DNA of 64,000 nt. Origin: Silurus meridionalis (lineage: Eukaryota > Chordata > Actinopteri > Siluriformes > Siluridae). Positions 1 to 64,000 of this stretch are shown piece after piece. The stretch covers positions 29,858,898-29,922,897 of the forward strand of contig NC_060891.1 of assembly GCF_014805685.1 (NCBI RefSeq), given 5' to 3'. The translations under genes were made by a program, and so were the position numbers. How positions within the stretch are numbered: position 1 is the stretch's first letter; every line of letters starts with the position of its first letter. Under the pieces are notes generated by a model. It was given only the letters and a program-made list of their open reading frames with translations, was not told where the DNA came from and searched no databases.

Positions 1-3000
1 ATGTGATTGGGATCTTGACAGTTCCAGCATCTTCCTCCTCTCAATGGTTGATAATTTCTTGGTTGAAACATTCCTCCTCTTCCTCTGCCTCTCCCTTGCC
101 CCCACCCTCTGTTTTGTGGTGGATATTGCTGATACATTGGATGGGTCATTATTGGTTGTCCCACAGGCATTAGTTGCTGATTTCCTTGATCTGGTATGGT
201 TTGACTAGCTGGATCCTGCTGTGCATTTGTTGGTATCATCATGACTGCTGCTTGTTTAGCTGAACTTCTCTCTTCTTTGCGTTTTTCTTGACTTTCTTGT
301 TTGCTCCGTGCTATCTCTCCGAGCTGTGCTTTGTGCAGCAATGTTATTAAATCTTCTGCTGCTTGTTTACTTGCTTCTTTCTTTTTCCTGTGCATTTCCA
401 CAGCATGTGTGACATTTGCCTGGAAAGCTGCCCAGGGCAGTGCATTAAGTCCCACAACTGATTCAAGCTGTTCTTGTACTTCACTTGGAAGCGCTCTTTT
501 CAACATTATTTTGAACAATGTGATGTTAGCCGTTGTCTCATCCCATGCTGACCCCATCTCTTCAGCCCATGCTTTCTGTAATTTAAGAATGAAGGCCGCA
601 GCTCCTTCTTTTTCGTCCATTTTCAGGTTTTCCACCTTGGTTAGATCAGATTGAGTGGGGTATGCAGATCGAAGTGCATTCCACACGTCGTTTCTTTTCA
701 CTCCAAACGTCCAGCGATCATACTTTTGATCCTTTCCCACGTCTCCTAGATGTGCCTGATCCAATATTTCTATCATTTTAGCTTTTCCCAATGACTGTGT
801 CAGGATCGCTTGATATCTCCCATAGCCAGCATCTGGCCCATGGTTTGTTCTTCAAAGCGTGTTATCCATCTTTGTGCTCCTCACATATGTTAGGCAGTCG
901 GCTTATTAGTCCCGTAAGATCCATAAATGACCATGGTGTGTATACTGATTCTGTGCCTTTTATAATGACAGGCATCTGTAGAGATTTTTGGTAATTGGGA
1001 CTTATCCATTCTCCTTCTTCTATGTCTTCTTCTTCATCATCGTGATCACTTCTCTGTACTTGTGACCTTGTCATCCTTCGTTCATGTGGAAAGTCTATTA
1101 TGGCTTCTCTTGTTTTTTCTGCTTTTCCTTTCTTCCAGCCTTTACATTGGTTTTGGCTGATTCATGGATAGTTGAGATTCTAGTTTATCAATATACTGTC
1201 GGCACTGTTCCATTCTTTCTGCGCTTTTCTGTTCTGCCCTCTGTATCTCTGCATCAAGTTGGGCATGTTCATGTTGATATAGCTTCACCTGTAATTGACG
1301 ATTTTCACCTGTCACTTTCGTTATGATCTCTTTGTCTGGTCCATTTCTCTTGAGTGTCTTTTAGAATTTCCTCCATTTTCTCCATCCTCTTTTGGGTTTC
1401 TGCCAGTTCTTGTCTGTTTGTTGCGTTTTCTTCTTCTTGAAGTGTCATTTCTTCTTTCAGAGCTTTCACCTCTGTTTGCAGTGGATCACTTTTCAGTGGC
1501 ATTTTGGTGTCATTTCCAATATTCCATGGACATGCACCTTTTCCCTCTTTCTGGGTTCAGGACGACAAAATCTTCTTCATCCTTAACTTCCTCTGAGTTT
1601 GAATCTTCCTTCCTTTCATTCTTGTTTCTAACATCTGGAAGAGATGTGGCTTTGCTTAATCTTTTTGTACCTTAGGGTGCTTTCACACCTTTCTTGCCTT
1701 TGTTTTTGCTTTTTCTGGCGATGTCTTTGATTCTGGTCATGCTCAGGTGGTTCTAGTTCCTCTCGCTCTCTCCCAGTCTTCAGGTGGGATATCTAAATCA
1801 TAATCATGTTCATAATCATATCTCCCTTCACTGCCGCTTTCTTCATCATCTCCTCTTCTCCTTCAAGATTCTGAAATAACACTCTGTTTGTTTGTCTTGC
1901 ACTTCCTTTGTTTATCTTGTTGTCTGAAGCTGGTAATTCCATCCTCCTTCAATGCGTCCTCCTGTTATGTCTAGTTGTATGTCGTGATACTCTCTTTCCT
2001 AGTACTGGGTAGAAGCTAATCACCTTTGGCTTCTTTATTTCAGCATATGGTGGTGGTTTCTTCTGTTCCTCATACTCCTCTAATGGTGGGGCTGAAACCT
2101 TTTCTGACCCTTTTCCTCCTTACTTCCTGTTACCTTTTCTGTCTTTTCTTTGTGCACTTTTAACATCTCCCTCATGCTCAAACCATTCAATGATGTCTAA
2201 TTTCCGTTTTGTCTTTTCTTTCTTTTCTTTTTTATTTCTCCCAATTTCTAATTCTGGTTTTCATTACATCACACTTTTCTTTATTAAATGTTCCCTCTTC
2301 TGGCCATTGCAAATCCCCAGCTGTCAGGTCTTTCCATTTTTTCATGTATTTTTTTATCTCCTTTTCAGCCCCTTTATGCCTTATAATTATCACATCCACA
2401 GGTGTGATTGGGGATTCCTCCGTACTCATGATACACCCTTGTCTTGCTCTGTGTGCCTCTCTACGGTGGCCTGGGTTTCTATTTTGAGCAGACCACTTTA
2501 AATAGACGTTTATCCGTCTCACTGTCTTACAAGGTCGTGTTGGATTTTTCCGGCTTTGTCCACTTAATGAGTTGATTTTATCGATTAGAATCGAGGTGGC
2601 TGCCCCTCTTTCCCACACCACCTCTTTAGGTTCTACTACAACAGTTGCTGTCAGCCCCTGAGCAATAATTGGATTGTTCAGGTACTTCTGCATTTAATTC
2701 TATCAATGGTTCCTCGTCTTCATTGTGTGGGTCTGCTATGAAATCAAACAGATGTATCACGGCTTTACTAGGTGTAGGGGCTTCCACTAGGGTGCGCAGT
2801 ACTGGGCTTAACAATTGAGGTTTCCAGATGCTTTTTATTTTTTCATACCAGTTTTCCTCTGGGAATATCTGGTGTAACACCTCTATGCCATGTAATCGTG
2901 TAATAGCCCACAATTTGTCTTGTATCTGCTTTTCTGTCTGCCTCCTCTCTATACCGTTTCTATCTTTGTATGTCCTTTCGTCCCAGAAATGAGTTCTAAG

Positions 3001-3036
3001 TCCGTTCGTTTCTATCTCTATGTCCATCAAATCCAC
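1..3036 (-). pseudogene. gag: ERV-A gag (N-terminal and capsid regions, frameshifted, cut by window edge)
   Basis: Gag polyprotein of the ERV. The start at 3036 opens with MDLMDIEIETNG, the same start as in the copies at 48636 and 57932. Order: matrix-like N-terminus (about 3036-2230), charged linker, Glu/Lys-rich coiled coil (about 1500-1180), an acidic segment DDEEEDIEEGEW (about 1050-1020), capsid-like region (1020-200), then a Gln/Gly-rich nucleocapsid with the first residues of a CCHC knuckle at position 1-40. The frame breaks at several places (about 2690-2640, 2230, 1780, 1500, 1060), mostly 1-2 base changes against the other two copies, so it is not translatable as one protein. Confidence 0.88.
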
Positions 3037-4173
3037 ATTTATCTTGCTATATTTTCTCTATCTTATTTATTCGTTTATTCGCACTGTGTATGTCCGAGTG
3101 TATGCATGTATGTGTATGTGTGTCAGCGAGCGAACACTATGTGTGTGTGTTATACTCCGTGCGCCTATGCGCATGCGCACCCCCCTTCGTGCGCTCCGTG
3201 TCTGTACGCGCGTGCCCGCCCCCTCTTTTTCCTGCTCCGTCTCTCGTCCAAGAATATGAGTATACTCACAAACTCAGCATCATCCCAATCAGCGTAAGCA
3301 AACAGCAAGCAACAATACAAACACAGGCATACATATAAATTCATAGACAAAACATCAACATACAGAAAACACAACTATAAATCCGGTTTTTACAAAAACA
3401 CGCTTTTCACGAACAATATGACAACAACACTTACACAACTGCAGTTACAACGTTTCTCTTTTTACCGTACATGTACACATGGCCATCACTTCATCTCAAT
3501 AATCTCAATATCCTCGGGTCCCACCCCGTACTCGTAACGGTGACTCTCCGAGCCCTTTACTCTTATACTGACAACTCACGACCTTTTAAATGTACCCTTT
3601 CCACACCAGGTTACGAACCTGGATCCCCTAGTAAAGACCTATGGTATCTTTCCTGTTTTTAGACTATATGAGAAGTGTTACCTTCTTACATCGGGACTTG
3701 CACCCGAATCACCAAGACTTCACTTTTGGGTTTACGTTCTCGGTCTGCTTAGTCTGCAACCTAATTAGACCATATGGAAAGTCCGACAGACTAAGGTACA
3801 AACAATTAGCCGTAGTTTCACGTGGGTCCCACCCTGCGTCTCTATACGCAGTGACTCTCCACCTCACAACTTTATTCACGTGGGTCCCACCCTGCGTCTC
3901 TATACGCAGTGACTCTCCACCTCACAACTTATGTCTTTACTTTTGCTTATACTCATCCAACACTAATTTTCCACCCGATAGTTCTTTGGCCCTAGGCCAG
4001 CAGTCTATACCTCCCGGGGCCGACAACCTCATAGGCATACAGTTACTAATCACAGACTTTGAGTATAACAGGTGTCTGCTTACCTTTTTCTCTGAATTTT
4101 GTTTCCAGCGGCTGTAGCCCACAGGATGCTCGGTCCCCTGTTCAGGTTTTCGACCTTTGTGCTGACCTTCAGG
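3037..4173 (-). other. ERV-A untranslated leader with hairpins and major splice donor
   Basis: About 1.14 kb separates the primer binding site from the gag start, long for a retroviral leader. A splice donor reading AG|GTAAGC on the minus strand sits at 4084/4083, about 90 nt after the PBS, and is present in copies E (49652-49657) and F (58927-58932). Three hairpins lie in a row: 3606-3622 (7-bp stem, 3-nt loop), 3671-3686 (AGAAG/CTTCT) and 3691-3707 (TCGGG/CCCGA, resembling a tRNA T arm). Near gag (3085-3180) the strand is GT/CA-rich. Packaging or translation roles are inference. Confidence 0.65.
3819..3934. repeat. 58-bp tandem duplication in the ERV leader
   Basis: Two head-to-tail copies of a 58-bp unit begin with CACGTGGGTCCCACCC at 3819 and 3877; each holds TGCGTCTCTATACGCA, which can form a small hairpin. 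The same duplication is present in leader copies E (about 49395-49502) and F (about 58668-58780), so it predates the dispersal of these proviruses. Confidence 0.85.
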
Positions 4174-4191
4174 GCCCCACGTTGGGCGCCA
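4174..4191 (-). other. Primer binding site, tRNA-Lys1,2 type (ERV-A)
   Basis: The minus strand reads TGGCGCCCAACGTGGGGC, 7 nt downstream of the LTR end. This is the 18-nt complement of the 3' end of tRNA-Lys1,2, the primer used by foamy viruses and Mason-Pfizer-type betaretroviruses. Copies E (near 49748-49760) and F (near 59026-59039) keep the flanks but have lost a few bases inside the site. Confidence 0.9.
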
Positions 4192-4487
4192 ATAAATATG
4201 TCGGAACTCAGAGCCCGTCTCTGAGGCGACACATCGAGGGTGGATTTCTTTGCTCAGAGGATTCCCAATAATGCCCAGCCAATTCTAGAAAAAACACAAA
4301 TATAATAGACACAAACCGCCAATGAAGGATCCTCAGTCCTGGATGAGTAAAAGCAAAACTTCTTTATTCCATGCAGGTTTCAATGAGCTCAATAGAAGTT
4401 GGGTACTTCACATCAAAATGAACAGCACATCAAAAATGATAGAGCACGCCAAAGTGAGGAAGTACACTGACTGTTGTTTCACGCTCA

Positions 4488-4495
4488 TATTTATA
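4488..4495 (-). promoter_or_regulatory. Proviral (sense) TATA box of LTR-A
   Basis: TATAAATA on the minus strand with AATAAA about 125 nt downstream (4363-4368) fits a U3/R promoter with a short R. The box is conserved in LTR-C, D, E and F (for example plus-strand ttata about 29870 in C and TATAAATA near 36515 in D). Confidence 0.8.
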
Positions 4496-4762
4496 CCCTG
4501 TAGCCACCGTATCTTTTTATTTTTTTATTCCTTGACCTTGAGTAATTCTTATTTTCCATTTTCTGCCTTCTCTTCCATTTCTGTCTTCTTTTCCCCTTAT
4601 CTTCCATTTTCTGCCTTCTCTTCCATTTCTGTCTTCTTTTCCTAGTTCCCCTTATCTTTGGCCTTGGCTTCTATTCTCCCAACCAACACCATATTTGGGG
4701 TTCCTGTCTTTTCCGTTTCCTTATTTACGGCCCATAACTTTATGTTAAAAAATATGAGTGAG
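4496..4762. promoter_or_regulatory. Divergent promoter region between sense and antisense TATA boxes (LTR-A)
   Basis: About 270 bp separate two TATA boxes that point away from each other. The segment holds a directly repeated pyrimidine-rich unit of about 40-45 bp (4552-4640) that on the minus strand is rich in GGAA cores, as in ETS-type sites. It is kept in LTR-C, D and F but replaced by a different repeated segment in LTR-E (41220-41340). An enhancer role is inference. Confidence 0.55.
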
Positions 4763-4768
4763 TATAAA
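4763..4768 (+). promoter_or_regulatory. Antisense TATA box in LTR-A
   Basis: GAGTATAAAGCCC on the plus strand, about 95 bp before the antisense start codon. Equivalent boxes are at 30151 (C), 36235-36240 (D, minus), 41436 (E) and 59605 (F). Conservation in all LTR subtypes supports a real core promoter. Confidence 0.7.
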
Positions 4769-4860
4769 GCCCTTATTTTTCTCTGAGTTCAACCATACGT
4801 TCTTCAGTCTCTCAAGTGTGAACAACCTTTTGCGGCCTATTTTGTCCTCCTGCATTTGCA

Positions 4861-5643
4861 ATGGGTAAGTGTTATGCTTTATTCTTTTATAATGCTGTTT
4901 GCTATTCTACTTTCATTTAATTGAGTTATAGCATTGTTTGTATACTGTGCTTGATTATATAATGCTTTTATTTAATACTTGCAAGCGCCTAGATTACATT
5001 TTTCTAATTGTGTATTCTGAACTGATTGTTACATAGTGTATATGATTTTCTTGAGTGTTATCCTTTGCTTGTGCTCAACCGTCACTATGATATTCCCTAT
5101 TTTAACATCTTATCTCTGTTGGTCTCATTTGGTCTCTTTTGCTCAGCTCCACCATGCCGATCAGCTCAACCACCCCTGCCTCCTAGAGCATCGGCCTTGG
5201 CTGTTCTTCGAGACAGTACCGCCAATTTCAGCTCTCCTCAATTGCTGCTGAGTTTACTCATTTTCTAGAACAGCTCTCCAGCCCAAGTGTCCCAGCTGAT
5301 GCCTTCGTGCCTCCTCGCATTGCACGGGCTTTACAACGCGTGATGGGAGTTCACAGACTTCCCTGATCTCAACCGTCGTCACGAATGTTCCTGTTTTCCT
5401 GACACGACACCACAGTTTTCTCCCTATCCTTCACACTGGTCTCCCACTGATTATACCCCTGCTTCTCCCGTTCCGCCAAACCAGCGTGCTCCTGTGTCTT
5501 CACCCATCCCTGGACCAAGCTACTCCTTTATGTCTCCTGCCCATGCTTCTGTGTCTTCACCTGGGCCTAGATTCAGCTACTCCTTCATGTCCCCTGCTGC
5601 TGCAGAACCCCACACACCCTGCTATTTCAATAAAGATGCTTAA
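4861..5643 (+). pseudogene. LTR antisense spliced gene, copy A (damaged)
   Basis: Antisense to the provirus. Exon 1 ends with ATG G at 4861-4864, directly followed by GTAAGT; the intron 4865-5146 ends TTTTGCTCAG; exon 2 begins at 5147. The frame encodes a basic, Leu-rich N-terminal part and a Pro/Ser-rich C-terminal part with repeated FMSPA motifs, ending ...YFNKDA and stop at 5641-5643. AATAAA (5629-5634) lies inside the last codons. This copy has small deletions (for example near 5210 and 5330) that break the frame, and LTR copies B and C show the undamaged register. I recognise no family. A regulatory role like that of HTLV HBZ is analogy only. Confidence 0.7.
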
Positions 5644-5922
5644 TCTCCCTCAAGTTTGTTTCCTGTCCTTCTTTGCCTATTCCATACACTCATAACATTC
5701 AGTCAGATTCTATCCTACTCACACATGTAAATACCTTATTATTATTATTAATACTTGATGTAAATAAAGGTTTGATTAACATATAGATCAAATAGGTTTT
5801 GTCAGACTACTTCTATTGTATTTAATAAGTTCTATATTTAGTTAGGTTAGTTTAGTTTGATTAATATTAGTTTGATTATAACACACGCTAGATATGGTTG
5901 ATTAAAATATTTTTTCTCGACA

Positions 5923-6495
5923 ATGCTTTACAGTAGGCAAGGTGTTCTTTTCTTCATAGGCCTTGTTCTTCCTCCTCTAAACATAGCGTTGATCCATGGG
6001 CCCAAACAGTTCTAATTTTGTTTCATCAGTCCACAGAACACTATCCCAAAACTTCTGTGGTTTGTCCACATGACTTTTGGCATACTGCAGTCGACTCTCT
6101 TTATTCTTTGGGGACAGCAAGGGGGTGCGCCTGGGAGTTCTGGCATGGAGGCCTTCATTACGCAGGGTGCGCCGTATTGTCTGAGCAGAAACTTCAGTAC
6201 CCACATCTGACAAATCTTTTCTCAGTTCCTCAGCAGTCACACGGGGACTTTTCTCCACTCTACGCTTCAGGTAGTGCACAGCAGTCGAAGTCAGCATCTT
6301 CTTTCTGCCACGACCAGGTAGCGTTTCAACAGTGCCCTTTGCCTTGAATTTGCGAATGATGCTTCCTATGGTGTTTCTTGGTATGTTTAACATCTTTGCA
6401 ATCTTCTTATAGCCATTGCCCTTCCTGTGAAGAGTAATCACCTGTTCTCTTGTCTTCCTGGACCATTCTCTTGACCTCACCATGTTTGTAACCAC
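5923..6495 (-). pseudogene. Tc1/mariner transposase, N-terminal part, interrupted by ERV-A
   Basis: Minus-strand frame from 6495 (MVTNMVRSREWS) shows the paired helix-turn-helix DNA-binding region (IAKMLNIPRNTIG; basic GRGRKK linker) and the first catalytic Asp context [11 protein letters not shown] near 6010. The protein is cut at the LTR boundary 5922; the same sequence continues uninterrupted in the second Tc1 at 22577-23247. The remaining C-terminal half should lie left of the provirus, outside the window. About 200 bp right of 6495 continues as element-like AT-rich sequence without a clear terminal inverted repeat. Confidence 0.88.
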
Positions 6496-7355
6496 ACCAG
6501 TAAATGTCTAGAAGGAGCTGAGTATCACAGTCATTTTAAAGCTGCCTAATTGGTGCTTATTAGGCTTTATTGCTGCTCCCTGATATCCACAGGTGTTTTC
6601 AATACCTGATTGAAAACACTTCATTGAAATGTAATCAACACAATTGACTGCACTCATATTTCTGTAAAGACTTCGTATGAAAAGGAATTTGGTTATGTTA
6701 ATAAACAGCATATGCTTTCTGTTAAAGTGCAAGTCATATGTGACTCTAACACGACCCTCACAAACATTGTGGCACGCTGAACTTCTTCAGCACATGATTC
6801 CTTTATCCTGACACATAGCAGTGTAGGGAACAGACTACAGACAGCTGCAGGACGTGATGACTGGCTTCTTGTTGAGTTTAACAACATGTAGAAATTGTAA
6901 ACATTGTCCTGATGTAGTCTATAATATGACAGGTGACAGAATTTTTGCACAATGTGGCACTGAGGACCAGTTTCCCTCTCCCTCCTGACCTCCCTCCCCC
7001 TCAGCATTATGACCCCGAGCCACAGCCCCCTGCCCCACAAGAGGGATATTAACAAGATGCAAGAATCCATGAGGAGGTCATACGGCGTTTGAAAGGAAGA
7101 CAAAAATCATAGTTTAACTACGTTTTTTAATAATTGTGCAATTTTTCTTTTGTCACATTTTCCCAAAAGTTTATCATGTAGATTTTAATTATTTAGCTTT
7201 AAAGCATCCTCCAGTTGAGAAAAACTGATTTAGAATCAGGATTTAAACACTTTTAATAAACAAGTGATTTAATATTTTAGATTTTTATTGATTTTATTAA
7301 TTATTATTGGACATGGAGAGGTTTAGCTTTCAGTTCCTGTCCTTGATGTCCAGAC
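6496..7355. other. No gene recognised
   Basis: AT-rich sequence with short open frames only. The end of this stretch (about 7150-7366) resembles 9740-10150, the 3' side of the coiled-coil gene, in shared phrases such as a TTTTCCCAA-TTTATCATGT run and CTTGATGTCCAGA. Confidence 0.4.
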
Positions 7356-8165
7356 TCACTTGCCTTTTTTTCTCTCTTTTTTCTTTTTTTTTAATGGAAT
7401 GGGTGATAGTCGTCTGATCCAGAGCGGCAGGGGAGCAGATATAGAACTTTGAGACTTCAGTGCAGACCACACCTCATCGTGAAACCTCAAACCAACACCG
7501 TGACGTCTCGATGAGAATACCATTGAGTCTTTTCTGATTGTGTGACATTTGCGACAAAGGATAGGACGACAATTCCAATCACGATGTTTCGCTGGTTCAG
7601 TTGTCCATAGAACATAGCCACAGAAGGTGATGGTGTAGTACGTTACAAAGGTGCTTTGCATGACGAAGTCCGTGAACAGAAAACTGTGAGTTCTCGGAGC
7701 ACCCAGCGAGCGGGCAGGAACCCCAAACGATTGGACAAGGGTAACAGCCCTACGCACATGAAAGATACGGGTGATCAGCTGAAGTCCTGCAGGAAGATCA
7801 TAGACAGAGTTCTGGATGGAATCAAGCCACATTCCATCTGGGGAGAACATGTCAGCGTGGTGCAGAATGTCGATCACCGGTCTGAACGGGTCCGCATCAG
7901 TTTCCCAAACAAATTCGTCCTTTTCTACAGGAAACCTGAACCATTTACGGTGTAAATTATGGCACCGTTTACCTAAAGGACAGGTGGGCTGCTCCAGGCA
8001 CCACAAGCGGTGCTTTAGAAGTACAAGGAAAAAACAAGCATCGCAGGTAGCTCTAAAGGTGTCAAAGTTGAAGCGATACCCCTCAGCACATGCTTCGATG
8101 TACGCACACGTGCCTTGATGCAGACGCATACCTTGCAGAAGCCACCTTTGTTCACCAGCTGCCAT
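7356..8165 (-). CDS. Diverged intact copy of the ERV accessory ORF (Cys/His-rich)
   Basis: Open frame of 269 codons from the ATG at 8165 (MAAGEQRW), preceded by the splice acceptor TGTGTGCAG|GAAC, identical in position to the younger copies. I estimate roughly 60% amino-acid identity to the copy at 24849-25601, with in-frame length differences. Conserved features: EGYRF.FDTFR, a cysteine cluster (C.AC, LWC, CPLG.RCH), W.DEF.WETD, MFSP.G.WLDSIQNSVY, HSFL...FVMQ, VTYYTIT..GYVLWTTEPAKH, CRPIL, and a tail ISAPLP.WI.RL. It ends in a Lys-rich stretch from an A-rich tract. Just upstream is an env tail relic but no gag or pol. The open frame in so decayed a setting suggests either a later-inserted lineage or selection after insertion. 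Function unknown. Confidence 0.75.
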   Translation of the reverse strand: MAAGEQRWLLQGMRLHQGTCAYIEACAEGYRFNFDTFRATCDACFFLVLLKHRLWCLEQPTCPLGKRCHNLHRKWFRFPVEKDEFVWETDADPFRPVIDILHHADMFSPDGMWLDSIQNSVYDLPAGLQLITRIFHVRRAVTLVQSFGVPARSLGAPRTHSFLFTDFVMQSTFVTYYTITFCGYVLWTTEPAKHRDWNCRPILCRKCHTIRKDSMVFSSRRHGVGLRFHDEVWSALKSQSSISAPLPLWIRRLSPIPLKKKKKERKKGK

Positions 8166-8283
8166 GTTCCTGCACACAGCAGAAAATACACACAACAACT
8201 TGATTTATATCATATAATCAAAGAATCAGAATTAAAGTGTAGAAAGAATTTAGTGCTTTTAGTTATAAGGAAACGTTTGTTAG

Positions 8284-8499
8284 TCATTTTTTCTCATTGA
8301 CAAGGGCCATAATCCCTCCATCCAAATCCACATAGATGTTTTGATCCATATCTGGGGAGATGTTTTCTGTAGAAGACTCTTTACCTGTAATTTTATACAC
8401 TGGGAGCTGTACGTATTGTCTAAACAATGGCAAGGATTTCCACAACAGATAAAACATGCCACGGCTGTAAGGATTATTAAAATTGTAGTCCCAGTCTGA
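8284..8499 (-). pseudogene. env: Relic of ERV env transmembrane C-terminus (diverged lineage)
   Basis: Reading left from about 8499, the sequence matches the end of the Env TM membrane segment and cytoplasmic tail of the ERV (MA.F.CCG.PC motif, and a tail with a MDQNIYVDL stretch matching MDHNVYVDM in copy B). It stops at 8284-8286, about 120 nt before the accessory ORF, the same gene order as in the younger proviruses. The rest of env is absent. Confidence 0.6.
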
Positions 8500-8559
8500 C
8501 CCTATTCTACTCTATTTAATAGTATATTATGTTAATTATACTTGGAGTAAACAGGTTAC

Positions 8560-8720
8560 ATGAGTTTGATGAAAATATGGGCTAAATAGGTTAAATTAGG
8601 CTACTTCATTGTATCTAATAGATTCTATACTAATTATTAGGTCAATTTGATGGATTAATTTAAAAAGCTAAACTATAAAAGCTATGCTTAGCTAGCCGGG
8701 TAGTTACCCATGCTAATGTC
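8560..8720 (-). repeat. Possible diverged LTR U3 tip
   Basis: The run AAATAGGTT...CTACTTC.ATTGTATCTAATAGATTCTATA resembles the U3 start of the young LTRs (compare about 31165-31210). If real, the relic has a deletion from env into its 5' LTR. Weak similarity judged by eye. Confidence 0.3.
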
Positions 8721-9074
8721 GCTAAATAATGACTTTGTACTTTTCGAGTCTTTTACTAAATAATCTACAATATTCTGCCATAATTATTTAGAGGACTTAC
8801 CAGGTACCTGTATGAAGAAATGTTCAATAGAAGAAAATTTTTAATGTTTTTTTAGTTGCTGCTAATTGCTGCTGCTTCTTGCTGCTGTTTGTTTTTTTGG
8901 TGGTTGTCAATTTTAGTGTCTCTGTACTTACAATTGGTAAATTCACAAATGAGAAACAAAAGCACGCTCTGACTTATATAGACTGTCTCACTGTGACATC
9001 ACACCTAGATGCCCCGCCCCGCCTGTGACATCATCATGTCACTCACTTTCTTTCTCTCTCTCTCTTTCTCTTTA

Positions 9075-9078
<4 letters not shown>

Positions 9079-9118
<40 letters not shown>
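9079..9118. repeat. (CA)n microsatellite
   Basis: About 18 uninterrupted CA dinucleotides preceded by a TC-rich tract (9040-9078). The region 8721-9940 around it is AT-rich and I see no gene in it. Confidence 0.95.
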
Positions 9119-9122
<4 letters not shown>

Positions 9123-10016
9123 TTTGCGCATGTACAGATTACAGAGGGAAGATTGGACCCGAGTGACTATATGAATGTTGAAAAAAATTACCAGATGAAG
9201 CTGACTGAGGTGAACTCCTGAAACTAACCCAGGAACAGAGTAGGAACATTCTGACCACCTGCTGGTTTCTTTTTGAGAGACTGCTAAAAGGAAATTTCTT
9301 AAACTATCTATGGATTTAGTCTCGGTCGACCTCATTGTTTTGAATAGAAGTGACCGAACTGAACTCTTAAACCGAGTTACTTGAACTGAATCTAAGGAGT
9401 CGAAATCATCTAATCGAATCTTTTCGAACTGAATGAACTGAATTATTAAAATGAATCTATTAAATAGTTATTTCTGATGTTTTTCTACTAACTGCAGTTG
9501 TCAAAAGTTATACTTGAACTATGAGTTATGAGGCTGCATTGGAACTAAACTTTATAGTATTGTGTGCATCAGATGAACCCATGAAGAACTCATGTATTGT
9601 AAACTGATTTAATCTCTGTGTTATTGTGATTTAATATTTAAACTAATACTGTGAATATTGTTTAATTACTGTTTATTTTATTACTTTAACTTCTGTTCAT
9701 GTAAAATTGGGTTTAAACAGAACCTTTATTTTATTATCATTTACTTTTGTCCCGTTTTCCCAACATTTTATCATGTGGATTTTAATTCTTAGTTAAATTT
9801 AATGATGTCCAATAATAATTTAATAATAGAAACAAAACACACACTATATTTATTTATTTTAAAGGAGGAAAAAATATTCTGTTACATTAATCACTGATAT
9901 TTTTGTACTTTATTATATATAGGACATGTCCAGCTTGATCTCCCCTTTTTCTTTCTCTTGATTTCTTTCTCTAGTGCTGAAGTCATATTGCTGAACAGCT
10001 GTACAGCTTCCTCTAG

Positions 10017-11288
10017 TCACTCTCGGGTTTCCATCCTCATTTCTCTTCCCTCACCTAAGAATCTTTGTTTTCTCAGAGATTTCTGCGACTCTTTGGGTTT
10101 GTGGAGGTTCAGCTTTCTGTTCCTGTTCTTGATGTCCAGATTTGTCTCATCTTGCTGCTGTTTCTCATAGTCAGAACCCAAAGTGCCCTCAACTGAATTA
10201 CATGTTTCTCCAATTGCTCTTGGTTTCTCAGAATTATCTTTCTCAAGCTCTTTAGTCTTCATCTGTATCTTACAGTGATTCACAGTATCCTGGAGCTCTC
10301 GAATGTAGGAGAGGAACATATTAGAACTCCAGACCATATCTAATTTAGCCTTCTTTTTTTTTTTCTCATCCCTTTTTTTTTTCTTAAAATTTAAAATCAG
10401 CTGAACAACATGGTCCTCTAGTTGCTCCTGGTAACTTATCAGATGATCTCTCTCATGCTCTGCTCTATTCTTTTCCTCCTCACAGTGATTTAGAGAATCC
10501 TGGAGCTCTCTGATGGTCTGGATCTGTAAGTTGTTATTCTTCTCCATGTCTAGTTTGGCCTTCTTTTTTTCTCCTTCCACTTATTTCTCTTAAATTCCAA
10601 AGTGGCCTTCAGCTGAGCAACATGTTTCTCCTCTTGTGTTCTCGTTCTTTCATCAAATTATCTCTCTCATGCTCTGCACAATTCTTCTCTTCCTCACACT
10701 AATTCAGGGAATCCTGGAGGTCTCTGATGGTTTGAAGGTATAAGATGGTCCTCTCCTGCATGTCTCGTTTGACCATCTTTATTTTTACCTGCCATTTATT
10801 TTTTTCAAAATTCAAAGTGGCCTGCAGCTGAGCAACATGTTCCTCCAGTCGCTCTTGGTGTCTCATCAAATTATCTATCTTATGCTTTGCAGTCTTCTTC
10901 TCTTCTTTACAAAGATTCAGAGAATCCTGGACCTTTTTGATGGTCAGAAGCAGTAAGTTGATCCTCTTCTTCATGTCTAGTTGGTCCTTCTTGCATTTCT
11001 CCTCCCATTTATTTCTCTCAAATTCAAAACTGGCCTCGAGCTGAGCAACACGTTCCAGCAGTTGCTTTTGTTCTGTCACACAGCTCTCTCTCTCACATTC
11101 TACAGATTTCTCCTGTTGCTCAGGGAAGACTGGAGCTTGGTGATGTTCTGGAGGTGTGTGTCGTTTCTATGATTTATGTTCTTATACTTTGACTTGAGCG
11201 TGTCTCTACACTGGAGTTCAATCAGCTCCATTTGGAGGTTGGTTGGTGCGCTTTCCAAATCTGCATTTCTGGGCTTCAAAATCGGCAA
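10017..11288 (-). pseudogene. Coiled-coil repeat protein, intronless and broken
   Basis: Minus-strand frames 11288-11100, 11079-10699 and 10580-10017 form one gene broken by frameshifts and a stop near 10700. It consists of about four to five repeats of 50-60 residues built from RELQDSLN, a Cys/Glu-rich stretch EEK...EH, LI.YQE.LE.HV.QL and a Lys-rich F...KW..K.K..KLDM segment. This is strongly helical and heptad-like. There are no introns in 1.3 kb. No family recognised; similar repeats occur in golgin- or myosin-tail-like proteins, but that is only composition. A piece of its 3' end appears to be duplicated at 7290-7366. Possibly a degraded retrocopy. Confidence 0.55.
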
Positions 11289-11935
11289 ATCCCCGGGGAA
11301 ATTCAGCGCTGAGTACGCAGAGTTTTTCAGCGTGGAGTTTCTCAGCGGTCTCGACTGACGCGCCCGTGCACTAACAAAGCATTCTGGGATTTATAGTATT
11401 AGCGGCGTATGTGCTATATACTGGCGGGCCAGCTTTAATACACATTTGATATGATCTCGCAGGCCAAATATAATTACACCCCGTGGGCCTGAGTTTGACA
11501 CCCCTGAGGTATGATGATTTTTTAACAATTCTTTAGTAAACTGCATTGTGAAACTATTTGTTTTTATGCTGATCATGTTGTGTAAACCTTTTTTTACTTA
11601 CTTCTGTTTTCTGTTCTAAATTTGACATTTGTTTATTGATTATTGCCTGAAAAATAAATGTCAAATTCATGAGTAACTCATAAATTTCCTGAAATCATTT
11701 ATATCTATTTTTTTATATCTAGACTAATTATGTAGTCTGGTGTTACCGAAAATTTATGACCAGGACAGTACATACAGAAGACTCATGAACGAGCACAATA
11801 TAAGTGACTTAGCAAGTTATAAAAACGTGACTTAGCAACTATTCTTTATGCATGAACAAGCATTGAGCAGCTACTTAAAGAGTATTAGTTTACTGTTATA
11901 TCCCCTGACTAAGATTCGGACTGGCGAGTTTGTCA

Positions 11936-13850
11936 AGTCAAGTCAAGTCAAGTCAAGAGGCTTTTATTGTCATTTCTACTATACACAGTGGTACACAGTA
12001 CACAGTAAAAATGAGACAACGTTTCTCCAGAACCCTGGTGCTACACTAAACAACAAAACAACATTAAGCTAAAACACAAGTTACATAAAGTGCATAGAGT
12101 GCAACCTGGTGCAAACAGTTCAGACAGACAGTGCAGACAGACGACACAAGACAAGACACAAAACCCTATATAGCGCCGACCAGTAAACCTACTGTATACT
12201 AGATTATACAGTACTGTACAAGAAAACTGTAAAAAAATATACAAAAATCTAAACTATATCCCAGAAGTGAGTGTAAACAGTGTAGTGCAAAAAAAAATAC
12301 AGCAGCAGTCAAAGGTGCAAAAACAGCATGTAAACAGTATAATACAGTGAAAATCCTAAATGTGCAAGAACAGCAGTTGAGAGTGGTACTGTTAAGAATA
12401 ATAAATAATAAATAAATGAATGGTGGTGGAATGGATTGAGATGAGTGATGAGTGTGTGTTAGGTGTTAAGTCCAGGAAAAAATGTTTTCAGTTCGTTACA
12501 CACATTTGAGTGAGTGTGTGTGTGTGAGAGAGTTCCGTTTCAGTTCTGTGTGTTGAGTAGTCATCAGGCTACTCAACACACGTTTTCCTGATGGTAGAAG
12601 TGTAAAAAGTGTGTGTGAGGGGTGTGTGTGGTCGTCCACAATGCTGTGTGCTTTGCGGATGCAGCGTGTAGTGTAAATGTCCATGATAGAGGGTAGAGAG
12701 ATTCCGATGATCTTCTCAGCTGTCCTCACTATCCTCTGTAGGGACTTGCGGTCCGAGACGGTGCAGTTCCCAAACCAGGCAGTGATGCAGCTGCTCAAGA
12801 TGCTCTCAATGGTCCCTCTGTAGAACATGGACAGGATGGGGGGAGGGAGGTGGGTTTTCCTCAGCCTTCTCAGAAAGTATAGACGCTGCTGGGCTTTCTT
12901 GGTGATGGAGCTGGTGTTAAGTGACCAGGTGAGGTTGTTCGCCAGATGAACACCAAGGAATTTGGTGCTCTTGACGATCTCCACTGAGGATCCATCAATA
13001 ATCAGTGGAGATTGGTCGCTCTGTGCTCTCCTGAAGTCCACAACCATCTCTTTCGTTTTGTCCACGTTCAGAGACAGGTTGTTTGCTCCACACCAGGCAG
13101 TTAGCCGTTGCACCTCCTCTCTATATGCTGACTCGTCGTTCTTGCTGATTAGACCCACCACGGTCGTGTCATCAGCGAACTTGATGATGTGGTTCGAGCT
13201 GTGCATTGCTACACAGTCGTGAGTCAGCATTGTGAACAGCAGTGGACTGAGCACACAGCCTTGAGGGGCTCCAGTGCTCAGTGTGGTGGTGCTGGAGATG
13301 CTGTTCCCGATCCTGACTGACTGAGGTCTCTCAGTCAGGAAGTCCAGGATCCAGTTACAGAGGGAGGTGTTCAGGCCCAGAAGGTTCAACTTCTCGATCA
13401 GGTGCTGAGGAATGATTGTGTTGAATGCTGAGCTGAAGTCAATGAACAGCATTCGCACATAAGAGTCCTTGTTATCCAGGTGGGTGAGGGCCAGATGAAG
13501 GGTTGTGGAGATAGCATCGTCCGTGGAGAGGTTTGGACGATACGCAAACTGCATTGGGGGCCAGGGAGGGTGGAAGCTGTGTCTTAATGTGCCTCATGAC
13601 GAGCCTCTCGAAGCACTTCATCACGATGGGTGTGAGCGCAACGGGACGATAGTCATTGAGGCAGGAGACAGAAGACTTCTTCGGCACGGGAACAATGGTC
13701 GTTGTCTTGAGGCACGTGGGAACAACGTTGCTGCTCAGGGAGATGTTGAAGATGTCAGTGAGAACATCTGCTAGCTGAGCACTCTGCCAGGAATGTTGTC
13801 TGGTCCAGCAGACTTCCGTGAGTTTTCCTCACTTCAGCTGTGGTTAGTGA
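11936..13850 (-). mobile_element. LINE, L2/CR1-like, 5'-truncated
   Basis: The minus strand encodes a reverse transcriptase C-terminal half: [10 protein letters not shown] (motif A), [13 protein letters not shown] (motif B), [10 protein letters not shown] (motif C, 13161-13181), then FLGVHL and the LINE thumb [21 protein letters not shown]. The reading frame runs 13554-12496, with a frameshift joining upstream coding sequence to 13687 and beyond. The 3' UTR ends at about 11936 in AATAAAAG followed by TTGAC repeats, a typical simple-repeat tail. The element has lost its endonuclease. Family by resemblance only; Rex1-like is possible. Confidence 0.85.
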
Positions 13851-13968
13851 GAAGGTGTAGTTTGCCAAACAGAAGGCACTAAATGACTCCCAGTCCATAA
13901 TGAATGATTAATTAAAAATACTTGAATGCTTAGAATAATCTATTAAAATTAAAGAGGAGTTAAAAAAT

Positions 13969-13971
<3 letters not shown>

Positions 13972-14053
<82 letters not shown>
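13972..14053. repeat. (TCTA)n microsatellite
   Basis: About 20 TCTA units without interruption. A LINE 3' fragment follows at 14107. Confidence 0.97.
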
Positions 14054-14106
14054 GTACATGGTATATATACATTATTTTGCCAAACGTTTAAAAAAAATAG
14101 CTCCTA

Positions 14107-14620
14107 CAGTCAAGTCAATTGTTTTTATTGTCATTTTACCCAAATGCTGTACAGTTGGTGCAGTACACAGTAAAACAAAACAATATTTCTTGAGGACTAA
14201 AGTGCTCCATAATACAAGACCAAATGACACAAAGCAACACAGAACTAAAATCTAAGACTACATGTGTGCAAACAGTATCACAGTATGATCCATGTGGAAG
14301 TGCAAAGAATCATATGTGCATATAATCAATAATGTATAAAGCGTGTATGTGATCATCCACAATGCTGGTGGCTTTGTAAGACCAGATGAGGTTCTTTACA
14401 GGTGAACACCAAGATTGTTGAGTCAGCACCAGTCCATTATCCACTGCATTTTCTGTCTGAAAGCGTCTAGTCGTTCTTGCTGATGAGACTCATGACGGTC
14501 ATGTGACTGCTAAACTTGATGATTGGAGCTGTGCATTGCAGCACAGTCATGATTCACAGTGTGAACAGCTGGTGACTGCGGATACATACCTGGGGGCCAC
14601 AGTGCTCACTATAATAATCA
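14107..14620 (-). mobile_element. Decayed LINE 3' fragment, same family as 11936-13850
   Basis: Starts with a diverged version of the TTGAC-tail / AATAAAA 3' end and keeps pieces matching the coding part of the neighbouring LINE (for example GGTGAACACCAAG, and the GTGCATTGCAGCACAGTCATGA run). No open frame remains. Confidence 0.6.
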
Positions 14621-14639
14621 CTACAGTGGTTTCTTAGAG

Positions 14640-17600
14640 TTTTGTGACTTGGTCTGACGACAAAGGAGGCTGATTTGCGTAATGCATTTGATGACGGCTG
14701 GGGGAACGGACTGTGTGCTGTTTTTCGTCCATGATTCCAAAGTCTTCAGAGCTGCTTCAGGGTTGCTGGCAGATCATGAGTTGCATAGATGACTGAGAGC
14801 TGCACTTCCCATGGCATACCTACACACAACATCCAATACAAAATTAGGATCTGCTGAAGCACAAAACTAAAAGTCAGAGAATAAAGATAAAGATAGATAA
14901 AAACATTTATTTAATACTTCAGAAATACTTTTTGAGAAGTTTTGCATTCAAAACTGATTTATGCTTTTTGCCAGGTTTTCATATGACATTAGCAGGTTCT
15001 CCTTAAGTCCTAGTTGACCAAGTCGCCCTGTTTGAAAAGGACAAAAAACACGAGTGACAAACTGAAGAATCCAGAAATAATGTGAGATGATGCTCCGAAA
15101 CAGGATTTAAAGTAAACTTACCAAGAAGCCTGAAAACTGCTGCTACACAGACGTCTCGGAACGGTGTTTGCTCTGTTCTTGCTTGCATCAGCCAAGTGTT
15201 CAGGATCAGCCAAAGATCCTTCCTAGTAAATAAAAAAGAGGAGAAATTGATATGTTGAGGGTCTTTGTGGTGGCTATGGAGCAGCCATTGTGGTTTTATG
15301 ATCACTTGTGATTTTATGCAACATGAATGGAAACTTTTCAATATTTCAAATGACCTCTAGATTATTGACCGTTAATGGAAAATGTCAGGAACAAGAACTA
15401 GGTCACAGGTTAAAGGTGCTTTTTACTCGTCACATGTATGTAACAGCACAGAGAAAATCTTTCTTCACATACCCCAGTGATGATAGAAAGCCTGGGGCAG
15501 AGCACTGGGTCAGCCATGACTGGAACTTGGTGATCCTGGGGCTTGAACCCCCGACCTTCACCACTGAGCTACCACTTCCTGAAAAAAGACCCTTCCATGG
15601 TGAAATACTTACAGCTAAAATTACAGAATTCTCTCTGACTGTCTGAACACTGATCCTGGAAACTTAATTTATAAATGCACAATAAACATTTCCTCACAGA
15701 AACATCACCATATCAACAATTACCCAATTTCTCCCTGTAAGATCATATTGTATTAAAGATTAGATATAAAAATGGCGCCTAAATATTAACTTTACAATAT
15801 GTTAAAGATGTTTTGCATTCAGTACCATATAATATTGGTAATGGTCCAAGTCCAGCCCAGTTGTGCACTCAGAAGATTCAGGCTGAAGATGTAGTTCCAG
15901 GTAGCAGGGCAGAGATCATAACCATACCAGCTGTTCTTCACGAACCTCAGACTGCTGTCTTCCAGAAAAGACTTCAGGGTGATGGTGATCATATTGTAGA
16001 TGTTTCCTGGAGGCTCCTGGCAGAAAATACACCATTATTTAATACCCACTAGAATACACTGATACTTGGAAATCAAAGGTAGATTAAGGAGGCAGTAAAA
16101 TACTTGACAAAGTCCAGTTAAAAAAAAAGACAAAACACTGAGAGGAACACTGAGGATCAGCTTCTTACCTCATTCCAGTGCAGATACTTGGTGAGCAAGT
16201 GAAATATCTTTCCCTTTGCTTTCAGGTTGCTCACTATGTGAATTGCTCGGCATAAAGAATTTTCATGGGACAAAAAACTTGCCCATGCTGTCACCATGAC
16301 CATAATCACTCTGGGGGCTTCAAGAAAATCTGCAAAACAACAAAACAATAGAACATAAATACATGGTATAAAAAGAAATACATTGGATATAAAATGTTGA
16401 CACACCTTAAAAAATTGCAGGTTTTTTAAAATATAAGACAGAAATAACAATATAGATAATATGAATATGCAAACACATCTAAATGATTACAAAAGATTCA
16501 TTAATTTAACTACAACCATGTAGGATAATGTGTTATGGTCCAACGAGACAAAGGTTAAACGTATTTCTCATAAATCTAAAAGGTATGTTTGGTGCAAAGC
16601 CGATACAGAGCATCCTCCAAGTAACATCATACCAACATGGTGGTATGGTGGGGGGCAGCACTAAGATTTGGAGCTGCTTTTCTTCAGCTGGGCAGAAGCT
16701 TCTGTCCTATGTGAAGAAGCTTATAATAAAGAGAAGTTCACATTTCGACATCACAATGACCAAAAGCACATATCAAAATTAGAAAAGGATCATTACAGTA
16801 CTGGAATGGTCCAGCCAGAGCCCAGACCTCAACCCAATCCAAAACCTATGGAATGACCTACAATGAGCCATACACAGGAGATTACCTCGCAATTTAAAGA
16901 AACATTTTTGCAAGGTAGATAAAATTCCAAAGTGTAGATGTGGGAAGTTAATAGAGATTATTCACAAAGACTTGATGCCATAATAAAGGCAAGTTGTGCT
17001 TCCACAAAGTAGTAGTTATGGGGGATTTTCAGACTTATGCAATCAAGCTGTGATCATTTTTTATTTAAAATGTTCCCAATTATTAAATATTTATTTTGTC
17101 TCTGGATATTTGTTTGTTGGAAAATCACATTAAACATGTAACAAGTTTGACGTTTACACTGTTGTTATTTTTATCTTTATATTTAAAAAACCTGCCATTT
17201 CATAAAAGTGTGTAAACTTTTTACATCCACTGTACATCACCAACAACAAGACACAATTGTCTTCTCTGTATCAGTGTCCAGATAATTTTTAGTAGATTAG
17301 TAATGAAATATCAGTATAATCTCACCTTCTTTAAGGAGTCTGTAGACGAGAGCATGTGCTTTGTGAGAGTCTCCTCTCTGTTGACACATGCCTACATAAA
17401 CCCTACAGAGAGACTGCAGAAGATCATGTCCCATTAACCCTCTCTCCACCTTGATCTTCTTCAAAATCACAGACAGAAATGTCTCTGCTAAGGACTAAAT
17501 GAGACGGAGGAAAATTTTCAGCATTCAACTGAATAAACATGTATTTAAATCATGTATTTAAAACAAATATTAAAAAGTTAAGACTTGACTGTAGACTGGG

Positions 17601-19994
17601 TTTAGGAAAACTAAAAAAAGGAACATCAGGACCAGTGAATTATGGATCAACTTAAAAAAATGAGAAACTCAAATCCACTGCTAAAGAATAAAGTGTTTAA
17701 ATCGCATGTGTGAATGAGGTACAGGTGGTGAATGACACTCCTGACCACCAATCAGTAGCGAGCAGGCACTATTTAGAGCGGGTTGGTTTAAACCTGGCAT
17801 ACGTCACGTCCGTATCCTCCCCTTTTTGCGTTTGCTATAGTGATTTCAGGTATATGCTGTTAGTATGTAGCGTTGGCTAATTAGTTTTTCTTTGCTCGTT
17901 GCACTAATGGCTCGTTTGTGTATCCTTAGCCTGTCTTTTCAGTGTGTGTCCCTGTTGGATGCTGTTTTGGATCTGTTTACTGCCCTCTCTGCAGGTATGA
18001 GGAAGTTGTTTAGCAATGTTTAGCTTTAACGTGGGTCGGGTGGCGTAAGTAATGTGCAGTCCTTGAACTTCAGTTTAACAGCAGGTTATTTGAAGGCTGC
18101 GTATCCTGAGCGGTGAATTGATTCTCAGGAACTCATCTATCCGCGTTTGGTAAGTTGTTTGGGTTTGTTATAGAGGGAATTACGGCATGTAGTTGTGCAA
18201 TTACTCGTATCATTTATATCTTGTATCATCGTTTGTATTATAGGATCCTCCTTTTTCATCCTGGGCGATTATTGCTGCAATTCGGCTTTTCCTCCGCTGC
18301 GCGCCGAGTGAACAACCTCGGCTTACACCTATTTAAAATAAGACTTCTGCTGCCGTTTGGCTTTTGTGATTGTTTTAACTGGTATTTTCTGGCCTACTTT
18401 GGTCGAGCAATGTGCAAGTATCGGGGCTGGCTTAAGGACGACGTGGCCCCTCCTTTTGAGTCTTGCTTCCCTCAAACTTTTAATAAAGTTTTTCATTGTT
18501 TTTCTTTAAGAGGTGTATATGGTGAATCATATTGTGCTTCGGTGACCGTCCATCTTATTACGGTGGAATTGTGATATTAATTAGCTTTTTTCTTCATTTT
18601 GGTCTGACATTTATATTGCTTTTGGTTTCTTTCAGGAGCTGGGGTCCCACGGGTGAAGGGACTTTGGCGCTATTGAGACGTTTGCCGTGCGTCATTTTTT
18701 GACGTGTATGAGTGGGTGCTCTGAGTTCACGGTGAGGTGTGTGTGTGGAAGTGTGCTTTTTGATAATTAGTGCTGATCACTCCGGTGGGTAACCCCAGCC
18801 CTGTATTTAATGATTCTATTTTGTTTTGTTTATTTGAAAGTTGTGTAAATTGGTTGTTTAATATTTCATGTCTGTTTATTTTTGTTATTTGTAATTGTCA
18901 CCGGACCGTTTTTACCAGTGAGAATATTTTCTTTTCGTTCTATTTTAAATCCAAGTTTTCAATAAACCTTGTATTTTTGAATGATTCCCACGTTTCCTGC
19001 CTACAATTATTGATAAGGGAATCGAACTTGTGTGACCTAATAAACTCTGGGGTTTACTTCTATTTCCTGGGTATAACCCTCCCCGGTGGCGTAGTCGAAA
19101 TGGTTAAGTATATAAATTTGAGCTTGGGTGTTAACGATCCGTTCGTAATTTTTTTGACGTGTATATTAAAAATGGAAAGAAAGTACCGCCATTAAGCGAA
19201 AGATTTTCTCCATGCTGCTGATTTTGCATTTTGGGCCTCGGATTTCCAGATTTTGTCTGGTGTTCACTTCTGTAAAATAATTTACAAAATAAAATGAAAA
19301 GGTGTTTAGATCACACTTATCACATTATATGTTCATTTTAATAGAACTGAATTATGTAGTAATAATGAACTTATACTTTCTTACACACCTTTAAGTGCCA
19401 GAAGCTGGTTTTCAACACTGGCATTTCTGTGGAAGGGAAAATAAACATTTAGATAAAACATTATATAATATATTATTATATTACATATTATATAGTATCA
19501 TTGCAATGATTGGAATAAAGTATAAAGAGCAAAAAACATACTTGTGAGTGTTGTTGAGTAGCATAAGGCTCTTAATGGCCTGAAGCTCCTGCTGGCTTAT
19601 GCTCGCCTTTTCCATTTCTGTAGGTCTTTCAATATTTTCTTTTAGAGAGTTTGTTGAATCTAAAAAAAAGAAAGAACTGCTTTAATCACAAATCATTCGA
19701 TAAAGTTTTTTGTAAATTTTTTTAAAATAAGTATCTCTGTAGTCGGATCGTTCTTTCTCAGTATTTCTACAGCGTATTTTCCCCAGGTGTGCATGATTGA
19801 AGCCGGGGCTTCAGGGAAAGCGGAGATTTTGACAGCCACCGAAGGGGGCGTGGCAGCTGGATTCCTGACAATTATACAGTAAAAAGTATCAATTAAAAAC
19901 ATTACAAAAGTAACAAAAAAATTATTTCTCTTTTTGTTTTCATAGAAATCACACACCGCTTGGTCTTCACATCACTAGCTTTTTTTGGACCCAT
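14640..19994 (-). CDS. Multi-exon host gene, unidentified (possibly HEAT-repeat/maestro-like)
   Basis: A chain of minus-strand exons with splice signals: 19994-19957 (starts [13 protein letters not shown]), 19864 to about 19735, 19659-19542, 19426-19389, 17494-17326, 16329-16169, 16016 to about 15845, 15222-15122, and 14819 to about 14640. Acceptors end in AG; donors read GTGTG, GTATG, GTGAG or GTAAG. Exon 2's donor reads ATACTT, a possible defect. Pieces of protein: [71 protein letters not shown]. Helical, repeat-like sequence suggests a HEAT-type protein, at low confidence. Introns carry a SINE-like repeat, a Tc1 relic and a 1.5-kb insertion. The last exon has a stop, so it may be a pseudogene. 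Confidence 0.5.
15410..15600. repeat. Dispersed fish repeat, SINE-like
   Basis: Contains a run seen widely in fish repeats (CACATGTATGTAACAGCACAG, then CTTCACATACCCCAG) and a tRNA B-box-like CTTGAACCCCCGACC near 15541-15560, followed by ACCACTGAGCTACC. No coding frame. Confidence 0.5.
16525..17235 (+). mobile_element. Decayed Tc1/mariner element in a host intron
   Basis: Plus-strand remnants of a transposase: LWSNETK-like start at about 16530, NDQKH near 16757, and [16 protein letters not shown] (third acidic residue region) at about 16808-16860, all with stops and frameshifts. The right end reads GTGTGTAAACTTTTTACATCCACTGTA at 17208-17234 in Tc1 terminal-repeat style ending at TA. Confidence 0.75.
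17700..19190 (+). repeat. Intronic insertion of unknown type, LTR-like signals
   Basis: Base composition is richer in G and C than the flanks. An ACCAATCAG (CCAAT box) at 17749 and a TATTTA box lie near the left part, and poly(A) signals AATAAA at 18960 and 19039 near the right part. No open frame over 141 codons and no recognisable protein. It could be a solo LTR of another retroelement or a non-autonomous element; the boundaries are uncertain. Confidence 0.3.
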
Positions 19995-20319
19995 ATTTCT
20001 AGAGTATTTTCACAAATTTAAACAAAAAAAATACTTTACACTTTAAACAAAGTATAGTATATACAATATACACACAATAAATTGTTATATTGACCGCTAA
20101 ATAACACTTTATTGTTCACAAACCGAAGTTTAATTTACGATGGATGCTCTCTCAACGAAGGCTGAGGCGAGACGGCGAAGATCCTTTCCCTCGCTCCACG
20201 TGGGTCGGAGTTATAAAAAGGTCGATAAGCAAATTTCGGTCGAAAAACTGTTCGCTAAGCAAAAAGGTCGATGTCCGAGCCGGTCGATAAGCGGGATACC
20301 ACTGTATAGAGAAGGTCAG

Positions 20320-21290
20320 AAGTAGTTGCATTATGTTTATAGATCTAGAGAAAGCATACAGCAGGGTTTAGAGAGGAGTTGTGGTATTGTATGAGGAAGT
20401 CTGGTGTGTCAGAGAAGTATGTAAGGGTGGTGCAGGACATGCATGAGGAAAGTGTGGAGGTACAACGTAGGAACTGCATAAAGGATCAGCTCTGAGCCCT
20501 TTCCTGTTTGCAGTGGTGATGGACAGGTTGACGGACGAGGTCAGACAGGAGTCTCTGTGGACTATGATGTTTGTGGATGATATTGGTATTAGTGGTGAGA
20601 GTAGTGAGCAGGTTGAGAAGAGCCTGGAGAGGTGGAGGTACGTGCTGAAGAGAAGGGGAATGAAAGTCAGTAAGAGTAAGACAGAAGACGTGTGTGAATG
20701 AGAGGGAGGGCAGTGGGCAGTCAGAGTGATGCAGTTACAGGAAGAAGAGGTGGAGAAGGTGGAGTTCAGGTACCTGGGGTCGACAGTGCAAAGTAATAGG
20801 AAGTGTGTCAGAGAAGTGAAGAAAAGAGTGCAGGCAGGGTGGAGTTGGTGGAGAAGAGTGATAGCAGGAGTGATTTTTGATAGAAGGGTATCTGTGAAAG
20901 TGAAAGGGAAAGTTTATAGGACTGTGTTGAGACCTGAGATGTTGTAAGATTTGGAGACAGTGGCATTAAGTAAAAGACAGAAAGTGGAGCTGGAGGTAGC
21001 AGAGATGAAGATGTTGAGGTTTTCGTTGGGAGTGACAACGATGGATAGGATTAGAAACAAGTTTATTAGAGAAACAGCACATGTAGGACGTTTTGGGGAC
21101 AAAGTAAGAAAGACATGATTAAGATGGTTTCGACATGTGCAGAGGAGAGACATGGTGTATATCGGTAGGAGAATGCTGAGGATGGAGCCACCAGGAAGGC
21201 AGAAAAGAGAAAGACCAAAAAGGAGGTTTATGGATAAGGTGAAGGAAGACATGCAGGTAGTTGGTTCGAAAGAAGAAGAAGATTATCTAT
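20320..21290 (+). pseudogene. RTE-type LINE reverse transcriptase relic
   Basis: Plus-strand fragments in order: LEKAYS (motif A remnant, about 20347), ALSPFLFAVVMDRLTDEVRQ (motif B, about 20490-20550), FVDDIGISGES (motif C, about 20570), RRGMKVSKSKTE, YLGSTVQSN, then MLRFSLGVT..DRI and RRMLRMEPPGR...RPKRRFMD. Several stops (20699, 20946, 21117) and indels; no endonuclease. The order and signature phrases fit the RTE/Rex3 group by resemblance. Confidence 0.75.
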
Positions 21291-21837
21291 TTGATATTCT
21301 TTTCCTCCCAAAGGATTGATCGCTTGGTTTTTCCTCCTGTAGCTCCTCTGCATTGTCAGGGATGAGCTCTAGAAAAGACGTCGTGTTCCAGGTGGAGGAT
21401 GAAGACCCTCTGCCGGGATAAAGGGAACTGTACGTCCCCTAGAACGGTGAGCTTTATGGATTTAATTTTGTTTAAAACCCAGAGTTTATCATTTATTATA
21501 AGTTATGTGTAAAGTAAGTGATTTCGATTCCTACAGCTGTGCTCCTGGATCTATCCATCCAGGAGCTGTGCTGAACCATCCATCCCCCATGCTTAATGAC
21601 AACAGGATGTTTTTAGCGGAAAATGGGCGGCAGGAAAAGGTTTCATATAAATATTATATATAATTCATCTTTTCACAAAGACCTTCTTTGGATATAATAT
21701 AATTCTATTAAATCTCATGCTATAGGTCTGCTATCTGCCCCTGAGTGTCATAATGCCTGTCATTTTGGATGTTATTATTAAGGTGGGTGGTCGATACATC
21801 AGGTTTCCCTTCACTGTGCAAGAACAGGCTGAAATTA

Positions 21838-23247
<1,410 letters not shown>

Positions 23248-23347
23248 NNNNNNNNNNNNNNNNNNNNNNNNNNNNNNNNNNNNNNNNNNNNNNNNNNNNN
23301 NNNNNNNNNNNNNNNNNNNNNNNNNNNNNNNNNNNNNNNNNNNNNNN
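23248..23347. other. Assembly gap (100 N)
   Basis: Fixed 100-N spacer between a Tc1 transposase and an LTR, so the adjacency of these two is not established. Confidence 0.99.
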
Positions 23348-24147
23348 TCTCATTTGGTCTCTTTTGCTCAGCTCCACCACGCTGATCAGCTCAACCACCC
23401 TGCCTCCTAGACCATCGGCCTTGGCTGTTCTTCGCAGACAGTACCGCCAATTTCAGCTCTCCTCAATTGCTGCTGAGTTTACTCATTTTCTAGAACAGCT
23501 CTCCCGCCCAAGTGTCCCAGCTGATGCCTTCGTGCCTCCTCGCATTGCGCGGGGCTTTACAACGCGTGATGGGAGTTCACAGACTTCCCCTGATCTCAAC
23601 CGTCGTCACGAATGTTCCTGTTTTCCTGACACAGCACCGCAGTTCTCTCCCTATCCTTCACACTGGTCTCCCACTAATTATACCCCTACATCTCCTGTTC
23701 CGCCAAACCAGCGTGCTCCTGTGTCTTCACCCATCCCTGGACCAAGCTACTCCTTTATGTCTCCTGCCCATGCTTCTGTGTCTTCACCTGGGCCTAGATT
23801 CAGCTACTCCTTCATGTCCCCTGCTGCTGCAGAACCTCACACACCCTGCTATTTCAATAAAGATGCTTAATCTCCCTCAAGTTTGTTTCCTGTCCTTCTT
23901 TGCCTATTCCATACACTCATATCAGTCAGATTCTATCCTACTCACACACGTAAATACCTTATTAATATTATTATCAATACTTGATGTAAATAAAGGTTTG
24001 ATTAACATATAGATCAAATAGGTTTTGTCAGACTACTTCTATTGTATTTAATAAGTTCTATATTTAATTAGGTTAATTTAGTTTGATTAATATTAGTTTG
24101 ATTATAACACACGCTAGATATGGTTGATTAAAATATTTTTCTCGACA
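23348..24147 (-). repeat. LTR-B, 3' LTR of ERV-B, U5/R side lost in gap
   Basis: The last 800 bp of an LTR, ending CTCGACA at 24147. To the right lies a polypurine tract on the minus strand, so this is the 3' LTR of a minus-strand provirus. It retains the intron end and exon 2 of the antisense gene. Confidence 0.9.
23372..23870 (+). pseudogene. LTR antisense gene exon 2, copy B
   Basis: Follows TTTTGCTCAG at 23362-23371. From about 23425 the frame is open to TAA at 23868-23870: a Leu/Arg/Gln-rich helix (LRRQYRQFQL), acidic spots, Pro/Ser/Tyr-rich tail with two SYSFMSPA repeats, ending TPCYFNKDA. AATAAA at 23856-23861 overlaps the last codons. A TGA near 23384 and a one-base loss near 23398 break the beginning of the exon. 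Exon 1 is in the gap. Confidence 0.65.
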
Positions 24148-24166
24148 TTACTCCCCCCTCTGAGAC
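24148..24166 (-). other. Polypurine tract of ERV-B
   Basis: On the minus strand TCAGAGGGGGGAGTAA abuts the LTR start TGTCGAG. Same at 31302-31317 (C) and 42572-42587 (E). It primes plus-strand DNA synthesis in retroviruses. Confidence 0.88.
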
Positions 24167-24437
24167 TTTATAGTCTCACATTCCACTTATAATCACTTAT
24201 AACCGTTTCTCAATCATACATGTCATGTAATACAGCAGTAGAACAAGGTAAAAGTCTTTGACTTCTTTGGCATATGTAGTTTTCTTCTGACCCAGATACT
24301 TTGCGTATCGCAGGGGGTCTTGTTGGAGCCCTGGAAGAGGTTACTAGCACTTTACCAGGCACTCGTGTGTTGATATCCACGTGAATATGTTGGTCCAAGG
24401 AAAAGGTCCATTAAGGCTTAATATCCACGGTGATCAA

Positions 24438-24740
24438 AATGCCAAATTGAAAATGAAAAAATGCGAAATTAAAAGAAATAAAAGCAAAATCATACTAACA
24501 TAAAATGAAAAAATGCGAAATTAAAAGAAATAAAAGCAAAATCATACTAACATACATACTAAAGATCGACTAACATACATACTAAAGATCGACATTACTC
24601 CCACCCTCATTACTGCCAAACCACAACATCGATGAACTAGGAGTGGGCGAAAAACCCTGTAGACAATCATGCCAGGGAAAATTCCCACTCTGCCCGCCAG
24701 TGGCGCGACAGTGGAATCACCACCAAGGTCATCCTTAGTC
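24438..24740 (-). other. 3' noncoding region with A-rich tandem repeat, second PPT-like site and conserved GC block
   Basis: A 56-bp A-rich unit is repeated twice (about 24445-24555). At 24590-24608 the minus strand reads GAGGGTGGGAGTAATGTCGAT, copying the true PPT/LTR junction. From 24610 to 24740 lies a block kept almost unchanged in C (31625-31765) and E (43085-43215), including GGGAAAATTCCC at 24675-24686. No open frame; an RNA export or regulatory element is possible. Confidence 0.55.
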
Positions 24741-24848
24741 GTGGGTGTACATGCAGTTAAATATGAGACACATGAACAAAAGGAAAATTGAACTTAAACA
24801 ATGTAGTCCGCAGAAATGTGGTAGAGCTATGAAACAGGCGACAACCGC

Positions 24849-25601
24849 TTAATCCAATGAGGTAACGGAGCGGATATATGGCGACCAGTCCGTAGTGCGA
24901 ACCACACAGCATTGTACCATTTTAGACGGGCGTCTACCATGCAATGAAATTACCTCTGAGTCTCTGGCACGCTTGTGATATCTGTGAAGCAGGATAGGGC
25001 GACAGTGCCAATCCCAATGTTTTGCTGGTTCCGTTGTCCATAGAACATAGCCTCCTAAGGTAATGGTGTAGTATGTTACAGTAGTGCGTTGCATAACAAA
25101 GGTCGTAAGCAGGAAACTATGGGTGTTTCGGGCTCTTGTTGAGAAGGAAAGAACCCCAAATGACTCAGCCAGGGAGATTGCGTGACGTATTGTGAAGACT
25201 CGGGTGACCATCTGGAGTCCACCAGGAAGATTATAGACAGAGTTCTGAATGGAGTCTAACCACGTTCCCTCCGGAGAAAACATGTTAGCATGGCGCAAAA
25301 TGGCGGTCACTGGTCTACGCTGGTCCTCATCTGTTTCCCAAGCAAACTCATCCCTCTGCGGAGGAAAACCGAACCACTCATGGGGTCCATCATGGCACCG
25401 GTCACCCAAAGGACAGTCGTCACCGTCTTGGCACCACAAGCAATGTGTCTGATGGTCATAAGTTAGGGCTGCACACGCCTCACAGGGACCCCTGAATGTG
25501 TCGAAGGCGAAGCGATAACCCTCATAACATGTTTCTGCGAATGCACACACACCAGGAAACAGTCGCAGATTCGGCTGTAGCCACCTGGGTTCACCAGCCA
25601 T
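24849..25601 (-). CDS. ERV-B accessory protein, Cys/His-rich, nearly intact
   Basis: Frame of 250 codons from the ATG at 25601 (MAGEPRWLQ), 4 nt after the splice acceptor TGTGTGCAG|GAAC (boundary 25606/25605). The gene lies between the env stop (25823) and the PPT, where complex retroviruses keep regulatory genes. Cysteine cluster at about residues 18-76: C..FAETC, CEACA, HCLWC, CPLGDRCHDGPHEW, consistent with metal binding. Later conserved WETDEDQRRPV, WLDSIQNSVYNLPGG, VTYYTITLGGYVLWTTEPAKH. The last 25 or so residues are frameshifted by a 2-base loss near 24928 compared with the copies at 43316 and 7356, which end ISAPLP.WI.RL. No signal peptide or membrane span. I recognise no family. Confidence 0.8.
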   Translation of the reverse strand: MAGEPRWLQPNLRLFPGVCAFAETCYEGYRFAFDTFRGPCEACAALTYDHQTHCLWCQDGDDCPLGDRCHDGPHEWFGFPPQRDEFAWETDEDQRRPVTAILRHANMFSPEGTWLDSIQNSVYNLPGGLQMVTRVFTIRHAISLAESFGVLSFSTRARNTHSFLLTTFVMQRTTVTYYTITLGGYVLWTTEPAKHWDWHCRPILLHRYHKRARDSEVISLHGRRPSKMVQCCVVRTTDWSPYIRSVTSLD

Positions 25602-25822
25602 GTTCCTGCACACAACATGTAAAACTCACAACAACAACATGGTTCATACAACATAATGCGGACAAGCAACGACCTAAAGCATTTGCCATGAAAGTGGGAA
25701 ATATAGAAGTAAACCTCCACGGGTATGTTATTAGCATCAAGATCAATAATCAAGCACAGATAGATAGATGGCTAGACAGATATATATCTATATACATATT
25801 AAAAGGATATGTTTGGTGTACG

Positions 25823-28172
25823 TTATTCTTGTCCTTTGTTTAAACCCAAAAAATCTGCTTTCATGTCCACGTAGACGTTATGGTCCATAGCAGCATAGAT
25901 GTGTTCTGTAGTAGATTCCTGCTCCATAACAGCCGTCATTGGGAGCTGTACATATTGTCCGAACAGTGAGTGCACAGTCTTGCTGATAAGAGCACGGAGA
26001 CAAGGTATTCGCAGCAAACAAAAATGCCACGGCTGCAAGAATAATGGCAAGCGTAGTTCCAATACGTATTAGTCCCGCCAACCAGTTTGAAGAAAAAAAC
26101 CAACCTAGCCAACTGGTAAGTGCGGATTCCTTCGCATTATTGGAGACCATTTCATCACGAGCTTTCGCCATGCGGTCTAGTAGAGCGTGTAGCGGACCCG
26201 CAGAGCCAGTGTGAAGAGGAATAACCGTGCAACAGTCCTCCCCGATAAGATGGCATACACCTTGGTCTGGTCCAAGCATTTTGTCAATAGCGAATCTATT
26301 CTGCACAGCCATTAATGTAGTGGCGTGAAGTTGTTCTGATATCAGTTTCAAGGCTTCAATTGTGTGATTGATAAAACGTTGTTGGTTGTACCAAATATAA
26401 TTTATCCAGGCCATATTACGATCTACTTGGATCCAAGGAGAAACATTGTCAATGCCTTGGGCGCCTTTATCTAGGGCAGCAAATTCAACGGAACACCTAC
26501 TGGTGTGCCCTTCCAACTTATATAGATTTCAGGATCCGGGCCCCATGAGGGTAACCTAGATTTATTAGTGATTGTGAGATACTTGTCCTTATAATTGTTC
26601 ATGATACTAGATAACAGAGTTTTTTCAACGTCATCCTGAAGAGTGCTTGACGTCGTCTTGACCTCACCAGGTCATTTAAAGGGTCTCATTTACCGCCATG
26701 ACAATGAGGCGTCCTTCTAGAACTACCGGTGCACAGCGACCATGCCATAGGCTCGGTAGAACCTGCAGCACTTCATTTCCACCACAGAACCAAAATATGT
26801 CTGCTAGGGGCAGTGTGCCTCTTCTCAAGCTTGGGACATGAAATTGACTATGTGAATCACACCTTCGTGTGGAGGAATTACAAGACTGTTTTAAGTTAAG
26901 TATGTGGAACGCTGCATCAATCTGTTGGTCACATGCCGCCTCCGGCAGTGATCCTACAGTAACCACTCCTCTTGCGCGAAGGCACAACGGGAAAGTTTGT
27001 CCCGGATGCACAACCACCCGCAAATCATCATTACTAAGCGTAGCCAGGGGCTGATAATCGCACGCAGCACTACGTGAGCGCATCCAGTTGGCACCATAAT
27101 CAACAGCAGCTGAACCTAATAAACATATAGCTGGGCAAAGATGAGTGGTGTTATAAGGTGCTTTGTCACATGCCTCTAGCCCTACTGTCGGCATAACACG
27201 AGGTGGACGTCGAGATCTTCTGTCACATACAATGCATGTAGAGTGGGGCACTGCTGCACGCCCTGAATCTACCAACCATTGTCTGTACAGGTTAAGGTTT
27301 GGCTGAATGTTTGTAGTTTCAGCATATTGCTTTACTGATGTCACATTGATCCTTTCCGCACATCTGAAACAGGTCGGGGCTTTTGGATTAGAGGGATAGT
27401 TGGGGTTCTTGTATCTGAAACTAAATTGTATTCTAGGTAAGTTCATCCCTTCCTGCCAGTTAGGGACATATACTAGAATTTTATACAAAACATCCCCATA
27501 CGCTAAAGATTCTACTGAGGTTCTTTCAAATGTGCCATGCGGGATCCCAACTTGGGGAAAACCAAAATACCATAGAAGCGTAATATCAACACAACTGCGG
27601 GTGCCTAATATGCGAGGTATAACTCTGTGGGGTACTCCTGTGACCACTATAATGTCTGTTTCTTTATCCGTGTCGGTCATTCGAGCCTCAAGTCTCATCT
27701 CGTATTCAGGAGTATTATTTATCTCTGTAGAGTTGCAGGGATGAAAAAGGGATATAGTGTATGTTATAAACATATGTTGTGCAGTTACTGGAAAGGATGG
27801 CAGGACCTTAGTGTTATTTAAAAGGCCCAATGCACACCGGAATTGTTCTGCAAGCACGTTTCTGGCCATATGTACAGAAACCTTTGTAGCCTGTTCTGAA
27901 GTGAGACTAGTTTTAGCAAGGTGACCTAGAGACCCTAGTGGTTTAGACCTTTGTATCTATTTGTGGACATTGTGCGACTTTCTGGACCTGCTGCGGGTTG
28001 GGAATAGTTATTTAGGAAATGTTGGACAAAGGACTGATATATCTGCTGGATGATGTAAATAACGGTTAATGAAAATGTAAGGGCAAATGAACCATACTGC
28101 TAAAGCCATAACGAGTACTGCCCAGTGTCTTTTGGTAAGAGTCTGTTTGGACTTTAGGGAATTTTTCATCAT
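25823..28172 (-). pseudogene. env: ERV-B env (SU and TM), frameshifted
   Basis: The start ATG at 28172 overlaps the pol stop (CCATGATG). The leader is broken near 28000. SU is open 27869-26676 with many cysteines, including CxxC pairs (CIVCDRR) and Asn-glycosylation sites. TM is open 26516-25878: fusion/heptad region, QNRFAIDKMLGPDQG (immunosuppressive-like heptad), CHLIGEDCC (CX6CC, 26229-26255), and membrane span LAGLIRIGTTLAIILAAVAF. The cytoplasmic tail continues in another frame (26062-25823). CX6CC marks gamma/epsilon-type Env with a covalent SU-TM link. Breaks near 26670-26520 remove the cleavage region's frame. Confidence 0.85.
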
Positions 28173-29574
28173 GGTTCCACAGGTAGATCGATATCTAAGT
28201 CTACTAGATCTTGTAGATTAAGAGTGTCAAACTGTTCAGGTGGAGTGACAGTGTTTTCTTCACTGCCTAGTAGTCTCTGCACAGTTTCTTCTAGTTTGTC
28301 AGAGTCTAGTGTGTCATGTGGTGGTCGTGAATCAACCTGATACGAACAACCTGGCCTCGGTTCTCCTTCAACTGGCCGTGGTTGTGTGGTTTTGGCACGC
28401 GTCCTGTATGCTGGTCCCCTGTCCTGTGCTGAGCCTGCGTCGTCGTCGTCGTCCTCTGAGTCGTCAGAGTGGGCGCAGTGTGCCAACTCAGCCCGAGATT
28501 TCCTCCACTCTGGTCCTTTCACAGCAGCTCTGCAACAATGGTTAAGATGATACCAGTATTCCTTACCTTCTACTTTGACTGCGGTAGGAGTTGCTAGTAC
28601 CACCTTGAATGGGCCTTCACGGCGTGGCTCACTCCAGTGTTTCCTTTTGAACACTTTGATATACACGTAGTCACCTGGTTGCACCTGCTGTAGTGGCTCG
28701 TCAACCTGTGCTCCGTGTGTGGCTTCACGAACCTGTGAATATAAAGTTCTGTGTATTTGCGTCAGATGTTTGCAATAACTAGACATGTCTGCTTCAAGTT
28801 GTTCAAGTGAGGAGCTTGTGTAAGGTCCTTGTGTAAAAGCAACTGGCATGGGTCGTCCTGTCAGCAACTCATGTGGTGTCAGGTGTGTGTTGCGATTTGT
28901 TTGAGAGCGCATTTTCATCAATGCCAGTGGAAGAGCTTGTACCCAATTCAGATCTGTGCTAGCACAAATTTTTGCTATTTTCTCCTTCAACACTCCATTT
29001 GCTCTCTCAACCATTCCCTGTGACTGTGGATGGTAAACACACCCCATTCTTTGCTTGATACACAAAGCTTCTGAAATTGCCTTGATCACATTATTTACAA
29101 AATGTGGTCCATTGTCAGAGCTCAGTTTGTCAGGTATCCCAAACCTTGGAATCACTTCCTGATTAAAACTTAGCTACAGTCTTTGCGTCATTCTTGGCAG
29201 TAGCTGTTGCCTCAACCCATCTGCTAAAACGATCTATTACTACCAAGATGTATCTTTTCCCTTCCTTTCTATCTGCCATGTCCACAAAGTCCATCATCAA
29301 ATGTCGAAATGGTCCCCTTGGTTCAGGAATGTGACTGATTGGTGCTGTGAAATGTTTCCTGACATTTCGTGCTGCACATAGCTCACAGGACCTCAGGAAT
29401 TTGTCCACCATACTGGCCAGATATTGCGACCACCAATTCCTTCGGATTGTGTCTATGGTCTCCCTACGATTACAGTGATCTACCCCATGTGCTTCAGTAA
29501 TGAGCTTCGGTAAAAGAGCTAATGGTGCTACCCACACTCCATCAATACTTCTCCATAACCCTGTGTTGGGGTCT
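28169..29574 (-). pseudogene. pol: ERV-B pol 3' part (integrase), interrupted by ERV-C LTR
   Basis: Integrase: zinc finger HGVDH...CELC (29470-29370), core LMMDFVDM, SSDNGPHF and ERANGVLKEK (D, D, E), then a C-terminal GDYVYIKV...EGPFKVVLATPTAVKVEG domain of the GPY/F type found in gamma- and epsilon-like elements, and an acidic tail to the stop at 28169. Two one-base losses near 29160-29175 break the frame. At 29574 the coding sequence stops at an LTR; the four bases GTCT before it are the presumed target duplication. Confidence 0.9.
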
Positions 29575-31301
29575 TGTCGGAACTCAGAGCCCGTCTCTGA
29601 GGCGACACATCAGTGGATTTCTTTGCTCAGAGGATTCCCAATAATGCCCAGCCAATTCTAGAAAAAACACAAATATAATAGACACAAACCGCCAATGAAG
29701 GATCCTCAGTCCTGGATGAGTAAAAGCAAAACTTATTTATTTCCATGCACGTTCCAAAGAGCTCAGTAGAAGGTGGGTACTTCACATCAAAATGAACAGC
29801 ACATCAACAAATGATAGAGCACGCCATAGTGAGGAAGTACACTGACTGTTGTTTCACGCTCATATTTATACCCTGTAGCCACCGTATCTTTTTATTTTTT
29901 TTATTCCTTGACCTTGAGTAATTCCCCTTATTTTCCATTTTCTGCCTTCTCTTCCATTTCTGTCTTCTTTTCCCCCTTATCTTCCATTTTCTGCCTTCTC
30001 TTCCATTTCTGTCTTCTTTTCCTAGTTCCCCTTATCTTTGGCCTTGGCTTCTATTCTCCCAAACAACACCATATTTGGGGTTCCTGTCTTTTTCCCGTTT
30101 CCCCTTATTTACGGCCCATAACTTTATGTTAAAAAAAAAATATGAGTGAGTATAAAGCCCTTATTTTTCTCTGAGTTCAACCATACGTTCTTCAGTCTCT
30201 CAAGTGTGAACAACCTTTTTGCGGCCTATTTTGTCTTCCTGCATTTGCAATGGGTAAGTGTTATGCTTTATTCTTTTTATAATGCTGTTTTGCTATTCTA
30301 CTTTTATTTAATTGAGTTATATCATTGTTTGTATACTGTGCTTGATTATAATACTTTTAATTAATAGTTGTATGCGCCTAGGTTATATTTTAATTGTGCA
30401 TTCTGAACTGAATGTTACACAGTGTGTAGAATCTTTTTCTTGCATGAGTGTTATCTTTTGCTTATGCCCGTAGTCACCGTGATTTGACCCTGTCTAATAT
30501 CTTATCTCTGTTGGTCTCTTTTGCTCAGCTCCACCACGTTTGCCTCCCAGAACGACTCAGTTGGGCATTCTTCGCCGACAATTTCGCCAGTTTCAGCTCT
30601 CCTTACTTGCCGCTGAGCTTACTCATTTTCTTGAACATCTTTCCAGCCCAAGTGTCCCTGAGGATGCCTTCCTGCCTCCTCGCATTGTGCAGAGCACTTC
30701 TACGCGTGACAAGAGCACACAGACTTCTCCTGAGCTCAACAGCCGTCACGGATGCTCCTACTTCCCTGACACGACACCACAGTTTTCTCCCTATCCTTCA
30801 CACTGGTCTCCCACTGATTATTCCCCTACGTCTCCTGTTGCTTTGCCAAGTCACCGTGCTCCTGTGCCTTCACCTGGCTTCGGGCCAAGCCGCTCTTTCA
30901 TGTCTCCTGCCCATGCTTCTGTGTCTTCCCCAGGCCTTGGGCCTAGCTACTCCTACATGTCTCCTGCAGCTGCTGAAGCCCGTCGCCTTGCTATTTCAAT
31001 AAAGATGCTTAATCTCCCTCAAGTTTGTTTCCTGTCCTTCTTTGCCTATTCCATACACTCATAACATTTAGTCAGATTCTATCCTACTCACACATGTAAA
31101 TACCTTATTATTATTATTAATACTTGATGTAAATAAAGGTTTGATTAACATATAGATCAAATAGGTTTTGTCAAACTACATCTATTATATCTAATAAGTT
31201 CTATATTGCTTTATTAAGTTAATTAGGTTAATTTAGTTTGATAATATTAGTTTGATTATAACACACGCTAGATATGGTTGATTAAAATATTTTCCTCGAC
31301 A
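29575..31301 (-). repeat. LTR-C, 3' LTR of nested ERV-C
   Basis: 1,727-bp LTR inserted into ERV-B pol at a GTCT site; followed on the right by the polypurine tract and accessory gene of a second provirus. It shares private differences with LTR-D (GTTCCAAAGAGCTCAGTAGAAGGTGGG region), so C and D are the closest pair. Sense TATA near 29870, antisense TATA 30151-30156. Confidence 0.92.
30250..31064 (+). CDS. LTR antisense spliced gene, copy C (reading frame uninterrupted after splicing)
   Basis: ATG at 30250-30252 plus one G, donor GTAAGT from 30254, intron 30254-30528 ending TTTTGCTCAG, exon 2 from 30529. The joined frame has no stop for about 179 codons. Beyond the first few residues (Pro/Arg-rich) it holds a likely amphipathic helix with ILRRQFRQFQLSLLAAELTH, then Pro/Ser/Tyr-rich sequence with HWSPTDYSPTSP and paired SPG.GPS.S.MSPA repeats. 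A one-base loss near 30985 shifts the C-terminus relative to copies A, B, D and F, so the normal stop overlapping AATAAA (30998-31003) is missed and the frame runs to 31064, past the likely cleavage site. Whether protein is made from this copy is doubtful; it shows the open frame best. Confidence 0.65.
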
Positions 31302-31839
31302 TTACTCCCCCCTCTGAGACTTTATAGTCTCACATTCCGCTTATAACCACTTATAACCGTTTCTCAATCATACATGTCATGTAATACAGCAGTAGAACAA
31401 AGTAAAAGTCTTTGACTTCTTTGGCACATGTAGTTTTCTTCTGACCCAGATACTTTGCGTATCGCAGGGGGTCTTGTTGGAGCCCTGGAAGAGGTTACTA
31501 GCACTTTACCAGGCACTCGTGTGTTGAAAAGAATAATAAAGCAAAAACAAAAAGTAAAAGAAATAAAAGCAAAATGATTAAGATCGACAATGCAACATTA
31601 TAAGATCGACATTACTCCCACCCTCACACTAATGGGTACGCCAAACCACAACATCGATGAACTAGGAGTGGGCGAAAAACCCTGTAGACAAACATGCCAG
31701 GGAAAATTCCCACTCTGCCCGCCAGTGGCGCGACAGTGGAATCACCACCAAGGTCATCCTTAGTCGTGGGTGTACATGCAGTTAAATATGGGACACATGA
31801 ACAAAATGAAAATCGAAATTAAACAATGTAGTCCGCATA
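31302..31839 (-). other. ERV-C polypurine tract and 3' noncoding region
   Basis: The PPT (31302-31317) is followed by the conserved 3' noncoding region, a second PPT-like copy at 31606-31625, and the GC block with GGGAAAATTCCC near 31697-31708. Confidence 0.75.
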
Positions 31840-32225
31840 ATGTGCGATATCTGTGAATCAGGATAGGGCGACAGTGCCAATCCCGATGTGTTGCTGGTTC
31901 CGTTGTCCATAGAACATAGCCTCCTAAGGTAATGGTGTAGTATGTTACAGTAGTGCGTTGCATGACGAAGGTCGTAAGCAGGAAACTATGGGTGTTTCGG
32001 CCTCTTGTTGAGAAGGAAAGAACCCCAAATGACTCAGCCAGGAGATTGCGCGACGTGTGAAGACTCGGGTGACCATCTGGAGTCCACCAGGAAGATTATA
32101 GACAGAGTTCTGAATGGAGTCTAACCACGTTCCCTCCAGAGAAAACATGTTAGCATGGCGCAAAATGGCGGTCACTGGTCTACGCTGGTCCTCATCTGTT
32201 TCCCAAGCAAACTCATCCCTCTGTG
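31840..32225 (-). pseudogene. ERV-C accessory gene, truncated at both ends
   Basis: Middle part of the Cys/His-rich accessory ORF, from DEFAWETDEDQRRPV (about 32220) through WLDSIQNSVYNLPGG to WTTEPATHRDWHCRPIL (about 31850). The cysteine-rich N-terminus is lost where non-viral sequence begins at about 32226; the C-terminus is deleted at about 31845. Frame broken near 32050. Confidence 0.85.
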
Positions 32226-32500
32226 GGATGCTGTAAATACTGGGGTCTGGAAATGAAACTGTATTTAAGTGAAACAGGTGAACAGCTTTTCTCCTGAAGT
32301 TTGATGGATAGCCTTGAGTCAGTTTGTTCAGCTCTAGTGATTTAATTTGTAGATGGTCCTGATTGAGGCTTTTTCGATACCAGTGCAGATAGTCAGCTGA
32401 TGCATCATATTTGCAGAGTGGTGATACTGCCTACAGATTTAGATGATGGTTTGTTCTGGTGTAATGCTGCTGCCAACAGATCCTGCTGTAAACATTACAA
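32226..32500 (-). pseudogene. T-cell receptor / immunoglobulin V-like exon relic
   Basis: On the minus strand, after an acceptor-like TGTTTACAG, the sequence reads SITPEQT, then CKYDASADYLHWYRKSLNQ. The Cys (32413-32415) and Trp (32380-32382) are spaced 11 residues apart, followed by a framework-like stretch ending NTVSFPDPSIYSIP. This is the strand-B Cys and strand-C Trp pattern of a V domain and resembles fish TCR alpha/delta V segments. A stop lies just before the Cys, and the expected YYC end is missing because ERV-C sequence begins at about 32225. 32500-32627 has no recognised content. Confidence 0.5.
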
Positions 32501-32627
32501 CAACAACATTTCTATGTACTTTCAGACATCAGTCACCAATTCAGGTTTTAGTACAAATCTCCAGAATCCACATAAAGTTTGTCGTCTTATAAAATACTTA
32601 CCAATGATTGTATCTATAAAAGAAATA

Positions 32628-32727
32628 NNNNNNNNNNNNNNNNNNNNNNNNNNNNNNNNNNNNNNNNNNNNNNNNNNNNNNNNNNNNNNNNNNNNNNNNN
32701 NNNNNNNNNNNNNNNNNNNNNNNNNNN
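32628..32727. other. Assembly gap (100 N)
   Basis: Fixed 100-N spacer. The contig to the right (32728-37753) is the only one with plus-strand ERV genes and is flanked by gaps on both sides. Confidence 0.99.
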
Positions 32728-35090
32728 TCAGTCAAGAACTCTGTTCCACATGTCTCCCTAATGATTGGGCAAAATCTTAAATCAAAAGACTTAGGGCCAA
32801 TGGTCAGAGAAGCAAGTCAGATAACTGAATGGATACCAGTGGAAAAGATATGAGCATGACATCAGACAGGAAATATCTCAGAATAAAACTAACAGCTGAA
32901 GACAGTGCAGTAGCTCACACTATTTTGATCAACAGACAGATGCAAGTGAGAACACAAGTAGGGCAGGTAGGACAATGGCAACAGAAGGAAGAACAGGCTG
33001 AACTAGAAGAAGAACAGGTGCTGAAACAAATTCCGGAAAAGCTATGGACTAAACATCAGACAGATGTAGGGTTAGTTAAGTCATCAGGGTTGGCGAAAAT
33101 TCAATTAAAACCCAATGTGCAATTACCGTACCAGAAACAATACCAATTGTCGCAACAGGAGATAGAGGGGATAAGACCCACCATTGAGGGACTAGTTGAA
33201 GCAGGAGTGTTAATCCCAACAAACAGCCCTTGCAACACCCCCATTTTTCCGGTCAGAAAACCAAATTCAGACAAGTGGAGATTGGTCCATGATTTAAGAC
33301 CAATAAATCGTGTGGTGGTAGCAGAAAATCCTGTAGTACCCGATCCACACACACTGTTAACAAACATCCCTGAAGGGACTAAATGGTACACTGTAATTGA
33401 TTTATGCTCAGCATTTTTTAGTGTACCTCTGCATTCTGAGTCTCAGTTTCTGTTTGCATTTACATACGGGGGAAAACAATACACCTACACACGTCTGCCA
33501 CAAGGGTATTGTGAAAGTCCGTCAATTTTTAACCAGGTGTTAGCACGAGATCTGGCAGATCTAGACATTCAAAGCAGTTTGCTTCAATATGTGGACGACC
33601 TACTGATTTGTAGTCAAACTAAAGAACAGTGCATGAAGGACTCGTTAAAGGTCCTGGAAACCCTAGCTCATAATGGACACAAGGTCAGTAAGGAAAAATT
33701 GCAATTCTGCCGACAAAAGGTAGAATATTTGGGTAGAGTGCTCGAAGGCACTACACGCAAAATCTCGCCCTCTCATGTAGAGGCAATTCAGAAGACACCA
33801 CAACCTCAAACAGTGTAACATATGTTGTCATTCCTGGGGTTAGCAGGTTTTAGCAGACCATGGATTTGTGATTTTGCATTAAAAACACAACCTCTCAGAG
33901 ACATGATGAAGGCAGCTGATCAGACAAAATCTAGCGCACGTCTGGTCTGGACAGAGGAAGGAAAAAAGGCTTTTGAAACAATTAAAAGTGATCTAAAATC
34001 TGCCCCAGCACTAGCTTGTCCAGACTACACAAAACCATTTCACCTCTATGTGTCAGAAAGGCGAGGTTTTGCATCAGCTATTTTAGCACAACAGCAACAG
34101 AGCATGGGAAAGAAGCCAATTGCATACTATAGTACGGCTCTTGACAATGTGGAAAAAGGCATGCCACCTTGTTACAGAGGATTGGCAGCCGCAGCATTTG
34201 CCTATCAAATAGCATCAACAATCACGATGGGTCATCCAGTGACCCTGTACACTTCTCATGCATTACATGCTCTGCTGACAAGTCAAAAGTTTGTGATCAC
34301 GAATGCACGAAAGACAGGGTATGATGTCATCCTGTCTGCACCAGAACTAACAATTGAGAGGTGCCTCACAATCAATCCAGCTGATCGAGTGGTCTTATCA
34401 GATGAGGGAATTCCCCATGAGTGCACTACAGAAGCAGAGAAATTTCTAAAAGCTAGAGATGACCTAGAGAGCCAACCACTACAAGATGCCCAAATTGTTT
34501 TGTTTGTGGACGGTTCTTGCTATCGCGCAAACGATGGCAATAAAGCAGGATATGCTGTAGTCATGCACAATGAGGAAGATGACTCGTTTCGAGTACTAAC
34601 TAGTGTAAGCGTACCACAACCTTGTTCTGCCCAATTGGCAGAAATAAAAGCGTTAACAGCAGCATGTAGGTTGGGAGCAGGGGGAAGGTGTACTATTTAC
34701 ACTGATTCAGCATATGCACATGGGGTATGTCACACATTTGGACCCATCTGGGAACAAAGGGGTTTCCAGAGAGCTGATGGATCATCCATTTTGCATGGTC
34801 CTGCAATTTCTGATTTGCTCAAAGCAATGATGCTTCCAAAGGCATTAGCCATTGTGAAGTGTAAAGCCCACAAATCTGATGGAGATATGGTCAGTAGAGG
34901 TAATGCGGCAGCAGATGAGGCAGCTAAAAGTGCAGCAGTAGAAAAAGACTGTGTGAAAGTGATGATGGTACAAGATGAAGAACATGAGGAAGTGCGAGGG
35001 CAGGTAACAGAGGAAGATCTTGGGGAATATCAGGATGTAGCAAGTGGAGAGGAGAAAGAGAGATGGAAAAAACAAGGGGCAGTACAAGAC
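32728..35090 (+). pseudogene. pol: Contig D pol: RT and RNase H, one nonsense codon
   Basis: Most complete RT in the window. RT motifs: WRLVHDLRPINR, YTVIDLCSAFF (catalytic Asp), LPQGYCESPSIFNQ, LQYVDDLLICS (YVDD at 33588-33599). A TAA at 33816-33818 replaces a CAA found in copy F; the frame then continues in register through connection and RNase H (VLFVDGSCYR, AEIKAL, TIYTDSAYAHG, KCKAHKSDGD) to 35090. QYVDD plus this RNase H is class I-like (gamma/epsilon). The left end starts between protease and RT at the gap. Confidence 0.9.
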
Positions 35091-36815
35091 TGTCGAGAAA
35101 AATATTTTAATCAACCATATCTAGCGTGTGTTATAATCAAACTAATATTATCAAACTAAATTAACCTAATTAACTTAATAAAGCAATATAGAACTTATTA
35201 GATATAATAGATGTAGTTTGACAAAACCTATTTGATCTATATGTTAATCAAACCTTTATTTACATCAAGTATTAATAATAATAATAAGGTATTTACATGT
35301 GTGAGTAGGATAGAATCTGACTAAATGTTATGAGTGTATGGAATAGGCAAAGAAGGACAGGAAACAAACTTGAGGGAGATTAAGCATCTTTATTGAAATA
35401 GCAAGGCGTACGGGCTTCAGCAGCTGCAGGAGACATGTAGGAGTAGCTAGGCCCAAGGCCGGGCGAAGACACAGAAGCATGGGCAGGAGACATGAAAGAG
35501 CGGCTTGGCCCGAAGCCAGGTGAAGGCACAGGAGCACGGTGACTTGGCAAAGCAACAGGAGACGTAGGGGAATAATCAGTGGGAGACCAGTGTGAAGGAT
35601 AGGGAGAAAACTGTGGTGTCGTGTCAGGGAAGTAGGAGCATCCGTGACGGCTGTTGAGCTCAGGAGAAGTCTGTGTGCTCTTGTCACGCTGTAGAAGTGC
35701 TCTGCACAATGCGAGGAGGCAGGAAGGCATCCTCAGGGACACTTGGGCTGGAAAGATGTTCAAGAAAATGAGTAAGCTCAGCGGCAAGTAAGGAGAGCTG
35801 AAACTGGCGAAATTGTCGGCGAAGAATGCCCAACTGAGTCGTTCTGGGAGGCAAACGTGGTGGAGCTGAGCAAAGAGACCAACAGAGATAAGATATTAGA
35901 CAGGGTCAAATCACGGTGACTACGGGCATAAGCAAAAGATAACACTCATGCAAGAAAAGATTCTACACACTGTGTAACATTCAGTTCAGAATGCACAATT
36001 AAAATATAACCTAGGCGCATACAACTATTAATTAAAAGTATTATAATCAAGCACAGTATACAAACAATGATCTAACTCAATTAAATAAAAGTAGAATAGC
36101 AAAACAGCATTATAAAAAGAATAAAGCATAACACTTACCCATTGCAAATGCAGGAAGACAAAATAGGCCGAAAAAGGTTGTTCACACTTGAGAGACTGAA
36201 GAACGTATGGTTGAACTCAGAGAAAAATAAGGGCTTTATACTCACTCATATTTTTTTTAACATAAAGTTATGGGCCGTAAATAAGGGGAAACGGGAAAAA
36301 GACAGGAACCCCAAATATGGTGTTGTTTGGGAGAATAGAAGCCAAGGCCAAAGATAAGGGGAACTAGGAAAAGAAGACAGAAATGGAAGAGAAGGCAGAA
36401 AATGGAAGATAAGGGGGAAAAGAAGACAGAAATGGAAGAGAAGGCAGAAAATGGAAAATAAGGGGAATTACTCAAGGTCAAGGAATAAAAAAATAAAAGA
36501 TACGGTGGCTACAGGGTATAAATATGAGCGTGAAACAACAGTCAGTGTACTTCCTCACTATGGCGTGCTCTATCATTTGTTGATGTGCTGTTCATTTTGA
36601 TGTGAAGTACCCACCTTCTACTGAGCTCTTTGGAACGTGCATGGAAATAAAGAAGTTTTGCTTTTACTCATCCAGGACTGAGGATCCTTCATTGGCGGTT
36701 TGTGTCTATTATATTTGTGTTTTTTCTAGAATTGGCTGGGCATTATTGGGAATCCTCTGAGCAAAGAAATCCACCCTCGATGTGTCGCCTCAGAGACGGG
36801 CTCTGAGTTCCGACA
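35091..36815 (+). repeat. LTR-D, solo LTR inside pol with 4-bp target duplication
   Basis: 1,725-bp LTR in plus orientation, TGTCGAG...TTCCGACA, flanked on both sides by AGAC (35087-35090 and 36816-36819). The uninterrupted site CAAGACCCC is seen in copy F near 51635. A four-base duplication fits gamma/epsilon-type integration. Pol continues on both sides, so this LTR is solo. The nested LTR-C occupies the identical position in ERV-B. Confidence 0.93.
35380..36142 (-). pseudogene. LTR antisense spliced gene, copy D (one frameshift)
   Basis: Start codon 36142-36140, donor GTAAGT at 36138, intron 36138-35876, exon 2 from 35875, stop 35382-35380; AATAAA at 35394-35389 lies within the last codons and antisense TATA at 36240-36235. 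Exon 2 is open except for a one-base insertion near 35693. Its C-terminus (EARTPCYFNKDA) shows the tail lost by frameshift in copy C. Confidence 0.65.
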
Positions 36816-37712
36816 AGACCCCAACACAGGGTTATGGAGAAGTATTGATGGAGTGTGGGTAGCACCATTAGCTCTTTACCAAGCTCATTACTGAAGCACA
36901 TGGGGTAGATCACTGTAATCGTAGGGAGACCATAGACACAATCCGAAGGAATTGGTGGTCGCAATATCTGGCCAGTATGGTGGACAAATTCCTGAGGTCC
37001 TGTGAGCTATGTGCAGCACGAAATGTCAGGAAACATTTCACAGCACCAATCAGTCACATTCCTGAACCAAGGGACCATTTCGACATTTGATGATGGACTT
37101 TGTGGACATGGCAGATAGAAAGGAAGGGAAAAGATACATCTTGGTAGTAATAGATCGTTTTAGCAGATGGGTTGAGGCAACAGCTACTGCCAAGAATGAC
37201 GCAAAGACTGTAGCTAAGTTTTTAATCAGGGAAGTGATTCCAAGGTTTGGGATACCTGACAAACTGAGCTCTGACAATGGACCACATTTTGTAAATAATG
37301 TGATCAAGGCAATTTCAGAAGCTTTGTGTATCAAGCAAAGAATGGGGTGTGTTTACCATCCACAGTCACAGGGAATGGTTGAGAGAGCAAATGGAGTGTT
37401 GAAGGAGAAAATAGCAAAAATTTGTGCTAGCACAGATCTGAATTGGGTACAGGCTCTCCCACTGGCATTGATGAAAATGCACTCTCAAACAAATCGCAAC
37501 ACACACCTGACACCACATGAGTTGCTGACAGGACGACCCATGCCAGTTGCTTTTACACAAGGACCTTACACAAGCTCCTCACTTGAACAACTTGAAGCAA
37601 ACATGTCTAGTTATTGCAAACATCTGACGCAAATACACAGAACTTTATATTCACAGGTTCGTGAAGCCACACACGGAGCACAGGTTGACGAGCCACTACA
37701 GCAGGTGCAACC
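36816..37712 (+). pseudogene. pol: Contig D pol: integrase, 3' truncated
   Basis: Continues pol after the solo LTR: zinc finger (HGVDHCNRRET...CELC), core DFVDM, SSDNGPHF, ERANGVLKEK. It differs from ERV-B integrase at very few residues. Coding homology stops at about 37712, before the GPY/F domain; about 40 bp of unrelated sequence then enters the gap. Small frame breaks near 36885 and 37080. Confidence 0.87.
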
Positions 37713-37753
37713 GAACCTTCAAATTACCCCAAGAGCACAGAGACCACTCATCC

Positions 37754-37853
37754 NNNNNNNNNNNNNNNNNNNNNNNNNNNNNNNNNNNNNNNNNNNNNNN
37801 NNNNNNNNNNNNNNNNNNNNNNNNNNNNNNNNNNNNNNNNNNNNNNNNNNNNN
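37754..37853. other. Assembly gap (100 N)
   Basis: Fixed 100-N spacer right of contig D. The sequence after it (37854-38400) has no recognised gene. Confidence 0.99.
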
Positions 37854-38414
37854 TGGAGGAGTGTGTTGCACTGTTAGAAGATGGAGGGATCAGTGGAGCA
37901 ATGATAGAGGATGGAGGGAGGACAGGATTTAAGTGAATCAATGCTTCAGATCAGTGAGATTACAAGATGGATTTAAAGCTGTAGATTTTATAGGAGGGTG
38001 GATTTTATTTGTACATACTGTTCTTTCCTTTAAAAATGGATTGAGGGGTTGGTTTGGGGAAAGGAAGAGGCTTATTCATGTTTACTCCAATAACATCACT
38101 TGGGAGGGGCAGATTTGATTCTACCCTCTGACATCTACCGGATGTCTGCCCTGGAGATTTAGTGCAATGAAACGGTGCAGTGAGCTGCACAGGGTGGAGC
38201 TGGTGGATGGAGCTCACGTGGCTCTAAAGCAGATGAAGCATCAGTGGAATTCATGATGGAGATGCTGAAGCAGCTGGATGTTTTTTTAATGGTTTATAAA
38301 TTTATAGTGTTTTAAATGTCTTTATTACACAAATTACAAACTATTTAATTTAATTTATTAAATTTATTTTATATATATTAATTTATTTATATACATTTTA
38401 ATTTAATAAATAAA

Positions 38415-38965
38415 TTTACACCTTTGGCTGATCTGGAACACTTGGCTGTTGCAAACAAGAACAGAGCAAACACCGTACTAAGACGTCTCTGTAGCAGCAG
38501 TTTTCAGGCTACTTGGTATGTTTACTGTAAATCTTGAATTTGAGCATCTTCTCACATTATTTGTGGATTGTTCAGTTTTTTACTCATGTTCTTTGTCCAC
38601 CTGAAACAGGACGACTTGGCTAACAAGGGCTTAAGGAGAAACTCCCAATGTCAGTCCAAAATCTGACAAAAAAGCATAGATGTGTTTGGAACAGAAAAAC
38701 TCAGGAAAGATATCATTAAATCTTTATTCTCTGATGTTTAGTTCTTTATCAACAGGAAAGTGCTTCAGCAAGTCCTAATTTTATGATGGATTTTGTGTGC
38801 AGATTTGCCGTGGGAGCTGCAGCTTGCAGTGGTTTATGCCACTCATGATCTGGCAGCCAGCAACCCCAAAGTCGCTGTAAAGATTTTGGAATCATGGTGA
38901 CAAGACATCACAAAGCTCATTCCTCCAGCCGTCACCAAGCCTCAGACTCTCTTTATGAATGATTT
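38415..38965 (+). pseudogene. Degenerate paralogue of the host gene at 14640-19994
   Basis: 38419-38514 matches exon 15222-15122 of the host gene in the same frame ([30 protein letters not shown] against [19 protein letters not shown]...), followed by a GTATG donor. After TGTGTGCAG, 38812-38950 matches the last host exon (LPWELQLAVVYATHDL against [16 protein letters not shown]), with a stop at 38899. Opposite strand to the first copy. Confidence 0.6.
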
Positions 38966-39830
38966 AATAGATTACTTTAATAGTGATTTACATCTAAAAC
39001 TTTTGTTCATAAAGAAATAAAATACATTTTAGATCTGTACAGTGTTATCTGCTGTCTATTATAGTTTATGTTTATGTGGAAAAAGCCTGTATGCTATAGA
39101 CTTCATGATGGAGACATCAGACAGTTTGGATCAGGACCAGCAAAACCCATCACAGTGAGCACTGGGACCTCAGGGCCGTATCCTCAGTCACCAGCAGTTC
39201 ACACTGTGATTTATTGTGGATGATCAAACACACACCCTCCATACACACTTTTACCCTCTGTGGTGACTGAGAGCCAGGAAATGATACACCAGTGGAAGGT
39301 TGAAAAGTCACACCGTAACAAGAAACATGTTGATGTGCTGAAAACGGTGCACAATGAGAAGAAAAAATGTTGATCATGTCAACAAAAATAAAATTAAACT
39401 GGTCTAAAAATATAAAAAGTAGAAAGTACAGATATTTATGTACAAATTTAATGAGTGAAAGTAAAAAAGTGTAAAAAATAAATAGTGAAGTAAAATACTG
39501 ATAGCAGAAAAACCGACTTAAGTACAGTATTGAAGTATTTGTACTTCATTACTTCACACCTCTGCATTTACACAGAGTCTCAACTCTTTTGGAATTGGGG
39601 TTGTATTTCAGAGATTTTGTAGAGAAACAGGAGCAAGAAGAAAAAGAAGCCAAACTGAAATCCAGTCAGAGTTTCTCACAAACTGTTCCTGCAGGATGCA
39701 GACCAGGCAGCCGTCTCACATGAGCTGTTTTTCAGAACTTTCTATTGAAATATTTAAAGTTTCTCAAAGTCTGTTACACCAAACCATAAACAATCAGACA
39801 GTGCCATGTTAAGCCTTCAGGCTGGATGCT

Positions 39831-39965
39831 GGTTTGTTATGGTTGGATGCTGGTTTGTGATGGTTGGATGCTGGTTTGTGATGGTTGGATGCTGGTTTGT
39901 GATGGTTGGACGCTGGTTTGTGATGGTTGGATGCTGGTTTGTGATGGTTGGATGCTGGTTTGTGA
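39831..39965. repeat. 21-bp minisatellite
   Basis: About six and a half copies of GGATGCTGGTTTGTGATGGTT with single-base variants. A plus-strand frame gives MLVCDGW repeats, but this follows from the 21-base period and is not evidence of a gene. 39000-39800 holds no recognised gene. Confidence 0.95.
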
Positions 39966-40284
39966 ATGGAGGGAGGAGCAGAAAAGCATAAGAAGGAAAA
40001 AATGCATAAGCGCATATGGAAACCAGGGGATATTTTATGAGGTTAATATTGAAGCTTCTGCTAGAGATGATGAATGGCGGTGCAGCTGTGGCTACAGTGA
40101 AAAGAGACTTGTTGAATTGTGTTCACTGGGTTTCCTGCTTTAGTTAACGGCATTCATTCACGCTGTATGAAATGTCTGTGATGCAGCGCTCTGTTATACT
40201 GCATATCTGTATAATTCTATAGCTGTGGCATCATAATGATGTTATTAAGAGGGGGACTGGAGACCTGCCACTGTATAAACTATT

Positions 40285-40600
40285 AAAATCAAATCAAATT
40301 TTATTTACATTTACATTTGCAGGATTTAGCAGATGCCCTTATCCAGAACAGCGTACAAAAGTGCTTTGAGTCTCTAGTAATGAATAAATCTACACTGGTA
40401 CACAAGATTACAAACTTAATATAAATATAACTCTTGAATTCAACAAACTTGGAAAGTGCTAATTGAAGTATTTCAGGAAGAGGTTGGTCTTCAGTCGTCG
40501 CTTGAAGATAGTCAGGGACTCTGCTGCACGGACATCTAGGGGAAGTTCATTCCTCCACCTCGGTGCCAGAACAGAGAAGAGCCTTGATGTGTACTTACTT
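40285..40600. repeat. Dispersed fish repeat
   Basis: Begins with TTTACATTTACATTTGCAGGATTTAGCAGATGCCC and continues through GTCTTCAGTCGTCGCTTGAAGA and AGGGGAAGTTCATTCCTCCACC, phrases common to a widespread teleost repeat. 40600-40888 resembles a LINE 3' tail at its left side; otherwise nothing is recognised. Confidence 0.5.
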
Positions 40601-40888
40601 ATTTGTCACATACATATACATACAGAGTACAACATGCAGTGAAATGCGGTAACTATGTAAATAAAAATATAAAATAAACAAAGAAATAGGGCGGAGCAGT
40701 CGTGACCGACACCGTCTTGATGACAACGAGTAACGCTGTGCAGATCTACTGTGTATTTTATTTATTTAAAAAATATACAATGTTATAAATATAATCTGTA
40801 AAAAATATTTATAAAGAGATCACATTTTTAGGCTTTATGTGATGATGGAGGAAGCTGATCTAAGGCACTTGGTGACGGCTGAGGGAAC

Positions 40889-42571
40889 TGTCGGAACTCA
40901 GAGCCCGTCTCTGAGGCGACACATCGAGGGTGGATTCCTTTGCTCAGAGGATTCCCAATAATGCTCAGCCAATTCTAGAAAACACAAATATAATAGACAC
41001 AAACCGCCAATGAAGAATCCTCAGTCCTGGATGAATAAAAGCAAAACTTCTTTATTCCATGCAGGTTTCAAAGAGCTCAATAAAAGCTGGGTACTTCACA
41101 TCAAAATGAACAGCACATCAACAAATGATAAAGCATGCCAAAGTGAAGAAGTACACTGACTGTTGTTTCACGCTCGTATTTATACCTTGTGGCCACCGTG
41201 TCTTACTATTTTTTTCTACTTCCTTGACCTTGAAGAATTCCCCTTATGTCTCGGTCTTACCTTCTTTGTCCATAATTCCCCTTATGTCTCTGAATTTTGC
41301 CTTCCTTGTCAATTCCCCTTATCTTTGGCCTTGGCGTTCATTCTTTCAACAATACCATATTTGGAGTTCCTGTGTTTTTTTAGTTCCCCTTATTTTCCGG
41401 CCCATAATTTTATATTAAAAAAAAATATGAGTGAGTATAAAAGGCTTTTACTTTTCTCTGGTTTTAACCATACATTCTTCAGTCTTTCAAGTGTGAACAA
41501 CCTTTTTACGGCCTATTTTGTCCTCCTGCATTTGCAATGGGTAAGTGTTATGTTTTATTCTTTTATAATGCTGTTCTGCTATTCTACTTACATTTGATTG
41601 AGTTATAACATTGTTTATAGTTTGTTTACGTACTATGCTTGATTAATTAATGGCTGTAAGCGCCTAAGTTATATTTTACCTTGTGCATTCTGAACTGATT
41701 GTTACTCAGTGTATATGATTTTCTTGAGTGTTATCCTTTACTTGTGCTCAACCGTCACTATGATATTCCCTTTTTAACATCTTATCTCTGTTGGTCTCAT
41801 TCCCCAGCTCCACCACGCCGATCAGCTCGGTCTCATTCCCCAGCTCCACCACGCCTGCCTCCCAGACCATCGGCCCTGGGTGCTCGCAGACAGTACCGCC
41901 AACTTCAGCTCTCTCTCTTGCTGCTGAGTTTACTCATTTTTAGAACAGCTCTCTAGCCCAAATATCCCAGCTAATGCCTTCGTGCCTCCTCGCATTTCTG
42001 GGTCTTACAATGCTTGATGGGAGTACACAGACTTCCCCTGATCTCAGCCGTCCACGACTGCTCCTGTTTTCCTGACACGACACCACAGTTTTCTCCCTAT
42101 CCTTCACACTGGTCTACCACTGGTTCTTTCCCTGCTTCTCCGTTCCGCCAAACCAGCGTGCTCCTGTGTCTTCACCCATCCCTGGACCAAGCTACGCTTT
42201 TATGTCCCCTGTCCATGCTTCTGTGTCTTCACCTGGGCCTAGATTCAACTTCTCCTTCATTTCCCTGCTGCTGCAGAACCCCATACACCCTGCTATTTCA
42301 ATAAAGACGATTAATCTCCCTCAAGTTTGTTTCTTGTCCTTTTTTGCCTATTCCATACACTCATAACATTCAGTCAGTTTCTAGCCTACTCACACATGTA
42401 AATACCTTATTATTATTATTAATACTTGATGTACATAAAGGTCTATTTGTCAAACTTCATCTAATAAGTTCTATATTGCTTATTAAGGTACTTAGGTTAA
42501 TGTTATTTTGATAATATTAGTTTGATTATAACACACACTAGATATGGTTGATTGAAATGTTTTTCTCGACA
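40889..42571 (-). repeat. LTR-E3', 3' LTR of ERV-E (second LTR subtype)
   Basis: 1,683-bp LTR followed on the right by the PPT (42572-42587) and accessory gene. The segment between the two TATA boxes (about 41220-41400) differs from A/C/D/F: it repeats CCCCTTATGTCTC units. The sense TATA and antisense TATA (41436-41442) are retained. Confidence 0.92.
41537..42310 (+). pseudogene. LTR antisense spliced gene, copy E (damaged)
   Basis: ATG 41537-41539, donor at 41541, intron 41541-41817 ending TTCCCCAG, exon 2 from 41818, AATAAA 42300-42305. A 36-bp segment that includes the acceptor itself (GGTCTCATTCCCCAG) is duplicated in frame, giving two tandem acceptors (41817 and about 41853). Several one-base indels after about 41915 break the frame. 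Confidence 0.6.
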
Positions 42572-43315
42572 TTACTCCCCCCTCTGAGACTTTATAGTCT
42601 CACATTCCACTATAATCACTTATAACCGTTTCTTAATCATACATATTCATGTAATACAGCAGTAAAAAAAATCTTTGACTTCTTTGGCATGTTGTAGTTT
42701 TCTTCTGACCCAGATACTTTGCGTATCGCAGGGGGTCTTGTTGGAGCCCTGGAAGAGGTTACTAGCACTTTACCAGGCACTCGAGTGTTGCTATCCACGT
42801 GAATATGTTGGTCCAAGGAAAAGGTCCATTAAGGCTTGAATAATAACAATGAAAGGAATAATAAACAAAGCAACAGGAAACAATGAGAAAAGCAAAAAGG
42901 AAACGAAATAAACGAAATAAAAGCAAAAGCTATAAACGAAATAAAAGCAAAAGCTCAGAAACAGATCAAAAAAAAAAACAAAAAAAAAACTAAGAAACAG
43001 ATCGACATTACTCGACATTACTTTACTCCCAGATCGACATTACCCAGATCGACATTACTCGACATTACTCCCACCCTCACACCAATGGGTGCGCCAAAAC
43101 CACAACATCGATGAACTAGGAGTGGGCGAAAAACCCTGTAGACAATCATACCAGGGAAAATTCCCACCCTGCCCGCCAGTGGCGCGACAGTGGAATCACC
43201 ACCAAGGTCATCCTTAGTCGGGTGTACATGCAGTTAAAATAGAAAATACATGAACAAAAGAAAAATGAAATCAAACAATGTAGTCCTCATAAACGTGGTA
43301 AAGCTATGATACAGG

Positions 43316-44073
43316 CTATAACCGCTTAATCCAATGAGGTAAGGGAGCAGATATATGGCGACCAGTCCGTAATGCGAACCACACAGCATTGTACCATTTT
43401 AGACGGGACCGTCTACCATGCACTGAAACTACCTCTGAGTCTCTGGCACGCTTGTGATATCTGTGACACAGGATGGGGCGACAGTGCCAACCCCAGTGTT
43501 TTGCTGATTCCGTTGTCCATAGAACATAGCCTCCTAAGGTAATGGTGTAGTATGTTACAGTGGTGCGTTGCATGACGAAGGTCGTAAGCAGAAAACTATG
43601 GGTGTTTCGGGCTCTTGTCGAGAAGGAAAGAACCCCAAATGACTCAGCCAGGAGATTGCGCGACGTGTGTGAAGACTCGGGTGACCATCTGGAGTCCACC
43701 AGGAAGATCATAAACAGAGTTCTGAATGGAGTCTAGCCACATCCTCTGGGAAAACATGTTAGCATGGCGCAAAATGGCGGTCACTGGTCTACGCTGGTCC
43801 TCATCTGTTTCCCAGGCAAACTCATCCCTCTGTGGAGGAAAACCGAACCACTCATGGGGTCCACCATGGCATCGTTTCACCCAAAGGACAGTCGTCACCG
43901 TTTGGCACCACAAACAATGTGTCTGATTGTCATAGGTTAGGCTGCACACGCCTCACAAGGACCCCTGAAAGTGTTGAAGGCGGCGATATCCCTCATAACA
44001 TGTTTCTGTGTATGCACACCCAGGAAACAGTCGCAGATTCGGCTGTAGCCACCTGGGTTCTCTGGCATGTTCC
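43316..44073 (-). pseudogene. ERV-E accessory gene, frameshifted
   Basis: Same gene as 24849-25601, with the acceptor TGTGTGCAG at about 44085-44077. Damaged near the start codon, near 43930-43860 and at 43650. The C-terminal 130 codons are open and end ISAPLPHWIKRL at 43316, the tail shared with the diverged copy at 7356. Confidence 0.85.
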
Positions 44074-44281
44074 TGCACACAACATGAAGAACTCACAACA
44101 ACAACATGGTTTATACAACATAATGTGGATTAGTAACGACTTAAAGCAAGTGTCATGAAAGTGGGAAATATAGAAGTAAACCTCCACGGGTATGTTATTA
44201 GTATCTAGATTAATTAGACAGATAGATAGATGGCTAGACAGATATATCTAATAAATATTAAAAGGATATGTTTGGTGTACA

Positions 44282-46619
44282 TTATTCTTGTCCTTTGTTT
44301 GAACCCAAAATATCTGCTTTCATGTCTTCATAGACGTTATGGTCCATAGCTGCATAGATATGTTCTGTAGTAGATTCCTGCTCCATAACAGCCGTCATTG
44401 GGAGCTGTACATACTGTCCGAACAGTGAGTGCACAGTCTTGCTGATAAGAGCACGGAGACAAGGTATGCCGCAGCAAACAAAAAATGCCACGGCTGCAAG
44501 AATAATGGCAAGTGTAGTTCCAATACATTAGTCCCGCCAGCCAGTTTGAAGAAAAAACCAACTCAGCCAACTAGTAAGTGCGGATTCCTTCGCATTATTG
44601 GAGACCATCTCATCACGAGCCGCCATACGTCTAGTAGAGTGTGTAGCGGACCTGCAGAGCCAGTGTGAAGAGGAATAACCGTGCAACAGTCCTCCCAATT
44701 AGATGGCACACACCTTGATCTGGGCCAAGCATTTTGTCAATAGCAAATCTATTCTGTACAGCCATTAATGTAGTGGCGTGAAGTTGTTCTGATATTAGTT
44801 TTAAGGCCTCAATTGTGTGATTGATAAAACGTTGTTGGTTGTACCAAATATAATTTATCCAGGCCATATTACGATCTATTTGGATCCAAGGGAGAAACAT
44901 TGTCAATGCTTTGAGGCGCCTTTATCTAGAGCAGCAACTCAACCGAACACCTACTGGTGTGCCCTTCCAACTTATATAGATGTCAGGATCTGTGCCCCAT
45001 GAGGGCAAGCTAGATTTATCAGTGATCGTGAGATGCTTGTTCTTGTAATTATTCACGATACTAGCTAACGATGTTTGGTCAACGTCATCCTGAAAAGCGC
45101 TTCGACGTCGTTTTGATCTAACCAGGTCGTGTAAAAGGGTCTCATTTACTGCCATAACAATAAGACGTCCCTCTAGGACTACCGTGCACAGCGACCATGC
45201 CACAGGCTAGGTAGAACCTGCAGCACTTCCTTTCCCCCACAGAACCAGAATATGTCTGCTAGGGGCAATGTGCCTCTTCTCAAGCTGGGGACATAAAAAT
45301 GACTACGTGTTTCATTGTCACATTTCTGTGTAGAGTCATTACAAGATAGTCTCAAGTTAAGTATGTGCATCAATCTGTTGGTCACATGCCTCCTTGGGCA
45401 GTGATCCCACATTAACTACTCCTCTTGCATGGAGGCACAATGGGAAAGTTTGTCCTGGTTGCACAATTACCCGCAAATCGTCATTACTAAGAGTAGCCAG
45501 AGGCTGATACTCGCACGCAGTACTTCGTGAGTGCATCCAGTGAGCTCCATAATCAACAGCAGCTGAACCCAATAAACATATAGCTGGACATAGATGAGTG
45601 GTGTTATAGGGTGCTTTATCACATGCCTCTATCCCTACTGTTGGCATAACACGAGGTGGGCGACGAGACCTTCTGTCGCATACAATGCATGTAGAGTGGG
45701 GCACTGCTGCACGCCCTGAATTTACCAACCATTGTCTGTACAAGTTAAGGTTTGGTTGAATGTTTGTAGTTTCTGGATATAGCTTTACTGATGTTACATT
45801 GATTTTTTCCGCACATCTGAGACAGGACGGGGCTTTTGGATTTAAGGGATAGTTGGGGTTCTTATATCTAAAACTAAGTTGTATTCTAGGTAAGTTCATC
45901 CTTTCTTGCCAGTTAGGAACATATATAAGGAATCTATACAAAACATCCCCATAGACTAGAGATTCCACCGAAGTTCTTTCGAACCTGCCATGTGGGATCC
46001 CCACTTGGGGAAAACCATAATACCACAATAGCGCAATATCAACACAACTACGGGTACCCAACACAGGAGGTATAACTTTGCGGGGTACTCCTGTGACTAC
46101 TACAATGTCTGTTCCATTTTCTGTGTCAGTTATACGAGCCTCGAGTCTCATCTCGTATTCAGGAGTGTCTTGTATCTCTGTAGAGTTGAGGATGAACTAG
46201 GGATATGGTATATGTTATAAATATATGTTTTGCAGTTACAGGAAAAATGATAGGACCTTGGTGTTATTTAAAACGCCAATGCACATCGAAGCTGTGCTGC
46301 AAGCACGTTCTTGCCGAATATACAGAAATTTTAGCAGCCTGTGCTGCAGTGAGACCGGTTTTAGCGTGGCAGTTAGGGTTCCTGGTGGTAGAGATCTCTT
46401 ATATCTGTGTGTGGACATGTTACGATTTACTGGGCATGCTGCGGGCTGAGAGCAGTTACTAAGGGAAATGTCAGGCACAAGGACTGATACTTTTGCTGGA
46501 TGATGTGAATAACAGTTAATGACAATGTAGGTGCAAATGAACCATACTACTAGAGCCATAGCGAGTACTGCCCAGTATCTTTTGGTGGGAGTCTGTTTGG
46601 ACTTTAGAATTTTCATCAT
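44282..46619 (-). pseudogene. env: ERV-E env, best-preserved leader, frameshifted in SU and TM
   Basis: ATG at 46619 overlaps the pol stop. Residues 16-35 form a hydrophobic segment (AVLAMALVVWFICTYIVI) after a basic N-terminus; RYKR at residues 72-75 is a furin-type site, suggesting a long cleaved leader peptide. The SU part is open 46151-45357. SU/TM cleavage RSKRRR is at about 45100-45120. The TM region is broken in three frames; the tail 44491-44282 is intact and contains IYAAM and VYEDM tyrosine motifs. At least five frame breaks. Confidence 0.83.
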
Positions 46620-46684
46620 GGTTCCACAGGTAGATCGATGTCTAAGTCTACTAGATCTTGTAGATTAAGAGTGTCAAACTGTGC

Positions 46685-48636
46685 AGGTGGAAAGTCTATT
46701 ATGGCTTCTCTTGCTTTTTCTGCTTTTCTTTTCTTCCAGCCTTTACATTGGTTTTTGGTTGATTCCTGTATAGTTGAGATTCTAGTTTATCAATATACTG
46801 TCGGCACTGCTCCACTCTTTCTGCGCTTTTCTGTTCTGCCCTCTGTATCTCTGCATCAAGTTGGGCATGTTCATGTTGATATAGCTTCACCTGTAATTGA
46901 CGATTTTCACCTGTTACTTTCGTTATGATCTCTTTTGTCTGGTCCATTTCTCTTCGAGTGTCTTTTAGAATTTCCTCCATTTTCTCCATCCTCTTTTGGG
47001 TTTCTGCCAGTTCTTGCCTGTTTATTGTATTCTCTTCTTCTTGAAGTGTCATTTCTTCTTTCAGAGCTTTCACCTCTGTTTGCAGTGGATCACTTTTCAG
47101 TGGCATTTTTGGTGTCATCTCCAAAATTCCATGGACATGCACCTTTTCCTCTTACTGGGTTCAGGACGACAAAATCTTCTTCATCCTTAACTTCCTCTGA
47201 GTTTGAATCTTCCTTCCTTTCATTCTTATTTCTAACATCTGGAAGAGATGTGGCTTTGCTTAATCTTTTTTGTACCTTAGGGGTGCTTTCACACCTTTCT
47301 TGCCTTTGTTTTTGCTTTTTCTGGCGATGTCTTTGATTCTGGTCATGCTCAGGTGGCTCTAGTTCCTCTCGCTCTCTCTCCCAGTCTTCAGGTGGGATAT
47401 CTAAATCATAATCATGTTCATAATCATATTTCCCTTCACCGCTTTCTTCATCATCTCCTCTTCTCCTTCAAGATTCTGAAATAACACTCTGTTTGTTTGT
47501 CTTGCTCTTCCTTTGTTTATTTTGTTATCTGCAACTGGTAATTCCATCCTTCCTTCGATGCGTCCTCCTGTTATGTCTAGTTGTATGTCGTGATACTCTC
47601 CTTTTCCTAGTACTGGGTAGAAGCTAATCACCTTTGGCTTCTTTATTTCAGCATATGGTGGTGGTTTCTTCTGTTCCTCATACTCCTCTAATGGTGGGGC
47701 TGAAACCTTTTCTGACCCTTTTCCCTCCTTACTTCCTGTTACCTTTTCTGTTTTTTCTTTATGCACTTTTAACATCTCCCCTCGTGCTCAAACCATTCAA
47801 TGATGTCTAATTTCCGTTTGTCTTTTCTTTCTTTTCTTTTTATTTCTCCCAATTTCTAATTCTGGTTTTCATTACATCACACTTTTCTTTATTAAATGTT
47901 CCTCTTCAGGCCATTGCAAATCCCAGCTGTCAGATCTTTCCATTTTTTCTATTTTTAATCTCCTTTTCAGCCCCTTTATGCCTTATAATTATCACATCCA
48001 CAGGTGTGATTGGGGATTCTTCCGTACTCATGATACACCCTTGTCTTGCCCTGTGTGCCTCTCTACGGTGGCCTGGGTTTCTGTTTTGAGCAGACCACTT
48101 TAAATGGACGCTATCCGTCTCACTGTCTTACAAGGTCGTGTTGGATTTTTTCGGCTTTGTCCACTTAATGAGTTGATTTTATCAATTAGAATCGAGGTAG
48201 CTGCCCCTCTTTCCCACACCACCTCTTTAGGTTCCACTACAACAGTTGCTGTCAGTCCCGAGCAATAATTAGATTGTTCAGGTACTTCTGCATTTAATTC
48301 TATCAATGGTTCCTCGTCTTCATTGTGTGGGTCTGCTATGAAATCAAACAGGTGTATCACGGCTTTACTAGGTGTAGGGGCTTCCACTAGGGTGCGCAGT
48401 ACTGGGCTTAACAATTGAGGTTTCCAGATGCTTTTTATTTTTTCATACCAGTTTTCCTCTGGGAATATCTGGTGCAACACCTCTATGCCATGTAATCGTG
48501 TAATAGCCCACAATTTGTCTTGTATCTGCTTTTCTGTCTGCCTCCTCTCTATACCGTTTCTATCTTTATATGTTCTTTCGTCCCAGAAATGAGTTCTAAG
48601 TCCGTTCGTCTCTATCTCTATGTCCATCAAATCCAC
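46685..48636 (-). pseudogene. gag: ERV-E gag N-terminal half, fused to env flank by a deletion
   Basis: Starts MDLMDIEIETNGLRTHFWDE at 48636 and runs with breaks through the coiled coil (47142-46699, KALKEEMTLQEEEN...QLDAEIQRAEQKS) to about 46690, where sequence of the pol 3' end begins. Capsid, nucleocapsid, protease, RT and integrase are all missing. The joint shares a short GTGGA with both parents. Confidence 0.9.
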
Positions 48637-49768
48637 ATTTATCTTGTTATATTTTCCTCTATCTTATTTATTCGTTTATTCTCACTGTGTATGTCCGAGT
48701 GTATGCATGTATGTGTATGTGTGTCAGCGAGCGAACACTATGTGTGTGTGTGTTATACTCCGTGCGCCTATGCGCATGCGCACCCCTCGTGCGCTCCGTG
48801 TCTGTGTATGCGCGTGCCCGCCCCTCTTTCTCCTGCTCTGTCTCTCGTCCAAGAATATGAGTATACTCACAATCTCAGCATCATCCCAAGCAGCGTAAGC
48901 AAACAGCAAGCAACAAAACAAACACAGGCATACATATAATTTCATAGACAAAACATCAACATATGGAAAACACAACTATAAATCCGGTTTTACAGAAACA
49001 CGCTTTTCCCGAACAATATGACAACAACACTTACACAACTGCAGTTACAACGTTTCTCTTTTTACCGTACATGTACACATGGCCATCACTTCATCTCAAT
49101 ATCCTCGGGTCCCACCCCTCACTATAACGGTGACTCTCCGAGCCTGACAACTCACGACCTTTTAAATGTACCCTTTCCACCCCAGGTTACGACCTGGATC
49201 CCTAGTAAAGACCTATGGTATCTTTCCTGTTTTAGACTATATGAGAAGTGTTACCTTCTCACATCGGGACTTGCACCCGAATCACCAAGATCTCACTTTT
49301 GGGTTTACACGTTCTCGGTCTGCTTAGTCTGCAACCTAATTAGACCATATGGAAAGTCCGACAGACTAAGGTACAAACAATTAGCCGTAGTTTCACGTGG
49401 GTCCCACCCTGCGTCTCTATCGCAGTGACTCTCCACCTCACAACTTTATTCACGTGGGTCCCACCCTGCGTCTCTACGCAGTGACTCTCCACCTCACAAC
49501 TTATGTCTTTACTTTTGCTTATACTCATCCAACACTAATTTTCCACCCGATAGTTCTTTGGCCCTAGGCCAGCAGTCTATACCCTCCCCGGGGCCGACAC
49601 CCTCATAGGCATACAGTTACTAATCACAGACTTTGAGTATAACAGGTGTCTGCTTACCTTTTCTCTGAATTTTGTTTCCAACGGCTGCAGCCCACAGGAT
49701 GCTCGGTCCCCTGTTCAGGTTTTCGACCTTTGTGCTGACCTTCAGGGCCCCACGTTGGGCAATAAATA
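48637..49768 (-). other. ERV-E leader and damaged primer binding site
   Basis: Same leader as copy A: duplicated 58-bp unit, splice donor at 49657-49652 and hairpins (one stem has lost two bases). The PBS near 49748-49760 lacks three bases compared with copy A. Confidence 0.75.
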
Positions 49769-50519
49769 TGTCGGAACTCAGAGCCCGTCTCTGAGGCGAC
49801 ACATCGAGGGTGGATTCCTTTGCTCAGAGGATTCCCAATAATGCTCAGCCAATTCTAGAAAACACAAATATAATAGACACAAACCGCCAATGAAGAATCC
49901 TCAGTCCTGGATGAATAAAAGCAAAACTTCTTTATTCCATGCAGGTTTCAAAGCTCAATAAAAGCTGGGTACTTCACATCAAAATGAACAGCACATCAAC
50001 AAATGATAAAGCATGCCAAAGTGAAGAAGTACACTGACTGTTGTTTCACGTCGATTTATACCTTGTGGCCACCGTGTCTTACTATTTTTCTACTTCCTTG
50101 ACCTTGAAGAATTCCCTTATGTCTCGGTCTTACCTTCTTTGTCCATAATTCCCCTTATGTCTCTGAATTTTGCCTTCCTTGTCAATTCCCTTATCTTTTG
50201 GCGTTCATTCTTTCAACAATACCATATTTGGAGTTCCTGTGTTTTTAGTTCCCCTTATTTTCCGCCCATAATTTTATATTAAAAAATATGAGTGAGTATA
50301 AAAGGCTTTTACTTTTCTCTGGTTTTAACCATACATTCTTCAGTCTTTCAAGTGTGAACAACCTTTTACGGCCTATTTTGTCCTCCTGCATTTGCAATGG
50401 GTAAGTGTTATGTTTTATTCTTTTATAATGCTGTTCTGCTATTCTACTTACATTTGATTGAGTTATAACATTGTTTTAGTTTGTTTGCATACTATGCTTG
50501 ATTAATTAATGGTGTAAGC
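49769..50519 (-). repeat. LTR-E5', truncated 5' LTR of ERV-E
   Basis: U5, R and the promoter part of U3 only. It belongs to the same subtype as 40889-42571, supporting one provirus. It keeps the antisense TATA, ATG (50397-50399) and splice donor (50401) but ends at about 50518 in the antisense intron, where pol of ERV-F begins (shared GCTGGTCC-type bases at the joint). Confidence 0.9.
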
Positions 50520-53500
50520 TGGTCCTCTGTCCTGTCTGAGTCGTCAGAGTGGCGCAGCGTGCCAACTCAGCCCGAGATTTCCTCTGGTCCTTTCACCGCA
50601 GCTCTGCAACAATGGTTAAGATGATACCAGTATTCCTTACCTTCAACCTTGACTGCGGTAGGAGTTGCTAGTACCACCTTGAATGCGTGGCTCACTCCAG
50701 TGTTTCCTTGAACACTTTGATATACACGTAGTCACCTGGTTGCACCTGCTGTAGTGGCTTGTCAACCTGTGCTCCGTGTGTGGCTTCACGAACCTGTGAA
50801 TATAAAGTTCTGTGTATTTGCGTCAGATGTTTGCAATAACTAGACATGTCTGCTTCAAGTTGTTCAAGTGAGGAGCTTGTGTAAGGTCCTTGTGTAAAAG
50901 CAACTGGCATGGGTCGTCCTGTCAGCAACTCATGTGGTGTCAGGTGTGTGTTGCGATTTGTTTGAGAGCGCATTTTCATCAATGCCAGTGGGAGAGCCTG
51001 TACCAATTCAGATTTGTGCTAGCACAAATTTTTGCTATTTTCTCCTTCAACACTCCATTTGCTCTCTCAACCATTCCTTGTGACTGTGGATGGTAAACAC
51101 ACCCCATTCTTTGCTTGATACACAAAGCTTCTGCAAATGCTTTGATCACATTATTTACAAAATGTGGTCCATTGTCAGAGCTCAGCTTGTCAGGTATCCC
51201 AAACCTTGGAATCACTTCCCTGATTAAAAACTTAGCTACAGTCTTTGCGTCATTCTTGGCAGTAGCTGTTGCCTCAACCCATCTGCTAAAACGATCTATT
51301 ACTACCAAGATGTATCTTTTCCCTTCCTTTCTATCTGCCATGTCCACAAAGTCCATCATCAAATGTCGAAATGGTCCCTTGGTTCAGGAATGTGACTGAT
51401 TGGTGCTGTGAAATGTTTCCTGACATTTCGTGCTGCACATAGTTCACAGGACCTCAGGAATTTGTCCACCATACTGGCCAGATATGGCGACCACCAATTC
51501 CTTCGGATTGTGTCTATGGTCTCCCTACGATTACAGTGATCTACCCCATGTGCTTCAGCAATGAGCTTTGGTAAAAGAGCTAATGGTGCTACCCACACTC
51601 CATCAATACTTCTCCATAACCCTGTGTTGGGGTCTTGTACTGCCCCTCGTTTTTTCCATCTCTCTTTCTCCTCTCCACTTGCTACATCCTGATATTCCCC
51701 AAGATCTTCCTCTGTTACCTGCCCTCGCACTTCCTCATGTTCTTCATCCTGTACCATCATCACTTTCACACAGTCTTTTTCTACTGCTGCACTTTTAGCT
51801 GCCTCATCTGCTGCCGCATTACCTCTACTGACCATATCTCCATCAGATTTGTGGGCTTTACACTTCACAATGGCTAATGCCTTTGGAAGCATCATGGCTT
51901 TGAGCAAATCAGAAATTGCAGGACCATGTAAAATGGATGATCCATCAGCTCTCTGGAAACCCCTTTGTTCCCAGATGGGTCCAAATGTGTGACATACCCC
52001 ATGTGCATATGCTGAATCAGTGTAAATAGTACACCTTCCCTGCTCCCAACCTACATGCTGCTGTTACGCTTTTATTTCTGCCAATTGGGCAGAACAAGGT
52101 TGTGGTACGCTTACACTAGTTAGTACTTGAAACGAGTCATCTTCCTCATTGTGCATGACTACAGCATATCCTGCTTTATTGCCATCGTTAGCGCGATAGC
52201 AAGAACCGTCCACAAACAAGACAATTTGGGCATCTTGTAGAGGTTGGCTCTCTAGGTCATCTCTAGCCTTTAGAAATTTCTCTGCTTCTGTAGTGCACTC
52301 ATGGGGAATTCCCTCATCTGATAAGACCACTGATCAGCTGGATTGATTGTGAGGCACCTCTCAATTGTTAGTTCTGGTGCAGACAGGATGACATCATACC
52401 CTGTCTTCGTGCATTCGTGATCACAAACTTTTGACTTGTCAGCAGAGCATGTAATGCATGAGAAGTGTACAGGGTCACTGGATGACCCATCGTGATTGTT
52501 GATGCTTTTTGATAGGCAAATGCTGCCGCTGCCAATCCTCTGTAACAAGGTGGCATGCCTTTTTCCACATTGTCAAGAGCTGTACTATAGTATGCAATTG
52601 GCTTCTTTCCCATGCTCTGTTGCTGTTGTGCTAAAATGGCTGATGCAAAACCTCGTCTTTCTGACACATAGAGGTGAAATGGTTTTGTGTAGTCTGACAG
52701 GCTAGTGCAGGAGCAGATTTTAGATCACTTTGATAGTTTCAAAAGCCTTTTTCCTTCCTCTGTCCAGATTAGCGTGCGTTAGATTTTGTCTGATCAGCTG
52801 CTTTCATCATGTCTCTGAGAGGTTGTGTTTTCAATGCAAAATCACAAATCCATGGTCTGCTAAAACCTGCTAAACCCAGGAATGACAACATATGTTGCAC
52901 TGTTTGAGGTTGTGGTGTCTTCTGAATTGCCTCTACATGAGAGGGCGAGATCTTTCGTGTAGTGCCTTCGAGCACTCTACCCAAATATTCTACCTTTTGT
53001 CGGCAGAATTGCAATTTTTCCTTACTGACCTTGTGTCCATTATGAGCTAGGGTTTCCAGGACCTTTAACGAGTCCTTCATGCACTGTTCTTTGGTTTGAC
53101 TACAAATCAGTAGGTCGTCCATATTGAAGCAAACTGCTTTGAATGTCTAGGTCTGCCAGATCTCGTGCTAACACCTGGTTAAAAATTGACGTTCTTTCAC
53201 AATACCCTTGTGGCAGACGTGTGTAGGTGTATTGTCTTCCCCCGTATGTAAATGCCAACAGAAACTGAGACTCAGGATGCAGAGGTACACTAAAAATGCT
53301 GAGCATAAATCAATTACAGTGTACCATTTAGTCCCTTCAGGGATGTTTGTTAACAGTGTGTGTGGATCAGGTACTACAGGATTTTCTGCTACCACCACAC
53401 GATTTATTGGTCTTAAATCATGGACCAATCTCCACTTGTCTGAATTTGGTTTTCTGACCGGAAAAATGGGGGTGTTGCAAGGGCTGTCTGTTGGGATTAA

Positions 53501-54600
53501 CACTCCTGCTTCAACTAGTCCCTCAATGGTGGGTCTTATCCCTTCTATCGCCTGTTGCGACAATTGGTATTGTTTCTGGTATGGCAATTGCACATTGGGT
53601 TTTAATTGAATTTTCGCCAACCCTGATGACTTAACTAACCCTACATCTGTCTGATGTTTAGTCCATAGCTTTTCCGGAATTTGTTTCAGCACCTGTTCTT
53701 CTTCTAGTTCAGCCTGTTCTTCCTTCTGTTGCCATTGTCCTACCTGCCCTACTTGTGTTCTCACTTGCATCTGTCTGTTGATCAAAATAGTGTGAGCTAC
53801 CACACTGTCTTCAGCTGTTAGTTTTATTCTGAGATATTTCCTGTCTGATGTCATGCTCATATTTTCCACTGGTATCCATTCAGTTATCTGGCTTGCTTCT
53901 CTGACCATTGGCCCTAAGTCTTTTGATTTAAAATTTTGCCCGATCATTAGGGAGACATGTGGAACAGAGTTCTTGACTGAATACCACTGTGCAATGTGGT
54001 CTGGTAGTTGTACTGTTGCAGCTATCCCTTGGGGACCAATGATCACGTTTTCTGCTTTGAGGCTGTACTGGTTTCCTTCTACATGTTCTCCCCACAAAGT
54101 CTCATATTCTTCATCTTGTCCCCCTCATCATACCTTATTGTGCAGTGCCATGGTTTCTGGTTTCCTTACAGTCTGGACGCATGTTTGTAAACCATGTTTT
54201 CAAGTGGTCATACAGCTTGTGAATTTCTGAAGATGTCACGTCGAGTTCCAGCCAATAGACTTTATCCAGTGTCTGTTGTTCTATTTTCTTTCTACCATCA
54301 CACACTGTTGAGCTAGGATTTCTGGAAGTTCGACCCACACTCCTGTAGGTCCACAGAAGATTTTTGCTCTAGCTTACACAGTACATCTCTGCCTAATAGA
54401 TTTGCTGGGGTATCGGGGGAATACAACAATGGTGCTTGTATTGTGATTCCTTCTACTGTTATGTCTTGTGGCTCTGTGAAATGCAAAGTTTGAGTTTTAC
54501 CCGAGAAGCCTACTGTCTTTACTGCTTTGCGTGAGAGAGGGAGCTTAGAGCCTTCTTTTCCAATGCTTGTAAATGTTGCTCCTGTGTCAATCAAAAACGA
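50520..54600 (-). pseudogene. pol: ERV-F pol: protease, RT, RNase H, integrase
   Basis: From right to left: protease LIDTGATFTSIG (DTG codons 54588-54580) with NLLGRDVL flap-side motif; RT 54097-52769 with HDLRPINR and a damaged LQY.DDLL; RNase H 52667-52064; integrase 51907-50692 with HHCC and DDE motifs. The C-terminal integrase tail is cut at 50520 by the joint to LTR-E5'. Gag and pol are in different frames near 54710, and a TAG lies just before the protease. About eight frame breaks, mostly single-base losses. Confidence 0.9.
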
Positions 54601-54706
54601 TGTCTAGAGCTGGTTACTCACATCCACCATTATGGTTGGTTCTTGTGCAGGGTACAGTGAGGTGGGGCACTGTACCAGCTCCCCTCTGGCTTCTCTCTGG
54701 GCATCT

Positions 54707-57700
54707 TCACATGTTACCTTGAGGTGGTCCCGAGAGGGCCACCTCTAAAGTTGCCTGAGTTTGTTGATTCTGCTGATTCTGGCCCATCCATGGTCCCGCC
54801 CAATTTCCGGGGTCTTGCCAGCTTTGATTTTGTTGCTGGTTTCCTTGCTGTTGTCTTATTGGATAGGGGCAGTTTCTCATCATGTGATTGGGATCTTGAC
54901 AGTTCCAGCATCTTCCTCCTCTCGATGGTTGATAATTTCTTGGTTGAAACATTCCTCCTCTTCCTCTGCCTCTTCCTTGCCCCCACCCTCTGTTTTGTGG
55001 TGGATATTGTTGATACGGTGGATAGGTCATTATTGGTTGTCCCACAGGCATTAGTTGCTGATTTCCTTGATCTGGTATGGTTTGCCTAGCTGGATCCTGC
55101 TGTGCATTTGTTGGTATCATCATGACTGCTGCTTGTTTAGCTGAACTTCTCTCTTCTTTGCGTTTTTCTTGACTTTCTTGTTTGCTCCGTGCTATCTCTC
55201 CGAGCTGTGCTTTGTGCAGCAATGTTATTAAATCTTCTGCTGCTTGTTTGCTTGCTTCTTTCTTTTTCTGTGCATTTCCACAGCATGTGTGACATTTGCC
55301 TGGAAAGCTGCCCAGGGCAGTGCATTAAGTCCCACAACCGATTCAAGCTGTTCTTGTACTTCACTTGGAAGCGCTCTCTTCAACATTATTTTGAACAATG
55401 TGATGTTAGCCGTTGTCTCATCCCATGCTGACCCCATCTCTTCAGCCCATGCTTTCTGTAATTTAAGGATGAAAGCCTCAGCTCCTTCTTTTTCATCCAT
55501 TTTCAGGTTTTCCACCTTGTTTAGATCAGATTGAGTGGGGTATGCAGATCGAAGTGCATTCCACACGTCGTTTCTTTTCACTCCAAACGTCCAGCGATCA
55601 TACTTTTGATCCTTTCCCACGTCTCCTAGATGTGCCTGATCCAATATTTCTATCATTTTAGCTTTTCCCAATGACTGTGTCAGGATCGCCTTGATATCTC
55701 CCATAGCCAGCATCTGGCCCATGGTTTGTTCTTCAAAGCGTGTTATCCATCTTTGTGCTCCTTCACATATGTTAGGCAGTCGGCTTATTAGTCCCGTAAG
55801 ATCCATAAATGACCATGGTGTGTATACTGATTCTGTGCCTTTTATAATGACTGGCATCTGTAAAGATTTTTGGTAATTGGGACTTGTCCATTCTCCTTCT
55901 TCTATGTCTTCTTCTTCATCATCGTGATCTCTTCTATGCCCTTGTGACCTTGTCATCCTTCGTTCATGTGGAAAGTCTATTATGGCTTCTCTTGCTTTTT
56001 CTGCTTTTCCTTTCTTCCAGCCTTTACATTGGTTTTGGCTGATTCATGGATAGTTGAGATTCTAGCTCATCAATATATTTTGGCACTGTCCATTCTTTCT
56101 GCTTTTCTGTTCTGCTCTCTGTATCTCTGCATCAAGGTGGGCATTTTCATGTTGGTATAGCTTCACCTTTAATTGATGATTTTCACCTGTTACTTTCGTT
56201 ATGATCTCTTTTGTCTGGTCCATTTCTCTTCTAGTGTCTTTTAGAATTTCCTCCATTTTCTCCATCCTCTTTGGGTTTCTGCCAGTTCTTGTCTGTTTGT
56301 TGCGTTTTCTTCTTCCTGAAGTGTCATTTCTTCTTTCAGAGCTTTCACCTCTGTTCGCAGTGGATCACTTTTCAGTGGCATTTTTGGTGTCATTTCCAAT
56401 ATTCCATGGACATGCACCTTTTCCCCTCTTTCTGGGTTCAGGACGACAAAATCTTCTTCATCCTTACATTCCTCTGAGTTTGAATCTTCCTTCCTTTCCT
56501 CCTTGTTTCTAACATCTGGAAGAGATGTGGCTTTGCTTAATCTTTTTTGTACCTTAGGGGTGCTTTCACACCTTTCTTGCCTTTGTTTTTGCTTTTTCTG
56601 GCGATGTCTTTGATTCTGGTCATGCTCAGGTGGCTCTAGTTCCTCTCGCTCTCTCTCCCAGTCTTCAGGTGGGATATCTAAATCATAATCATGTTCATAA
56701 TCATATCTCCCTTCACTGCCGCTTTCTTCATCATCTCCCTCTTCTGCTTCAAGATTCTGAAATAACACTCTGTTTGTTTGTCTTGCACTTCCTTTGGTTA
56801 TCTTGTTGTCTGAAGCTGGGAGCTCCATTCTCCCTTTAATGCGTCCTCCCATTATGTCTAGTTGTATGTCATGATATTCTTTCTTCTCCTCTATTACTGG
56901 GTAGAAACTAATTACCTTATGCTTTTTTACTTCAGCATATGGTGGTGGTTTCTTCTGTTCCTCATACTCCTCTAATGGTGGGGCTGAAGCCTTTTCTGAC
57001 CCTTTTCCCTCCTTACTTCCTGTTACCTTTTCTGTCTTTTCTTTGTGTGCTTTCAGCATTTCTCCCTCATGTTCAAACCACTCAATGATGTCTAATTTCC
57101 GTTTTGTCTTTTCCTTCTTTTCTTTTTTTATTTCTCCCCAATTTCTAATTCTGGTTTTCATTACATCACACTTTTCTTTATTAAATGTTCCCTCTTCTGG
57201 CCATTGCAAATCCCCAGCTGTCAGGTCTTTCCATTTTTTCATGTATTTTTTAATCTCCTTTTCAGCCCCTTTATGCCTTATAATTATCACATCCACAGGT
57301 GTGATTGGGGATTCCTCCGCACTCATGATGCACCCCTGTCTCGCCCTGTGTGCTTCTCTACGGTGGCCCGGGTTTCTATTTTGAGCAGACCACTTTAAAT
57401 AGACGTTTATCCGTCTCACTGTCTTACAAGGTCGTGTTGGATTTTTCCGGCTTTGTCCACTTAATAAGTTGATTTTATCGATTAGAATCGAGGTGGCTGC
57501 ACCTCTTTCCCACACCACCTCTTTAGGTTCCACTACAACAGTTGCTGTCAGTCCTGAGCAATAATTAGATTGTTCAGGTACTTCTGCATTTAATTCTATC
57601 AATGGTTCCTCGTCTTCGTTGTGTGGGTCTGCTATGAAGTCAAACAGATGTATCACGGCTTTACCAGGTGTAGGGGCTTCCACTAGGGTGCGCAGTACTG

Positions 57701-57932
57701 GGCTTAACAATTGAGGTTTCCAGATGCTTTTTATTTTTTCATACCAGTCTTCCTCTGGGAATATCTGGTGTAACACTTCTATGCCATGTAAACGTGTAAT
57801 AGCCCACAATTTGTCTTGTATCTGCTTTTCTGTCTGCCTCCTCTCTATACCGTTTCTATCTTTGTATGTCCTTTCGTCCCAGAAATGAGTTCTAAGTCCG
57901 TTCGTTTCTATCTCTATGTCCATCAAATCCAC
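54707..57932 (-). pseudogene. gag: ERV-F gag, nearly full length, about 1,075 codons span
   Basis: Longest gag in the window: open 57932-56241 (matrix region, charged linker, start of coiled coil), 56265-56062 (coiled coil), 55956-55228 (acidic start, capsid-like with WTFGVKRNDVWNALRSAYP and Q.ANVTHAVE), 55222-54707 (Gln-rich nucleocapsid with CWNCQDPNHMMRNC, a CCHC knuckle at 54869-54910). Three frameshifts. The span is roughly twice a typical orthoretroviral Gag because of about 600 residues before capsid, including a predicted coiled coil of about 100 residues. Confidence 0.88.
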
Positions 57933-59045
57933 ATTTATCTTGCTATATTTTCTCTATCTTATTTATTCGTTTATTCGCACTGTGTATGTCCGAATGTGTG
58001 CATGTATGTGTATGTGTGTCAGCGAGCGAACACTATGTGTGTCTCCTATGCGCGCAAGCTCCCTGTGCGCTGTGTCTGTATATGCGCCTATGCCTCTCTT
58101 GTTCCTGCTCCGTCTCTCGTCCAAGAATATGAGTATACTCACAAACTCAGCATCATCCCAATCAGCGTAAGCAAACAGCAAGCAACAATACAAACACAGG
58201 CATACATATAAATTCATAGACAAAACATCAACATACAGAAAACACAACTATAAATCCGGTTTTTACAAAAACACGCTTTTCACGAACAATATGACAACAA
58301 CACTTACACAACTGCAGTTACAACGCTTTTTTACCGTACATGTACACATGGCCATCACTTCATCTCAATATCCTCGGGTCCCACCCTGCATCAGAACGGT
58401 GACTCTCCGAGCCTGACAACTCACGACCTTTTGAATGTACCCTTTCCACCCCAGGTTACGAACCTGGATCCCCTAGTAAAGACCTATGGTATCTTTCCTG
58501 TTTTTAGACTATATGAGAAGTGTTACCTTCTCACATCGGGACTTGCACCCGAATCACCAAGATCTCACTTTTGGGTTTACACGCTCGGTCTGCTTAGTCT
58601 GCAACCTAATTAGACCATATGGAAAGTCCGACAGACTAAGGTACAAACAATTAGCCAGTCAGAGTTTCACGTGGGTCCCACCCTGCGTCTCTATACGCAG
58701 TGACTCTCCACCTCACAACTTTATTCACGTGGGTCCCACCCTGCGTCTCTATACGCAGTGACTCTCCACCTCACAACTTATGTCTTTACTTTTGCTTATA
58801 CTCATCCAACACTAATTTTCCACCCGATAGTTCTTTGGCCCTAGGCCAGCAGTCTATACCTCCCGGGGCCGACAACCTCATAGGCATACAGTTACTAATC
58901 ACAGACTTTGAGTATAACAGGTGTCTGCTTACCTTTTTCTCTGAATTTTTGTTTCCAGCGGCTGTAGCCCACAGGATGCTCGGTCCCCTGTTCAGGTTTT
59001 CGACCTTTGTGCTGACCTTCAGGGCCCCACGTACGCCAATAAATA
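57933..59045 (-). other. ERV-F leader, splice donor, damaged primer binding site
   Basis: Same hairpins (58451-58467, 58517-58552), 58-bp duplication (about 58668-58780) and splice donor (58932-58927) as copy A. The PBS at 59026-59039 has lost bases in its centre. Confidence 0.78.
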
Positions 59046-60744
59046 TGTCGGAACTCAGAGCCCGTCTCTGAGGCGACACATCGAGGGTGGATTTCTTTGC
59101 TCAGAGGATTCCCAATAATGCCCAGCCAATTCTAGAAAACACAAATATAATAGACACAAACCGCCAATGAAGGATCCTCAGTCCCGGATGAGTAAAAGCA
59201 AAACTTCTTTATTCCATGCAAGTTCTAATGAGCTCAATAGAAGTTGGGTACTTCCCATCAAAATGAACAGCACATCAACAAATGATAGAGCATAAAGTGA
59301 GGAAGTACACTGACTGTTGTTTCACGCTCATATTTATACCCTGTAGCCACCGTATCTTTTATTTTTTATTCCTTGACCTTGAGTAATTCCCTTATTTTCC
59401 ATTTTCTGCCTTCTCTTCCATTTCTGTCTTCTTTTCCCCTTATCTTCCATCTTCTGCCTTCTCTTCCATTTCTGTCTTCTTTTCCTAGTTCCCTTATCTT
59501 TGGCCTTGGCTTCTATTCTCCCAACCAACACCATATTTGGGGTTCCTGTCTTTTCCGTTTCCTTATTTACGGCCCATAACTTTATGTTAAAAAATATGAG
59601 TGAGTATAAAGCCCTTATTTTTCTCTGAATTCAACCATACGTTCTTCAGTCTCTCAAGTGTGAACAACCTTTTATGCCTATTTTGTCCTCCTGCATTTGC
59701 AATGGGTAAGTGTTATGCTTTATTCTTTTATAATGCTGCTATTCTACTTTCATTATTTGAGTTATGTCATCGTCTTTGATTGCTTGTATACTGTGCTTGA
59801 TTATATAATGCTTTTATTTAATACTGGCGCCTAGACTACATTTTTTAATTGTGTATTCTGAACTGATTGTTACATAGTGTATATGATTTTTCTTGAGTGT
59901 TATCCTTTGCTTGTGCTCAACCGTCACTATGATATTCCCTATTTTAACATCTTATCTCTGTTGGTCTCATTTGGTCTCTTTTGCTCAGCTCCACCATGCG
60001 ATCAGCTCAACCATCCCTGCCTCCTAGAGCATCGGCCTTGGTTGTTCTTCGCAGACAGTACCGCCAATTTCAGCTCTCCTCAATTGCTGCTGAGTTTACT
60101 CATTTTCTAGAACAGCTCTCCCGCCCAAGTGTCCCAGCTGATGCCTTCGTGCCTCCTCGCATTGCGCGGGGCTTTACAGCGCGTGATGGGAGACACAGAC
60201 TTCCCTGATCTCAACCGTCGTCCACGAATGTTCCTGTTTTCCTGACACAGTACCACAGTTTTCTCCCTATCCTTCACACTGGTCTCCCACTGATTATACC
60301 CCTACTTCTCCCGTTGCCGCCAAACCAGCGTGCTCCTGTGTCTTCACCCATCCCTGGACCAAGCTACTCCTTTATGTCTCCTGCCCATGCTTCTGTGTCT
60401 TCACCTGGGCCTAGATTCAGCTACTCCTTCATGTCCCCTGCTGCTGCAGAACCCACACACCCTGCTATTTCAATAAAGATGCTTAATCTCCCTCAAGTTT
60501 GTTTCTGTCCTTCTTTGCCTATTCCATACACTCATATCAGTCAGATTCTATCCTACTCACACACGTAAATACCTTATTATTATTATTAATACTTGATGTA
60601 AATAAATAGGTTTTGTCAGACTACTTCTATTATATCTAATAAGTTCTATATTTATTAAGTTAATTAGGTTAATTTAGTTTGATTAATATTAGTTTGATTA
60701 TAACACACGCTAGATATGGTTGATTAAAATATTTTTTCTCGACA
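59046..60744 (-). repeat. LTR-F, 5' LTR of ERV-F
   Basis: 1,699-bp LTR of the A type. The right flank is the protease region of a Ty3/gypsy element, so ERV-F integrated into that element. Antisense TATA at 59605-59610. Confidence 0.93.
59702..60486 (+). pseudogene. LTR antisense spliced gene, copy F (damaged)
   Basis: ATG 59702-59704, donor at 59706, intron 59706-59988, exon 2 from 59989, AATAAA 60472-60477, stop 60484-60486. A one-base loss near 59998 and others near 60190-60230 and 60455 shift the frame; the middle of exon 2 (LRRQYRQFQL..., FVPPRIARGFT) remains readable. Confidence 0.65.
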
Positions 60745-62012
60745 GCTGCCAGGGTCAAGGTATTCTGGATGGAGTCGGGAGTGGGAGTAAATAGTTCTGC
60801 CGGCAGGCGGGGCTCCACTCCAAGATGTCACACGGGTCCCAGGAACATATGGGGGAGTGCTTGGCCAACCAGGGACGACCCAGGATCACGCCCACGGTCG
60901 AATCCTCCAGTACGAGAAGTTGTATTTCTTCTTGATGTAGAACGCCGACTTGGAGGAACGATAAGTGGTGTGCAGTACTTCACCTTGCCTCTTCCCAATG
61001 GTCATCCCTGAATGGTCTGGACGGCTGGTTCCTGAGATCCCCTCTGCCGGCGCAGCTGGAGGCGTTCTAGACACGCCTGGGAGATGAAGTTCCCCGCAGA
61101 TCCAGAGTCGACTAGGGCAACAGCCGACAGAGAGAGAGCAGGGGTTACCAAGGTGACCATGAGGGTGGACAAGTGAGTAATGTCAGAAGAAAGTGTAACA
61201 GTACTCACCGTCCGACGAGGAGGCCTAACAGGACATTGGGCCACGCAAGGTCCTCCCTCACCACAGTAGAGGCAAGCTCTGGCCGCCCACCGACGCTCCC
61301 TTTGCATGGGTTCAGGTTCAGGAGCTGACGAGACTGCCGTAGTTGGAACTGATTCGGCCTCTGGAGATTTGCAGGCTGCCAGGTGCCGGGAAACACGAAT
61401 GGATCTCTGGATGAAAGCCTCAAACCCCAGAGAGTCATCATATGTGACCATAGCCAGCCTGAGCTCCTGATTCAAGCCCCTTCTATATACAGCCAGCAGC
61501 GCTTTCTCGTTCCAGCCAGCAGATGCCGCCAGAGTGCGGAAGCGGAGGCTGTAACCCGACACACTGTCTCTTCCTTGGTGGATATTCAGCAGCTGATCGG
61601 CGGTTGGCGTATCCATGGGGGCGGTGCTTAAGACCTCGGTGAAGTGTCTCGTAAAGGCCGCATATGTCGTCAGCGCCGGGCTCGCTGCACTCCAGAGCGC
61701 TCTAGCCCAGGCTAGCGCTCTTCCGGTGAGCAGCGAGATCAGGAACGCGACCTTTGCTCGTTCGTTCAGAAAGCTGTGAGGGTGCATCTCGATATATAGG
61801 GAAAACTGGAGCAAGAAACGATGACATTCCGCCGCGTTTCCGGAAAAAGACGCCGGGAGAGTCATCGGGCTGCCGGATGGTGGAGGAGCTTGGTTGGCGG
61901 TCGCCGGTCGGAACGCCTCCCGGAGCGCAGCAGTGAGCTCCCTCACGAACTCAGACGTGGCAGCAGGCTGGTCCTCCACAAAACCAGACGCGGCAGCGGG
62001 CTGGTCCTCCAT
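60745..62012 (-). pseudogene. Ty3/gypsy gag and protease, interrupted by ERV-F
   Basis: Gag-like frame from the ATG at 62012 (MEDQPAAASG): capsid domain LPASFSGNAAECHRFLLQFSLY...RALAWA...F..HF and GYSLRFRTLAASAGWNE, a knuckle CLYCGEGGPCVAQCP, then protease ALVDSGSAGNFIS. After a frameshift at about 61005 the protease continues (VILGRPWLAKHSP, near 60870) and is cut by the ERV LTR at 60745. The capsid pattern is that of the sushi-like vertebrate gypsy elements. Reverse transcriptase is absent here. 62013-62140 is its leader. Confidence 0.87.
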
Positions 62013-62219
62013 GCTGAGGTAATGCAGTTTTCCCTTGTTTTGGGCTTTTCTTCCCAAAGCCCATCGCGGATTCCCCACGTTCCGCGCTGCGCTCCTACCA
62101 AGCGTGGCTTTCGCCAACCCTTCTTCACATAACATTTAACAACAAAAGGCAAATGTGCACTAACTATCAGCAGAGATTCACCAGTATACAATACAACACC
62201 TGTAGCATCTGTAAGGTTA

Positions 62220-62655
62220 AATGGCAAATTTTTTACCCCTTGTGCTCGAGATATTAGGGTTCTTCGACATAAAAAAAAAGCCTGCTCTAGGAAGAGTCCT
62301 AGTGATTTCAAAATCCAAGCGTGAGAGGTTCTTCAAAGAAGAATGTGAGAAACTGCTCAAAAATAGGTGTTTGCAGCATCATTCAGGAAAAGACTGGAGG
62401 CTGTAATTGGTGCCAAAGATGCTTCAACAAAGTATTAAGCAAAGGCTGTGAATTCTTAAGTACATGTGTTTTTTTTCGTTTTAATTTTTTATGAATTTAC
62501 AAAGATTTCAAACAAACTTCTTTGATGTCATTATGGAGTACTGTTTGTAGAATCTTGAGGGAAATAAAGAATTTAATCCATTTTGAATAAAGCTGTAACA
62601 ACAAAATGTTGAAAAGGTGAAAGCTCTGTGGAAACCTTCTGGATGCACTGTAGAT
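62220..62655 (+). mobile_element. Tc1-like element 3' remnant
   Basis: The right side ends AAAGCTCTGTGGAAACCTTCTGGATGCACTGTA at 62618-62651, the style of Tc1 terminal repeats abutting TA, preceded by an A/T-rich noncoding part common in fish Tc1 copies (GCTGTAACAACAAAATGTTG). No transposase frame survives. Confidence 0.55.
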
Positions 62656-62819
62656 ATTAAATGTTTTGTAAAAATCCAACAGGTTAAAATTGATCTAATT
62701 ACTGAGATCACACTAAGACTTTCCAATTATATGTTTAGGTAGATGAGCTCATTCTCTGAGCATTACTTGCATGGTGAATCTTCTTCCTGTTAAACATATG
62801 ACTTGTGGGATATTCAGAA

Positions 62820-63250
62820 TACACTATAAACCTAAAATGTTTGTGGACACCTGACCATGATATGTGGATGTGTTTGGATGTGGTTCTTTTTCAAACTATC
62901 ACAACAAAAATGAAAACACACAAGCATATAGGATGTTTTTGTAACCTGTAGCATGACAATTCTTTTTTCATTAAAACTTATAGGCCTGAATGTGTTCCAG
63001 CATGACAATGCCCAAAAACCAGCTCCATGAAGATATGATATGCCAAGACTGCACAGAGCCCAGCCTTCTGTAATGCGCTTAAAATTTTCAATTTAGTTTC
63101 TATTGTATAGCACTTTTAACAATGGACATTGTCCCATATCATCCTTACAGAGATAAATAGGTTATAAAATATGGATTTCTATGTTAAAATTCCCACAGGC
63201 CTGCACCAAAATCTTGTGGGACACATTCCCTGATGAGTAGAGAAGATAAT
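62820..63250 (+). mobile_element. Decayed DNA-transposon fragments
   Basis: The phrase TTTGTGGACACCTGACCAT at 62840 and a transposase remnant GTTCCAGCATGACAATGCCC...CTCCATGAAGA near 62995-63035 recall a common fish DNA transposon; stops throughout. 63250-63860 is AT-rich with no recognised gene. Confidence 0.45.
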
Positions 63251-63866
63251 AATAATCAGAGGTGGAAAGTAAGGAATTACATTTACACACATTACTGTAA
63301 TTGAGGGGTTTTTGTAATTTTACAGATTTTAAAGTAAGTAAATCAAATAATTCTTTGTATGGTACTTAACTACATTTTAAATCATATGCACTACTGAGTA
63401 AAAAAATATAAATAATTAAAATAATGCAATGGGGGAAAATTGCGCCGCACCGATTGGTTAATGAGCGGAAAACAAATGAGTTAAACTCACAAGAAAGAAA
63501 GATGGAGAGGGACAAGAAAGACGCCAGTGATTGCAGATGCTGAAAGCGAAATGCCGTCAAATCAAAAGCTGTGTAACTCTGTAAATTTTACTCTGAGTAA
63601 ATTTTAAATAATTTGAAATTACAAATTATTACTTTTACTTGAGTAGATTTTTAGACTGGTAACTTTACATGTACTTAAGTAAAATCTGGAAAAGTCAACT
63701 ACGTATATACTTCTACCCATACTACCTATAGGTGAAAGGAAAGATCAAGATGGTTGCTTCTCTCTTGTACTACTACTATATTTTCTGATATTAAAATATG
63801 AAGGAATTGGGTATATAATGGAATGTGAAAATGCAAGACTTGTCACAGAGACTGGATGGATATCTG

Positions 63867-63998
<132 letters not shown>

Positions 63999-64000
63999 AT

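Follow-up and report, generated by a model that had tools for sequence, protein, structure and literature searches.

A predicted spliced antisense gene within U3 of the LTRs of a catfish endogenous retrovirus family

Retroviral genes read in the antisense direction and genes carried inside LTRs are both known; a spliced antisense gene closed within U3, as described here, appears to be new. The nearest counterparts, HBZ of HTLV-1 and SBZ of STLV-1, are likewise antisense retroviral protein genes with a start in the LTR and a spliced form, although the HBZ gene leaves the LTR. The antisense ORF of HIV-1, ASP, lies opposite env; sag of MMTV is a gene inside the LTR with a variable coding part, running in sense orientation in U3 and encoding a superantigen; and the plant Retand elements, LTR elements of the Gypsy type, reportedly carry antisense ORFs, which the title of that work places outside the LTR, in the region between pol and the 3' LTR. 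According to a 2023 review (PMC10186651), HBZ transcription is TATA-less and begins in R/U5 of the 3' LTR, ASP is a predicted membrane protein whose full ORF is recent and belongs to group M, and antisense proteins in endogenous retroviruses are without evidence. In the parts of the literature reached by our searches, no account of this gene was found, nor any work joining a Silurus meridionalis retrovirus with its LTR.

The LTRs of an endogenous retrovirus (ERV) family in this catfish very probably carry an autonomous, spliced antisense gene in U3 that may belong with HBZ-like accessory factors. Unlike HBZ, its TATA box, intron, stop codon and AATAAA all lie within U3, its start is predicted, and no bZIP was found in its product; like HBZ, one predicted form of it, typified by the gene model P0001, also enters the provirus. 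It differs from ASP in lying in the LTR, in being mostly disordered in the structural model and in being common to divergent subfamilies, and from sag in being antisense and having an intron; likeness in sequence to sag, looked for by Pfam alone, was not found. HBZ and sag were already the known cases named by an earlier note on this DNA. The present gene is neither: its predicted start is not the TATA-less R/U5 start of HBZ, and its frame does not run in sense as that of sag does.

The window, that is, the whole stretch of 64,000 nucleotides analysed, lies at the very end of contig C8 and consists of ERV copies, related to one another and heaped together, in which the minus strand carries the gag and env frames and most of the pol frames, with a single pol copy on the plus strand. 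Domain searches of pol returned RVT_1, RNase_H and rve together with MLVIN_C, the MLV-type integrase C-terminus, and the best match of the reverse transcriptase (RT) among PDB chains was to a Gag-Pol chain (E 6.2e-57), with RT p80 and MMLV RT chains adjoining; by this MLV-like RT and integrase the family would be placed among class I-like ERVs. As to a gamma-type Env, the match to TLV_coat (E 0.0037, 16.5 bits) lies below that family's cut-off of 22.5 bits. Rfam matched no RNA family in the window, and IMG/VR, from which near genomes may be left out, returned no relatives of either the antisense protein or the RT. Elsewhere in the window, coiled-coil-like frames in tandem units of about 213 bp lie on the minus strand at 10017-11166, a tandem array with a 174-bp unit occupies 21853-22674, about four of its copies being identical across 21853-22560, and the contig ends in a GATA microsatellite at 63867-64000.

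The orientation of the gene can be read from LTR A1 (4199..5922, minus strand, ending TGTCGA...CCGACA), the 5' LTR of a provirus that runs leftwards out of the window. Its partner has exon 2 at C8:29849444, with an RT in between on the opposite strand. The sense TATA box region of the viral promoter (4484..4498) and the sense poly(A) signal AATAAAG (4354..4368) are both on the minus strand, as is the primer binding site at 4174..4191, which we take to be of the Lys type and which opens the leader 7 bases past the LTR. Because the sense of LTR A1 is thus minus, a gene on its plus strand is antisense and falls within U3, as had been claimed, and the gag frames agree. A reversed LTR, in which the supposed antisense gene would really be sense, is ruled out by the primer binding site, the strand of gag, pol and env, and the sense TATA and AATAAA. 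Three LTR pairs of which both members were fetched differ by 0.7, 0.9 and 2.4%, so several insertions are young.

Within LTR A1, every element described by the earlier note lies where it was placed, all on the plus strand. The antisense TATA box, TATAAA, is at 4763..4768; the end of exon 1 at 4861..4870 comprises ATGG (4861-4864), that is, the start codon and a G, joined to the donor GTAAGT (4865-4870); the predicted intron of 282 bp (4865..5146) ends in CAG, its acceptor AG ending at 5146; and the exon 2 coding region (5147..5643), which has two frame breaks in this copy, closes with TAA at 5641-5643. The AATAAA at 5629..5634 lies 12 bases ahead of the stop and itself codes for Asn-Lys. Across the family, the intron is about 280 bp, the frame about 140-175 aa, and AATAAA falls within the last codons. 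At the antisense TATA, GAGTGAGTATAAA is identical across the six window LTRs that cover that stretch.

The window by itself offers few copies, from about four LTR subtypes, and all are decayed, each being truncated or broken in frame. The start-donor word does recur at the six sites reported, 4861, 30250, 36142 (minus strand), 41537, 50397 and 59702, but these are not six independent cases, since two appear to belong to one insertion and a third LTR is without exon 2. LTR A2 (59046..60744, minus) is a 5' LTR with its antisense ATGG at 59702 and exon 2 from 59989. LTR B (49769..50476, minus) is a truncated 5' LTR that retains the antisense TATA, start and donor and ends within the intron. LTR C1 (29575..31301, minus), a 3' LTR with ATGG at 30250 and exon 2 from 30529 on the plus strand, is open in frame apart from about its last 12 codons; LTR C2 (35091..36815, plus) is a solo LTR with a 4-bp target duplication, GTCT, in which ATGG is at 36142 and exon 2 runs downwards from 35865 on the minus strand. 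C1 is adjoined on one side by a PPT-like stretch and internal sequence, C2 is solo, and N gaps lie between their contigs; the two have a common flank, GTTGGGGTCT, and are less than 1% apart in substitutions, on which grounds they are taken as one insertion at the same site, probably represented by two haplotypes that were both retained in the assembly. LTR D (40889..42571, minus) is a 3' LTR with ATGG at 41537, exon 2 from 41808 and a 36-bp duplication of the acceptor region. A seventh window LTR, A3 (23348..24147, minus), stands outside the six with the start-donor word; it is a 3' LTR in which an N gap cuts off exon 1 and exon 2 begins at 23372 on the plus strand. Of the claim that a complete gene is contained within each LTR, the anatomy stands, and the unbroken start-to-stop frame fails in every window copy; complete frames are found elsewhere in the genome.

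The LTRs are mosaic. LTR D has an A-like exon 2 (8% divergence from A1), but the block that extends from its sense promoter to its antisense TATA is 26% diverged from that of A1. When the intron and exon 2 are set aside, subtypes A and C show 97-98% identity; in exon 2 they are only about 81% alike (19-20% divergence), with a synonymous distance of about 0.5, and because synonymous sites share in the divergence the block was probably exchanged by recombination. The lengths reported for subtype C are correct, exon 2 of C1 being 18 nt shorter near its start and 3 nt longer in the middle than that of A1.

Beyond the window, exon 2 was found at a minimum of 120 merged places in the 742.6-Mb assembly. 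Of the 64 places with an RT within 11 kb, 60 have the nearest one on the opposite strand and four on the same strand, and 56 of the at least 120 places have none; this count uses all 130 listed RT places and its numbers are lower bounds from the best candidates scored, and a smaller count that used 52 of the 130 gave 61 opposite and three same. Three of the four same-strand cases are in the gapped contigs of the window, and the fourth has its nearest RT at C3:32548165, which is only 39% identical; at that place another RT, on the opposite strand, lies inside the LTR pair. Likewise, for 28 of 30 LTR-like pairs the RT in between is exclusively on the opposite strand, the two exceptions being within the window. 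Among the first 60 exon 2 matches, 45 extend over 125 or more of the 167 residues, 34 of them free of stops. On contig C4, a divergent subfamily (48-57% identity) accounts for 17 of the 18 places listed between 0.45 and 5.5 Mb, and in 16 of the 17 the matched part has no stop.

Sixty loci were fetched, 40 chosen as stop-free, which span subfamilies down to near 50% protein identity, and 20 chosen as broken or partial. The anatomy recurs in both sets: the start-donor ATGG^GTRAG is present in 38 of the 40 and 18 of the 20 (56/60 overall), a TATA 95-105 bases ahead of ATGG in 35 and 17, and the acceptor AG|CTCCA(C/T)CA in all 40 and in 18 (58/60 overall). An unbroken reading from acceptor to the NK.. 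stop is found in 30 of the 40 and, as their selection implies, in none of the 20, hence in half of the 60. Across 22 LTRs, divergence is 8% from the antisense TATA to the donor, compared with 19% upstream, 12% in the intron, 16% in exon 2 and 5% in R-U5.

Gene models and proteins of other species add a further line of evidence. At least 21 relatives were found in the protein collection, among them 13 from S. meridionalis, one from S. asotus, one from Pangasianodon, three from Hemibagrus and two from Tachysurus, by two profile searches that scored the best 7994 and 7987 candidates by common words. The Hemibagrus and Pangasianodon members were significant in the first search (E 3.4e-9 and 2.7e-9); P0018 was non-significant when first found (E 0.65) and was then put into the next query alignment, on which P0021 partly rests, so that the Tachysurus members are weaker evidence. 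Seven of the 21 are predicted gene models that start with MAPP or MAPS, matching the ATGG|CT junction, and an eighth, P0002, contains the junction product. For the predicted models P0003, P0004, P0005 and P0009, loci bounded by an LTR were found with 100% identity.

One of these models raises an alternative, namely that the gene chiefly yields a longer antisense transcript, closer to HBZ, which begins in a 3' LTR and continues by splicing into the provirus, the LTR-contained form being a minor isoform or the product of solo LTRs. P0001 (RefSeq LOC124389594), the predicted model at C1, with an exon 2 part 99% that of C1, stops not at the LTR stop but after two more plus-strand exons, the third at 31867..31928 and the fourth, with its stop, at 32016..32124, separated by an 87-bp GT-AG intron and antisense to an accessory gene X; sequence like this tail occurs at three other copies of gene X in the window. 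The LTR-contained form may therefore not be the sole product. Against the longer transcript as the main one, however, the donor that P0001 would use in exon 2 is GC rather than GT, in seven predicted models (P0002-P0006, P0009 and P0010) the protein closes with NK.. at the stop within the LTR, and AATAAA lies 12 bases ahead of that stop in 36 of the 40 stop-free and 19 of the 20 broken or partial loci; we regard this alternative as unlikely. Gene X itself is conserved and lies on the minus strand between env and the 3' LTR, at 24849-25625, 7356-8204, 31945-32430 and 43410-43835, and its product of about 258 aa at 24849-25625 has no Pfam or NCBIfam match.

A second alternative is that a host gene, or the gene of a nested mobile element, was captured in an ancestral LTR and now serves the host rather than the virus. 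The combination of TATA, intron and poly(A) signal does resemble a transplanted unit, and relatives from other catfish genera have the same order of motifs. Yet three protein searches returned no family from Pfam for five relatives at E<=10, hence no bZIP, none from NCBIfam for the members tested, and among PDB chains matches at E 0.11 or worse, taken as chance; moreover, an LTR terminus (at most two of 18 mismatches) bounds the copy at 37 of the 40 stop-free loci and at 14 of the 20 chosen as broken or partial. Capture for the host is on this evidence improbable.

How exon 2 has changed bears on a third alternative, in which antisense transcription at these LTRs counts as RNA alone, through interference with the sense promoter or as a lncRNA, with the frame incidental. 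Antisense LTR transcripts without an ORF have been described for several ERVs (PMC10186651). In exon 2, however, the changes follow the frame. Between C1 and A3, differences at codon positions 1, 2 and 3 number 27, 22 and 45 (chi-square p 0.009), whereas the intron of C1 and A1, taken as control, is flat by thirds (12, 10 and 11). The Nei-Gojobori dN/dS for this pair is 0.33 (bootstrap 0.21-0.50), and when these changes were placed at random 2000 times, no value as low arose. The claimed frame alone among the six is free of stops in both C1 and A3; the three opposite-strand frames have 4-11 stops, and the one that shares the wobble positions has a dN/dS of 0.35, yet 8-10 stops. Gaps tell the same story, with a length divisible by three for 219 of the 344 exon 2 gaps and for 81 of the 550 intron gaps, from pairwise comparison of 14 loci, four of them with broken frames and the pairs not independent.

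The protein is under real but moderate selection, judged from codon comparisons between the two subtypes and tree-wide. Within subtype A the changes are too few to tell (A1-A2 dN/dS 1.18 on 9 changes, A1-A3 0.28 on 13), and for A3 and D the exon 2 value is 0.69. The third position holds most changes in four of five further subfamily pairs, and has no excess in L018-L046 (35/41/39). For pairs drawn from the 30 complete loci, the median omega is 0.64 for dS of 0.05-0.2, 0.47 for 0.2-0.5 and 0.46 for 0.5-1.0, from the 422 of 435 pairs with usable dS in these bins, and a codon maximum likelihood estimate over 19 complete loci gives a tree-wide omega of 0.70, weaker than the 0.33 of C1 and A3 (lnL -3070.5, compared with -3077.0 for an omega of 1.0 at the best of the kappa values tried in a grid). 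Being more diverged than the intron, exon 2 is not simply conserved. Both measures that the earlier note had named, exon 2 dN/dS and the balance of frame-breaking and in-frame indels, thus bear out its claim that the frame persists between subtypes, with substitutions and gaps following the frame in exon 2 unlike in the intron. Together with the relatives in other genera and their common motifs, these patterns make an RNA acting alone a disfavoured and highly improbable reading, and the antisense gene of the LTR family is very probably protein-coding. A low-complexity Pro/Ser-rich LTR can keep frames open by its composition, and 15% of random placements have no stop; a chance open frame with chance splice words is nevertheless rejected by the frame tests with intron control and random placement, by the indel statistics and by the complete frames in 30 of 60 loci.

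The protein so encoded would be largely without fixed structure. An AlphaFold2 model built on 19 relatives contains one confident helix, at residues 18-46, with the rest disordered (mean pLDDT 62.9, pTM 0.25). The motif Y(S/T)PT(S/F)P occurs in 15 of the 21 relatives, compared with a mean of 0.009 in shuffled sequences; YSPTSPS is the heptad of the Pol II CTD. A TQT anchor, often as D-x-x-TQT, is found in 20 of the 21 (shuffled mean 1.2), and in the model it lies at residues 72-74, in a disordered part with pLDDT below 50; as the relatives are homologous, these are not 21 independent cases. According to one study (PMC6607443), TQT is the usual anchor for LC8 and many peptides that have it fail to bind, so the anchor alone gives no assurance of LC8 binding. 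Binding of the protein to LC8 (DYNLL), judged from the motif, is somewhat more probable than its absence.

The reading of the earlier note, an antisense gene borne by the LTR, is supported by the anatomy in 60 loci, the frame-following changes, the orientation relative to RT, the gene models and the relatives in other catfish genera. In the mechanism we propose, the two TATA boxes, sense and antisense, some 270 bp apart and facing away from each other, would make of the LTR a divergent double promoter. The antisense transcript is predicted to be spliced once, as ATGG, intron and exon 2, and to be cleaved just beyond the stop codon, with the AATAAA in the codons ahead of the stop as its signal. 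Such cleavage would end the gene within the LTR, so that its expression would be possible from a 5' LTR, a 3' LTR or a solo LTR. The intron would survive reverse transcription because its splice sites lie opposite the genomic RNA and are absent there. The product, which we infer to be a regulator as the earlier note had proposed, may act in trans in the manner of HBZ, damping or retuning proviral transcription or persistence through host hubs, for example, the dynein light chain LC8; an accessory role of this kind in proviral transcription or persistence is put forward tentatively, as a possibility somewhat short of even. A broader proposal, and a doubtful one, is that the LTR serves as carrier of an intron-containing gene whose variants swap as a cassette, with resident LTRs tuning or blocking incoming relatives in the manner of immunity or a repressor. 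Because the entire gene can persist in a solo LTR, alleles of a trans-acting retroviral factor would then accumulate in the host genome as an ever larger store.

For the biology of these elements, a gene that lies wholly within an LTR can survive solo-LTR formation, and a solo LTR could thus be a gene and not merely a promoter. The antisense placement also shows how an intron can be retained by a retroelement. The ERV clade described here, with its gene at no fewer than 120 places in one genome, offers material for direct tests of antisense regulation, and catfish genes currently labelled "uncharacterized," RPB1-like or extensin-like may be LTR genes.
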